Assembly: GCA_027488855.1 (NCBI GenBank)
Contig: JAIYAV010000361.1
Coordinates: 1 to 40,524 of the forward strand
From: Saprospiraceae bacterium
GTDB taxonomy: Bacteria; Bacteroidota; Bacteroidia; Chitinophagales; Saprospiraceae
Length of the DNA: 40,524 nt
Direction: 5' to 3'
In this document: positions 1 through 40,524 of the stretch, piece after piece
Numbering within the stretch: the stretch's first letter is position 1
Layout: each line of letters starts with the position of its first letter
Program-made: the position numbers and the translations under genes
Notes under the pieces: generated by a model
Database searches by the model: none
Seen by the model: only the letters and a program-made list of their open reading frames with translations
What the model was told of the DNA's origin: nothing

Positions 1-2
1 AA

Positions 3-159
3 GGAATGGAAATAAAATAAAGTAAACACCTGACTGACTCTTTTTTGATTTTGCTGCGTTACTCGTCAGTTGCGTAGGCCTGCTATGCGCCTTCCTCGTG
101 CCTTGCCAAATCAAAAAATAGCTCAGTCAACTTGTTTACTTTATTTCATTTCCATTCTT
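3..159. repeat. long palindromic element, family 1
   Basis: The left arm (about 4-53) and right arm (about 106-158) are imperfect reverse complements; both contain AATGGAAAT, AAATAAAGTAAACA, TGACTGA and TTTTTTGATTT when read inwards. The roughly 50-bp centre is GC-rich and contains the small imperfect palindrome GCGTAGGCCTGCTATGCGC. The element ends about 20 bp before the next gene start, so it lies in the leader or promoter zone of the DUF2147 gene. No transposase is present, so it looks like a non-autonomous or structural repeat. Confidence 0.75.
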
Positions 160-178
160 AACCAAATCATATTGACCA

Positions 179-610
179 ATGAAGCATTTCTTTTTCTGTT
201 TCTTGATGCTGCTTGGCATCGGTAATTTAAGTGCCCAAAGCAACAGTCCATTTGGCGTTTGGAAAAGCGTTGATGACAAGACGGGCGAAGCCAAATCACA
301 CGTGGAGGTGTACCAAAAAAATGGTAAAATGTACGGCAAGATCGTCAAAATCCTGACCGACAAACCCAATGCCAAGTGTGATGAATGTAAAGGGGATAAA
401 AAAGGCCAACCAGTGAATGGTATGGTCATCATCGAAGGTATGCAGGAAGTGGAGGGCAGTTGGAAAAACGGCACCATCCTCGATCCCCAAAACGGAAATG
501 TATACGGCTGTGTGGTTTGGGTAGAAGCGGATAAACCGAATGAGCTCAAGGTACGCGGAAAGCATTGGACGGGGATTTACCGGACGCAGACTTGGTTTCG
601 GGTGAAGTGA
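179..610 (+). CDS. secreted DUF2147-family protein
   Basis: Encodes 143 residues. Residues 1-20 form a signal peptide (basic start, Phe/Leu-rich core, ending LSAQ), so the product is exported. The mature part starts with SPFGVWKSVDDKTGEAKSHV and contains a KMYGKIVKI strand, a CDECKG pair of cysteines and a C-terminal WTGIYRTQTWFRVK. This is the pattern of the DUF2147 family: small beta-rich periplasmic proteins starting with a WxxxDD.TG motif and ending with a tryptophan-rich strand. Their biochemical role is unknown. Length matches the family. The gene stands alone between two palindromic elements; its strand is opposite to the restriction-modification genes downstream. Start chosen because the signal peptide begins there. 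Confidence 0.85.
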   Translation: MKHFFFCFLMLLGIGNLSAQSNSPFGVWKSVDDKTGEAKSHVEVYQKNGKMYGKIVKILTDKPNAKCDECKGDKKGQPVNGMVIIEGMQEVEGSWKNGTILDPQNGNVYGCVVWVEADKPNELKVRGKHWTGIYRTQTWFRVK

Positions 611-668
611 TGGTGGAAAGCTGCGTTATCCCGAGGATTTTAGAAAATTGCTAAAGCGGCGTTTTTTT

Positions 669-756
669 AGCACAAAGGACACCAAGGCAGCACAAAGGAC
701 ACAAGGTTAGACGTTGCGCTTCGTGATCTTTGTGCTGCCTTGGGGTCCTTTGTGCT
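669..756. repeat. palindromic element, family 2, copy A
   Basis: Arms of 29 bp (669-697 and 728-756) are reverse complements with one mismatch; the 30-bp centre contains GTTAGACGTTG and GCTTCG. The arms are built of AGCACAAAGGAC-type words. The same core recurs at 8973-9096. Confidence 0.85.
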
Positions 757-932
757 TAATAAAGTCGCTTTGATCGTGTTCTTGTGCCTAAAGCAAGCAG
801 AGCATGGATACTTTTGAGTTAGAGGATTTGAACACGCTCAAAATGCTAACACCAACTGACAATCAAACACACAACATAGCCAAACAAACAGTTGGCACCA
901 ATGCAGGCACAGCACATAGAATTCTTTTTACT
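757..932. other. gap with no recognised gene
   Basis: Together with 611-668 and the repeat this makes a gene-free stretch of about 320 bp between the DUF2147 gene and the end of the methyltransferase gene. I see no RNA gene and no convincing ORF. A short TTGG-N2-CCAA palindrome at 892-901 is probably chance. Confidence 0.5.
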
Positions 933-2081
933 TTATGCATTATTATTTAATCTCAAATGCGGTATCAAAGTTTCAGCAATAGTTTGTCCAAGTCTTACAG
1001 GTACAGCATTCCCTAGTTGTCTCATGGCTTCTGTCCATGAACCGAGTATTGGGTAATTGTCAGGAAATGTTTGAATGCGTTTTGCTTCAAGAATAGTAAA
1101 GTATCTAATCGATCCATCGGTAAATCTAATCATATTCTCACCACCGGGAACGCCGTGATCACCAGCTTTTAATGCTTTTGAAGGTTGATCTATTTCACTT
1201 CCTGTATGTCCAACATAAGAGCGTGCTCCTCCTCGATAATAATGTTCTGGATGATAATCTTTTATTTTCTGCGGGTTTGGTAGGTCCATAATTGCATCTC
1301 TTACAGTTATCCAAGGTTTCAAAGTAGGTGGAAAAAATCCGTGCTTGTCAAATAGCCGTTTTTTCTCAAAATCGATACTCAACAAATCGCCTTCTAATGG
1401 CTTAATGTCGTGTTTTTTCCAGTAATCTTGAGTAACATATTTAGCCCAAAGTAATGCGTCTTCAGAATGTGTTTCATTTGGAAAACACCAAGAGATGTTT
1501 AAATCATCCCTAATTCCTACAATAATTACTCGTTCCCTCTTTTGGGGAACACCATAATTTGCTGCATTTACAAGTCGAAACACTACATTATATTTAAGTC
1601 CTTGGTAACTACCTTTTGTATGCACTTTTTCAAGCTCACATAAATGTTCTTTCCAATTTTCAGTTTTCTTTGGAACTTCTGGATAAGTTAACTGAAGAAT
1701 AATATAATTGAAATACGCTGCAAACGATTTTCTCAAAAGGCCTTTTACGTTCTCAAAAATGAATGCTTTTGGTGAAAGTTGTCGTATTGCGGAGATAGCA
1801 TAAGGGAACATGTCTCTTTCATCATCGAATCCCTTAGCTTTGCCACCAACCGAAAAAGGCTGGCAGGGCGGCCCTCCTGCAATGAGGTCAACTCCTGAAA
1901 ATCGTTGAAAGTCAAAATGCCTAACGTCAGTTTCATGTACTATTTCTGGGCTATAGTTGCATCTTAGTGTTTTACATGCATCAGAATTCCATTCTACGAA
2001 GGCTGTATGATTAGCACCTGCAATCTCAATTCCTTTCGCTAAGCCACCTGCTCCTGAAAAGATTTCAAGACTATTCAGCAT
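933..2081 (-). CDS. DNA (cytosine-5) methyltransferase of a type II R-M system
   Basis: A 382-residue C5-cytosine DNA methyltransferase that transfers a methyl group from S-adenosylmethionine to cytosine, protecting DNA from the partner nuclease. Visible motifs in order: motif I SLEIFSGAGGLAKG (residue 4 on); motif IV GGPPCQPFS with catalytic Cys73; motif VI FENVKGL (about 108-114); motif VIII QKRERVIIVGIR; the target-recognition region after it; and motif X QLGNAVPV near the C terminus. The frame is open further upstream to 2255, but those residues overlap the nuclease gene and do not resemble the family, so I start at 2081, where motif I follows directly. The start overlaps the end of the nuclease gene by 11 bp, suggesting translational coupling. 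The gene is visibly AT-richer than the MoxR genes beside it, suggesting acquisition by transfer. Confidence 0.93.
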   Translation of the reverse strand: MLNSLEIFSGAGGLAKGIEIAGANHTAFVEWNSDACKTLRCNYSPEIVHETDVRHFDFQRFSGVDLIAGGPPCQPFSVGGKAKGFDDERDMFPYAISAIRQLSPKAFIFENVKGLLRKSFAAYFNYIILQLTYPEVPKKTENWKEHLCELEKVHTKGSYQGLKYNVVFRLVNAANYGVPQKRERVIIVGIRDDLNISWCFPNETHSEDALLWAKYVTQDYWKKHDIKPLEGDLLSIDFEKKRLFDKHGFFPPTLKPWITVRDAIMDLPNPQKIKDYHPEHYYRGGARSYVGHTGSEIDQPSKALKAGDHGVPGGENMIRFTDGSIRYFTILEAKRIQTFPDNYPILGSWTEAMRQLGNAVPVRLGQTIAETLIPHLRLNNNA

Positions 2082-2718
2082 CTTTTCCGTTTTTGAGCGT
2101 AAAATATTTTGCTGCTTTTTCCTCGACCCGATCAATAGAGGAAGATTGACCAAGACACTTATCTGCCCAAGGCCTACCTGGATGAATAGTATCCCACTCT
2201 GATCTTGCTTGATTGTACCTACCTGAGCCAGGGTCATGATTACCGAATCCATCAATTGATGTATTCCAAACGGGTCTATAGTGCCTTATAAGTGCTGCCT
2301 CCACAGTGCCTATAAGGTGATTAGCACCATCTTCTAGAATCATAAACCTACAATAGAAATCCTCTTGCTCAAGGTTTTTTGCTTGCTTTATACTCTTTGC
2401 ATGTTCATTTAATCGTCTAAAGAGCTCAAAAGTAACCACTCCAACCTTTCCATCTTTAGCCTGCCGCCACCCACCTGGAACAGCTTTCCCAACATAAATA
2501 GGTTGGTGAAATTCGAGCCTATTCTGCTCGTAAAGAGCTTTATAATATTCACTTTTTCCGGTATAATATATTGCATATACGCCTGTTCCGTTAAATCTTA
2601 CTGGCGGAGGAAGAGTATGAACTGGGGTTCCATTAAAAAAGCGAATTGTGTCTTTGATTATTTCTTCAAAGGCATCTGATCTGTAAATATGCTTTTCACG
2701 CTCAAATTTTGTCTCCAT
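2071..2718 (-). CDS. Eco29kI-like GIY-YIG type II restriction endonuclease
   Basis: A 215-residue protein with the GIY-YIG nuclease core: GTGVYAIYYTG (residues 45-55, Tyr48), PIYVGKA (73-79, Tyr75), FELFRRLNEHAKS (Arg101/102, His106), VEAALIRHYRPVWN (Glu140, Asn152). Order and spacing fit the Eco29kI group of restriction enzymes, which cut DNA at CCGCGG; I infer the same or a similar target but cannot prove it. It lies immediately before the C5 methyltransferase with an 11-bp overlap, so the two form an R-then-M operon. No control (C) protein gene is seen. The final 40 residues, after DPGSGRYNQARSEWD, are a family-specific tail. The frame is AT-rich like its partner. Confidence 0.9.
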   Translation of the reverse strand: METKFEREKHIYRSDAFEEIIKDTIRFFNGTPVHTLPPPVRFNGTGVYAIYYTGKSEYYKALYEQNRLEFHQPIYVGKAVPGGWRQAKDGKVGVVTFELFRRLNEHAKSIKQAKNLEQEDFYCRFMILEDGANHLIGTVEAALIRHYRPVWNTSIDGFGNHDPGSGRYNQARSEWDTIHPGRPWADKCLGQSSSIDRVEEKAAKYFTLKNGKDAE

Positions 2719-2849
2719 GCCTCAAAAATAATGTTTTTACATTTTTCGGGGTTTATATTTTCCGCTGAACATCGACTAATCACAACCACCAATAAAGGAA
2801 TGAGTATTATGTCTTTTCTTTCACAGCAGTTGGTTGCAATAACTCCCCC
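2719..2849. other. spacer between MoxR operon and R-M operon
   Basis: A 131-bp AT-rich stretch after the moxR stop. It must contain the promoter of the R-M operon on the minus strand unless the two are read through. No clear terminator or -7 box was found. Confidence 0.4.
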
Positions 2850-3926
2850 CTACCTCGGCACCTCAATCTTCCCCAAAATATCCTTAATCACATCCTTCGT
2901 TGCAAAACCCTCCATTTCCCGCTCCGGCTGCAAAATAATCCGGTGATTCAAGACCGGATACGCCACGTACTGAATGTCCTCCGGCGTCACAAAATCGCGG
3001 CCATTGATGGCGGCAATCGCTTTGGAGCTGCGCAAAATGGCCAGTGAGGCCCGTGGCGAAGCACCCAGGTACAAGTCGCCGTGGGTACGCGTTTGGGTAA
3101 CGATGTGCGCGATGTAGTCCAGCAGGTGGTCTTCGATGAACACGGATTCCACCAGGTCGCGGCACTCTTTGACCAGTTGGGGCGACATCACTTTTTTTAC
3201 CTCTTTTTGCAAGTCCGTTTTAGATCCCGTGCGGAAGCGGCGCAGGATGCTTTTTTCCTCCTCCAGATTGGGGTAATCGATGTTGATTTTCATCAAAAAG
3301 CGATCCAATTGGGCTTCGGGCAATTTATAGGTACCTTCCTGTTCAATGGGGTTTTGGGTCGCCATCACAAAAAAGGGATAATCCAGTAAAAAGGTGGTGC
3401 CATCCACGGTAATCTGGGCTTCTTCCATCACTTCAAACAGGGCCGCCTGCGTTTTGGCCGGGGCGCGGTTGATTTCGTCGATCAGTACCACGTTGGCAAA
3501 GATCGGGCCAGCCTTGAAGGAAAAATCCACCGTTTTTTGGTTGAACACTGATGTGCCAATCACGTCGCTGGGCATCAGGTCAGGTGTGAACTGGATGCGC
3601 GAGAATTCCACGTCCAGGGTCTGCGCCAGTAGTTTAGCCGTGAGGGTTTTGGCGATGCCAGGTACACCTTCCAGCAGCACGTGTCCATCCGCCAGCAGGG
3701 CAGTGATCAGTAGGTCGATCAGTTCCTGTTGGCCAACAATGACCTTGCTCAATTCAGCACGTACCTCATCGATGGCGGCATTGACTTTACTCAAATCCAG
3801 GCGGTTGCGGCCCCAATGGCCAGGAGTACTTTCGGGTACAAGTGGGGATTCAGTCTGTGTCGTTTCTTCAGGGGCATCAAAGGACTGCTCAGCAGCGTTT
3901 GGGTTCATTTCTTCTGGCACTAGCAT
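2850..3926 (-). CDS. MoxR-family AAA+ ATPase
   Basis: A 358-residue MoxR AAA+ ATPase, a chaperone-like enzyme that uses ATP hydrolysis to activate or assemble partner proteins. Walker A is GVPGIAKT (about 87-94); Walker B is VVLIDEINRAPAKTQ with the typical MoxR extension ALFEVMEEAQ; sensor 1 is FFVMATQNPIEQEGTYKLPEAQLDRF; the C-terminal lid contains GASPRAS. The first 40 residues are an acidic, Pro/Thr-rich tail not usual for the family core. The start codon directly follows the TAA of the DUF4350 gene with no gap, so the genes are one transcript. In most Bacteroidota a DUF58 gene follows moxR; here it is missing and the R-M pair comes next. Confidence 0.93.
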   Translation of the reverse strand: MLVPEEMNPNAAEQSFDAPEETTQTESPLVPESTPGHWGRNRLDLSKVNAAIDEVRAELSKVIVGQQELIDLLITALLADGHVLLEGVPGIAKTLTAKLLAQTLDVEFSRIQFTPDLMPSDVIGTSVFNQKTVDFSFKAGPIFANVVLIDEINRAPAKTQAALFEVMEEAQITVDGTTFLLDYPFFVMATQNPIEQEGTYKLPEAQLDRFLMKINIDYPNLEEEKSILRRFRTGSKTDLQKEVKKVMSPQLVKECRDLVESVFIEDHLLDYIAHIVTQTRTHGDLYLGASPRASLAILRSSKAIAAINGRDFVTPEDIQYVAYPVLNHRIILQPEREMEGFATKDVIKDILGKIEVPR

Positions 3927-5210
3927 TTATTTACAGTTTTTGTAAAAGCTTTCAATTTGTTGATGGAAATCCGCCAGGGTTCGCTCCTGGATTTCTGGCG
4001 AAAAGTCGATGGCCCGGTACATATCCAGGATTTTTTGGATCCTTTCTGCTTTGATTTCGGACTTTAGACTCAGCTGATCCACAAAATCTTCTTGCAATTC
4101 TCGGGTTTGGATTTTATAGCGATCGCGTACAAATTGCAAAAAGAGTTTCATTTTTTGGAGTACCAATTGGCGGTGGCTGTTTTGCAAAAAATACAAACGC
4201 CCAATGGTACGGATAAACGCCAGGGAGTTGTTTTTGTTGGCAGGCAAAACCGGAATGATGCGCTGGCGGCGTTTGATCCTGAACAAAAAATACACCAGAG
4301 TAGTCCCCAAAAGGGTATACCAGGCCCAAGCTAGGGGTGGCTGGCTCAGGATGTAACTCAAGGGACTGGGGCGGTTAAAATCGCGGCGTGGCCGGCCCTG
4401 ACCATCGGCATTCATGTTTTCGGCTACGGCTCGGTTGACCTTGCTGGTACAATCCCAATACACCGGGCCTGCGGACAAATGGCCTAGTGCGGCTTCAGCG
4501 TATTGTTTGCCCCGCTGACTGACCATAAAGAGGTTGGTGAAAAACAAAGGGTTGCTGTGCAGGTAAAGATGCCCTCGTCCGTGGCGAACCCTTACAAAGT
4601 TGGTCTTGCTCCCATTGATCTGCCCCAGCGCCACAAAACCATCCGGGTCATCACAAAAATAACCCCGATCAAAGAAGTGCCAATCGTAGAGGCTGTCGGG
4701 GTAGGTGGTGCGGTAGGTAAAATCAAAGGGTTGCTTCTGGCGTAAATCGGGGTGCAAAAAATTGGCTTCCACTCCCCGATCCTGGTAATAATTCAAAATC
4801 GCCCATTCGTCCTCCTTACAAGTTCCTCGGTACAATTTGGCCATCAATCTGAAAGGCAAAACCTGGGTAGCAATGAAGGCATCGTTGCCATTGTACACAA
4901 ATTTTAACAGTGTTTGGACATCGGCGGAATCCAGAAACTGCCCGGCGCCGACAAATACATAGTTCGATTTTTCAGCGGGTTTGGTCGGCAAGGCTATATT
5001 GAGGCGTTTTTTGAGCAGGGTGAATTTTCCCACTTTTGCCTGTGCTTTGAGGAGTTTAAAAACCACCGCCAGGCCATAAGGTTCTTTGCTCAGTTCCTTG
5101 TAATGCTCGTTCCAATTGTGGGTACGACCACCGTTGGCGCTCATCAAATAAATCAACAAGCCGAGCAGAATGAGTACAAGCGCCATGAAGAAGAAATTTT
5201 TTGATCTCAT
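3927..5210 (-). CDS. DUF4350-domain membrane protein
   Basis: A 427-residue protein with an N-terminal membrane segment (about 7-25, FFFMALVLILLGLLIYLMSA), a large extracytoplasmic domain (about 30-290) and a second membrane segment near 295-315 (AWAWYTLLGTTLVYFLF) followed by basic RIKRRQR and a cytoplasmic helical tail. The first domain begins NWNEHYKELSKEPYGLAVVFKLL, the hallmark of DUF4350, a domain related to glutamine-amidotransferase-like folds of unknown function. It overlaps the upstream DUF4129 gene by 4 bp (ATGA) and abuts moxR. Such proteins are thought to work with MoxR in an envelope complex; the exact task is unknown. Confidence 0.85.
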   Translation of the reverse strand: MRSKNFFFMALVLILLGLLIYLMSANGGRTHNWNEHYKELSKEPYGLAVVFKLLKAQAKVGKFTLLKKRLNIALPTKPAEKSNYVFVGAGQFLDSADVQTLLKFVYNGNDAFIATQVLPFRLMAKLYRGTCKEDEWAILNYYQDRGVEANFLHPDLRQKQPFDFTYRTTYPDSLYDWHFFDRGYFCDDPDGFVALGQINGSKTNFVRVRHGRGHLYLHSNPLFFTNLFMVSQRGKQYAEAALGHLSAGPVYWDCTSKVNRAVAENMNADGQGRPRRDFNRPSPLSYILSQPPLAWAWYTLLGTTLVYFLFRIKRRQRIIPVLPANKNNSLAFIRTIGRLYFLQNSHRQLVLQKMKLFLQFVRDRYKIQTRELQEDFVDQLSLKSEIKAERIQKILDMYRAIDFSPEIQERTLADFHQQIESFYKNCK

Positions 5211-5956
5211 ACGGCAACATCAACTGAGGGTGGCGAAGGAATGATGGAGGGTGTCGTTTTTAAAAAAGATAAAAAACCTGGTTCAATCTGCTCGAATTGC
5301 GCTTGGTTCAACTGTTGCCCCCCGTAGCGCACCCGCTCAAAAATCAGGGTCAGCACGCGAAATTCTCCATACTGCTTCGAGTTGTGCATTTCTTGCAAAT
5401 ATTGGCGATTGGTTTTGTTTTTCCGCCAGGTGATTGCCCTTTGGGTCGACAATTGTTTGAGTACTTCCAGGTAATACAAGCGCACGGCCAAAGCGTAGTC
5501 GTTTTGCCCAATCGCCTTGTCGATGTAAGGGTACAATTCAGTTTCCTCCAGGTTTTCCTCAATTTCCTCAATGCTTAGGTTCTCGATGATGGCCTTTTTA
5601 ACCGCTCGGTTTTTAGGCGTGTTCAGGTAATGCCGCAGGAGCAGAGCCAAAATGACGATCAGCATCAAACCCACCAAAGCTTTGAGCAACAGTAACAGTC
5701 CCGGCCCCAGTTCAGGCCAGTTAAAATTGGTATTTTTTTTAGGCTTCCGTAGTTTCCCCGGCTTCTTTTTTTTGATGCTGTAATCCAGGCCTTCGATGGA
5801 TTTTTGCCATGCACCTTCATCGAAACGTTGGGGTTGGATGGGCTCGGAAAGGTATTTTTCTTGTTGGGGATTGACATAGCCTTCCTGTGCAAAAACCGCA
5901 TCCGCTGCGAGATTTGCCCATAAAAAAACCAGGATTGACCAGATTCGGTAGTGCAT
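5207..5956 (-). CDS. DUF4129-domain membrane protein
   Basis: A 249-residue protein with a signal peptide (1-23, ending VFAQ), a basic low-complexity stretch KKKKPGKLRKPKK, one membrane segment at about 87-107 (GLLLLLKALVGLMLIVILALLL), and a cytoplasmic DUF4129 domain. That domain has the typical ALAVRLYYLEVLKQLS helix, an ITWRKNKTN turn and the closing FERVRYGG. The function of DUF4129 is unknown, but it regularly occurs with MoxR, DUF4350 and DUF58 proteins. This is the first gene of the operon running down to moxR. It is divergent from carB, so the 168-bp gap (5957-6124) must hold promoters in both directions. Confidence 0.85.
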   Translation of the reverse strand: MHYRIWSILVFLWANLAADAVFAQEGYVNPQQEKYLSEPIQPQRFDEGAWQKSIEGLDYSIKKKKPGKLRKPKKNTNFNWPELGPGLLLLLKALVGLMLIVILALLLRHYLNTPKNRAVKKAIIENLSIEEIEENLEETELYPYIDKAIGQNDYALAVRLYYLEVLKQLSTQRAITWRKNKTNRQYLQEMHNSKQYGEFRVLTLIFERVRYGGQQLNQAQFEQIEPGFLSFLKTTPSIIPSPPSVDVAV

Positions 5957-6091
5957 ATAGGTTTTTAGTTCCGTTCAAAAATAAGCAATTCTTTTAAGTA
6001 GAATGACAAATTTGCGGGTCAGGGGCTGTAAAATCTTTAAATTTATTGCACGATTTTTTATCTTCCTGTACTTAAATCCTTTAGCATTGAT

Positions 6092-6099
6092 TACCTTTG
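6092..6099 (+). promoter_or_regulatory. candidate -7 box of carB
   Basis: TACCTTTG matches the Bacteroidota -7 consensus TAnnTTTG exactly and lies 25 bp before the carB ATG. No good -33 TTTG is seen at the usual distance. Confidence 0.5.
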
Positions 6100-6124
6100 C
6101 GGGCAATTTGGAAACGAGTAAGCC

Positions 6125-8944
6125 ATGCCTAAGGACAATTCCATCAAATCAGTGCTGATCATCGGGAGTGGGCCCATCATTATTGGTCAAGCCTGTGAAT
6201 TCGATTATTCCGGTTCTCAAGCTTCTCGCTCCCTGCGCGAAGAAGGAATCGAAGTCACCCTCATCAACTCCAACCCTGCAACCATCATGACCGACCCGGT
6301 TACGGCAGATAATGTTTATCTGTGGCCGCTGACCGTGGAAAGCATTGTGCAGATATTGGAAGAACGCAAGATTGACGCTGTATTGCCTACCATGGGTGGA
6401 CAAACTGCGCTGAACCTTGCGATCGAAGCCGACAAGCTGGGGGTTTGGGAAAAATACGGGGTGCGCATGATCGGCGTCGACATCGCCGCCATCGAGTTGA
6501 CCGAAAACCGCGAAGCTTTCCGTCAGCACATGATCGACATCGGGTTGGATGTGGCACCTTCCTTTATTGCCAACTCCTTTTTGGAAGGCAAAGAAGCTGC
6601 GCAAAAAATCGGCTTCCCCTTGGTGATTCGCCCTTCGTATACCCTGGGCGGAACGGGTGGTGGCTTTGTTCACAAAGATGAGGAATTCGACGCAGCCCTG
6701 CGCCGAGGTTTGAATGCCTCCCCTACCCACGAGGTATTGGTGGAAAAAGCGGTATTGGGTTGGAAAGAATTTGAGTTGGAGTTGTTGCGCGACAAAAATG
6801 ACAGCGTAGTCATCATTTGTACCGTAGAGAACTTCGACCCCATGGGCATCCACACGGGCGACAGCATCACGGTGGCACCCGCCATGACCCTTTCAGATAC
6901 GGCTTACCAGGATATGCGCGACCAAGCCATCCTGGCGATGCGCTCACTGGGCAATTTTTCCGGGGGCTGCAACATCCAGTTTGCCCAAGATCCGGTTACC
7001 GAAAAGTTGATCGTGATTGAGATCAACCCACGGGTGTCACGTTCTTCAGCATTGGCGAGTAAAGCGACGGGTTATCCCATCGCCAAAATCGCCGCCAAAC
7101 TGGCCATCGGCTACAACCTGGACGAACTCAAAAATCAAATTACCAAAACCACCTCGGCATTTTTTGAGCCTACGCTCGATTACGTGATCGTAAAAATGCC
7201 GCGTTGGAACTTCGATAAATTCCCCGGTGCTGACAATTCCCTGGGCCTACAAATGAAATCGGTAGGTGAGGTGATGGCCATCGGGCGCAATTTCCTGGAG
7301 GCGCTCCAGAAAGCCTGCCAGTCTTTGGAAAATGGCCGCAAGGGCCTGGGTGGTGACATCAAGGAATGGGTAAGAGTGGAGGATGTACTGGGTCGCTTGG
7401 AAGTGGCCAGCGATGACCGGATTTTCCGCATCAAAGACGCCATTCGCCTGGGGGTTCCGCTACAGACAATCCAAAAACTGACCCGCATCGACCCTTGGTT
7501 CCTAAAACAAATCAAACGCCTGGTCAAGTACGAAAAGCAGTTGATCAAGTACAATGTACCGGATGATATCCCCACAGATTTTTTCCGCGAACTGAAGGAA
7601 GTTGGTTACTCCGACGCACAAATTGCCTGGACCATGCGGGTCAAGGAAGAGGACGTGACCAAGATGCGCAAAAAACTCAACATCCGCCGGACTTACAAAA
7701 TGGTGGATACTTGTGCCGCTGAATTTGAGGCCAAAACGCCCTACTTCTACTCCACTTTTGACGGTGAAAACGAAAGTATCCCCACTACGGGCAAGAAAAA
7801 GGTGATCGTACTGGGCTCCGGGCCGAACCGGATTGGCCAGGGCATCGAGTTTGACTACTGCTGTGTACACGGGTTATTGGCCATCAAAGAGGCTGGTTAC
7901 GAGGCCATCATGGTCAATTGTAACCCCGAAACGGTTTCGACCGACTTCGACATGGCGGATAAGCTGTACTTCGAACCTGTATTTTGGGAACACCTCGAAG
8001 AAATCATCGAGTTGGAAAAACCAGAAGGGGTCATCGTGCAGTTGGGCGGCCAAACGGCCCTAAAACTGGCCGAAACCCTGCACAAAAAAGGCATCAAAAT
8101 CATCGGTACCAGTTTCCCCAACATGGACTTGGCCGAAGATCGGGGTGCTTTCTCCGACCTGCTCAAAGAACTGGACATTCCTTACCCCGACTACGGCGTA
8201 GCCGATGACGTAGACGAGGCCATTCGCATTGCCAATCAAGTTGGGTATCCTGTACTGGTGCGTCCAAGTTATGTGTTGGGCGGCCAAAGCATGCGCATCG
8301 TGATCAACGACCAGGAGGTGGAACGGCAAGTGTTGTCCATCTTCAAACACATGCCTGAAAACAAGGTCTTGATCGACCACTTCCTGGATCGCGCCAAAGA
8401 GGCCGAAATCGACGCCATTTTTGACGGTGAGGACATCCACATCATGGGCATCATGGAGCACATCGAGCCAGCAGGGATTCACTCTGGCGACAGCTCGGCG
8501 GTGCTGCCAACCTATAGCCTTTCGGTAGATGCGGTAGCCACCATGGTGGAACACGCCGAAAAATTGGCGCGTGCCCTCGACATCCGTGGCCTGATCAACA
8601 TCCAGTTTGCCATCAAAGACAACAAAGTGTACGTAATTGAAGCCAATCCACGGGCTTCACGGACTACGCCCTTTATTGCCAAAGCCTATAAAGTACCTTA
8701 CTTGAAATACGCCACCCTGGTGATGCTGGGTACGCACAAACTGAAAGACTTCGACATCAAACCACAGCCAAGTGGTTATGCAATCAAAGTCCCCGTGTTC
8801 AGCTTCGACAAATTCCCGAATGTGGACAAGCAGCTGGGACCAGAGATGAAATCAACGGGCGAGGAGATACGGTACATCAAGGATTTGAGTGATCCGTTCT
8901 TTAGGGAGTTGGATCGGAATCGGTCGGTGTACTTGACGCGGTAA
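6125..8944 (+). CDS. carB: carbamoyl-phosphate synthase large subunit lacking the allosteric domain
   Basis: A 939-residue CarB that makes carbamoyl phosphate from bicarbonate, glutamine-derived ammonia and two ATP for pyrimidine and arginine synthesis. Two homologous ATP-grasp halves are visible. The first starts SVLIIGSGPIIIGQACEFDY and contains RPSYTLGGTGGG; the second starts VIVLGSGPNRIGQGIEFDYC (about 559 on) and contains RPSYVLGGQSM. The oligomerisation region lies between. E. coli CarB has about 1073 residues, with a C-terminal MGS-like domain (about 934 on) that binds UMP and ornithine. This protein stops just where that domain would start, ending RELDRNRSVYLTR. It therefore probably lacks allosteric control through that domain; shortened forms are known in other Bacteroidota. 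carA is not in the window. A palindromic element follows 29 bp after the stop. Confidence 0.96.
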   Translation: MPKDNSIKSVLIIGSGPIIIGQACEFDYSGSQASRSLREEGIEVTLINSNPATIMTDPVTADNVYLWPLTVESIVQILEERKIDAVLPTMGGQTALNLAIEADKLGVWEKYGVRMIGVDIAAIELTENREAFRQHMIDIGLDVAPSFIANSFLEGKEAAQKIGFPLVIRPSYTLGGTGGGFVHKDEEFDAALRRGLNASPTHEVLVEKAVLGWKEFELELLRDKNDSVVIICTVENFDPMGIHTGDSITVAPAMTLSDTAYQDMRDQAILAMRSLGNFSGGCNIQFAQDPVTEKLIVIEINPRVSRSSALASKATGYPIAKIAAKLAIGYNLDELKNQITKTTSAFFEPTLDYVIVKMPRWNFDKFPGADNSLGLQMKSVGEVMAIGRNFLEALQKACQSLENGRKGLGGDIKEWVRVEDVLGRLEVASDDRIFRIKDAIRLGVPLQTIQKLTRIDPWFLKQIKRLVKYEKQLIKYNVPDDIPTDFFRELKEVGYSDAQIAWTMRVKEEDVTKMRKKLNIRRTYKMVDTCAAEFEAKTPYFYSTFDGENESIPTTGKKKVIVLGSGPNRIGQGIEFDYCCVHGLLAIKEAGYEAIMVNCNPETVSTDFDMADKLYFEPVFWEHLEEIIELEKPEGVIVQLGGQTALKLAETLHKKGIKIIGTSFPNMDLAEDRGAFSDLLKELDIPYPDYGVADDVDEAIRIANQVGYPVLVRPSYVLGGQSMRIVINDQEVERQVLSIFKHMPENKVLIDHFLDRAKEAEIDAIFDGEDIHIMGIMEHIEPAGIHSGDSSAVLPTYSLSVDAVATMVEHAEKLARALDIRGLINIQFAIKDNKVYVIEANPRASRTTPFIAKAYKVPYLKYATLVMLGTHKLKDFDIKPQPSGYAIKVPVFSFDKFPNVDKQLGPEMKSTGEEIRYIKDLSDPFFRELDRNRSVYLTR

Positions 8945-8972
8945 GCAACAAAGTACCGCAAAGAACAAAGGG

Positions 8973-9096
8973 CGACATTTTTGTATCACAAAGGAAAAAA
9001 ATAAGGACACAGAGGACACAAAGTTAGACGTTGACAACGCTTCGCTTTGTGTCCTTTGTGTCCTCTTTTTTTATTCTTTGTGCTAAAAAAATGTCG
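8973..9096. repeat. palindromic element, family 2, copy B
   Basis: Left arm about 8973-9022 and right arm about 9045-9096 are imperfect reverse complements, starting CGACATTTTT and ending AAAAATGTCG. The centre carries GTTAGACGTTG, then CGCTTCG, as in copy A at 669-756. The outer ends differ between the copies. It lies just after the carB stop and before the convergent NTF2-like gene, so it could act as a transcription end for both. Confidence 0.85.
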
Positions 9097-9123
9097 ATTT
9101 GGTTTTATCAAAACATGGTGCTC

Positions 9124-9984
9124 CTATTTAATCAACTTCATCACCTTTTTGATCTTATCATTGGGCACCATCAGCGCCAGATTGTACTGTTTGATTTTCC
9201 ATTCCTTGCCACTGCGCTCCAGCACTCCCGAGCCTCGGCATACCCCCATCCAGGTATCCAGCAACTCATCCCACCAGGCATAACGTCCATCGGCAGATAC
9301 CGCAATGTTGCGGTTTTTGGCCTTAAAATCCCAGGCACTTTCTTTTTCAAAAGCCTTTTGCATGTCTTTGCGCATGGCTTCCCGTAACCAACGTTCGCTA
9401 GCATCGGTACCCAGGAAAACTCCATCGGCACTCATGGCACCAAAAAATTTGTCCTCATCAGCTTTTGCGGCTGCCTGATGCCATGCGTCGATCGCCGCAG
9501 CAATCTCCTTTTCACTATCTGGTACGCTAGTGATACAATTGTCCTTGCGCCGGGTATCGGTGATGCCAATGATTTTCCAACCTTCGGTGGTTTTCATCAA
9601 CTGGAAGGCATTGACGCCACAGTGGCTCATTTGATCACCCACGTAAAAAGTGTACTCCGTCCAGACTGCCGCGAGGTTTTGATCAATCCTTACGTCATAG
9701 CTCCAGATGCGTTCGTCCAGCATTTTGGGCGAGGGTTTGCCTACGTTGGAGATGAAGCGGCTGAAAGATTCGCTGACCATGCGCGGTTTACCTTCCCGAT
9801 CAACCGTGGTGGTGCGCAATTGAGCCTCGGGGTGGGAAATGGCTTTGATGCGTACGCTGTCGTTGGCCCGCATGCCGTCAAAAAGTTGTTTGATCACGTT
9901 GATCACCGCAGTGGACTCATCCGTTTGGGCACTACCAACAGTACAGCACGCGCTGAAAAGCAATACAAAAGGCAAAAATTTCAT
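9124..9984 (-). CDS. secreted protein with two NTF2-like domains
   Basis: A 286-residue exported protein. Residues 1-19 form a signal peptide; the LLFSACC sequence could also be a lipoprotein site. The first NTF2-like (lumazine-binding-like) domain, about 23-140, starts STAVINVIKQLFDGMRANDS and ends with GVNAFQLMKTTEGWKIIGIT. A second SnoaL-like domain, about 155-275, starts EKEIAAAIDAWHQAAAKADE and ends GSGVLERSGKEWKIKQYN. Such folds are small cones that bind ligands or carry simple enzyme activities; the substrate cannot be read from the sequence. Its start lies 14 bp after the radC stop on the same strand, so the two genes are probably cotranscribed. Confidence 0.8.
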   Translation of the reverse strand: MKFLPFVLLFSACCTVGSAQTDESTAVINVIKQLFDGMRANDSVRIKAISHPEAQLRTTTVDREGKPRMVSESFSRFISNVGKPSPKMLDERIWSYDVRIDQNLAAVWTEYTFYVGDQMSHCGVNAFQLMKTTEGWKIIGITDTRRKDNCITSVPDSEKEIAAAIDAWHQAAAKADEDKFFGAMSADGVFLGTDASERWLREAMRKDMQKAFEKESAWDFKAKNRNIAVSADGRYAWWDELLDTWMGVCRGSGVLERSGKEWKIKQYNLALMVPNDKIKKVMKLIK

Positions 9985-9998
9985 GTTGTATGGTTTTA

Positions 9999-10703
9999 TT
10001 ACATCAGTCCTTCATCGGCAAAGCTGTAATAGCCCGTTTCACCGACAATCAAATGGTCTTGCACCAATATGTCCAGTTGCAGGCCAGCCTTGCTCAGGCG
10101 TTGGGTCAAATCCAGATCGGGCTGGCTGGGGCGCAAACTTCCCGAAGGGTGATTGTGACACAAGATCAGACTGGCGGCATTGTATTCCAGGGCTTTTTTA
10201 AAAATCACCCTGGCATCCACTACCGTACTGGACAAACCGCCCGCGCTGACTTTTTCCCGCCCAACCATCCGATTGGCTTGATTGAGCAACAAAATCCAGA
10301 ATTCTTCGGTGCTCAAATCGAGCAAGAGCGGCCCCAGCGCCAGATACGCATCCTTACTGCTGCTGATCTGGGGGCGTTTTTGCAAGGGCAACAATTGTCG
10401 GCGTTGCCCCAACTCCAGGGCGGCAATGATGGAAATGGCTTTGGCTTCTCCGACGCCATTGAAGCGGTCGGTGAGTTCTTTGATGCTGCAACGCCCCAAT
10501 TCATTCAAATCGGCGTTGTAAGCCTGCAAAATCCTTTGCGCCAAACCCAGGGCCGATTCATCTCGGTTGCCTGAACCCAGAATGATGGCCAACAATTCCG
10601 CGTCGGTCAGTTGTTTTTTTCCTTTGAAGAGCAATTTCTCGCGTGGACGGTCCTCTTCCGCCCAGCTTTTGATGCTGATTTTTTCCTTTGGATCGGCATA
10701 CAT
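9999..10703 (-). CDS. radC: RadC-family JAB/MPN-domain protein
   Basis: A 234-residue RadC family protein. Residues 1-105 form the N-terminal UPF0758 part, with KSWAEEDRPREKLL, LTDAELLAIILGSG and a helix-hairpin-helix-like FNGVGEAKAISI. The C-terminal JAB/MPN metalloprotease-like domain carries the zinc motif HNHPSG (183-188) with a downstream Asp196. Despite the name, a role in DNA repair is not proven; family members are linked to DNA processing and competence. The frame is open to 10745, but the residues before MYADPKEKIS do not fit the family, so I start at 10703. The NTF2-like gene follows after 14 bp. Confidence 0.92.
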   Translation of the reverse strand: MYADPKEKISIKSWAEEDRPREKLLFKGKKQLTDAELLAIILGSGNRDESALGLAQRILQAYNADLNELGRCSIKELTDRFNGVGEAKAISIIAALELGQRRQLLPLQKRPQISSSKDAYLALGPLLLDLSTEEFWILLLNQANRMVGREKVSAGGLSSTVVDARVIFKKALEYNAASLILCHNHPSGSLRPSQPDLDLTQRLSKAGLQLDILVQDHLIVGETGYYSFADEGLM

Positions 10704-10804
10704 ACAAAACAATTTTACAAAAATGAACAAATCAAAACAATCCAAAGGCTATGTAAATGTGCAAGGCAAATGTCCGGAAGGTCAATAATCTCCGTTCCGT
10801 TTCT

Positions 10805-10812
10805 TATGTTTG
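10805..10812 (+). promoter_or_regulatory. candidate -7 box of rnpA
   Basis: TATGTTTG fits TAnnTTTG exactly and lies 27 bp before the GTG start of rnpA. It supports that start. A -33 box is not clear. Confidence 0.45.
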
Positions 10813-10839
10813 AGCTAAAATAAAAGATATTTTTGAAAA

Positions 10840-11262
10840 GTGGAAAAAGATTTGCGGTTTAGGCGGGAAGAAAAACTCAAGAGCTGGTCGGCAATTGGGC
10901 GGATGTTCAAGGAGGGGCAGTCTTTTGGCCAATATCCCTTGCGCTTTGTGTGGTTGCCTATGGAGGCTGGGAGCACTGATTTTCCTGTACAATTCACGGT
11001 AAGTGTGCCCAAAAAGAAGTTCAAAAAAGCCGTAGACCGCAATCGCTTGCGCCGCCAAATTCGCGAAACCTACCGGCTCCACAAACATATCCTCTATCGG
11101 AATCTTGACTCTGCCCAGCAAGTTTATGCACTGATGGTGATTTATGTTGCCAAAGACATGCTGGAATATCCTGAAATTGAAAACAACATGAACCGGGGTG
11201 TGCGGCGCTTGTCAAAAATTTTGCGCGAGCTTCCACCTCAACCAACGCCAAAGGAGGATTAA
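10840..11262 (+). CDS. rnpA: ribonuclease P protein component
   Basis: A 140-residue basic protein that binds RNase P RNA and helps cut the 5' leader from tRNA precursors. The signature is the RNR helix, KKAVDRNRLRRQIRE, preceded by VSVPKKKFKKA. The N terminus LRFRREEKL and a late VIYVAKDMLEY strand also fit. Translation begins at GTG: an in-frame TGA lies two codons upstream (10834-10836), and the family start pattern follows directly. The gene stands apart from rpmH, its partner in many bacteria; no rpmH is seen in the window. Confidence 0.92.
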   Translation: MEKDLRFRREEKLKSWSAIGRMFKEGQSFGQYPLRFVWLPMEAGSTDFPVQFTVSVPKKKFKKAVDRNRLRRQIRETYRLHKHILYRNLDSAQQVYALMVIYVAKDMLEYPEIENNMNRGVRRLSKILRELPPQPTPKED

Positions 11263-11418
11263 AGCTCTTTACGAGGCAACAAAAAATAAGTGTTCATTTT
11301 GCCAAACGATTAGATCAATAAACGGTTTATTTCAAGTGTCTTAGGGGCGATAAAAAAATGAATACTTTTTTTGACTCACTACTAAGGGCGTCATTTTTCA
11401 CCTGATTATCCACTACCA

Positions 11419-11934
11419 ATGAATAAATTTTTACGCTATATCCTTTTGAGCCTCGTTTTAACTGCAGGAATGCTCGCTCCTGCTTTTAGCCAAAAATTCC
11501 TGGCGCTGGAACGCTATGGCAAAGCCAAAAACATTCGCATCCCCATTGGCACGGTGATCACTTACAAATTGCGCGACGGGCAAGGCTGGTACACTTCGGA
11601 AATTGTAGATTTGAATTTTAAAGACTCGCTGGTGATTTTCCCCAAAATTGCCATGCCGCTGAAAGACATCGTGGCGCTTCGCTACGACCAAAACTGGGCA
11701 AAAGGAATTGGTAACTCCCTGCGCTTGTTTGGCCTGAGCTGGTCAGCTATTGCCTTGGTGGGGACTTTGACCGATAAAAATCCGACCACCAATTACGAAT
11801 GGGGCGATGCCATTTTAACGGGCAGCACTTATGCTACGGGCTTTCTCTTGCCCCGCATTTTTAAGTATAGAATTGTGGAATTTGGTAAACGCAAACGCTT
11901 GCGCATTATGGATACTCGGCCTTCCGAGCGGTAA
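11419..11934 (+). CDS. secreted protein of unknown function
   Basis: Encodes 171 residues with a clear signal peptide (1-25, NKFLRYILLSLVLTAGMLAPAFSQ). The mature part starts LALERYGKAKNIRIPIGTVI, has a beta-rich region (ITYKLRDGQGWYTSEIVDL, LVIFPKIAMPLKDIVALRY), then a hydrophobic stretch LRLFGLSWSAIALVGTL that may be a membrane segment, and a basic C terminus KRKRLRIMD. I do not recognise a named family. It lies between rnpA and the protoglobin gene on the same strand, but the gaps (156 and 107 bp) suggest separate transcription. Confidence 0.75.
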   Translation: MNKFLRYILLSLVLTAGMLAPAFSQKFLALERYGKAKNIRIPIGTVITYKLRDGQGWYTSEIVDLNFKDSLVIFPKIAMPLKDIVALRYDQNWAKGIGNSLRLFGLSWSAIALVGTLTDKNPTTNYEWGDAILTGSTYATGFLLPRIFKYRIVEFGKRKRLRIMDTRPSER

Positions 11935-11973
11935 ACCGGGTGCCTTATTGTGAATAAAAAAAGTGCGTAAAAA

Positions 11974-11994
11974 AATAGTTGGCAATCCCAATTA
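11974..11994. promoter_or_regulatory. shared inverted-repeat box upstream of protoglobin
   Basis: AATAGTTGGCAATCCCAATTA. Its half sites TTGG and CCAA face each other across five bases. It is identical at 19 of 21 positions to the box at 12642-12662. It lies 47 bp before the protoglobin ATG and just upstream of TACCTTGC (11999-12006), a near-match to the -7 box, so a bound protein could block the polymerase. Confidence 0.65.
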
Positions 11995-12041
11995 TTTGTA
12001 CCTTGCTGCCACATTCTTTAACCATTTAAAAATATTCATCA

Positions 12042-12626
12042 ATGGAATCTTCAATCAAAGGGTATGATTATGGTGGAGCGCATTTGAGTCCGTCGCCACT
12101 TGAGCTTCAAGACCTAGAGCTGCTAAAACAAACCTTATTATGGACAGAGACCGATGAAGAGGCGCTCAAACTGGCTGGTCAAGTACTGACAGACCAAACC
12201 GATGAGGTGCTTGACCTTTGGTACGGCTATGTAGGTAGCCATCCTCATTTGCTCAAATACTTTTCCCATCAAGGAGCACCTAACCTGGATTACCTTACTG
12301 CGGTTCGCCAGCGTTTTGGCCAATGGATTCTCGACTTGTGTAATCGTCCCTATGACCAAACTTGGCTCAATTACCAACACGAAATTGCCCTTCGCCACCA
12401 TTCCTCCAAAAAAAACCGCACCGATGGGGTAGAAGCCGAACCTTTGATTCACTTCCGCTACCTGGTGGCCTTTATTTTCCCAATTACCTATACCATCAAG
12501 GGCTTTTTATCCAATAAGGGGCATGATGCTGTTCAAGTAGAAGCCATGTACAACGCCTGGTTTAAGGCGGTAACCCTGACCACCTTGTTGTGGTGTTATC
12601 CTTATGTCAAGGACGGGGAGTTTTAA
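12042..12626 (+). CDS. protoglobin-family haem protein
   Basis: A 194-residue single-domain protoglobin. The family is known from Methanosarcina acetivorans (about 195 residues), where the haem binds O2, CO and NO and His120 is the proximal ligand. Here YQHEIALRHHSSKKN places His119/His120 at the same point, followed by the family pattern FRYLVAFIFPITYTIKGFL and the closing WCYPYVKDGEF. The N-terminal extension KGYDYGG is typical and shapes the ligand tunnels. There is no sensor output domain, so the protein acts alone as a gas binder, scavenger or detoxifier. It is followed 51 bp later by the DUF2024 gene; both carry the same inverted-repeat box upstream, so they are probably controlled together by the MarR protein further down. 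Confidence 0.92.
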   Translation: MESSIKGYDYGGAHLSPSPLELQDLELLKQTLLWTETDEEALKLAGQVLTDQTDEVLDLWYGYVGSHPHLLKYFSHQGAPNLDYLTAVRQRFGQWILDLCNRPYDQTWLNYQHEIALRHHSSKKNRTDGVEAEPLIHFRYLVAFIFPITYTIKGFLSNKGHDAVQVEAMYNAWFKAVTLTTLLWCYPYVKDGEF

Positions 12627-12641
12627 AATTTTTTTCATTGA

Positions 12642-12662
12642 AATAGTTGGCATTGCCAATTA
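12642..12662. promoter_or_regulatory. shared inverted-repeat box upstream of DUF2024 gene
   Basis: AATAGTTGGCATTGCCAATTA. The core TTGGCATTGCCAA (12647-12659) is a perfect palindrome around one T. It lies 15 bp before the ATG at 12678 and matches the box before protoglobin at 19 of 21 positions. This looks like the better of two operator copies. Confidence 0.7.
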
Positions 12663-12677
12663 AAAATTCCAATCATT

Positions 12678-12950
12678 ATGCAAGCTGCAGTTTTTGATAC
12701 TTATGTGCCAACCCGACAAGGAGGCACCATGCATTTTGACATTGTGGTGCCACAGGGAACTTCTTTTGAACTCGTTTCTGCTTATGGCAAAACCTATCTT
12801 ATGGGTAAAGGGCAATCAGGGCAGCCATTGAGCAGCAATGAATGTCGCTTTTGCCATATCGAAAATGCGAACACTGAGATGGAGTTGGCTTTTGAAGCTC
12901 AAGGCTATTTCATCATTGAGATGGAGGGGTGTGAACTCCCAATGGTGTAG
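12678..12950 (+). CDS. small DUF2024-family protein
   Basis: A 90-residue cytosolic protein that fits the DUF2024 family: it opens AVFDTYVPTRQGGTMHFDIV, has the central cysteine pair in NECRFCHIENA (Cys56, Cys59, His60), and ends GYFIIEMEGC (Cys85). The function of DUF2024 is unknown. Conserved Cys-x-x-Cys-His suggests metal binding or redox chemistry. It lies between protoglobin and the MarR regulator, has its own copy of the shared box, and is followed by a strong hairpin. I infer a role with the globin in gas or redox response; this is not established. Confidence 0.85.
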   Translation: MQAAVFDTYVPTRQGGTMHFDIVVPQGTSFELVSAYGKTYLMGKGQSGQPLSSNECRFCHIENANTEMELAFEAQGYFIIEMEGCELPMV

Positions 12951-12975
12951 CAATTTTTAAATTATCTGTACAAAA

Positions 12976-13008
12976 TGTCTGGCGGTTGTGTAATTTAACC
13001 GCCAGACA
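12976..13008. promoter_or_regulatory. perfect 12-bp inverted repeat before the MarR gene
   Basis: TGTCTGGCGGTT (12976-12987) and AACCGCCAGACA (12997-13008) are exact reverse complements separated by 9 bp, ending 12 bp before the MarR ATG. There is no T tract after it, so it is a poor intrinsic terminator. It may be an operator for autoregulation or an RNA hairpin in the leader. Confidence 0.65.
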
Positions 13009-13020
13009 AACCGTCAATTT

Positions 13021-13620
13021 ATGGCCAATCCTTTCGACTTAAATTACCAGAACCAGCATCTTGAAAGCAAAATTGTGGTGGCTTTGGAGCGTGTTTCAGA
13101 GGCTTTCCGGGTGTTGCTTTGGCAACGCGGACAAGCTTTAAAACTCAGTCCTATCCAAATCCAGATTCTGATTTTTTGTAAGTTTCATGCTGCTGAAAAA
13201 TGTAAAGTAGGGTATTTGGCCCAGGAGTTTAACGTAGATAAGTCTACCATTAGCGACTCGGTAAAGGCTTTAGAGCAAAAGCAACTCATTGAAAAAGTCA
13301 CCACCCCTGAAGATGGGCGCAGTTACACTATTTATTTGACCAAGGAAGGTGCCGCAGTTGCTTTACAAGTTGCATCCTTTGCCTTGCCTTTCGAAAAACC
13401 GATTGAACAGTTAAGTGAAATTCAAAAAGAGGTCTTGCTATCGAGTCTCTTAGAGTTGATCCATAAGTTACAACAAGTAGGAATCATCAGCCTGCAAAGG
13501 ATGTGTTTGGTGTGTCAACACCATCAAAAGGACGAACAAGGGCATTTTTGTACACTACTTGGAATGAGGCTCAATACCGCTGATTTGCGGGTAGACTGCC
13601 CAGATTTTTTAGGAACCTAG
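13021..13620 (+). CDS. MarR-type regulator with C-terminal four-cysteine cluster
   Basis: A 199-residue regulator. Residues about 20-125 form a MarR winged helix: [15 protein letters not shown], then the recognition helix region [23 protein letters not shown], then the wing [17 protein letters not shown]. The dimerisation helices extend to about 158. The unusual part is the tail: Cys162, Cys165, Cys177 and Cys193 in a C-x2-C-x11-C-x15-C array with nearby histidines, which could hold a zinc ion or an iron-sulphur cluster. Such a cluster would let the protein sense NO, oxygen or redox state. It follows the protoglobin and DUF2024 genes on the same strand and is the obvious candidate to bind their shared boxes. 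Its stop overlaps the convergent aroQ stop by 4 bp. Confidence 0.85.
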
Positions 13621-14045
13621 CTCTCTTTTTTTAGCAAAAAGTATTCGATTCCTAAACGATACCCATTCAATCCCAGTCCCACTATGCTCCCCACACAACG
13701 TGAGGCCAGGTAGGAATGATGGCGAAAGGCTTCCCGCGCATGGATGTTGGAAATGTGCACCTCTACCACGGGCGTTTTGACTGCACTGATGGCATCGGCA
13801 ATCGCCACAGATGTATGGGTGTAGGCTCCGGCATTGATGATGATGCCGTCGAAGGAAAAACCTACCTCGTGAATTTTATCAATGAGGTCACCTTCGTGGT
13901 TGCTTTGGAAATAATGCAGGTCCAGGTCAGGAAAGGTGGATACCAATGTCTCAAAATAATCCTGAAAAGTCTGCCTTCCGTACACTTCTGGCTCGCGTAC
14001 GCCGAGGAGGTTGAGGTTGGGTCCGTTGAGGATGAGGAGCTTCAT
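13617..14045 (-). CDS. aroQ: type II 3-dehydroquinate dehydratase
   Basis: A 142-residue dodecameric-type dehydroquinase that removes water from 3-dehydroquinate to give 3-dehydroshikimate in the shikimate pathway. Signature parts: the N terminus [22 protein letters not shown] with the catalytic loop Arg and Tyr; [32 protein letters not shown]; the [18 protein letters not shown] stretch with catalytic His; and the [15 protein letters not shown] end. Length is typical. It is convergent with the MarR gene, overlapping at the stops, and is separated from the upstream recQ gene by a long hairpin. Confidence 0.96.
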
Positions 14046-14062
14046 TAGATATGAGAGATGAA

Positions 14063-14147
14063 AGATGAGAGATGAAAGAGGCTACCGCAGCGTTTTTGAC
14101 AATGACCTCGTCCATGTCCCTGCGGTAGCCTCTTTCATCTCTCATCT
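14063..14147. repeat. 28-bp perfect inverted repeat between recQ and aroQ
   Basis: Arms 14063-14090 and 14120-14147 are exact reverse complements (containing GAGGCTACCGCAG), with a 29-bp loop. The outer parts are made of repeated GAGAGATGAAA words that continue beyond the arms. It follows the recQ stop by 12 bp and could be the recQ transcription end. The composition resembles a mobile palindromic element rather than a simple terminator. Confidence 0.85.
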
Positions 14148-14159
14148 CTCATCTTTATT

Positions 14160-16358
14160 TTAATTTGCGAGTTCCGACAAAAATTTCACCCGCACCATCA
14201 AGATTTCGTCCATAGTAATGTCGTCGTCTTTGAGGGCTTTGTAGGCTACTTTGGCGTCGTCGGTATCGGTACTCATGAAATAATCGTAGATATCGTCACG
14301 AATGGCTTCGTCCATGGTATCATCCAGGTAGTAGTCGATGTTGACTTTGGTACCCGAGAGCACGATGGCGTAGAGTTCCTCCAGGATTTCATCCATCGTG
14401 ATGTCGTTGGACTCGGCGATGTCTTCCAGGGGCACTTTGCGGTCGATGCTTTGGATGATGTTGACCTTAATTTTGGATTTGTTGGCCACTTGTTTGACCA
14501 CAAAATCGGTAGGCCGATCAATTTCGTTTTCTTCAACGTACTTTTTGATCAGTTCGATGAAGGCTTTGCCGTAACGCACCGCTTTCCCCCGGCTAACGCC
14601 CGAAATGTGGACCATGTCGTCCATCGAGATGGGGTACTGCGTGGCCATATCTTCCAGGGAAGGATCCTGGAAAATGACGTAAGGTGGTACGTTGTGGCGC
14701 TTGGCTTCCTTGCGCCGCAGGTCTTTCAGCAATCCGACCAATGCTTCATCCAATACCGAAGTACGGTTCGTTTCTTCATTGTTGATGTCGATTTGCTCTT
14801 TTTCGTAGTCGTGGTTGAGCGGAATTTGGATGGGGTAAGTCTTTTTCAGGAAATCCCGCCCCTTATCGGTCAGCTTGAGCAGACCGTAACTTTCAATGTC
14901 TTTGTACAAAAGATCCTGCAACAGTGCGTGACGGTACACCGATTCCCAGAAATTCACATCTTTACCTTTACCTACCCCAAAGGACGGTTTTTTGGTAAAG
15001 AGGTAGTCTTTGATTTCTTTGGTTTCCGTGCCATTTACAAAATCGAGCAAGGTTTTGATGGTGAAGTTTTCATCCAGTTCATCTACCACCTTGAGGGCAT
15101 CCTGCATCTCTTTGGTGACCTCGATCTTCTCTTTGGGATAGCGACAATTGTCACAGAGGCCACAATTGCTGTGACCATAATCTTCACCAAAATAATGCAG
15201 CAGAAACTGCCGACGGCAAGCGGTAGTTTCCGCGTAGGCCATTACCTCTTGCATCAGTTGGGAGCCCATTTCGCGTTCAGCCACTGGCTTGTCGCGCAGG
15301 AATTTCTCCAACTTGAGCATATCTTTATAAGCGTAAAAGGCGATGCAACGCCCTTCCAAGCCATCCCGTCCGGCGCGTCCGGTCTCCTGATAGTAGTTCT
15401 CGATGCTTTTGGGCATGTCGAAGTGGATCACAAAACGTACATCGGGTTTGTCGATGCCCATCCCAAAAGCGATAGTCGCCACGATAACGTCCACTTCTTC
15501 CATCAGGAAATCGTCCTGGGTCTTGGTACGCGTTTTGGCATCCAAGCCAGCGTGATAAGGGGCTGCTTTGATGTCGTTGACCTGGAGTACCTTGGCAATT
15601 TCTTCCGCGGCCTTGCGGCTTTGCACGTAAATGATCCCGGATTGGCCAGACAAACTTTTGATCACCTGGATGATCTGGCGCATGGCTTGCTCAGTTTTTC
15701 CTTTGGGGCGTACCTCGTAATAAAGGTTTTCGCGGTTGAAGGAAGACATGAAGGCATGCTCGTTGCGCAGGCCCAGGTTTTTCAGCACATCCGACTGTAC
15801 CTTGGGCGTGGCCGTAGCCGTCAGGGCAATGATCGGTACTTCCTGGCCTATCCCGTCCAACATCGAGCGAATCCGGCGGTATTCCGGGCGGAAATCGTGC
15901 CCCCATTCCGAGATACAATGCGCTTCATCCACCGCTACGAAAGAAACGTTGACGGTGCGGAAGAATTCAATGTTCTCGTCTTTGGTAAGTGTCTCGGGTG
16001 CAATGTAAAGCAACTTGGTATTGCCGTCGTTGATGGCCTGCTTTACCAGCTTCATTTGCGCTTTGGTCAGCGATGAGTTCAAAAAATGGGCTACATCGTC
16101 GCTTTGGCTATAACCGCGAATGGAATCCACCTGGTTCTTCATCAGGGCGATGAGGGGTGAAATGACGATGGCGGTTCCCTCGGCCATGAGGGCGGGCAAT
16201 TGATAGCACAATGATTTACCTCCTCCGGTGGGCATGATCACAAAAGTATCTTCGCCGCTGAGTAAGTTATTGATGATTGCTTCCTGGTTGCCTTTGAACC
16301 CGTCAAAGCCGAAATATTTCTGCAAAGCCTCTTGCAATGTTTCTTGCGTCACTGTCAT
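14160..16358 (-). CDS. recQ: ATP-dependent DNA helicase RecQ
   Basis: A 732-residue 3'-5' DNA helicase acting at stalled forks and in recombination. Visible: motif 0 FGFDGFKGNQEAII; Walker A MPTGGGKS (42-49); DEAH box (144-147) in AVDEAHCISEWGHDFRPEYR; motif III LTATATPKV; motif V/VI IAFGMGIDKPDVRFV and YQETGRAGRDG; the zinc site with cysteines in TTACRRQF and CGLCDNC; a winged helix; and an HRDC domain at about 555-630 (LLKDLRRKEAKRHNVPPYVI). About 100 further residues at the C terminus, acidic with repeated TMDEIL words, extend past the E. coli protein (about 610 residues); similar tails are common in Bacteroidota RecQ. Confidence 0.96.
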   Translation of the reverse strand: MTVTQETLQEALQKYFGFDGFKGNQEAIINNLLSGEDTFVIMPTGGGKSLCYQLPALMAEGTAIVISPLIALMKNQVDSIRGYSQSDDVAHFLNSSLTKAQMKLVKQAINDGNTKLLYIAPETLTKDENIEFFRTVNVSFVAVDEAHCISEWGHDFRPEYRRIRSMLDGIGQEVPIIALTATATPKVQSDVLKNLGLRNEHAFMSSFNRENLYYEVRPKGKTEQAMRQIIQVIKSLSGQSGIIYVQSRKAAEEIAKVLQVNDIKAAPYHAGLDAKTRTKTQDDFLMEEVDVIVATIAFGMGIDKPDVRFVIHFDMPKSIENYYQETGRAGRDGLEGRCIAFYAYKDMLKLEKFLRDKPVAEREMGSQLMQEVMAYAETTACRRQFLLHYFGEDYGHSNCGLCDNCRYPKEKIEVTKEMQDALKVVDELDENFTIKTLLDFVNGTETKEIKDYLFTKKPSFGVGKGKDVNFWESVYRHALLQDLLYKDIESYGLLKLTDKGRDFLKKTYPIQIPLNHDYEKEQIDINNEETNRTSVLDEALVGLLKDLRRKEAKRHNVPPYVIFQDPSLEDMATQYPISMDDMVHISGVSRGKAVRYGKAFIELIKKYVEENEIDRPTDFVVKQVANKSKIKVNIIQSIDRKVPLEDIAESNDITMDEILEELYAIVLSGTKVNIDYYLDDTMDEAIRDDIYDYFMSTDTDDAKVAYKALKDDDITMDEILMVRVKFLSELAN

Positions 16359-16657
16359 GGCTCTCGTGCTTTGATCTTTTGTTTTAGCGTACTTTTGCGC
16401 AGCGCCACCGTTCAGTAATACCGTGGTGGATGCGCTTCGGTAGTTTTTGTGAATTTCTAAAAACTAAATATAACCAGAAATTAGGATAAAACATATACCT
16501 AACAGGTTTTTTTAGTGCAATTGTCTGGTTTTTTTCAGCCGCCTTAGAGGGGTAGGAAAAAAGCACGCGAAGATAATCAATTATTTCACAAAAACAATTG
16601 AATTTTAACCAATTACCTAAAAGCTTTGAAAAAAGCAACAAGTAGAGGAACATCAGG
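16359..16657. other. divergent promoter region recQ / isomerase gene
   Basis: 299 bp between divergent starts. It holds TACTTTTG (16390-16397, plus strand), an exact -7 match with a TTTG 16 bp upstream (16370-16373), which would give a leader of about 255 bp. Otherwise it is AT-rich and I see no RNA gene. Confidence 0.4.
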
Positions 16658-17632
16658 ATGAAGGCTGCCGAAAACATTATTTTGAGTACTGCCCGTGAAA
16701 CCATAGATATTGAGGTCGCAACCTTGCAAGACCTAAAAAATAGCTTGGACGAGGGCTTTATAGCAACCGTGGAAGCCATCTACCATTCTCCAGGTCGGGT
16801 GATCCTGACGGGGATTGGCAAAAGTGCCATTGTGGCCCAGAAGATTGTCGCCACGCTGAATTCGACCGGCACACCTGCTATATTTTTGCACGCTGCGGAT
16901 GCCATCCACGGGGATTTGGGCATGGTGCAAGCGCATGATGTGGTGATTTGTTTGTCCAAAAGTGGCGAAACGCCGGAAATCAAAGTGCTGGTGCCCCTGG
17001 TCAAAAACATGGGCAGCATGCTCATTGGTATGGTGAGCAATAAAGCCTCCTACCTGGCCAAACAGGCCCGCTACATTTTACACACACCCATCGACAAAGA
17101 AGCAGACCCCAATAACCTGGCACCGACAGCCAGCACAACCGCCCAAATGGCGATGGGTGATGCGCTGGCTACCTCCTTGTGCGCGCTGCGGGGTTTTTCA
17201 CCCCGTGATTTTGCGCAATTTCATCCGGGAGGGGCTTTGGGGAAACAGCTTTACCTCAGAGTCAGTGACCTCTACCCACACAATGCTTGCCCTAAGGTGA
17301 GCCCTGACACCAACCTCAAACGAACCATTTTGGAAATCACCTCAAAGAGACTCGGTGCCACGGCTGTGGTGGATGAGCAGGAAAAAGTATTGGGCATCGT
17401 GACGGATGGTGACTTGCGGCGCATGTTGGAACGGATGGACAATTGGACGGATGTACAAGCCAAAGACATCATGACAGCGCAGCCCAAAAGTGTACCCGAA
17501 CATACCATGGCGGTTCATGCGCTGGAGATCATGCGCAATCACAGCATTTCACAGTTGTTGGTGGTGGATGAAGATGAACGATATGTGGGGGTGGTGCATT
17601 TACACGATTTGATCCGCGAAGGGATCATGTAG
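16658..17632 (+). CDS. kdsD: D-arabinose 5-phosphate isomerase
   Basis: A 324-residue isomerase that converts ribulose 5-phosphate to arabinose 5-phosphate, the first step towards Kdo for lipopolysaccharide. The N-terminal SIS domain (about 30-165) has SPGRVILTGIGKSAIVAQK, FLHAADAIHGDLGMV and CLSKSGETPE. Then HPGGALGKQLYL leads into two CBS domains (about 205-260 and 270-324), with VDEQEKVLGIVTDGDLRRML and LLVVDEDERYVGVVHLHDL. Length and order fit KdsD/KpsF. The stop codon is the TAG inside the GTAGGGG end of the palindromic repeat that starts at 17629, so the native end may have been slightly altered. Confidence 0.95.
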   Translation: MKAAENIILSTARETIDIEVATLQDLKNSLDEGFIATVEAIYHSPGRVILTGIGKSAIVAQKIVATLNSTGTPAIFLHAADAIHGDLGMVQAHDVVICLSKSGETPEIKVLVPLVKNMGSMLIGMVSNKASYLAKQARYILHTPIDKEADPNNLAPTASTTAQMAMGDALATSLCALRGFSPRDFAQFHPGGALGKQLYLRVSDLYPHNACPKVSPDTNLKRTILEITSKRLGATAVVDEQEKVLGIVTDGDLRRMLERMDNWTDVQAKDIMTAQPKSVPEHTMAVHALEIMRNHSISQLLVVDEDERYVGVVHLHDLIREGIM

Positions 17633-17766
17633 GGGCACCCCTCGCGGGTGCCCAACCAAAAATGGTGGGTGATCGTAAAAGGACAACCGCGAGGGTTGCC
17701 CCTACAATTGCCCATCCCAAAATGGTATATGGTCGGAACAGGGCAACCGCAAGGGTTGCCCGCACG
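17629..17766. repeat. GTAGGGGC palindromic element, family 3, copies 1 and 1b
   Basis: 17629-17705 begins GTAGGGGC and ends GCCCCTAC. It contains a left hairpin GGGCACCC-CTCGC-GGGTGCCC and a right hairpin around ACAACCGCGAGGGTTG. A further half unit, GGGCAACCGCAAGGGTTGCCC, lies at 17741-17761. Other copies are at 22506-22584 and 30755-30842. The left stem differs from theirs at paired positions, keeping the pairing. The GTAG at 17629 gives the stop of kdsD. Confidence 0.9.
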
Positions 17767-17777
17767 ATGATCGCCCG

Positions 17778-18116
17778 TCACCGCAATTTTTCATTGTCGG
17801 CATGCCGCTGCGCATCCCGTTTGGTCTTTTTTTCCAAATTCTTCCGCATCGCCTCCGTCAAATCCACCCCGGTTTGATTGGCCAAACAAATGAGCACAAA
17901 CAACACATCCGCCATTTCATCGGCCAAATCCTCCTTGGCAGTCAAGGCATCCGCAGGGTTTTTGAAGGACTGCTCGCCATACATCCGCGACATGAGGCGA
18001 GCGACTTCACCCACCTCTTCCATTAGAATGGCGGTATTGGTCAATTCCTGGTAATAGCGGATGCCAATGGTGTTGATCCACTCATCCACGGTTTTTTGGG
18101 CTTCGCTTAAGTGCAT
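17778..18116 (-). CDS. MazG-type nucleotide pyrophosphohydrolase
   Basis: A 112-residue single-domain all-alpha NTP pyrophosphatase of the MazG/dUTPase-like superfamily, which cleaves nucleoside triphosphates to monophosphates for pool cleaning. The metal-binding signature is present as AILMEEVGEVARL and KEDLADEMADVLFVLICLA (E-E-x-x-E with E-x-x-D). The C terminus is basic (KNLEKKTKRDAQRH). Its ATG overlaps the dtd stop by one base (TAATG), which implies coupled translation. The substrate cannot be told from the sequence. Confidence 0.88.
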   Translation of the reverse strand: MHLSEAQKTVDEWINTIGIRYYQELTNTAILMEEVGEVARLMSRMYGEQSFKNPADALTAKEDLADEMADVLFVLICLANQTGVDLTEAMRKNLEKKTKRDAQRHADNEKLR

Positions 18117-18568
18117 TATTCTTTGTTTTTGCTGTCGATGAGGATGGTGACGGGGCCGTCATTGAGCAGGCGGACTTTCATATCGGCCCCAAATTCGCCG
18201 GTGCCTACAGGAATGCCGGACAATGCTTCGAGTTTTTGTACAAAAGCCTCGTACATGGGGATGGCAAAATCGGGTTTGGAGGCTCGGATGTAGGAGGGGC
18301 GGTTGCCTTTTTTGGTGCTGGCATGCAAGGTAAATTGGCTGACCACCAAAAGGCCCCCTTGGGCTTCCAATACCGAGCGGTTCATCACGCCGTTTTCATC
18401 GGGGAAAATCCGCAGGTTGATCACTTTGTTGCACAACCAGTCGATGTCTTCGGTGGTATCGGCATCTTCGATCCCAACTAGGATCAAGAGCCCCGTTTCA
18501 ATGGCTGATTTGATTTTCCCCTCAATGGTGACCGAGGCTTCGCTGACTCTTTGGATAACGAGGCGCAT
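18116..18568 (-). CDS. dtd: D-aminoacyl-tRNA deacylase
   Basis: A 150-residue enzyme that removes D-amino acids (and glycine) from wrongly charged tRNAs. It opens MRLVIQRVSEASVTIEGK and carries the two active-site signatures: SQFTLHASTKKGNRPSY (about 77-93; the common form has SQFTL.AD..KG.RPS) and the Gly-cis-Pro motif in NDGPVTILID near the C terminus. Length is exactly typical. It overlaps both neighbours by one base (TAATG at each junction), so the three genes form one tightly packed operon. Confidence 0.95.
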   Translation of the reverse strand: MRLVIQRVSEASVTIEGKIKSAIETGLLILVGIEDADTTEDIDWLCNKVINLRIFPDENGVMNRSVLEAQGGLLVVSQFTLHASTKKGNRPSYIRASKPDFAIPMYEAFVQKLEALSGIPVGTGEFGADMKVRLLNDGPVTILIDSKNKE

Positions 18569-19101
18569 TATTTCTTTTTGCGTTTCAGGATGGCTTTTTG
18601 GTAGCTGCGTACGGCGTAGCTGTCGACCTGGGGCGATTCCGGGGTGCCGTTCCCACTTTGCCGCACTGCTTTGGTAAGTAGGCTGTAAAATTCTACGATC
18701 AGACGGTCTTTCTCCAGCTTATAGTTGTTGACGATGGTGCTTCCTTGTATGCTGAATGCACCGCTGAAAACAGGCCCGGCCCAAAATTGATCCAATGCGA
18801 TGCCATTGCGTTCATCAATCACCCAATGCCCTTTGGCGGCATCCACAGGTTTGAGGATGTAGGGGCGATTGTCTTCAGATTGTTCGCCGTAGATCAGTTG
18901 CCAGGTATAGTGCCCGAGGGTGTCGGCGGGCTGAATCTTGAGCTGCATTTTCACTTTTTTAGGTGAAATGCTGTTCCCAGCATACCAGCTCAATTCCCCT
19001 TCCCAATGGCCAAGCCAGTTTTGGGGAAAATCAAGGCTAGCCTGGGCCTGGCTCATTATACTGAAGCTCAAACCCAGGAGTAGGAGGAATATATTTTTCA
19101 T
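18568..19101 (-). CDS. secreted protein of unknown function
   Basis: Encodes 177 residues with a signal peptide (1-21, KNIFLLLLGLSFSIMSQAQA). The mature part starts DFPQNWLGHWEGELSWYAGN and has alternating beta strands (KVKMQLKIQPADT, YTWQLIYGEQ, HWVIDERNGIALDQFW), suggesting a small beta-barrel like the lipocalin/THAP4-type folds. I do not know its function. It is first in the operon with dtd and mazG, with a one-base overlap to dtd. Confidence 0.75.
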   Translation of the reverse strand: MKNIFLLLLGLSFSIMSQAQASLDFPQNWLGHWEGELSWYAGNSISPKKVKMQLKIQPADTLGHYTWQLIYGEQSEDNRPYILKPVDAAKGHWVIDERNGIALDQFWAGPVFSGAFSIQGSTIVNNYKLEKDRLIVEFYSLLTKAVRQSGNGTPESPQVDSYAVRSYQKAILKRKKK

Positions 19102-19122
19102 ACCGAATTCGGTTGCTATACC

Positions 19123-19584
19123 CTACTTGGCACTTTTGATCAACTCGGCATCTTTCAGCCCGTACATGAGGCGGTTGATGTCGTTGGCATTCAAGTCCAG
19201 TTTACCTTTGATGGTGATGGCCTCGGTAGTGTATTTGATGGGTTCTTTGGAGATGACTTCCATGACCGTTTCTGGCCCGGCACCCCCACAAAAGAAGCAC
19301 ATGTTGTAAGGGAAAGCGGAAAAGACGAATTCTTTTTGCCCCCGGTAACCTTCCACTGGAATGATGTAGCCTTTGATTTCGACGGATTTTCCTTCGAGAG
19401 ACTTGATCTCTGGACTAAAAATAGGCACATCCACTTTGAAGCCCAACATTTCGTCGTATTGCTTCTTAAAGGTCACTTTGGCCAGGGTTGTCCAGAGGCT
19501 TTTGGCATCCTGGGCTTGTACACTTGAACCAATCATACTCACAAAACCAAGCACGAGACTGGCTATCAACAAAGATTTTTTCAT
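19123..19584 (-). CDS. secreted OB-like protein with CFFCGG motif
   Basis: Encodes 153 residues from the start chosen here. The signal peptide is KKSLLIASLVLGFVSMIGSS followed by VQAQ. The mature part has LEGKSVEIKGYIIPVEG and then FSAFPYNMCFFCGGAGPETV, with a Cys-x-x-Cys pair, and MEVISKEPIKYTTEAITIKG. This is a pattern seen in periplasmic proteins of Bacteroidota that resemble an OB fold; no role is proven. The frame is open to 19632, but a perfect minus-strand -7 box at 19611-19618 lies inside that extension, so I use 19584. Confidence 0.78.
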   Translation of the reverse strand: MKKSLLIASLVLGFVSMIGSSVQAQDAKSLWTTLAKVTFKKQYDEMLGFKVDVPIFSPEIKSLEGKSVEIKGYIIPVEGYRGQKEFVFSAFPYNMCFFCGGAGPETVMEVISKEPIKYTTEAITIKGKLDLNANDINRLMYGLKDAELIKSAK

Positions 19585-19610
19585 TTTGTATGCCATTTTA
19601 TTTGTTAGGG

Positions 19611-19618
19611 CAAAAATA
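19611..19618 (-). promoter_or_regulatory. candidate -7 box TATTTTTG
   Basis: On the minus strand this reads TATTTTTG, an exact TAnnTTTG match, 27 bp before the start at 19584. It decides between two possible starts. Confidence 0.5.
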
Positions 19619-19669
19619 TAAAAATTAACCATGCTCTGAAAAAACGATGGATCAGAGAATTAAGTTTAC

Positions 19670-21088
19670 TCACAGACTAATTTTCGCCACCCGCAGTTGA
19701 CCCCGTCTTTCACTGGGCACCACCATTTTATCAGCAGCGATTTGGATGGCATCCCGAAAACGCAGGCGTAGTTTGAGCAATTCGGTGCTCAATAAGCTGT
19801 GCCGTTCGTTGTCGCCGGTTCCTTTTACCACGTATTCGCTGACCGTATTTTCAAACTTGATTTCATCATTAAAAATCAGCCGCACATTGGAAGGGGTTTT
19901 AAACAAGAAAAAAGAAGAGTACGCTGCATCATCATCCTGCGAATATTGCTTTTTGTACAATACCTTCTTCCAATGCTCCTCCCCATCGGGATGTATAGAA
20001 ATGGCAAAAATATCATTGTAGTAATAATCGATGGTGCTGCGGCTTACGTTGTCGAAGCCCATGCGGGGCACGTTGGTAGCGAAACGGGTAGAGTTGCGGT
20101 TTTCTTCCCCGAGGATGAGCATGCCACCGTCTTTGCGCAAGATGATTTCATTGATCCCCACTTCAACCAGCCCTCGATTCTGACGAATTTCCTTTCCTTC
20201 CAAGTCTGAAACAAAGTTGTCGTCGAAAGGATGAAAGCGCAAGCGGTGGGTCAATAAATCGTTGCGCGGTATGCTGAGGTGGAAATACCCTTCGGCTCGT
20301 TCAATGTTGCGCTCAAAGTAAAGGCCACCGGCACAGAAGCGTTTGTTGAGGTTGTCGATGATGAACTTGACGTCGTAAGTCACCTTGTCTTGCATAAACA
20401 GGGCGATCTGGTTCAGAATTGGGGTACTGTCGTCTGCTACAAACAGGTCAAAGCGGTGTTTCTCCCGGCGGCTGAGCACATTGTCTTTTTCGAGCACCAT
20501 GTACATTTCGCCCTCATTGCTTACCAACATGTGTAGGACGTCAACTCCCTCCGTAAAATCATCGACCTGAAAACTTTTTTCCCACAATACCTTGAAGGAA
20601 GCATTGTCAAAAACCAGCACATTGAAAGTGCTGCGGTCGATGTGGTAGACCAAAATCTTGCTGCGGTCTTCGCTGCGCTCCCAGTGGAAACTGGGGGTAA
20701 AAAAGGTGAAGCCGTAGTCTTTCAGCAACAAAGTCTGTTTTTTATTGGCCGAAGCATCGAAATGGTCCGCCCGAAGAATGGTGTTGCCCTTGTCGCGGTG
20801 GTGGTAAATGACGGTGAAGCTGTCGCGCAAGTTGTTGACCCCGATGACCGAAGGTTGGCGTTTTTCCAACTCAATTTCCTTGTTCCAACTGCTGCGCATG
20901 TTTTCGTCAAAAGCCTGGATTTCAAATTTGTCCATGCGGTTGCGAAACAACAGCACCCGGCCCTTGAGCTCCCCGATCACATCATACGACACATCATTGC
21001 GCAAGGGCAATTCTTCTGATACCACAACCTGTTGTGCCGATATTTTTAGCGTTGCCAGCAAGGCGCAAATGAGCAGCAAATACTTCAT
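19670..21088 (-). CDS. secreted protein of unknown function
   Basis: Encodes 472 residues. Signal peptide KYLLLICALLATLKISAQ at the start. The rest is rich in beta strands that recur about every 45 residues (for example VYHIDRSTFNVLVFDNASFK, then VLHMLVSNEGEMYMVLEKDN), which suggests a beta-propeller-like protein. I do not recognise a named family. The frame continues upstream to 21244, but that part lacks a signal peptide and overlaps the DUF1080 gene; the start at 21088 is preceded by a near-consensus -7 box (TATTTTTA on the minus strand). Confidence 0.72.
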   Translation of the reverse strand: MKYLLLICALLATLKISAQQVVVSEELPLRNDVSYDVIGELKGRVLLFRNRMDKFEIQAFDENMRSSWNKEIELEKRQPSVIGVNNLRDSFTVIYHHRDKGNTILRADHFDASANKKQTLLLKDYGFTFFTPSFHWERSEDRSKILVYHIDRSTFNVLVFDNASFKVLWEKSFQVDDFTEGVDVLHMLVSNEGEMYMVLEKDNVLSRREKHRFDLFVADDSTPILNQIALFMQDKVTYDVKFIIDNLNKRFCAGGLYFERNIERAEGYFHLSIPRNDLLTHRLRFHPFDDNFVSDLEGKEIRQNRGLVEVGINEIILRKDGGMLILGEENRNSTRFATNVPRMGFDNVSRSTIDYYYNDIFAISIHPDGEEHWKKVLYKKQYSQDDDAAYSSFFLFKTPSNVRLIFNDEIKFENTVSEYVVKGTGDNERHSLLSTELLKLRLRFRDAIQIAADKMVVPSERRGQLRVAKISL

Positions 21089-21173
21089 ACCTGATGGTTT
21101 TACTAAAAATAACAATTGTAGTTGGATTTCGGCTACAATTTCCGTGGAAATTGTCTGCCTCTGTGCAGGAATT

Positions 21174-21770
21174 TTACAATTCGGCCAGCAAAATCTTCCG
21201 ATAGCTGATCGACATTTCGTTGCCGGGGTGCAATTGGATGCCAATGGGGCCGGAAGCGGCCATCCCTTCCGAGGTGTAGGTCATTACTTGTTTGCCGTTG
21301 AGGTAGGCGGTGTAAGTATTGCCAATTACCTTGATTTGAAGTGAATTCCAATCTTTGGGCTTGAGCAATTCTTTGACCCCGGTGGCCTCGACCGGGTAGC
21401 GCAGTTTGGGGATGTAAGGCGAGCCCGTCATGTCTCTTTTGAGGGAACCAGAAATCCCAATCTGAATCTGATCATTTTCGGAACGCAGGAAAAAACCGGA
21501 ATCAACGGTGCCTTCACCCATTAAAAATTCGGCCTGCAGGACAAAATTTTGATAGGACTTTTCCGTCCACAGGATCGCTCCTTTTTTGGTAGGTTCACTT
21601 TTGACCAACAAAACTCCTTTGGATACTGTCCAGCAAGATTCTGGTGCTGGCACCACCCACCCTTTGAGGTTTTTGCCGTTAAAAATCTTTTCCATCTTGG
21701 ATTTCTGGGCATTCAATTGCCCAAAACCGAGGATCAGGAGGAGAAAAAAAAGGGTATGTGAAATTTTCAT
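21174..21770 (-). CDS. secreted DUF1080 (3-keto-disaccharide hydrolase-like) protein
   Basis: Encodes 198 residues with a signal peptide (1-21, ending GQLNAQ). The rest is one DUF1080 domain: IFNGKNLKGWVVPAPESCWT, then GAILWTEKSYQNFVLQAEFL, DSGFFLRSEND, DWNSLQIKVIGNTYTAYLNG and the closing SGPIGIQLHPG. This concanavalin-like fold is found in carbohydrate-acting secreted proteins, including 3-keto-glycoside hydrolases; the substrate here is not known. It is divergent from trmB with a 46-bp gap. Confidence 0.88.
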   Translation of the reverse strand: MKISHTLFFLLLILGFGQLNAQKSKMEKIFNGKNLKGWVVPAPESCWTVSKGVLLVKSEPTKKGAILWTEKSYQNFVLQAEFLMGEGTVDSGFFLRSENDQIQIGISGSLKRDMTGSPYIPKLRYPVEATGVKELLKPKDWNSLQIKVIGNTYTAYLNGKQVMTYTSEGMAASGPIGIQLHPGNEMSISYRKILLAEL

Positions 21771-21782
21771 GCGCTAATGTTT

Positions 21783-21790
21783 TAGTTTTG
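21783..21790 (+). promoter_or_regulatory. candidate -7 box of trmB
   Basis: TAGTTTTG, an exact match to TAnnTTTG, 26 bp before the trmB ATG. Confidence 0.5.
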
Positions 21791-21816
21791 CACCCCAAAA
21801 TAGGACAATACCCGTT

Positions 21817-22509
21817 ATGAGCAAGCGGAATAAGCTACAGAAATTTGCAGAATTGTTGTCATTCCCGAATGTTTATGAAAACTTCGATTCGGGAAACCCC
21901 CAATTGGCAGGTGAACATGGGCAAATTGTGGACTTGAAAGGCCAATGGAAAACTGGTCATTTCAAGAACGATGCCCCTCTTACCCTTGAACTGGCTTGTG
22001 GCCGGGGGGAATATTCAGTGGCTTTGGGCGAAATGTATCCCGAACGGAGTTTCATCGGGGTAGACATCAAAGGGGCGCGCATTTGGAAAGGGGCGCTGGC
22101 AGCCTTGCAAAAAGAACTGCACAATGTGGCCTTCCTGCGTACGCGCATCGAACAAATCATGTATTTCTTTGCCGAAGGAGAGGTGGATGAGATTTGGATC
22201 ACGTTTCCCGATCCTTTTTTGCGCAACAGCAAGACCAATCGGCGTCTGACTTCGCCGGCCTTTCTGGATCGTTACCGCAAAATGATGCCCGCCGGTGGTA
22301 TTGTGCACCTCAAAACGGATGATCCTACCTTATATGAGTTTACCTTGATGGTGATCCGGGATTACCCGCATGCGACCTTGTTGTACACCGATGATGACAT
22401 TTATGCGAAGGAGCTACCGCTGCCAGAGTTGGAAATCAAAACGTATTATGAGCGGATGCATTTGGCGGAGAGGAAGACGATAAAATATGTACAATTCAGG
22501 TTATTGTAG
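21817..22509 (+). CDS. trmB: tRNA (guanine-N7-)-methyltransferase
   Basis: A 230-residue enzyme that methylates G46 in the variable loop of tRNA using S-adenosylmethionine. The SAM site is LTLELACGRGEYSVALG followed by FIGVDIKGARIWKGA; the catalytic and tRNA-binding part is DEIWITFPDPFLRNSKTNRRLTSP, with HLKTDDPTLYEF after it. Length and order fit TrmB, and the N-terminal basic KRNKLQKFAEL is typical of Bacteroidota forms. The stop is the TAG in the GTAGGGG end of the palindromic repeat that begins at 22506. Confidence 0.94.
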   Translation: MSKRNKLQKFAELLSFPNVYENFDSGNPQLAGEHGQIVDLKGQWKTGHFKNDAPLTLELACGRGEYSVALGEMYPERSFIGVDIKGARIWKGALAALQKELHNVAFLRTRIEQIMYFFAEGEVDEIWITFPDPFLRNSKTNRRLTSPAFLDRYRKMMPAGGIVHLKTDDPTLYEFTLMVIRDYPHATLLYTDDDIYAKELPLPELEIKTYYERMHLAERKTIKYVQFRLL

Positions 22510-22584
22510 GGGCAACCCTTGCGGTTGCCCTGATTGGCGGTAAATATCAAAATATACAAGGGCAACCGCAAGGGTTGCCCCTAC
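22506..22584. repeat. GTAGGGGC palindromic element, family 3, copy 2
   Basis: Begins GTAGGGGCAACCCTTGCGG and ends in the inverse, GGGTTGCCCCTAC. Each end forms a hairpin with stem GGGCAACC/GGTTGCCC. The left TAG is the trmB stop (22507-22509). The right CTAC, read on the minus strand, gives the TAG stop of the DUF4294 gene (22581-22583). The element therefore ends both convergent genes. Confidence 0.92.
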
Positions 22585-23192
22585 TGTTTTTTTTGCCCGT
22601 ACGTCAAATTCAAATCATCCAACACGATATCCAGCATCGGATCTTTGCCCCGCTCGTAGCCCTCTTTGAGGTGGTGCCCATAAAAACCGCCCAGGACATT
22701 CCAATACGTTGCCGTCCAGCCGCCGCGCAGGCCTTTCACGAGGTCATACATCGGCGTATCTAGCTCACGTTCGATCATTTTAATCAGCAGCATCCCTTGG
22801 GTACGGGTGAGTTTTTTGAGGGGTTGTTCAAATTTTTCCTCCAGGTCTTCCTGTAGGGTTTTGATGTATTTGCGCTTTTGGCCTTTTTTGATGTCATTGG
22901 TCACTGCATCCACTTCGCGAAAAATGCGCACGGCTTCTACGGCATAAGGGTAGACCGAGTACGCGTAACGGCGGTATTTGCGGTATTTTTTGTAATCCTC
23001 TTCGGATTCGAAGGAGCGCAGCGAAGTAATGGATACTTCTCCCAAACCTGCCATAATTAAGGTGTCTCCGCCATCGTCAATAATATAGTCATAAGTCTGG
23101 CCTTTGATGGTCACTTTTCCTTTGTTGCTTTCCTGGGCAAAGCTCCAGGCAAAGGCAAACAAACACAGCAGCAGGGTGAAGAAATATTTCAT
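22581..23192 (-). CDS. secreted DUF4294-family protein
   Basis: Encodes 203 residues. Signal peptide KYFFTLLLCLFAFAWSFAQ. The domain starts YDYIIDDGGDTLIMAGLGEV and continues with a helical part full of Lys/Arg/Tyr: YKKYRKYRRYAYSVYPYAVE, AVRIFREVDAVTNDIKKGQK, then LTRTQGMLLIKMIERELD. This is DUF4294, found almost only in Bacteroidota, function unknown. The C-terminal TYGQKKQ is read right up to the repeat, whose edge supplies the TAG stop. A start three codons earlier (23201) is possible. Confidence 0.85.
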   Translation of the reverse strand: MKYFFTLLLCLFAFAWSFAQESNKGKVTIKGQTYDYIIDDGGDTLIMAGLGEVSITSLRSFESEEDYKKYRKYRRYAYSVYPYAVEAVRIFREVDAVTNDIKKGQKRKYIKTLQEDLEEKFEQPLKKLTRTQGMLLIKMIERELDTPMYDLVKGLRGGWTATYWNVLGGFYGHHLKEGYERGKDPMLDIVLDDLNLTYGQKKQ

Positions 23193-23218
23193 GGTTAGCA
23201 TTCTATATTAAAACAGGA

Positions 23219-23249
23219 ATCTCCTTTGCATGTTCAATGCAAAGGAGAT
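23219..23249 (-). terminator. hairpin after hemA
   Basis: ATCTCCTTTGCAT and ATGCAAAGGAGAT are exact reverse complements with a 5-bp loop. It lies 46 bp after the hemA stop and is followed on the minus strand by TTCCTGTTTT, a weak T tract. Probable intrinsic terminator. Confidence 0.65.
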
Positions 23250-23295
23250 GGTAATTATTGTTCAAAACGGAAGATACTTTATTGGTAGCTAAGCA

Positions 23296-24528
23296 CTAAA
23301 AAATCACTTCTTTAGCTGCTTTCATCGGAATGCCAATGCACTTTTTCTCCATGTATTCCAGCATACGCTCCAGCAAATCACGGGTGTTGGTATCCAACTG
23401 CGCGACTTCTTTGTGGAATACTTCGTTCAGGGCACGGTCTTTCACGGCTTTGATTTCAACGGGAACCTGGCGCATGGCGATTTCCAAACGACGTTGTTGG
23501 AATACCTTGGGCAATTCTTCGATGAATTCTTCCAGCATCGCTTTGGCTTTTTGCACCTCGAATTCGCGGAAGGCAAGGTTTTCTTTGGCCAAGGCACGCA
23601 GGCCTTCAATTTCGATGTAGTGGTTGTCGTAGTTGCTCACTACTTCAGGAGCAATATTGTGAGGAATGGATAAGTCGATTAACACTTTGGCCCCTGCTTC
23701 GCCATTCAACAATTGTGGGTAAAGCTCGGGAGTGATCACGGGTTCGGTGGCCGAAGTACATACGATGAGCGCATCAAAACCTTCGGTGTAGTTGTGCAGT
23801 GCAGCAAGGTCAAAAGCGCGACCGTGTGGAAAAATAGCAGCGATTTCTTCCGCCTTGGCTACTGTACGGTTGAACACCGTTATTTCGCTGAAATGATGTT
23901 TGTCCAAAAATTTGGCGATCAAGGTATTGGTTTGGCCAGCACCCACAATCAGGATACGCGCCTCCTTGGGCAGGTGGTAACGCATCATTTTTTGGATGGC
24001 CAGTGATGCGATCGAAACAGGTTTGTCGCCGATGCGGGTATTGGAGTAGATTGATTTCGCCACTGCTACAGCCTGATCCATGGCCATACGCAGGTTGTCG
24101 CCGATAAGACCCCATTCTTTACATTGGTCGTAGGCATCGCGCAATTGACCCAAAATCTGGCGCTCGCCAATCACCATCGAATCCATCGAAGCAGAAACAG
24201 TGAAGTAATGCTCCAGGGCATCCATACCTTCTAGGATCTGTACACTCTCTTCTAAGGTGCCTAAAACTTCGTCTTCGAGTTGTGGATTGACTTGTTTGAA
24301 AAACTCTACGGCAAAAACCAGATCCAATTTGCGCTCGGTATGAAAGAAGTACATCACCCGATTGCATGTAGACAAATACAAAAGCTCATCTAAACCAAAC
24401 TGTCCCTTAAGGTCCTGCAAGCGCATCTTCAACGCCGAGGGGTCGGAGGTTTTAACCACAAACTCGCTGATGCTGTGTAAATTTACACGTTTGTGGGTGA
24501 CCGTAAGGATTTTGTAATTGTCTAACAT
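23296..24528 (-). CDS. hemA: glutamyl-tRNA reductase
   Basis: A 410-residue NADPH-dependent enzyme that reduces glutamyl-tRNA to glutamate-1-semialdehyde, the first step of haem synthesis in the C5 pathway. The N-terminal catalytic domain has LLYLSTCNRVMYFF with the nucleophilic cysteine, then GMDALEHYFTVSASMDSMVIGERQILGQLR. The NADPH domain has ARILIVGAGQTNTLIAKFL. The C-terminal dimerisation helices follow (about 315-400). Length is typical. Haem supply links it loosely to the protoglobin gene 10 kb away, but there is no sign of shared control. It is divergent from aspS. Confidence 0.95.
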   Translation of the reverse strand: MLDNYKILTVTHKRVNLHSISEFVVKTSDPSALKMRLQDLKGQFGLDELLYLSTCNRVMYFFHTERKLDLVFAVEFFKQVNPQLEDEVLGTLEESVQILEGMDALEHYFTVSASMDSMVIGERQILGQLRDAYDQCKEWGLIGDNLRMAMDQAVAVAKSIYSNTRIGDKPVSIASLAIQKMMRYHLPKEARILIVGAGQTNTLIAKFLDKHHFSEITVFNRTVAKAEEIAAIFPHGRAFDLAALHNYTEGFDALIVCTSATEPVITPELYPQLLNGEAGAKVLIDLSIPHNIAPEVVSNYDNHYIEIEGLRALAKENLAFREFEVQKAKAMLEEFIEELPKVFQQRRLEIAMRQVPVEIKAVKDRALNEVFHKEVAQLDTNTRDLLERMLEYMEKKCIGIPMKAAKEVIF

Positions 24529-25000
24529 AACCTTGTTTGCTTAAAAAAATGACACTGTTGAATTACTAAGCGGTTAATTCTCGCAAGGGTTTGGGATGAA
24601 TGACTTTTTATCCGGTACTTACGGTGTCTACTGAATGAACGATGCAAAAATAGATTGCCGCTTGGGAAATAATGTCACGGTTCTGTAACAACATTGGGCG
24701 ATTCGATTATTTGGACGAAATCTAAATTGCATTTCGGAGACCTTGAATTTCTTGACATTTTCTCTGCAAAAAAACGGCGCTGGTTTTTCGCTCGCACTGA
24801 TAAAAGTCATCTCTTTCCGCTGACATAAACACAATAAAATTAAAGTCGGATTCAGTTTTGTGTCAAAACAATTTCAAATTTGCCATTTCCAAAAGTATTT
24901 TGACCTTCTTATGACCTAAAGCCTTACTTTTACGCCACGCTTTCAGGGAACCTGGCACTCAGGAACTTTGTTGAGTTGGAACCTTCAAACCTTTGTTTTT
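24529..25000. other. divergent promoter region hemA / aspS
   Basis: A 472-bp gap. On the minus strand TATTTTTG (24645-24652) is an exact -7 box for hemA, giving a leader of about 110 bp. On the plus strand TACTTTTA (24925-24932) with a TTTG about 23 bp upstream is a weaker candidate for aspS. I find no tRNA and no small ORF worth reporting. Confidence 0.4.
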
Positions 25001-26767
25001 ATGTACCGTACGCATACCTGCGGCGACCTGCGTATCGCCGATGTCAGTAAGACTGTGAAATTGAGTGGATGGGTGCAAACCACCCGTGATTTTGGTGCCA
25101 TGACCTTCTTGGACCTGCGAGACCGTTATGGCATTACCCAGTTGGTGTTCAGCATGGAAGAAAACGCAGAGTTGTGCGAACAAGCCCGCAAGTTGGGCCG
25201 GGAATTCGTCATCGAGATTGAAGGTACCGTGCGCGAGCGCAGCAATAAAAACCCCAATCGAGCTACCGGAGACATTGAAATTGTAGCTCAGACCTTCCGG
25301 GTGCTCAACGCCTCTAAAGTGCCTCCCTTTACCATTGAAGATGAAACCGACGGCGGTGACGATATCCGCATGAAATACCGCTACCTGGATTTGCGGCGTA
25401 GCCCAGTGCAAAATAACCTGATCTTCCGCTCCAAATTGGCGCTGGAAGTACGCAAGTTTTTGTCTGATCAAAACTTCATTGAGGTCGAAACACCTTTTTT
25501 GATCAAAAGTACCCCAGAGGGTGCCCGCGACTTTGTGGTGCCTAGCCGCATGAACCCAGGGCAGTTCTACGCTTTGCCCCAATCTCCTCAAACCTTCAAG
25601 CAGATTTTGATGGTTGCTGGTTTCGACCGCTACTTCCAGATCGTGAAGTGTTTCCGAGATGAAGATTTGCGTGCCGACCGTCAACCGGAGTTCACTCAAA
25701 TCGACTGCGAGATGGCTTTTGTCACCCGCGAAGACATTTTGAACACCTTCGAGGCCCTGACCCGTCACTTGTTTTTGCATACCCTGGGGCTGGAATTGGG
25801 CGATTTCCCACGGATGTCCTACGACGATGCCATGCGCCTATACGGTTCCGACAAACCCGACCTGCGCTTCGGCATGCCTTTCGCCGATTTGACCGATCTG
25901 GCCAAAGACAAAGGCTTTGTGGTGTTTGATAGCGCTGAGTTGATTGTTGGCATCAATGCCTCCGGCCAGGCTGATTACACCCGCAAGCAGGTAGATGAAC
26001 TGACCGAGTGGGTGAAACGCCCGCAGATCGGCGCCAAAGGTTTGGTGTACGTCCGCTACAATGCCGACGGAACGCTAAAATCTTCCGTAGATAAGTTTTT
26101 CACGGAAGATCAACTCCGCGATTGGGCCAACCACCTGGATGCTCAACCTGGGGACTTGATGCTCATCCTATCTGGCGAAGAAGAAAAAACCCGCAAACAA
26201 TTGGGTGAATTGCGCCTGGAAATGGGCCGCCGTATGGGCTTGATGAAAGCTGGCAACTTCAAACCACTCTGGGTATTGGACTTCCCCCTCTTGGAATGGG
26301 ACGAAGACACCGAGCGTTTTTACGCCATGCACCACCCCTTCACCTCACCCAAACCCGACGACGTGGCCAAAATGGCTTCTGACGACCGCAATGTCCTGAA
26401 AGGTTTGCGTGCTGATGCCTACGATTTGGTCTTGAATGGGGTAGAAATTGGCGGTGGTTCGATTCGGATTTTCGATCGCGACCTACAAATGAAAAACTTC
26501 AGCCTTTTGGGCTTTAGCGACGAAGAGGCAGAAGCACAATTTGGCTTCTTGTTGGGCGCATTTGAGTTTGGCGCGCCACCACACGGGGGCATTGCCTTTG
26601 GTTTTGACCGCCTTTGCTCGGTGATGAACGGCCAAAATTCGATCCGCGACTTTATCGCCTTCCCGAAGAACAACCAGGGAAGAGACATGATGATTGATGC
26701 GCCTTCGGGGATTGCGGATGCACAGTTGAAGGAGTTGAATTTGGCGACGACTGTGAAGCCTTCGTAG
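25001..26767 (+). CDS. aspS: aspartyl-tRNA synthetase
   Basis: A 588-residue class II synthetase that charges tRNA-Asp. The N-terminal OB domain binds the anticodon ([41 protein letters not shown]). Motif 2 is [18 protein letters not shown]; the bacterial GAD insertion lies at about 280-420; motif 3 is [14 protein letters not shown] near the end. The frame extends to 24968 through a TTG codon, but the family begins [11 protein letters not shown], so 25001 is the start. Whether it is discriminating or also charges tRNA-Asn is not decided from the sequence. Confidence 0.95.
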
Positions 26768-26807
26768 TGGGGCAAAAACAAGGCTAATTGAATCTGAATT
26801 TTTTGAT

Positions 26808-26845
26808 AAGTCCTTGAGCAGTGCTTTTGCATTGCTCAAGGACTT
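26808..26845. terminator. bidirectional hairpin after aspS
   Basis: Arms 26808-26820 (AAGTCCTTGAGCA) and 26833-26845 are exact reverse complements. Inside, a G-T pair and TGC/GCA extend the stem to a TTTT loop. It lies between the convergent ends of aspS and the ATPase-nuclease gene. T tracts are weak on both sides. Confidence 0.7.
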
Positions 26846-26850
26846 TCTGT

Positions 26851-28422
26851 TTACACCCGCACTACAAAAATCCTCTTCCCCTCTATTTCAACCCACTCAC
26901 TGACCCAGTTTTTTTGCTTCAACTGCTCAAAAACCAACAAATATCCTGTCGAAAGTGCCTGCCGATCGAGATAATTGACCAATTGTAGCAAGCCATCTGC
27001 ATGTGCTTCTGGGCCGCGCCAGATTTTTAGTTCTACGATGTATTTGTGTTGTAGGTAAGTGATAACTACATCCAAGCGCCGTTCTTCCGAAATCTGTGGT
27101 TCTTTGAAGTCGTAACCAGAACCATTGATGATGGGTTTGATGAAGGCTAAAAAAACCAGTCGGGCATTGCGCTCAAGAAAGTTTTGGTCTTTCAGACTGT
27201 CTTGCTCGCGCATAAAGGCTTGAAAACGCAGCAAAACAGCCTCCATGTTCAGGCGTTGATCAGGCAGAATAAAATTTTTACTCAAGTTGTATTCAGACAG
27301 ATTTACCTGGGAGCGGGTCTTCGAAGTCATGTAATCATAAATCACTTCCTCGTAAATCCGATTGTGGATGCTGATACCCTGACCGTTTTTGAGGATGCCA
27401 TACATTAGCCCGAGGCCCACCAGTGGTTCATGAATCGAATAACTTTGATATTCTACCTCAACCAGGTTTTTAAACACAAACTCGTACAAATCAGGATTAT
27501 TCTCCAAGCTTTTGATCAGGCTTTCAAAATTGGTATTGGTTTCCTTGACCACTTTGGCAACGGCGAGCTCAACATCTATTGCTTCCCAGGAGCGAGTGGC
27601 TTTTTGGGGGAGCAACTGTTCGGCAATGACTTTGCACAGTTTACTCACCAAAAAGGGGTACCCTGATGTGTAGTAAAACAAACGTTCGGCGATTAAAACT
27701 GCCTCTAAACTCACCTGATTGTCCCTCGCGTATTCTTCCAACATTGGCTGGATTTCATTCGGCTGAAGGTTCATATCCACCGTAAAATCAGTAGCTATAT
27801 TCCAAGGGGAATTGAATTTTTGCTCCTCATCAGGTCGCAGTTTGAGCTTAAGTGATTTTACATCGTGGAGGCCTGCCAGGATTACACAGTCAAAAGTACG
27901 TTCAGTTTTGAGGTGCCGTCTTAGATACTTGTTGCGCAGCACACTGAGAAAATCTAAAAACAATTGATTGTTGCTGCTTTTATCCACTTCATCAATCAGG
28001 AGGGCCAATTTTCGCTCGGCTTTTACAACAAAAGTGCTGATGGTTTGTGATAAGTCAGGTAAAGTGTGGGTGTTTTTTTGAGCGATGTTGAAAAAATCGG
28101 CAAAAGTATCCTCATTGGATTCGGTCATTTGTAACTTCATCAGTCCTAAAAAGGCTCGACAAAAGGCGGCTTCATCTTGAAAAGACGCACTACCTAAACC
28201 TTCAAAACTAAGGTTAAAAACCAACCATTCCTGGGTTTCTCTCAAAGAGCGGGCAATGGCCTCTAGCATCGTAGTTTTACCATACTGACGGGGACGATTG
28301 ATGACAAAATACTTTCCCTGCTGCACCATGGTCATGGTTTGCGCGAACTTTTGGGAGATATCTGCCATGTAATGCAATTCAGGAAAACAAGTCCCGGTAA
28401 TATTGAATTCCTTGTGTATCAT
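26851..28422 (-). CDS. AAA-like ATPase fused to PD-(D/E)XK nuclease-like domain
   Basis: A 523-residue two-part protein. The N-terminal ATPase has the P-loop RPRQYGKTT (43-51; an unusual Walker A without the usual glycine run), Walker B KLALLIDEVDKSS (about 137-149) and a long helical middle part. The C-terminal domain has ERRLDVVITYLQHKYIVELK, the D-...-E-x-K signature of PD-(D/E)XK nucleases (pattern of pfam08011/DUF1703). This family is abundant and often multi-copy in Bacteroidota; roles in DNA transactions or defence have been proposed but not shown. A perfect palindrome lies 22 bp upstream of the start. Confidence 0.85.
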   Translation of the reverse strand: MIHKEFNITGTCFPELHYMADISQKFAQTMTMVQQGKYFVINRPRQYGKTTMLEAIARSLRETQEWLVFNLSFEGLGSASFQDEAAFCRAFLGLMKLQMTESNEDTFADFFNIAQKNTHTLPDLSQTISTFVVKAERKLALLIDEVDKSSNNQLFLDFLSVLRNKYLRRHLKTERTFDCVILAGLHDVKSLKLKLRPDEEQKFNSPWNIATDFTVDMNLQPNEIQPMLEEYARDNQVSLEAVLIAERLFYYTSGYPFLVSKLCKVIAEQLLPQKATRSWEAIDVELAVAKVVKETNTNFESLIKSLENNPDLYEFVFKNLVEVEYQSYSIHEPLVGLGLMYGILKNGQGISIHNRIYEEVIYDYMTSKTRSQVNLSEYNLSKNFILPDQRLNMEAVLLRFQAFMREQDSLKDQNFLERNARLVFLAFIKPIINGSGYDFKEPQISEERRLDVVITYLQHKYIVELKIWRGPEAHADGLLQLVNYLDRQALSTGYLLVFEQLKQKNWVSEWVEIEGKRIFVVRV

Positions 28423-28443
28423 TTCCTTAACGCTACGATGTCT

Positions 28444-28455
28444 GCTAAATTTAGC
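28444..28455. promoter_or_regulatory. 12-bp perfect palindrome upstream of ATPase-nuclease gene
   Basis: GCTAAATTTAGC reads the same on both strands and lies in the gap between the two divergent genes. It could be an operator; a single short palindrome may also be chance. Confidence 0.3.
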
Positions 28456-28544
28456 TGTCCGATTCCGTCTACAAACTTACTTCATTTTTATCAACTTATT
28501 ATTTCCTATTATTGCAGCAGAAAGGTCTTTAGAACAACCACCAC

Positions 28545-29375
28545 ATGTCCGACCATGCCCTCTTGCTCGCCCAAGCCCGCGAATACGATGCCCGCGGCGA
28601 TGTGTACAACGCTGTAAAGTTGTACAAACGCTGCATTAAGCTGGCTCCCGAGGTGGTGGAAGCTTACGTGCAGTTGGCAGAGATTTATAAAAAACGGGCG
28701 GAGTTGAAACCAGCACTGCATTCTGCCAAAAAAGCTCTTTCCCTTGATGCAAGTTTAGCGAATACCTGGTGGACATTGGGCATTACCGCAGTAGCCTTGG
28801 GCAAAGAGCGATTGGCCAAGTCGGTATGGTCAAAATTCGGCCCCAGCCATCCTCGCGGCGCACTTATTTCTCTACAGCTCAATCACAGCGGCATCTTTGA
28901 ACTGATCTGGGCCAAACCACTTGACCCAGCCCGGGCGCAAATCACGAGCATCCCCCACCCCGATTCCGACCGCCATTTTTTGGACATTGTGGTTTTTGAC
29001 CGACAAGTCATTGGTTACAATGTGGCCAAACGCCGCCGCTATCCGGTACATGCCGAATTGGGCATTCAGCAGCGCTCCCTTTATTTCACCTTCTCCTGTT
29101 GGTTGGAAAGCCCAACGAAAAAGGACATCCAAACCCTGGAACGCCTCTGTGTTGAAGCACATTTGGGTTTTGAAATCTGGTCCAAAGCAGCCCGAGTGCA
29201 AAAGCAGGTGTACAACGACAAATTACAAGAGTTTTACAGCGGAGACCTATTCCAAAAAGAGGAAGAAAACCTCCTGGTCGCCATTGCGGCCAAACAGGAA
29301 GCACATGCCGAACAGGTGCTACAGGCCTGGACAATCATTACCTTGAGGCAATATTATGCCTTGGAGCGGCATTAA
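28545..29375 (+). CDS. TPR-repeat protein
   Basis: A 276-residue cytosolic protein. Residues about 5-105 contain three tetratricopeptide repeats (ALLLAQAREYDARGDVYNAV, then VVEAYVQLAEIYKKRAELKP, then LANTWWTLGITAVALGKERL). The rest (about 110-276) is a separate globular domain with LDIVVFDRQVIGYNVAKRRR and a Lys/Gln-rich C-terminal helix; I do not recognise it. TPR repeats usually bind other proteins. It is divergent from the ATPase-nuclease gene. Confidence 0.82.
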   Translation: MSDHALLLAQAREYDARGDVYNAVKLYKRCIKLAPEVVEAYVQLAEIYKKRAELKPALHSAKKALSLDASLANTWWTLGITAVALGKERLAKSVWSKFGPSHPRGALISLQLNHSGIFELIWAKPLDPARAQITSIPHPDSDRHFLDIVVFDRQVIGYNVAKRRRYPVHAELGIQQRSLYFTFSCWLESPTKKDIQTLERLCVEAHLGFEIWSKAARVQKQVYNDKLQEFYSGDLFQKEEENLLVAIAAKQEAHAEQVLQAWTIITLRQYYALERH

Positions 29376-29388
29376 AACGATTAAAAAG

Positions 29389-29418
29389 TTTGATTTACAC
29401 AAAAAATGTTTATTTTTG
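29389..29418 (+). promoter_or_regulatory. promoter with both Bacteroidota boxes
   Basis: TTTG (29389-29392), 18 bp gap, TATTTTTG (29411-29418): both the -33 and -7 boxes match. The next start is 187 bp further on (29606), so the transcript would have a long leader. Confidence 0.6.
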
Positions 29419-29605
29419 CCGGATAATTGGATGAATAAAAGGCGCTAAAGCCACAACATTGTCTATAAGTTCTAAATTAAGCTGTTCTAAAATAATTCTG
29501 CTGAGGGTTATTTCAAAAATTGTCTCCACAAAACTTGCTGCATGAAGAGTTTGAGTCACCAAGGCTCAAATAGGCTGTTATTTTTTTACCTAAAATACAT
29601 CTATT

Positions 29606-30745
29606 ATGTGCAAACATGCAATCACCCTTCTTTTTTTGACTGTTACGAGTGTTACCCTTTTAACGGCCCAAATCACACTTCCACCCAGCGGGGACAACCA
29701 GAAATGTGAAGTCGTACAACACATCGGTCTGGTCAGAGCTACCGTGATGTGGGGCAGCCCCGATGTGCACGGTGCGAACGGCGAAGACCGCACTGGCAAA
29801 ATCTGGGGCGAATTGGTGCCTTATGGCCTCAGCAATCTCGATTTTGGACTGAGTGACGAAAAAAACCTGATGCCCTGGCGTGCTGGCGCCAATGAGAACA
29901 CTGTTTTTGCGGTCTCTCACGATGTTATGATCGAAGGCAAAGCATTGCCCGCAGGCAAGTATGGCCTACACATGATCCCCGGTAAAGACGAGTGGGTCAT
30001 CATTTTTTCCAAAAACCACACAGCCTGGGGCAGCTACTTCTACCAGCAAAGTGAAGATGCGCTGCGGGTAAGCGTAAAGCCACAAGCCCACGCCTACACC
30101 GAATGGTTGACTTACGAGTTCGATGATCGGATGCCAAATGCTTGTACGGTAAGGATGCGTTGGGAAAAGCTGGCCGTACCCTTCAAAGTGACTGTGCCCA
30201 AGATCAACGAGTACTACCTGGCTAAAATCCGTCAGGAACTGCAAAATGAAGCTGGTTTTGATTACCGTAGCCTCCTTGCCGCCTCACAGTTTTGTGCCCA
30301 AAACAAAGTAGCGCTGGAAGAAGGTCTGGCCTGGGCCGAGGCTGCCATTAGCAGAAAATACATCGGGGAACGCAATTTCCAAACTTTGTCCAACAAGGCA
30401 CAAATCTTGACGCTAATGGGGCGCAATGATGAAGCCGCCACCATCATGAAGGAGGCAGTTAAAGAACCTACGGCAGGTATGCAGGACATTCACATGTACG
30501 CCCGAGGCTTACAAGCGAGCAAGAAAAATCAGGAGGCCCTGGAAATTTTCAAACTCAACAACCAGCGTTTTCCAGAGGAGCACATGACCCTTTTTGGGCT
30601 GGCACGCGGTTATTCCGCAGTGGGCGACTATAAAAACGCCTTGAAATACGCCAATCTGGCCTTGCCAAAAGCGGCCAATGCGCAGCAGAAGACCCAAATG
30701 GAAGGGGCGATCGCGAAATTGAAGGAAAACAAGGATTTTAATTAA
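29606..30745 (+). CDS. secreted DUF2911-domain protein with TPR-like tail
   Basis: A 379-residue exported protein. Signal peptide about 1-20 (ITLLFLTVTSVTLLTAQ). The DUF2911 domain (about 25-200) shows GLVRATVMWGSPDVHGANGE, IWGELVPYGLSNLDFG, the WRAGANENTVFAVSHDVMIE pattern, then AGKYGLHMIPGKDEWVIIFS. The C-terminal third has TPR-like helical pairs (LSNKAQILTLMGRNDEAATI; LFGLARGYSAVGDYKNALKY). DUF2911 is common in Bacteroidota, function unknown. It is followed by a palindromic element. Confidence 0.9.
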   Translation: MCKHAITLLFLTVTSVTLLTAQITLPPSGDNQKCEVVQHIGLVRATVMWGSPDVHGANGEDRTGKIWGELVPYGLSNLDFGLSDEKNLMPWRAGANENTVFAVSHDVMIEGKALPAGKYGLHMIPGKDEWVIIFSKNHTAWGSYFYQQSEDALRVSVKPQAHAYTEWLTYEFDDRMPNACTVRMRWEKLAVPFKVTVPKINEYYLAKIRQELQNEAGFDYRSLLAASQFCAQNKVALEEGLAWAEAAISRKYIGERNFQTLSNKAQILTLMGRNDEAATIMKEAVKEPTAGMQDIHMYARGLQASKKNQEALEIFKLNNQRFPEEHMTLFGLARGYSAVGDYKNALKYANLALPKAANAQQKTQMEGAIAKLKENKDFN

Positions 30746-30754
30746 ATTCCCATC

Positions 30755-30842
30755 GTAGGGGCAACCCTTGCGGTTGCCCCTTTGTGGTTACCCAAAAATA
30801 TTGGTATGCATTTGAAAGGGCAACCGCAAGGGTTGCCCCTAC
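30755..30842. repeat. GTAGGGGC palindromic element, family 3, copy 3
   Basis: Begins GTAGGGGCAACCCTTGCGG and ends GGGTTGCCCCTAC. Both ends form hairpins with stem GGGCAACC/GGTTGCCC. It lies 9 bp after the TAA of the DUF2911 gene and 56 bp before the ligase start. In this copy neither end supplies a stop codon. Confidence 0.92.
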
Positions 30843-30898
30843 GATTCGGGAACCATTTCCCCCCATTTGCCGTTCCTCCCCACAACAAACGGCATCCC

Positions 30899-31591
30899 AT
30901 GGAAACACCATCCGAAAAATACCCGCGCACCTACCACTTCCCCTTTTCCGAAGGTGCCGTCAACGACGACCGCATTCAGGATGAATGGCAGGCCATCTTA
31001 GCCAACGAGATCGTCATCACCGAAAAGCTGGATGGAGAAAATACCTGCATCAAAGCCAACGGCATCTACGCGCGCTCCCACGGTGCCGTGAACCAAAATC
31101 CCTGGGCCAAACCCATTTGGGAAATTTGGGAGCGAGTGGGGCAATCCCTGGGTGACTTGCACATTTTTGGCGAAAACCTCTACGCCATCCACAGCATTAC
31201 TTACGAACGACTGGACAGCTATTTCTACATCTTCGCTGTCCGCGACAATGGCCAATGGCTGTCCTGGGACGAAGTGGAATGGTACGCCCAATTGCTCGAT
31301 CTACCTACAGTGCCCGTTTTGGAACGGGGCAGTTTTACCAAGACACAATTGGCAAACATCATTGCCGAACAACAGGCGCGAGGTAGTTTTTTTGGCGGAG
31401 AAAGTGAAGGTGTCGTTTGCCGCAATGCCGCTGCTTTTCCCGAATCCGATTTTTCCACCAACGTGCTGAAGTACGTTCGCAAAAACCATGTACAAACCGA
31501 TGAACACTGGACGCGCAACTGGCAAAGGGCCCAACTTTGGTTTGAACGGCCAGATTTTTCAGCAACAGCAGGTGAATTGGCCGCTGATTGA
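30899..31591 (+). CDS. ATP-dependent RNA ligase
   Basis: A 230-residue ligase of the nucleotidyltransferase superfamily. Motifs in order: I with nucleophile Lys43 in TEKLDGENT; Ia-like NGIYARSHGA; III YFYIFAVRD (about 108-116); IV ESEGVVCRN (168-176); V VLKYVRKNH (189-197). It would join 5'-phosphate and 3'-OH RNA ends through a ligase-AMP intermediate. The frame is open upstream to 30782, but those residues are a translation of the palindromic repeat, so I start at METPSEK. The next gene, HD-Pnk, overlaps the end and provides the matching end-healing activities. A similar ligase lies beside HD-Pnk in Runella slithyformis. Confidence 0.88.
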   Translation: METPSEKYPRTYHFPFSEGAVNDDRIQDEWQAILANEIVITEKLDGENTCIKANGIYARSHGAVNQNPWAKPIWEIWERVGQSLGDLHIFGENLYAIHSITYERLDSYFYIFAVRDNGQWLSWDEVEWYAQLLDLPTVPVLERGSFTKTQLANIIAEQQARGSFFGGESEGVVCRNAAAFPESDFSTNVLKYVRKNHVQTDEHWTRNWQRAQLWFERPDFSATAGELAAD

Positions 31592-32630
31592 GTCTTTCGA
31601 CTGGGTCGAACCCCTACGCACTTGCCCCCAAGAACCTGAGCACCACGCTGAAGGCGACGTGTGGACGCATACCCGCATGGTGATCGACGCCCTGCTGGCC
31701 ATGCCCGCTTTCCAGGAATTAGCGGAGCGTGAGCAAAGCCTGTTGTTCCACGCGGCTTTGTTGCACGATGTGGCTAAGCCCCAGTGTACCGTGATTGAAA
31801 ATGGCAAAATCAGTTCGCCCCGGCACGCCAAGATTGGAGAAAAAGTGGCTCGGGAAATCCTTTGGGATTGTGAGATTGGGTTCCGGGAAGAGGTGTGTGC
31901 CCTGGTACGCCAACACGGCCTCCCGCTCTGGATCATGGACAAACCCGACCCCATCCGGGCAGCAATCCTGGCCAGTTGGCGGGTGCGCAACGAACTGACC
32001 TACCTGCTGGCCAAAGCCGATGTATTGGGGCGCATCAGTGCTACTTGTGATGAACTGTTGTACCGCGCTGATCTGTTTCGGGAGTTGTGTCTCGACAACC
32101 ACTGTTTTGAACAAGAAGCCACCTGGTTCAACGCCCATAGCCGCTACCGCTACTTTTGGTCGGAAGGAACTTACCCGGTGGAGATTTTTGACGATACAGC
32201 TTTTGAAGCGATCATCTTGTCGGGGATAGCAGGCAGCGGCAAGGATACTTTTTACGCCAAAAACTACGCCCATCTCCCCGTTGTAAGCCTGGATGAAATC
32301 CGCCGCGAGCTCAAAATCCGCCCCGACGACCGAGAAGGGCAGGGCAAAGTGGCCCAATTGGCGTACGAACGCGCCAAGGAGTTTTGCCGCCGCAAAAAAT
32401 CCTTCGTATGGAACAGCACCAACCTGACTTCGGAACTACGCGCCCGCTTGCACAATGCACTGCGGGTGTACAACCCCCGTTTTACCATCGTTTACCTGGA
32501 AACGAGCCGGGAGAATATTTTTAGTCGGCGGAAGGAGGACATTAAAAGCAGCATTTTGGCAAGGATGATTGGGCAATTGGATATGCCGCTGGTGGGGGAA
32601 GGGCATGAGGTGAGGTGGGTAAAAAATTAA
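31572..32630 (+). CDS. HD-Pnk: 2',3'-phosphoesterase / 5'-OH polynucleotide kinase
   Basis: A two-domain end-healing enzyme of 352 residues from the GTG at 31572 (380 from the ATG at 31488). Numbering from the latter: an HD domain with His61, the His93-Asp94 pair in LLHDVAKP, His113 in SPRHAKIG and Asp178 in LAKADVLG; then a P-loop kinase with GIAGSGKDT (246-254), VVSLDEIRRELK and a lid RRKED. HD-Pnk from Runella slithyformis removes 2',3'-cyclic phosphates and adds 5' phosphates on RNA or DNA. With the ligase it can repair broken RNA. The first 28 residues of the long frame are Gln/Gly-rich and lie over the ligase end, so GTG at 31572, with a 20-bp overlap, seems better; the true start is uncertain. 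Confidence 0.87.
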   Translation: MNWPLIESFDWVEPLRTCPQEPEHHAEGDVWTHTRMVIDALLAMPAFQELAEREQSLLFHAALLHDVAKPQCTVIENGKISSPRHAKIGEKVAREILWDCEIGFREEVCALVRQHGLPLWIMDKPDPIRAAILASWRVRNELTYLLAKADVLGRISATCDELLYRADLFRELCLDNHCFEQEATWFNAHSRYRYFWSEGTYPVEIFDDTAFEAIILSGIAGSGKDTFYAKNYAHLPVVSLDEIRRELKIRPDDREGQGKVAQLAYERAKEFCRRKKSFVWNSTNLTSELRARLHNALRVYNPRFTIVYLETSRENIFSRRKEDIKSSILARMIGQLDMPLVGEGHEVRWVKN

Positions 32631-32718
32631 CATAATAAATTGGTTTTTAGCATTTTAAAATTTTCATCAAAATAATTTCCCAACTAAAAACAAAAAATAT
32701 TATCTTTAAAAAGGAATT

Positions 32719-33342
32719 ATGGCACAGTTAAACAAAAGAAAATTATTTCGCATGTTGCATATTGAGAACATTCCACATGTTCTTCAATATGGTGTTACAC
32801 ATACATTGTCTCCTAATGCCAATAAGAATTACGTTCCAATAGGAGACAGTAGTTTAATCAGCAATCGAAATCAGTTCGCATTACCTAACGGAAAGAAACT
32901 AGGCGATTACATTCCTTTTTATTTTGGCGTTAGAATGCCTATGCTCTACGTAATTCAGAATGGATTCAACATGGTCAAAGCTGTATCTCCAGAGCAAATT
33001 GTCTACTGTGTGACTTCCGTTCAAACCATAATTGATCAAGGGCTATCGTTCATTTTTACCAATGGTCATGCTGTTGATGGCCTCACTGAGTTTTTTGACC
33101 AAAAAGATATCGGCAATCTTGATCATATTATTGACCAAAAAGCAATCATGGCAAAATACTGGAAAGATGACCAAGACCTTGACCTGAAACGACGAAAAGA
33201 GGCTGAGTTCCTGGTTGAACCTGACCTCCCTCCCAACACCATCAATGGATGGGTTGTGTACGATAACCATGCTAAATCAAAATTGAATACCTTTGGGATT
33301 GATGAACACCTTATTGTAGTCAAACCTGAGTTTTATTTTTAG
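32719..33342 (+). CDS. darT: DarT toxin: DNA thymidine ADP-ribosyltransferase
   Basis: A 207-residue DarT (formerly DUF4433). DarT moves ADP-ribose from NAD to thymine bases in single-stranded DNA at a short target, blocking replication. It opens LFRMLHIENIPHVLQYGVTH, contains SNRNQFALPNGKKLGDYIPF with the NAD-binding Arg50, and ends with the active-site segment RRKEAEFLVEPDLPPNTING, where Glu163 is the likely catalytic residue. All key residues appear intact, so the toxin should be active. It is followed after 3 bp by the antitoxin. The pair is clearly AT-richer than the genes on both sides. TATCTTTA (32701-32708) is a possible -7 box. Confidence 0.93.
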   Translation: MAQLNKRKLFRMLHIENIPHVLQYGVTHTLSPNANKNYVPIGDSSLISNRNQFALPNGKKLGDYIPFYFGVRMPMLYVIQNGFNMVKAVSPEQIVYCVTSVQTIIDQGLSFIFTNGHAVDGLTEFFDQKDIGNLDHIIDQKAIMAKYWKDDQDLDLKRRKEAEFLVEPDLPPNTINGWVVYDNHAKSKLNTFGIDEHLIVVKPEFYF

Positions 33343-33345
33343 ATC

Positions 33346-34407
33346 ATGCTGCAATACATCGAAGGAAATTTGTTGGAAAGTAATGCAGAAGCCCTTGTGA
33401 ATACGGTCAATACTGTAGGGGTTATGGGCAAAGGTATTGCCTTACAATTCAAAAAATTGTTTCCTGAAAACTTTCGGGTTTATGCAAAAGCTTGTAAAAA
33501 TAAATCTATTGATATAGGTAAGCTATTGGTAACCGAGGAACAAAGTTTGATGACAGGTGAAAAGATCATCATCAATTTTCCAACCAAAACCGATTGGCGT
33601 AAACCGTCAGAGTACTTATACATCGATCAAGGTTTACATGCACTTGTTGAGGTTATTAAGGAGCGAAAAATAAAATCTATAGCCGTACCTCCTTTAGGGG
33701 CAGGTAACGGTGGCCTTGAATGGAACCAAGTAAAAACCCTTATCGAAAAACATTTGGCTGATCTTGATTGCTTAGTTATGGTTTATGAACCTAATTATGT
33801 GGTCAAAGAAATTCTTCGAAAGGAGCGTATTCAATTGACACCGGCCAGAGCAATGCTCCTCGCTGTTTTGTATGATTTAGTACGCAATGGTGAATTTGTA
33901 TCTGAGTTCGCTGCTGAAAAAGTAGCCTATTTTTTACAGCGCTTTGGTGCACAAGAAGTTTTCAAGCTAAACTTCCAGCCTAATTTTTATGGACCTTATT
34001 CTGGTAAAGTAAAACATGTACTTTATTATCTCAATGGAAGTTACATTTCTGGTTATAGCTCCAAAGACAAAAAACCTTTCGATGAATTGGGTTTAGTCAT
34101 GGATGCAGAAAAAGACGTGTTAAACTACCTGACCGAGAGTCAATCAACAGAATATTTAAAAATTGTAGATACAACAAAACTATTTTTACAAGGGTTTTAT
34201 TCCTCATTTGGCTTAGAGCTCTTGTCTACCATCGATTTTATTGCTCAAGAACTAGCTTCCAATGACCCTATTTTAATCACTGAGCGTCTCAAGACCTGGA
34301 GTAATCGCAAAAAAACACTCTTTTCTAACCCAAATTTTATTACTGTTGCCTTAAACAGGTTGAAAAAAAGTACATTGCTACCGCAAAAGTCAATAAATAA
34401 CTTATAG
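33346..34407 (+). CDS. darG: DarG antitoxin: macrodomain DNA ADP-ribosylglycohydrolase
   Basis: A 353-residue DarG. The N-terminal macrodomain (1 to about 155) removes ADP-ribose from DNA: MLQYIEGNLLESNAEALVNT, VNTVGVMGKGIALQFKKLF, and IAVPPLGAGNGGLEW are the ligand-binding loops. The C-terminal domain (about 165-353) begins RAMLLAVLYDLVRNGEFVSE and has KLNFQPNFYGPYSGKVKHVL; in known DarG proteins this part binds DarT and also blocks it. The gene follows darT by 3 bp, and the pair ends at a hairpin terminator. Confidence 0.94.
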   Translation: MLQYIEGNLLESNAEALVNTVNTVGVMGKGIALQFKKLFPENFRVYAKACKNKSIDIGKLLVTEEQSLMTGEKIIINFPTKTDWRKPSEYLYIDQGLHALVEVIKERKIKSIAVPPLGAGNGGLEWNQVKTLIEKHLADLDCLVMVYEPNYVVKEILRKERIQLTPARAMLLAVLYDLVRNGEFVSEFAAEKVAYFLQRFGAQEVFKLNFQPNFYGPYSGKVKHVLYYLNGSYISGYSSKDKKPFDELGLVMDAEKDVLNYLTESQSTEYLKIVDTTKLFLQGFYSSFGLELLSTIDFIAQELASNDPILITERLKTWSNRKKTLFSNPNFITVALNRLKKSTLLPQKSINNL

Positions 34408-34474
34408 ATTTTCAGTTCTATATATCACTTTTTTCATCCACCTTTCCAGTTTAGAAAACTAACTAAAAACACAA

Positions 34475-34510
34475 AGGTTCCTACCACTCCTCTCCGAGCG
34501 ATAGGAACCT
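34475..34510. terminator. hairpin between darG and the thioredoxin gene
   Basis: AGGTTCCTA (34475-34483) and TAGGAACCT (34502-34510) pair across 18 bp. The convergent genes end on either side. On the plus strand CCATCTTTTATCTT follows, a modest T-rich tail. Confidence 0.6.
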
Positions 34511-34532
34511 CCATCTTTTATCTTCATCACTC

Positions 34533-35897
34533 TTACCGATCCAACAACTCCTTCAACTTCGCCTCCAAAGTCGGCCCGCGCAAATCCGTCGCGATGATTT
34601 TCCCTTGTGGGTCAATCAGGAAGGTTTTTGGGATGCCTTGTACTTCGTACATCTGCGCCACTTCATTGCTCCAACCTTTGAGGTCGCTGACGTGCTTCCA
34701 GGTCAACTTGTCGGCTTCAATGGCTTGCAACCAGCGGTCGCGGGCACTGTCGAGGCTGACGCTGAGGATGTCAAAGCCTTTGTCTTTGTATTGCTGGTAC
34801 ATGCGTACTACATTGGGGTTTTCCTGACGGCAGGGGCCACACCAACTTGCCCAAAAGTCGATCAGGACATATTTGCCACGCATGTCACTTAGTTTGAGGT
34901 CTTTGCCCTCGGGGGTAGCCTGGGCGAAATCGGGTGCCACCGCGCCCGCCATCAAGCGCATGGCGCGATTCAACTCCTCTTGTACCGCAGCTACCGCTTT
35001 AGGTGATTTTTCAGCATAAGTTTTGATAAAGCGCTGCGCATATTCCATGTAACCTGCGCTTTTTTGTTTTTGTAAACCTGCCATTACACCCGCCATGGCC
35101 ATTTGTTGGGCGCCACTTCCTTCCGGGAATTTGGCCAACATCTGATCCAAGTATTTTTTGATTTCGGTGGGCGGCAAACCTACTCCACCTAGGGTTTGAG
35201 CGTAAGCGCTGAAGTTTTCATACACCCAGGGCATGCCGTTGTAACCGGCATCTTTGAAGTCTACAAAGTGGAAAAACTCGTTGGCAAAATAAGCCAGCTC
35301 GTCGTTGTACCCCGTCGAGTTGTTGGGGTACGACACATAAGTATTGATGGCTACTACCCGAGCCAAAAGCGGATTGGCTTTTTTCAGAGAATCCAGCAGC
35401 GCGATTTTTTTATCGTCTATCGCTTTTAATCCTGCTACCCCGGCTTTTTTGGCGGCGTCATCTTTGGCCATAGCCCATTCGCGCAGACTCATGCCGTGTT
35501 GGGTGTTGTGACTGGTGATGCGGGCCTTTACCTTTTCGTAATCCATGTTGGTAGTCGAACCAATCACCGAAGCCTGGCGGATATTCCCGCAATCCCCTTT
35601 GATGACTACACCAGTCTCGCTACCCAACAAAATCGGGCGTGCATTATTGGCAAAGGAGCCGACATAATAAAATTTAGGTTCCGATTTATTGAGACTGAAC
35701 TCGTAGACATTTCCGTTAGTAGGGGTAGCCATCACGCGTTGTGCTTCCTGGAAAGTAACCCCGTCGAAGGTAAACAAAGCCAGGGAACCCTGACAGCCGT
35801 TGAGTTCACAACGAATTTTTACTTTCTCTTGTGCTTGTGCTACAAAACTTGCCCCCAGCAAGCTGAGCATCAAAAAGATGTATTGAAAAGACTTCAT
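34533..35897 (-). CDS. TlpA-like thioredoxin with N-terminal DUF4369
   Basis: A 454-residue secreted protein-disulphide reductase type. Signal peptide 1-22 (LMLSLLGASFVAQAQ). DUF4369 domain about 25-120 (IRCELNGCQGSLALFTFDGV, ETGVVIKGDCGNIR). A helical middle part, then a thioredoxin fold (about 320-454) with VLIDFWASWCGPCRQENPNV (active site Cys353-Gly-Pro-Cys356), GFDILSVSLDS and the cis-proline segment VQGIPKTFLIDPQG. It should keep thiols reduced in the periplasm; a partner is not evident. TAATTTTG on the minus strand (35913-35920) is an exact -7 box 16 bp upstream. Confidence 0.93.
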   Translation of the reverse strand: MKSFQYIFLMLSLLGASFVAQAQEKVKIRCELNGCQGSLALFTFDGVTFQEAQRVMATPTNGNVYEFSLNKSEPKFYYVGSFANNARPILLGSETGVVIKGDCGNIRQASVIGSTTNMDYEKVKARITSHNTQHGMSLREWAMAKDDAAKKAGVAGLKAIDDKKIALLDSLKKANPLLARVVAINTYVSYPNNSTGYNDELAYFANEFFHFVDFKDAGYNGMPWVYENFSAYAQTLGGVGLPPTEIKKYLDQMLAKFPEGSGAQQMAMAGVMAGLQKQKSAGYMEYAQRFIKTYAEKSPKAVAAVQEELNRAMRLMAGAVAPDFAQATPEGKDLKLSDMRGKYVLIDFWASWCGPCRQENPNVVRMYQQYKDKGFDILSVSLDSARDRWLQAIEADKLTWKHVSDLKGWSNEVAQMYEVQGIPKTFLIDPQGKIIATDLRGPTLEAKLKELLDR

Positions 35898-35912
35898 CGC
35901 TTAAATTTGATG

Positions 35913-35920
35913 CAAAATTA
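35913..35920 (-). promoter_or_regulatory. candidate -7 box of the thioredoxin gene
   Basis: Minus strand reads TAATTTTG, an exact TAnnTTTG match, 16 bp before the start codon. It lies in the 53-bp gap shared with the divergent Omp85 gene. Confidence 0.45.
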
Positions 35921-35950
35921 ACTATTAACACTAAATCAAGGTCTTAAAGA

Positions 35951-37714
35951 ATGTTTAAAGTTTTGGGTTCACTGCGTTTGATTTTGCTTTTATGTTGCCT
36001 TTGCAACCTAAGTCAAATGCTATGGGCGCAAAAAAAACTAAATCTACAAAGTGACGCCCCCTTACCTGCCGACTTCAATCTGAGTCCTTACACCTACACC
36101 GATAGTCTTTCCTTGCAAAGCAGCCTCCAACGCCTCGTGCTCGATCTGCAGCAACGCGCATACCTGGAAGCCTCGGTCGATAGTGTCACTTTTCGAGACT
36201 CCAGCGCCCTGGCCTGGCTGCATTTGGGGCTGCCTTATCGTTGGGGGCAACTGATCCCTAAGGGAATTCCAGCAGATTGGTGGCGCAGTGCAACGAATGA
36301 TTTGCTGAAAAAAAAGGGTGGATTTGATCTCACTAAATTACACCAAACCCAAAAAGCACTGCTGCGCCAAGCCACTAGCCAAGGCTATCCCTTTGCCCAA
36401 ATCCAGCTCGACAGTGTGCAAGTACGCCCTGGCTGGTTCGACGCTCAAATGCGGTTGGACAAAGGGAATTTGATTTACTTTGACACCCTGCTCCTGCGGG
36501 GTGATGCCACTATTGCCCCCACCTATTTGCAATCTTACCTGGGGTTTCAGCGCAAACAAGTTTACGATCAATCGCGGGTGGAGCGCATCCGGGAGCGCAT
36601 TCAGGAACTGCCTTTTTTGCAATTAAAATCCGATCCAGAAGTGGAGTTCATTGGTTCACGCGCCCTGGTGGTGCTGGATTTGACCAGGCAAAAAGCCAGT
36701 CGTTTTGACTTCATCATCGGGGTATTGCCCAATAGCCAGCAGGTCAAAAGGTTGTTGGTCACAGGGAGTTTTGAGGGAGAGTTGCAAAATCAGTTTGGGC
36801 GCGGGGAGCGGCTTTATGCGCGTTTTGAACAATTGCGCCCCACCAGTCCCCGGCTGGATGTACAGTTCAACTATCCATTTTTGGCCAATCTGCCCATCGG
36901 CACCGATTTCAAATTGCATTTGTACCGCCGCGATACGGCCTTTTTAGACCTGGATTTGGATTTTGGGGTGCAGTACTTGTTTGAGGGAGGGAATTATTTC
37001 AAGGTGTTTTGGAATCAGCGCAGCTCCCGTTTGTTGCAGCTGAATGAAGTGCAGTTGCTCGATTCCCGAATGCTCCCCCCCACCCTGGATGTGAGTCAGT
37101 CTTCCTTTGGACTGGAGTTTCAGCAACAAGCCTTGGATTATCGCTTCAACCCTCGGCGTGGTTGGGCGGTTTTGGGCCGTGGCGGTGCCGGAACTAAAAA
37201 AATCTTACCCAATAGCCGCATCAATGAGCTCGGCTTGGGCTTCCTTTACGACACCCTACAACTGCGCAGTTTTCAGTACCGCCTGCTCAGCGAGACCGAA
37301 ACCTACCTGCCTGTCGGCAAAAACACCACCCTCAAGCTGAAAGCCAGCACGGGTTGGACGATTGCGAACCAGGCCATTTACCAAAATGAGCAATTCCGTA
37401 TCGGGGGCAATCGCCTGTTGCGGGGTTTTGATGAAGAATTCATTTTTGCGACCCATTACGCAGTGGGTTCAGCGGAATACCGCCTGCTGTTGAGTCGCAA
37501 TTCTTTTTTGTACAGCTTTGGGGATTACGCCTGGGTGGCGAATCGGACTACGATTGTGCAGGAGGATTACCGCGCTTTTGGTTTTGGGGCTGGAATCACT
37601 TTTGAAACCCGGGCGGGTTTGTTTGGGCTGAGTCTGGCTTTTGGTGCTAGGACGGGAACTGCGGTTGACTTTGCTGGGCCAAAGGTGCATTTCGGTTATG
37701 TGAGTTTGTTTTAG
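35951..37714 (+). CDS. Omp85/BamA-superfamily outer-membrane protein
   Basis: A 587-residue outer-membrane protein. Signal peptide about 1-26 (LRLILLLCCLCNLSQMLWAQ). Two or three POTRA-like domains follow (about 40-240: SLQSSLQRLVLDLQQRAYLE, GKGN-type turns, YLQSYLGFQRKQVYDQSRVE). The rest is a transmembrane beta barrel with the typical NQFGRGERLYARFEQLRPTS, EQFRIGGNRLLRGFDEEF (the RG.R...F of loop 6) and a C-terminal KVHFGYVSLF ending in Phe. Shorter than BamA and lacking its five POTRA domains, so it is more like TamA/ShlB-type or DUF-type translocation barrels; the client is unknown. Confidence 0.88.
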   Translation: MFKVLGSLRLILLLCCLCNLSQMLWAQKKLNLQSDAPLPADFNLSPYTYTDSLSLQSSLQRLVLDLQQRAYLEASVDSVTFRDSSALAWLHLGLPYRWGQLIPKGIPADWWRSATNDLLKKKGGFDLTKLHQTQKALLRQATSQGYPFAQIQLDSVQVRPGWFDAQMRLDKGNLIYFDTLLLRGDATIAPTYLQSYLGFQRKQVYDQSRVERIRERIQELPFLQLKSDPEVEFIGSRALVVLDLTRQKASRFDFIIGVLPNSQQVKRLLVTGSFEGELQNQFGRGERLYARFEQLRPTSPRLDVQFNYPFLANLPIGTDFKLHLYRRDTAFLDLDLDFGVQYLFEGGNYFKVFWNQRSSRLLQLNEVQLLDSRMLPPTLDVSQSSFGLEFQQQALDYRFNPRRGWAVLGRGGAGTKKILPNSRINELGLGFLYDTLQLRSFQYRLLSETETYLPVGKNTTLKLKASTGWTIANQAIYQNEQFRIGGNRLLRGFDEEFIFATHYAVGSAEYRLLLSRNSFLYSFGDYAWVANRTTIVQEDYRAFGFGAGITFETRAGLFGLSLAFGARTGTAVDFAGPKVHFGYVSLF

Positions 37715-37723
37715 CCTATCTCC

Positions 37724-37800
37724 CTAAGGTGCCTAAGGTGGTTCTATTGTTACCCTGCTCCGCAGGGATTTTTTCTTTTTCACCACCTTAGGCACCTTAG
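37724..37800. repeat. CTAAGGTGCC palindromic element
   Basis: The 19-bp arms 37724-37742 and 37782-37800 are exact reverse complements (CTAAGGTGCCTAAGGTGGT and its inverse). Further CACCTTAG words follow to about 37824. The intrinsic terminator of the Omp85 gene sits in the loop. Confidence 0.88.
37753..37780 (+). terminator. intrinsic terminator after the Omp85 gene
   Basis: CCCTGC-TCC-GCAGGG hairpin followed by A and TTTTTTCTTTTT, 38 bp after the stop at 37714. This is the clearest intrinsic terminator in the window. Confidence 0.8.
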
Positions 37801-37935
37801 TTCACCTTAGGGGGGCACCTTAGAAAATTAGGCTTTCCTCAAATTGTTTCCTGCTCGCAGGGAAAAGCTTATTTTTGGGAAACATACTAAATGAGTCAGT
37901 GTGCTTGTTTTCAACAACACCAAATACCTTATTCC

Positions 37936-39963
37936 ATGAGAAAACCATTTACCAGCCTGTTTTTTGGACTATTCGTTCTACCCATTTGCCTGTGGGCACA
38001 ACCCGTAAGCCCGGAACCCAGTGCAGATTTTAGTGTCCAACAGCAAGGGGGAGCCTTCTTATTTGCCCCCATTTTACCCAACCAGCAGGCCATTCCAGGC
38101 GCACCGCTGCCCTATTACGACTACTATTGGGAATTTGGCGATGGCGCTTATAGTTTTGACAAATCGCCCAGCCATAACTATACCCGCAATGGTGCCTTCG
38201 AAGCGCAACTTTGGGCTACGGGGAAATACGACAAAGGCAAATCACCCAAAACCCGCCCCAAGCGCAATGAAGTCAACAACCAGGCCAGCTATCTGGCCAG
38301 CAATGCACCTGGGTTCCCGGTGACGCCGAAAGAAAAAACGCTGAACCTACGCGCCATCCGCAATCCCCGACCCGATGAAGAACTGGTATTCATTCTAACT
38401 TATGCCAATCTGGATGAGGCCAATACCTCCGGGGAATTGCATCTTTTTTTCAATCAAAGAGAATACCGTCAACCGCACTTTTCCTTTTTGCAAAGCCGAA
38501 CCCACTACGGCGAAACCGACGGCAGCGGCCCCGACATTAGTTTTTCACCCGCCCGCTACCAAAGCCAAAACCTCTGGGCCAGTGTGGACGAGCGCGCCTG
38601 GGCCAATTGGATGCTTCCAGCGCTGCCCAACCAACTGGTGCAAGAAAGTCTGGGCACCTACAGCCAGCAAAAAACCTGGCGTTTTAGCAACCTGAAGCGT
38701 GGTGAAAAACGCAACCTCTTCATTTCCTTGCAAGCTACCCCGGCGATGTTAGCCGATACCAATGCCATCATCACGGTAGATGCGCTGTATTTGGGCGACA
38801 ACGGCAGTAGCTCCAAAGTCACCCTGGAAATGGAAATCCTGGCTTCCCACGACCCCAACAACATCGCCGTATCACGCAAAAAAATGAGCTTCCGCGGCGT
38901 GAAAGGCAAGGGTTTGACCTACAAAGTGAATTTCCAAAACAATGGTGAAGGCCCGGCCAGTACCATTCAAATCACCACCGGAGTACCTCGTGGCATGGAA
39001 GCAACTGGGCTCAGGGTGCTAGATATGTATCCCTCTTGTCCAGTTTGTCCGGATGCTGCCGCTGCTGCGCTGAGTTGTTTGGATACAACGATCAAGGAGG
39101 ACAAACTGGTTTTTACTTTCCGCAACATCTACTTGCCCGGCACCAAACAAGATGGCGTAGGCGATCGAGATTCTACCAAGGGTTTTGTCAAATACCGCAT
39201 CGAGGCTGGACGAAAAATGAAAAAATATCCCTTCGATAGCCAAGCCAGTATTGTTTTTGACAAAAATCCGCCAATCGTGACCAACCATGCCCGCACCCAT
39301 TTTAAACCGGGTTGGTCATTGGGGGCCATGTTGGGGCAAAATGTTTTTTTGGACAAGCCGGGCCTGAATAGCACCTTCGCGGGGCTGACTCTTTCACCGT
39401 TCAAACCCTACAAACCCTACTTGCAGGTGGAAATTTTTCCCGCCACCACCGGGCGGATAGATTTCCCAGCGGATGGGTTTATTTTGCACCAATCTACCCG
39501 TCAAACAACCACGCAGTTGGGTGGGCGAGTCATTGATGTGGTGGTCGATTCACTGGTGCGGGCCAATGGGCCAGGGCACCAGGAATTTCAGACCTTGTCG
39601 GCAGTGCCCTTGCAGTTGCGCAAAAACCTGAGCGACTGGATGGGTATAGGTGTTGGGGTGGTGGCTTCGGTGCAAACCGAGCAGTTTACGGCGAGCTCGT
39701 ACACCATTGGGCGGCGTACTTCCTTTTGTAAAATTGACGCCGCAGGCAATTGCCAGCCGGGAGATGTGCTGCGCGAATTGAGTTTCAGCCGGGAGCAGAA
39801 AACGTTTGACCGGGGAAATATGACTCGTTGGGATTTCAGTGTATTCGCGGACATTCAATTGGGTTTGGTACGCCGGGGGCCAGCGTTGGGTTTGCGCAAT
39901 GTGTTGCGCCTAACGCAGGAGCCGAGGTATTATTTGGCGGGGTATTTGAGTTTTAAGATTTAG
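37936..39963 (+). CDS. secreted PKD-domain protein with DUF7619-like module
   Basis: A 675-residue secreted protein from the start chosen here. Signal peptide RKPFTSLFFGLFVLPICLWA. The PKD domain (about 25-95) has YYDYYWEFGDGAYSFDKSPS, the WxFGDG hallmark. A middle part has EELVFILTYANLDEANTSGE and a DUF11/DUF7619-like module: ASHDPNNIAVSRKKMSFRGV, KGLTYKVNFQNNGEGPASTI. The last 190 residues look like an outer-membrane beta-barrel-like or beta-rich end (SLGAMLGQNVFLDKPGLNST to GLRNVLRLTQEPRYYLAGYL). No typical type IX sorting tail is seen. The frame is open to 37891, but the signal peptide starts at 37936. Confidence 0.82.
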   Translation: MRKPFTSLFFGLFVLPICLWAQPVSPEPSADFSVQQQGGAFLFAPILPNQQAIPGAPLPYYDYYWEFGDGAYSFDKSPSHNYTRNGAFEAQLWATGKYDKGKSPKTRPKRNEVNNQASYLASNAPGFPVTPKEKTLNLRAIRNPRPDEELVFILTYANLDEANTSGELHLFFNQREYRQPHFSFLQSRTHYGETDGSGPDISFSPARYQSQNLWASVDERAWANWMLPALPNQLVQESLGTYSQQKTWRFSNLKRGEKRNLFISLQATPAMLADTNAIITVDALYLGDNGSSSKVTLEMEILASHDPNNIAVSRKKMSFRGVKGKGLTYKVNFQNNGEGPASTIQITTGVPRGMEATGLRVLDMYPSCPVCPDAAAAALSCLDTTIKEDKLVFTFRNIYLPGTKQDGVGDRDSTKGFVKYRIEAGRKMKKYPFDSQASIVFDKNPPIVTNHARTHFKPGWSLGAMLGQNVFLDKPGLNSTFAGLTLSPFKPYKPYLQVEIFPATTGRIDFPADGFILHQSTRQTTTQLGGRVIDVVVDSLVRANGPGHQEFQTLSAVPLQLRKNLSDWMGIGVGVVASVQTEQFTASSYTIGRRTSFCKIDAAGNCQPGDVLRELSFSREQKTFDRGNMTRWDFSVFADIQLGLVRRGPALGLRNVLRLTQEPRYYLAGYLSFKI

Positions 39964-40002
39964 ATTTTTGCGCCAGTGGCGCTTTTCAACACCGACTTAC
40001 TT
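39964..40002. other. short spacer
   Basis: 39 bp between the PKD gene stop and the next ATG. A small GCGCCAGTGGCGC palindrome at 39970-39982 may be a weak terminator. Confidence 0.4.
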
Positions 40003-40524
40003 ATGAAGAGAACTACGTGGTTTTATTCCCTGATATTGCTATTGTTGGGTGGTTTTGGGGGAAATTTGGTGCAATTGGTGAAAAATGGTGCTGGGGCCTC
40101 AAAACCCCCGACCCCTGGAAGGGGCGTACATTTTCGGTTGGCAACCAATACTTCTTCTACTACAAAAAAGCAGAATTTTGCGCCTACCAAAGCTGTACTC
40201 CCCTTCCAGGGGTCGGGGGTTCTGAGGCTACAGCACGATACCGAAGGCAGCCACCGCTGGTACAAGTCCCACCGCTGGTACAAGTCTCTGACTTGTACCC
40301 AATATCCCCGCGTCTCTGACGCACAAGCAACGCGAAAATTTCACAAAAGTACACGCCAAAGACTTGAACCAGCGCCAGTATTCCTGCCCTCAAGATACCC
40401 ACATCACGTCCCTACGGAACTCAGGAAAACCTCGGGGCCGTTGTTTTCTACCCAAATCACGCCCCTAGTGGGGCTCCCGTTGCACAAAAAAACTGAGCCA
40501 ATCGCCCCTTCCTTTCTCCCCCCC
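40003..40524 (+). CDS. open frame with signal peptide, runs off the window end
   Basis: From ATG at 40003 there are 174 codons with no stop up to the last base. The first 20 or so residues (KRTTWFYSLILLLLGGFGG) form a convincing signal peptide. From about residue 32 the frame runs through the inverted repeat 40097-40227, then through the 18-bp tandem repeat that encodes HRWYKS twice, then through further palindromic words (CACGTCCCTACGGAACTC, TCACGCCCCTAGTGGGGC). The later residues look like a translation of repeats rather than a protein fold. I read it either as a real gene start that has been invaded by repeats or as a chance frame; only the signal peptide supports a real start. Confidence 0.4.
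   Translation, partial: MKRTTWFYSLILLLLGGFGGNLVQLVKNGAGASKPPTPGRGVHFRLATNTSSTTKKQNFAPTKAVLPFQGSGVLRLQHDTEGSHRWYKSHRWYKSLTCTQYPRVSDAQATRKFHKSTRQRLEPAPVFLPSRYPHHVPTELRKTSGPLFSTQITPLVGLPLHKKTEPIAPSFLPP
40097..40227. repeat. inverted repeat with ACCCCCGACCCCTGG arms
   Basis: Arms 40097-40130 and 40194-40227 are reverse complements at 32 of 34 positions, around a 63-bp AT-richer centre. It lies inside the open frame that begins at 40003. Confidence 0.9.
40251..40299. repeat. 18-bp tandem repeat plus hairpin
   Basis: CCACCGCTGGTACAAGTC occurs twice in tandem (40251-40268, 40269-40286). The second copy ends in GGTACAAGTC, which pairs exactly with GACTTGTACC (40290-40299) across a TCT loop. Confidence 0.9.

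Follow-up and report, generated by a model that had tools for sequence, protein, structure and literature searches.

A MarR-type regulator with a four-cysteine tail, a palindromic operator and a small operon form a module which, as judged by genome comparison, is real and far more widespread than the initial annotation of this DNA proposed. The window, meaning the whole stretch of 40,524 nucleotides analysed here (contig JAIYAV010000361.1 of a Saprospiraceae bacterium), carries a version of this module with genes for protoglobin and a DUF2024 protein. The best explanation, to which we give a probability of about 0.62, is a dedicated MarR repressor operon for redox stress.

Genes and boxes of the window

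The three genes named by the initial annotation (protoglobin, DUF2024 and MarR) were all matched by Pfam profiles, and the spacing it gave for the tail cysteines 162, 165, 177 and 193 was read again from the window sequence. The following features were located:

11974..11994, + strand: putative operator box 1, AATAGTTGGCAATCCCAATTA; precedes protoglobin; kept in sister genome G182
12042..12626, + strand: protoglobin, 194 aa; PF11563, E 1.1e-29
12642..12662, + strand: putative operator box 2, AATAGTTGGCATTGCCAATTA; precedes DUF2024; perfect TTGGCA-T-TGCCAA
12678..12950, + strand: DUF2024 protein, 90 aa; PF09630, E 2.5e-31; contains Cys-x-x-Cys-His
12976..13008, + strand: hairpin with 13-bp stem between DUF2024 and MarR; from folding of a 70-base stretch
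13021..13620, + strand: MarR-type regulator, 199 aa, with four-cysteine tail; PF12802, E 2.9e-11
13504..13599, + strand: MarR tail from Cys162 to Cys193, C-x2-C-x11-C-x15-C; from the sequence; four cysteines invariant

The protoglobin matches PF11563 over its full length with 103.9 bits (cut-off 25) and aligns over residues 4-194 to the protoglobin 2veb from Methanosarcina acetivorans (E 6.9e-75); it would be expected to bind heme and gaseous ligands. The DUF2024 protein covers profile positions 1-81 of 81 in PF09630 with 107.8 bits (cut-off 27), and its single solved relative at E <= 0.1 is 2hfq (E 1.3e-16), in which the CxxCH motif is kept. The regulator exceeds the cut-offs of both PF12802 (43.8 bits, cut-off 27) and PF01047 (37.2 bits, cut-off 24.6) and adopts a MarR fold in the predicted model, whose mean pLDDT is 83. 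For the 70-base stretch that holds the hairpin between DUF2024 and MarR, a folding energy of -22.8 kcal/mol was obtained (z -5.28), and 0 of 200 shuffled versions were equally stable; hairpin-like repeats of different sequence were seen by eye 5' of MarR in some relatives as well.

The two 21-bp boxes agree at 19 of 21 positions and each directly precedes a gene, both as originally described, with box ends 47 bp (protoglobin) and 15 bp (DUF2024) from the start codon. By itself, TTGG-N5-CCAA is not rare (3 occurrences in the window compared with 1.94 expected). The longer pattern TAGTTGGN5CCAAYTA is found exactly at two places only in the genome of 8,365,988 bases, and these are the two boxes; 11 further listed places carry one mismatch each, two of them being the boxes on the opposite strand, and the reversed control of the pattern gave 3 and 2 places at no more than one mismatch in the same genome. 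Among three genomes of the genus, TAGTTGGCANTNCCAATTA occurs exactly only at the two window boxes and at two matching places in G182, and across its 19 bases box 2 is identical between the window and G182 and box 1 differs in one base. Chance was rejected as an origin of the boxes: simulations gave no site of the relatives' operator at >=14/16, and the core is exact at the two genome sites and has counterparts in G182. No box of its own was detected for MarR in the window, where the best score was 8/12 positions. A second four-cysteine MarR is encoded in the same genome (L025, G000:C150:34942-35526); as seen by eye it adjoins TPR-like and prohibitin-like frames, and no box above 12/16 was found in that locus.

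Operator and gene neighbourhood in relatives

Relatives were compared in 126 loci, which are 131 loci minus the repeats or near-copies L048, L052, L073, L092 and L144, and in 80 named loci, which are the best 80 of 516 relatives with near-copies included. One alignment with a wrong-strand row does not enter the counts. The operator in relatives is AGTTAGGANTCCTAACT, with 182 sites at >=14/16 across the 126 loci, compared with 0.0 in each of five sets from first-order simulation; at 13/16 there were 19 sites versus 3.4 simulated. A site of >=14/16 is present in 100 of the 126 loci, 5 reach 13, 2 have the TTGGC version and 19 have none above 12/16, the last group including possible misses because some of these loci end at contig ends or have flanks of 1.5 kb. 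At least one counted site, the 14/16 box of L062, lies inside the MarR frame. In 76 of the 80 named loci the operator is within 2.8 kb of MarR. A stricter pattern, allowing at most one mismatch, is present in 40 of 45 genomes and absent from 5; 106 of the 109 listed matches, strands counted separately, fall in MarR locus ranges as judged by coordinates alone in a scan that left out L124. Two of the other three matches are both strands of a single site, located at a further MarR operon in a genome that already has one, and the remaining match sits inside a reading frame. A large regulon beyond the operon was rejected on these numbers. The initial annotation had made its case depend on conservation in relatives, and box and gene order were both found to be kept across several families.

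Promoter elements were counted at boxes of >=13/16 located 10-150 bp 5' of a gene. Before the gene for a 77-residue protein, 67 of 83 boxes run on, at a single fixed distance, into TAnnTTTG, which is the -7 box of Flavobacterium (excerpt of PMC9723704); 29 matches to TTTG begin 7 or 8 bases 5' of the box. At another fixed offset the same element accompanies boxes 5' of DUF2024 (20 of 35) and of MarR (12 of 15), and it is not general at boxes before the gene for a 241-residue protein (24 boxes) or protoglobin (6 boxes). Such overlap of operator and promoter elements, as seen in relatives, is consistent with repression by blocking of RNA polymerase. Canonical TAnnTTTG does not abut either window box, so that promoter overlap in the window can be proposed by analogy only.

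Of 198 genomes from the same order, 18 have the MarR type (E 1e-10), 11 have DUF2024 and 7 have both; in 6 of these 7 genomes, the exception being G168, the two genes are within about 0.2 kb of each other. Protoglobin over the cut-off is present in 5 of the 198 genomes, 4 of which have MarR, all within 0.6 kb. Across 395 genomes of the phylum, the corresponding numbers were 28 for MarR (E 1e-20), 19 for DUF2024 and 18 for protoglobin over the cut-off. Co-occurrence in Bacteroidota, which the initial annotation had proposed as a check, was counted in this set: MarR and DUF2024 are found together in 13 of the 395 genomes and within 1 kb in 13/13 (Fisher p 1e-12, kinship ignored), and MarR and protoglobin in 6 and within 0.6 kb in 6/6 (Fisher p 8e-4, kinship again ignored). 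Six of the 19 DUF2024 genomes in the phylum set lack this MarR type, and at some MarR-less DUF2024 loci the neighbour is the 77-residue protein or a frame resembling either truncated globin or YggS.

Within 2.6 kb of MarR, the 80 named loci hold the 77-residue protein in 71 cases, DUF2024 in 52, a 241-residue secreted protein in 25, protoglobin in 7 and truncated globin in 4. From this comparison, the common core is MarR, the 77-residue thioredoxin-like protein and DUF2024; a relative of the 77-residue protein on a Pseudomonas record exceeds the Thioredoxin_3 and Glutaredoxin cut-offs. A closed unit of protoglobin, DUF2024 and MarR was rejected in view of such neighbour counts. What stands of the original three-gene proposal is one module with a shared operator; its particular gene combination is a local variant, as protoglobin occurs in 15 of 126 loci. 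Among these 15, L090 alone also has the 77-residue protein, compared with 86 of the 111 other loci (p 1.3e-7, simple count). This mutual exclusion fell short of significance in tree-based pairs, and the 14 protoglobin changes on the tree are soft because 21 of 121 inner branches are starred. A search for the 77-residue gene in G182 and in the genome of the window, run without a positive control, gave no match.

Heme partners vary between loci and include protoglobin, truncated globin, cytochrome P460 and HTHP. Cytochrome P460 (PF16694, E 1.7e-35 in L064) is the neighbour of MarR at 5 of 126 loci, and L120 has a truncated globin upstream together with a ScdA_N/hemerythrin protein. One strand of a Hymenobacter plasmid carries genes for catalase, a 241-residue-like protein (by eye), hexameric tyrosine-coordinated heme protein, protoglobin and DUF2024, then a weak Rho-binding-antiterminator match and MarR. 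Such partners suggest NO, oxygen or peroxide chemistry. A functional setting for DUF2024, which the initial annotation had anticipated, is offered by an operator-bearing MarR operon with recurring redox and heme partners.

Several further observations were made in these loci. The 241-residue secreted-looking protein recurs in the operon (L059 450-1175 and 31 aligned relatives), has the motifs HPHW and PGMPMYMDSPG, and had no family in Pfam or NCBIfam. Another family is encoded directly 3' of MarR in L109 (5588-6322) and 23 other loci, and its scanned member is YggS (TIGR00044), a protein of pyridoxal-phosphate homeostasis. The Rho-binding antiterminator ROF (L237, L238, L239 and L248), or a weak match to it (L074 2090-2464 and L235 4291-4578), recurs in operons of two phyla. 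Signal-peptide-like starts were seen by eye in DUF2024 proteins of L093 (4268-4642), L109 (4298-4636) and L120 (4653-4991), a hint of exported forms, and in second protoglobin copies of L060 (320-967) and L141 (3569-4225), which are possibly exported. In L045 (G379:C39:322126-322374), two stop codons interrupt DUF2024 and the neighbouring genes read through.

Beyond Bacteroidota, the MarR type adjoins thiol peroxidase and thioredoxin genes in Nostoc, with a globin gene 2.7 kb away, superoxide dismutase and TlpA genes in Rhizobium, MOSC genes in Phaeobacter and Leisingera, and a cytochrome P460 gene on the Thermus plasmid pTT27; in Sphingomonas, a redoxin gene is two places away. Laboratory strains with the unit include Thermus thermophilus HB27, where MarR is next to cytochrome P460, and Marinigracilibium pacificum KN852 (L075). 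No such neighbours were present in the Paraburkholderia and Sinorhizobium fredii records, and two further records are without annotation there. On plasmids of Enterobacter and Lelliottia, genes for YggS and PtsJ are near the unit. The unit on plasmids of Enterobacter, Lelliottia and Pseudomonas (MarR, 77-residue thioredoxin/glutaredoxin, DUF2024 and Rho-binding antiterminator) shares the four-cysteine MarR tail and DUF2024 with the window, but its MarR gene is divergent, its operator is TATCGANTCGATA-like and no globin lies within the 8-kb stretches shown.

Recognition helix and cysteine tail of the regulator

At residue 73, 110 of the 126 MarR proteins have Thr, 14 have Ser and 2 have Asp. 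Asp73, together with Ser75, occurs only in the proteins of the window and G182, which are also the only loci with TTGGC boxes among the 126 compared, and the structure model places the recognition helix at residues 74-86. The TTAGG box is absent from the window genome and G182 at up to two mismatches. As far as the aligned sequences tell, regulator and operator change together; the Asp73/TTGGC pairing amounts to a single evolutionary event in one genus, and a Hymenobacter box has a TGCCAA right arm, yet its MarR lacks the Asp73 and Ser75 changes. A 15/16 box adjoins the Nostoc MarR, and the Thermus box before P460 is weak (12/16), a score within the reach of chance. Two further patterns were, like these boxes, noticed post hoc: three rhizobial records have ATAGGANTCCTAT palindromes, of operator type ATATAGGANTCCTATAT, and TATCGANTCGATA-like palindromes occur in a group of Proteobacteria whose helices read TKGTVSQ or similar, with the exception of Leisingera (11/16). 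Comparison lends support to a window MarR that would bind a palindromic operator at the nearby operon. Its predicted control of protoglobin and DUF2024, already put forward in the initial annotation, is well supported by the pairing with the operator and by the near-confinement of the operator to MarR loci, both of them comparative evidence.

All four tail cysteines are present in 126 of 126 MarR proteins compared and in 17 of 17 members of a hand-picked cross-phylum set, the window protein being included in both; this invariance is partly built in because relatives were chosen by full-protein similarity. In the cross-phylum set the gap between the middle cysteines varies from 10 to 16 residues. 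The model gives high confidence for the MarR domain, mean pLDDT values of 64-74 for blocks of the tail and 45 for the end with Cys193 (residues 191-199), and it predicts, with modest confidence, short strands at 168-171, 174-177 and 182-184. A fold search with the model matched mostly residues 8-155 and barely covered the tail, and none of the 60 solved chains listed out of 83 aligns beyond profile residue 154; MepR, ST1710 and other MarR structures likewise align with little of the cysteine tail. The tail is likely a metal-bound sensing site.

Among known systems, the closest working parallel is ArnR from Corynebacterium, which resembles the window MarR as a winged-helix protein with C-terminal cysteines and represses the globin gene hmp. 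According to an excerpt of PMC12343034, it holds a [4Fe-4S] cluster and represses this flavohaemoglobin gene until NO acts. The same excerpt describes three conserved cysteines (179, 193 and 223) in ArnR, in contrast to the four differently spaced ones of the window MarR; the regulons also differ, and the window protein does not have the ArnR-type arrangement. SufR is also a winged-helix protein, carries [4Fe-4S] and, according to the title of a cited paper, responds to NO in one species; unlike the predicted regulon of the window MarR, that of SufR concerns Fe-S assembly, and the 15 NCBIfam matches of the window protein include no SufR model. NsrR of the Rrf2 superfamily is described as an Fe-S repressor of hmp that is released by NO; the window MarR had no PF02082 match at E 1e-3. 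Searches of CC-licensed PMC literature brought up no account of the three-gene unit.

Signal, alternative explanations and meaning

In the explanation which we prefer, a MarR dimer would bind the palindromic box at the protoglobin and DUF2024 promoters and keep the operon silent. A metal, more probably an Fe-S cluster than zinc, would be bound by the four tail cysteines, and reactive nitrogen or oxygen species would react at the tail site and loosen DNA binding. Release would then switch on the genes for the heme protein and DUF2024, and read-through would extend expression to the MarR gene. We infer repression rather than activation, reactive nitrogen or oxygen species as the type of signal, and scavenging or repair as the roles of protoglobin and DUF2024. 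Against this explanation it has to be said that only 11 of the 80 named loci have a globin within 2.6 kb, that the 19 loci and 5 genomes without a box do not fit, and that the pyridoxal-related neighbours YggS and PtsJ are left unaccounted for.

A sensor specific for NO, with a tail [4Fe-4S] cluster nitrosylated as in ArnR and an operon that detoxifies NO, is possible but doubtful. Protoglobin, truncated globin and cytochrome P460 in one regulon speak for it, as do the hemerythrin-type protein with truncated globin in L120, the globin near the Nostoc unit, the parallel with ArnR as an NO-responsive [4Fe-4S] winged-helix repressor of hmp (excerpt of PMC12343034) and a Ma-Pgb variant that reduces nitrite and isomerises peroxynitrite in vitro (excerpt of PMC4020757). 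However, the majority of loci are without a globin, and ArnR differs in number and spacing of cysteines. Furthermore, the signal may be broader than NO because the MarR type elsewhere adjoins genes for thiol peroxidase, superoxide dismutase, TlpA and MOSC proteins, to which the nearby redoxin can be added; general oxidative or nitrosative stress is probably the signal, in preference to NO alone.

Small ligands commonly trigger MarR proteins. If a small ligand or an oxidant acted at the usual MarR pocket, the tail could be a structural zinc site, and its pattern of C-x2-C, two further cysteines and short strands may resemble a zinc knuckle or ribbon; the recurrence of redox proteins in the neighbourhood and the variable spacing in the middle of the tail (although zinc sites can vary too) make this unlikely. 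A role of the operon in pyridoxal-phosphate homeostasis or carbonyl stress, instead of gas or oxidant stress, is quite improbable: the YggS-type family directly 3' of MarR in 24 loci, YggS and PtsJ near the plasmid units and the YggS-like frame next to some MarR-less DUF2024 genes would agree with such a role, but the window unit has no YggS-type gene, and operons with this operator repeatedly include heme proteins and redoxins. Hardly any weight can be given to the boxes being RNA hairpins or terminators, or sites of another regulator, since the hairpins around the box before DUF2024 in two relatives (z -6.4 and -5.4) are set against weak folding of the window box 2 stretch (z -1.3), boxes also at a first gene with a -7 element, and a recognition helix that varies jointly with the operator.

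Returning to the redox-stress operon, a wider joint reading is tentative. In it, MarR proteins with the four-cysteine tail would make up a so far unrecognised class of redox sensors with a metal cluster, spread over at least four phyla, or five if two metagenome records named Acidobacteriota hold. They would control a small operon under a TAGGANTCCTA-type site, replaced by TATCGANTCGATA in one proteobacterial branch, with DUF2024 and the 77-residue thioredoxin-like protein as usual effectors and different NO/O2-binding heme proteins swapped in. Protoglobin might be able to replace the thioredoxin-like protein, and DUF2024 might act in metal or thiol repair under redox stress.

Among 5.39 million CC-licensed PMC papers, DUF2024 occurs in a single one, as a table entry labelled metal-binding (PMC6393860). 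Its link with a regulator and an operator, and the redox and heme partners that recur around it in more than one phylum, now make a role for this protein testable. Placing protoglobin under a specific predicted repressor, where it alternates with other heme proteins, offers a handle on its physiology. The sensing chemistry of the MarR tail is hypothetical; if the tail holds a cluster, these regulators would constitute a new family of sensors whose operator could serve for genome searches.
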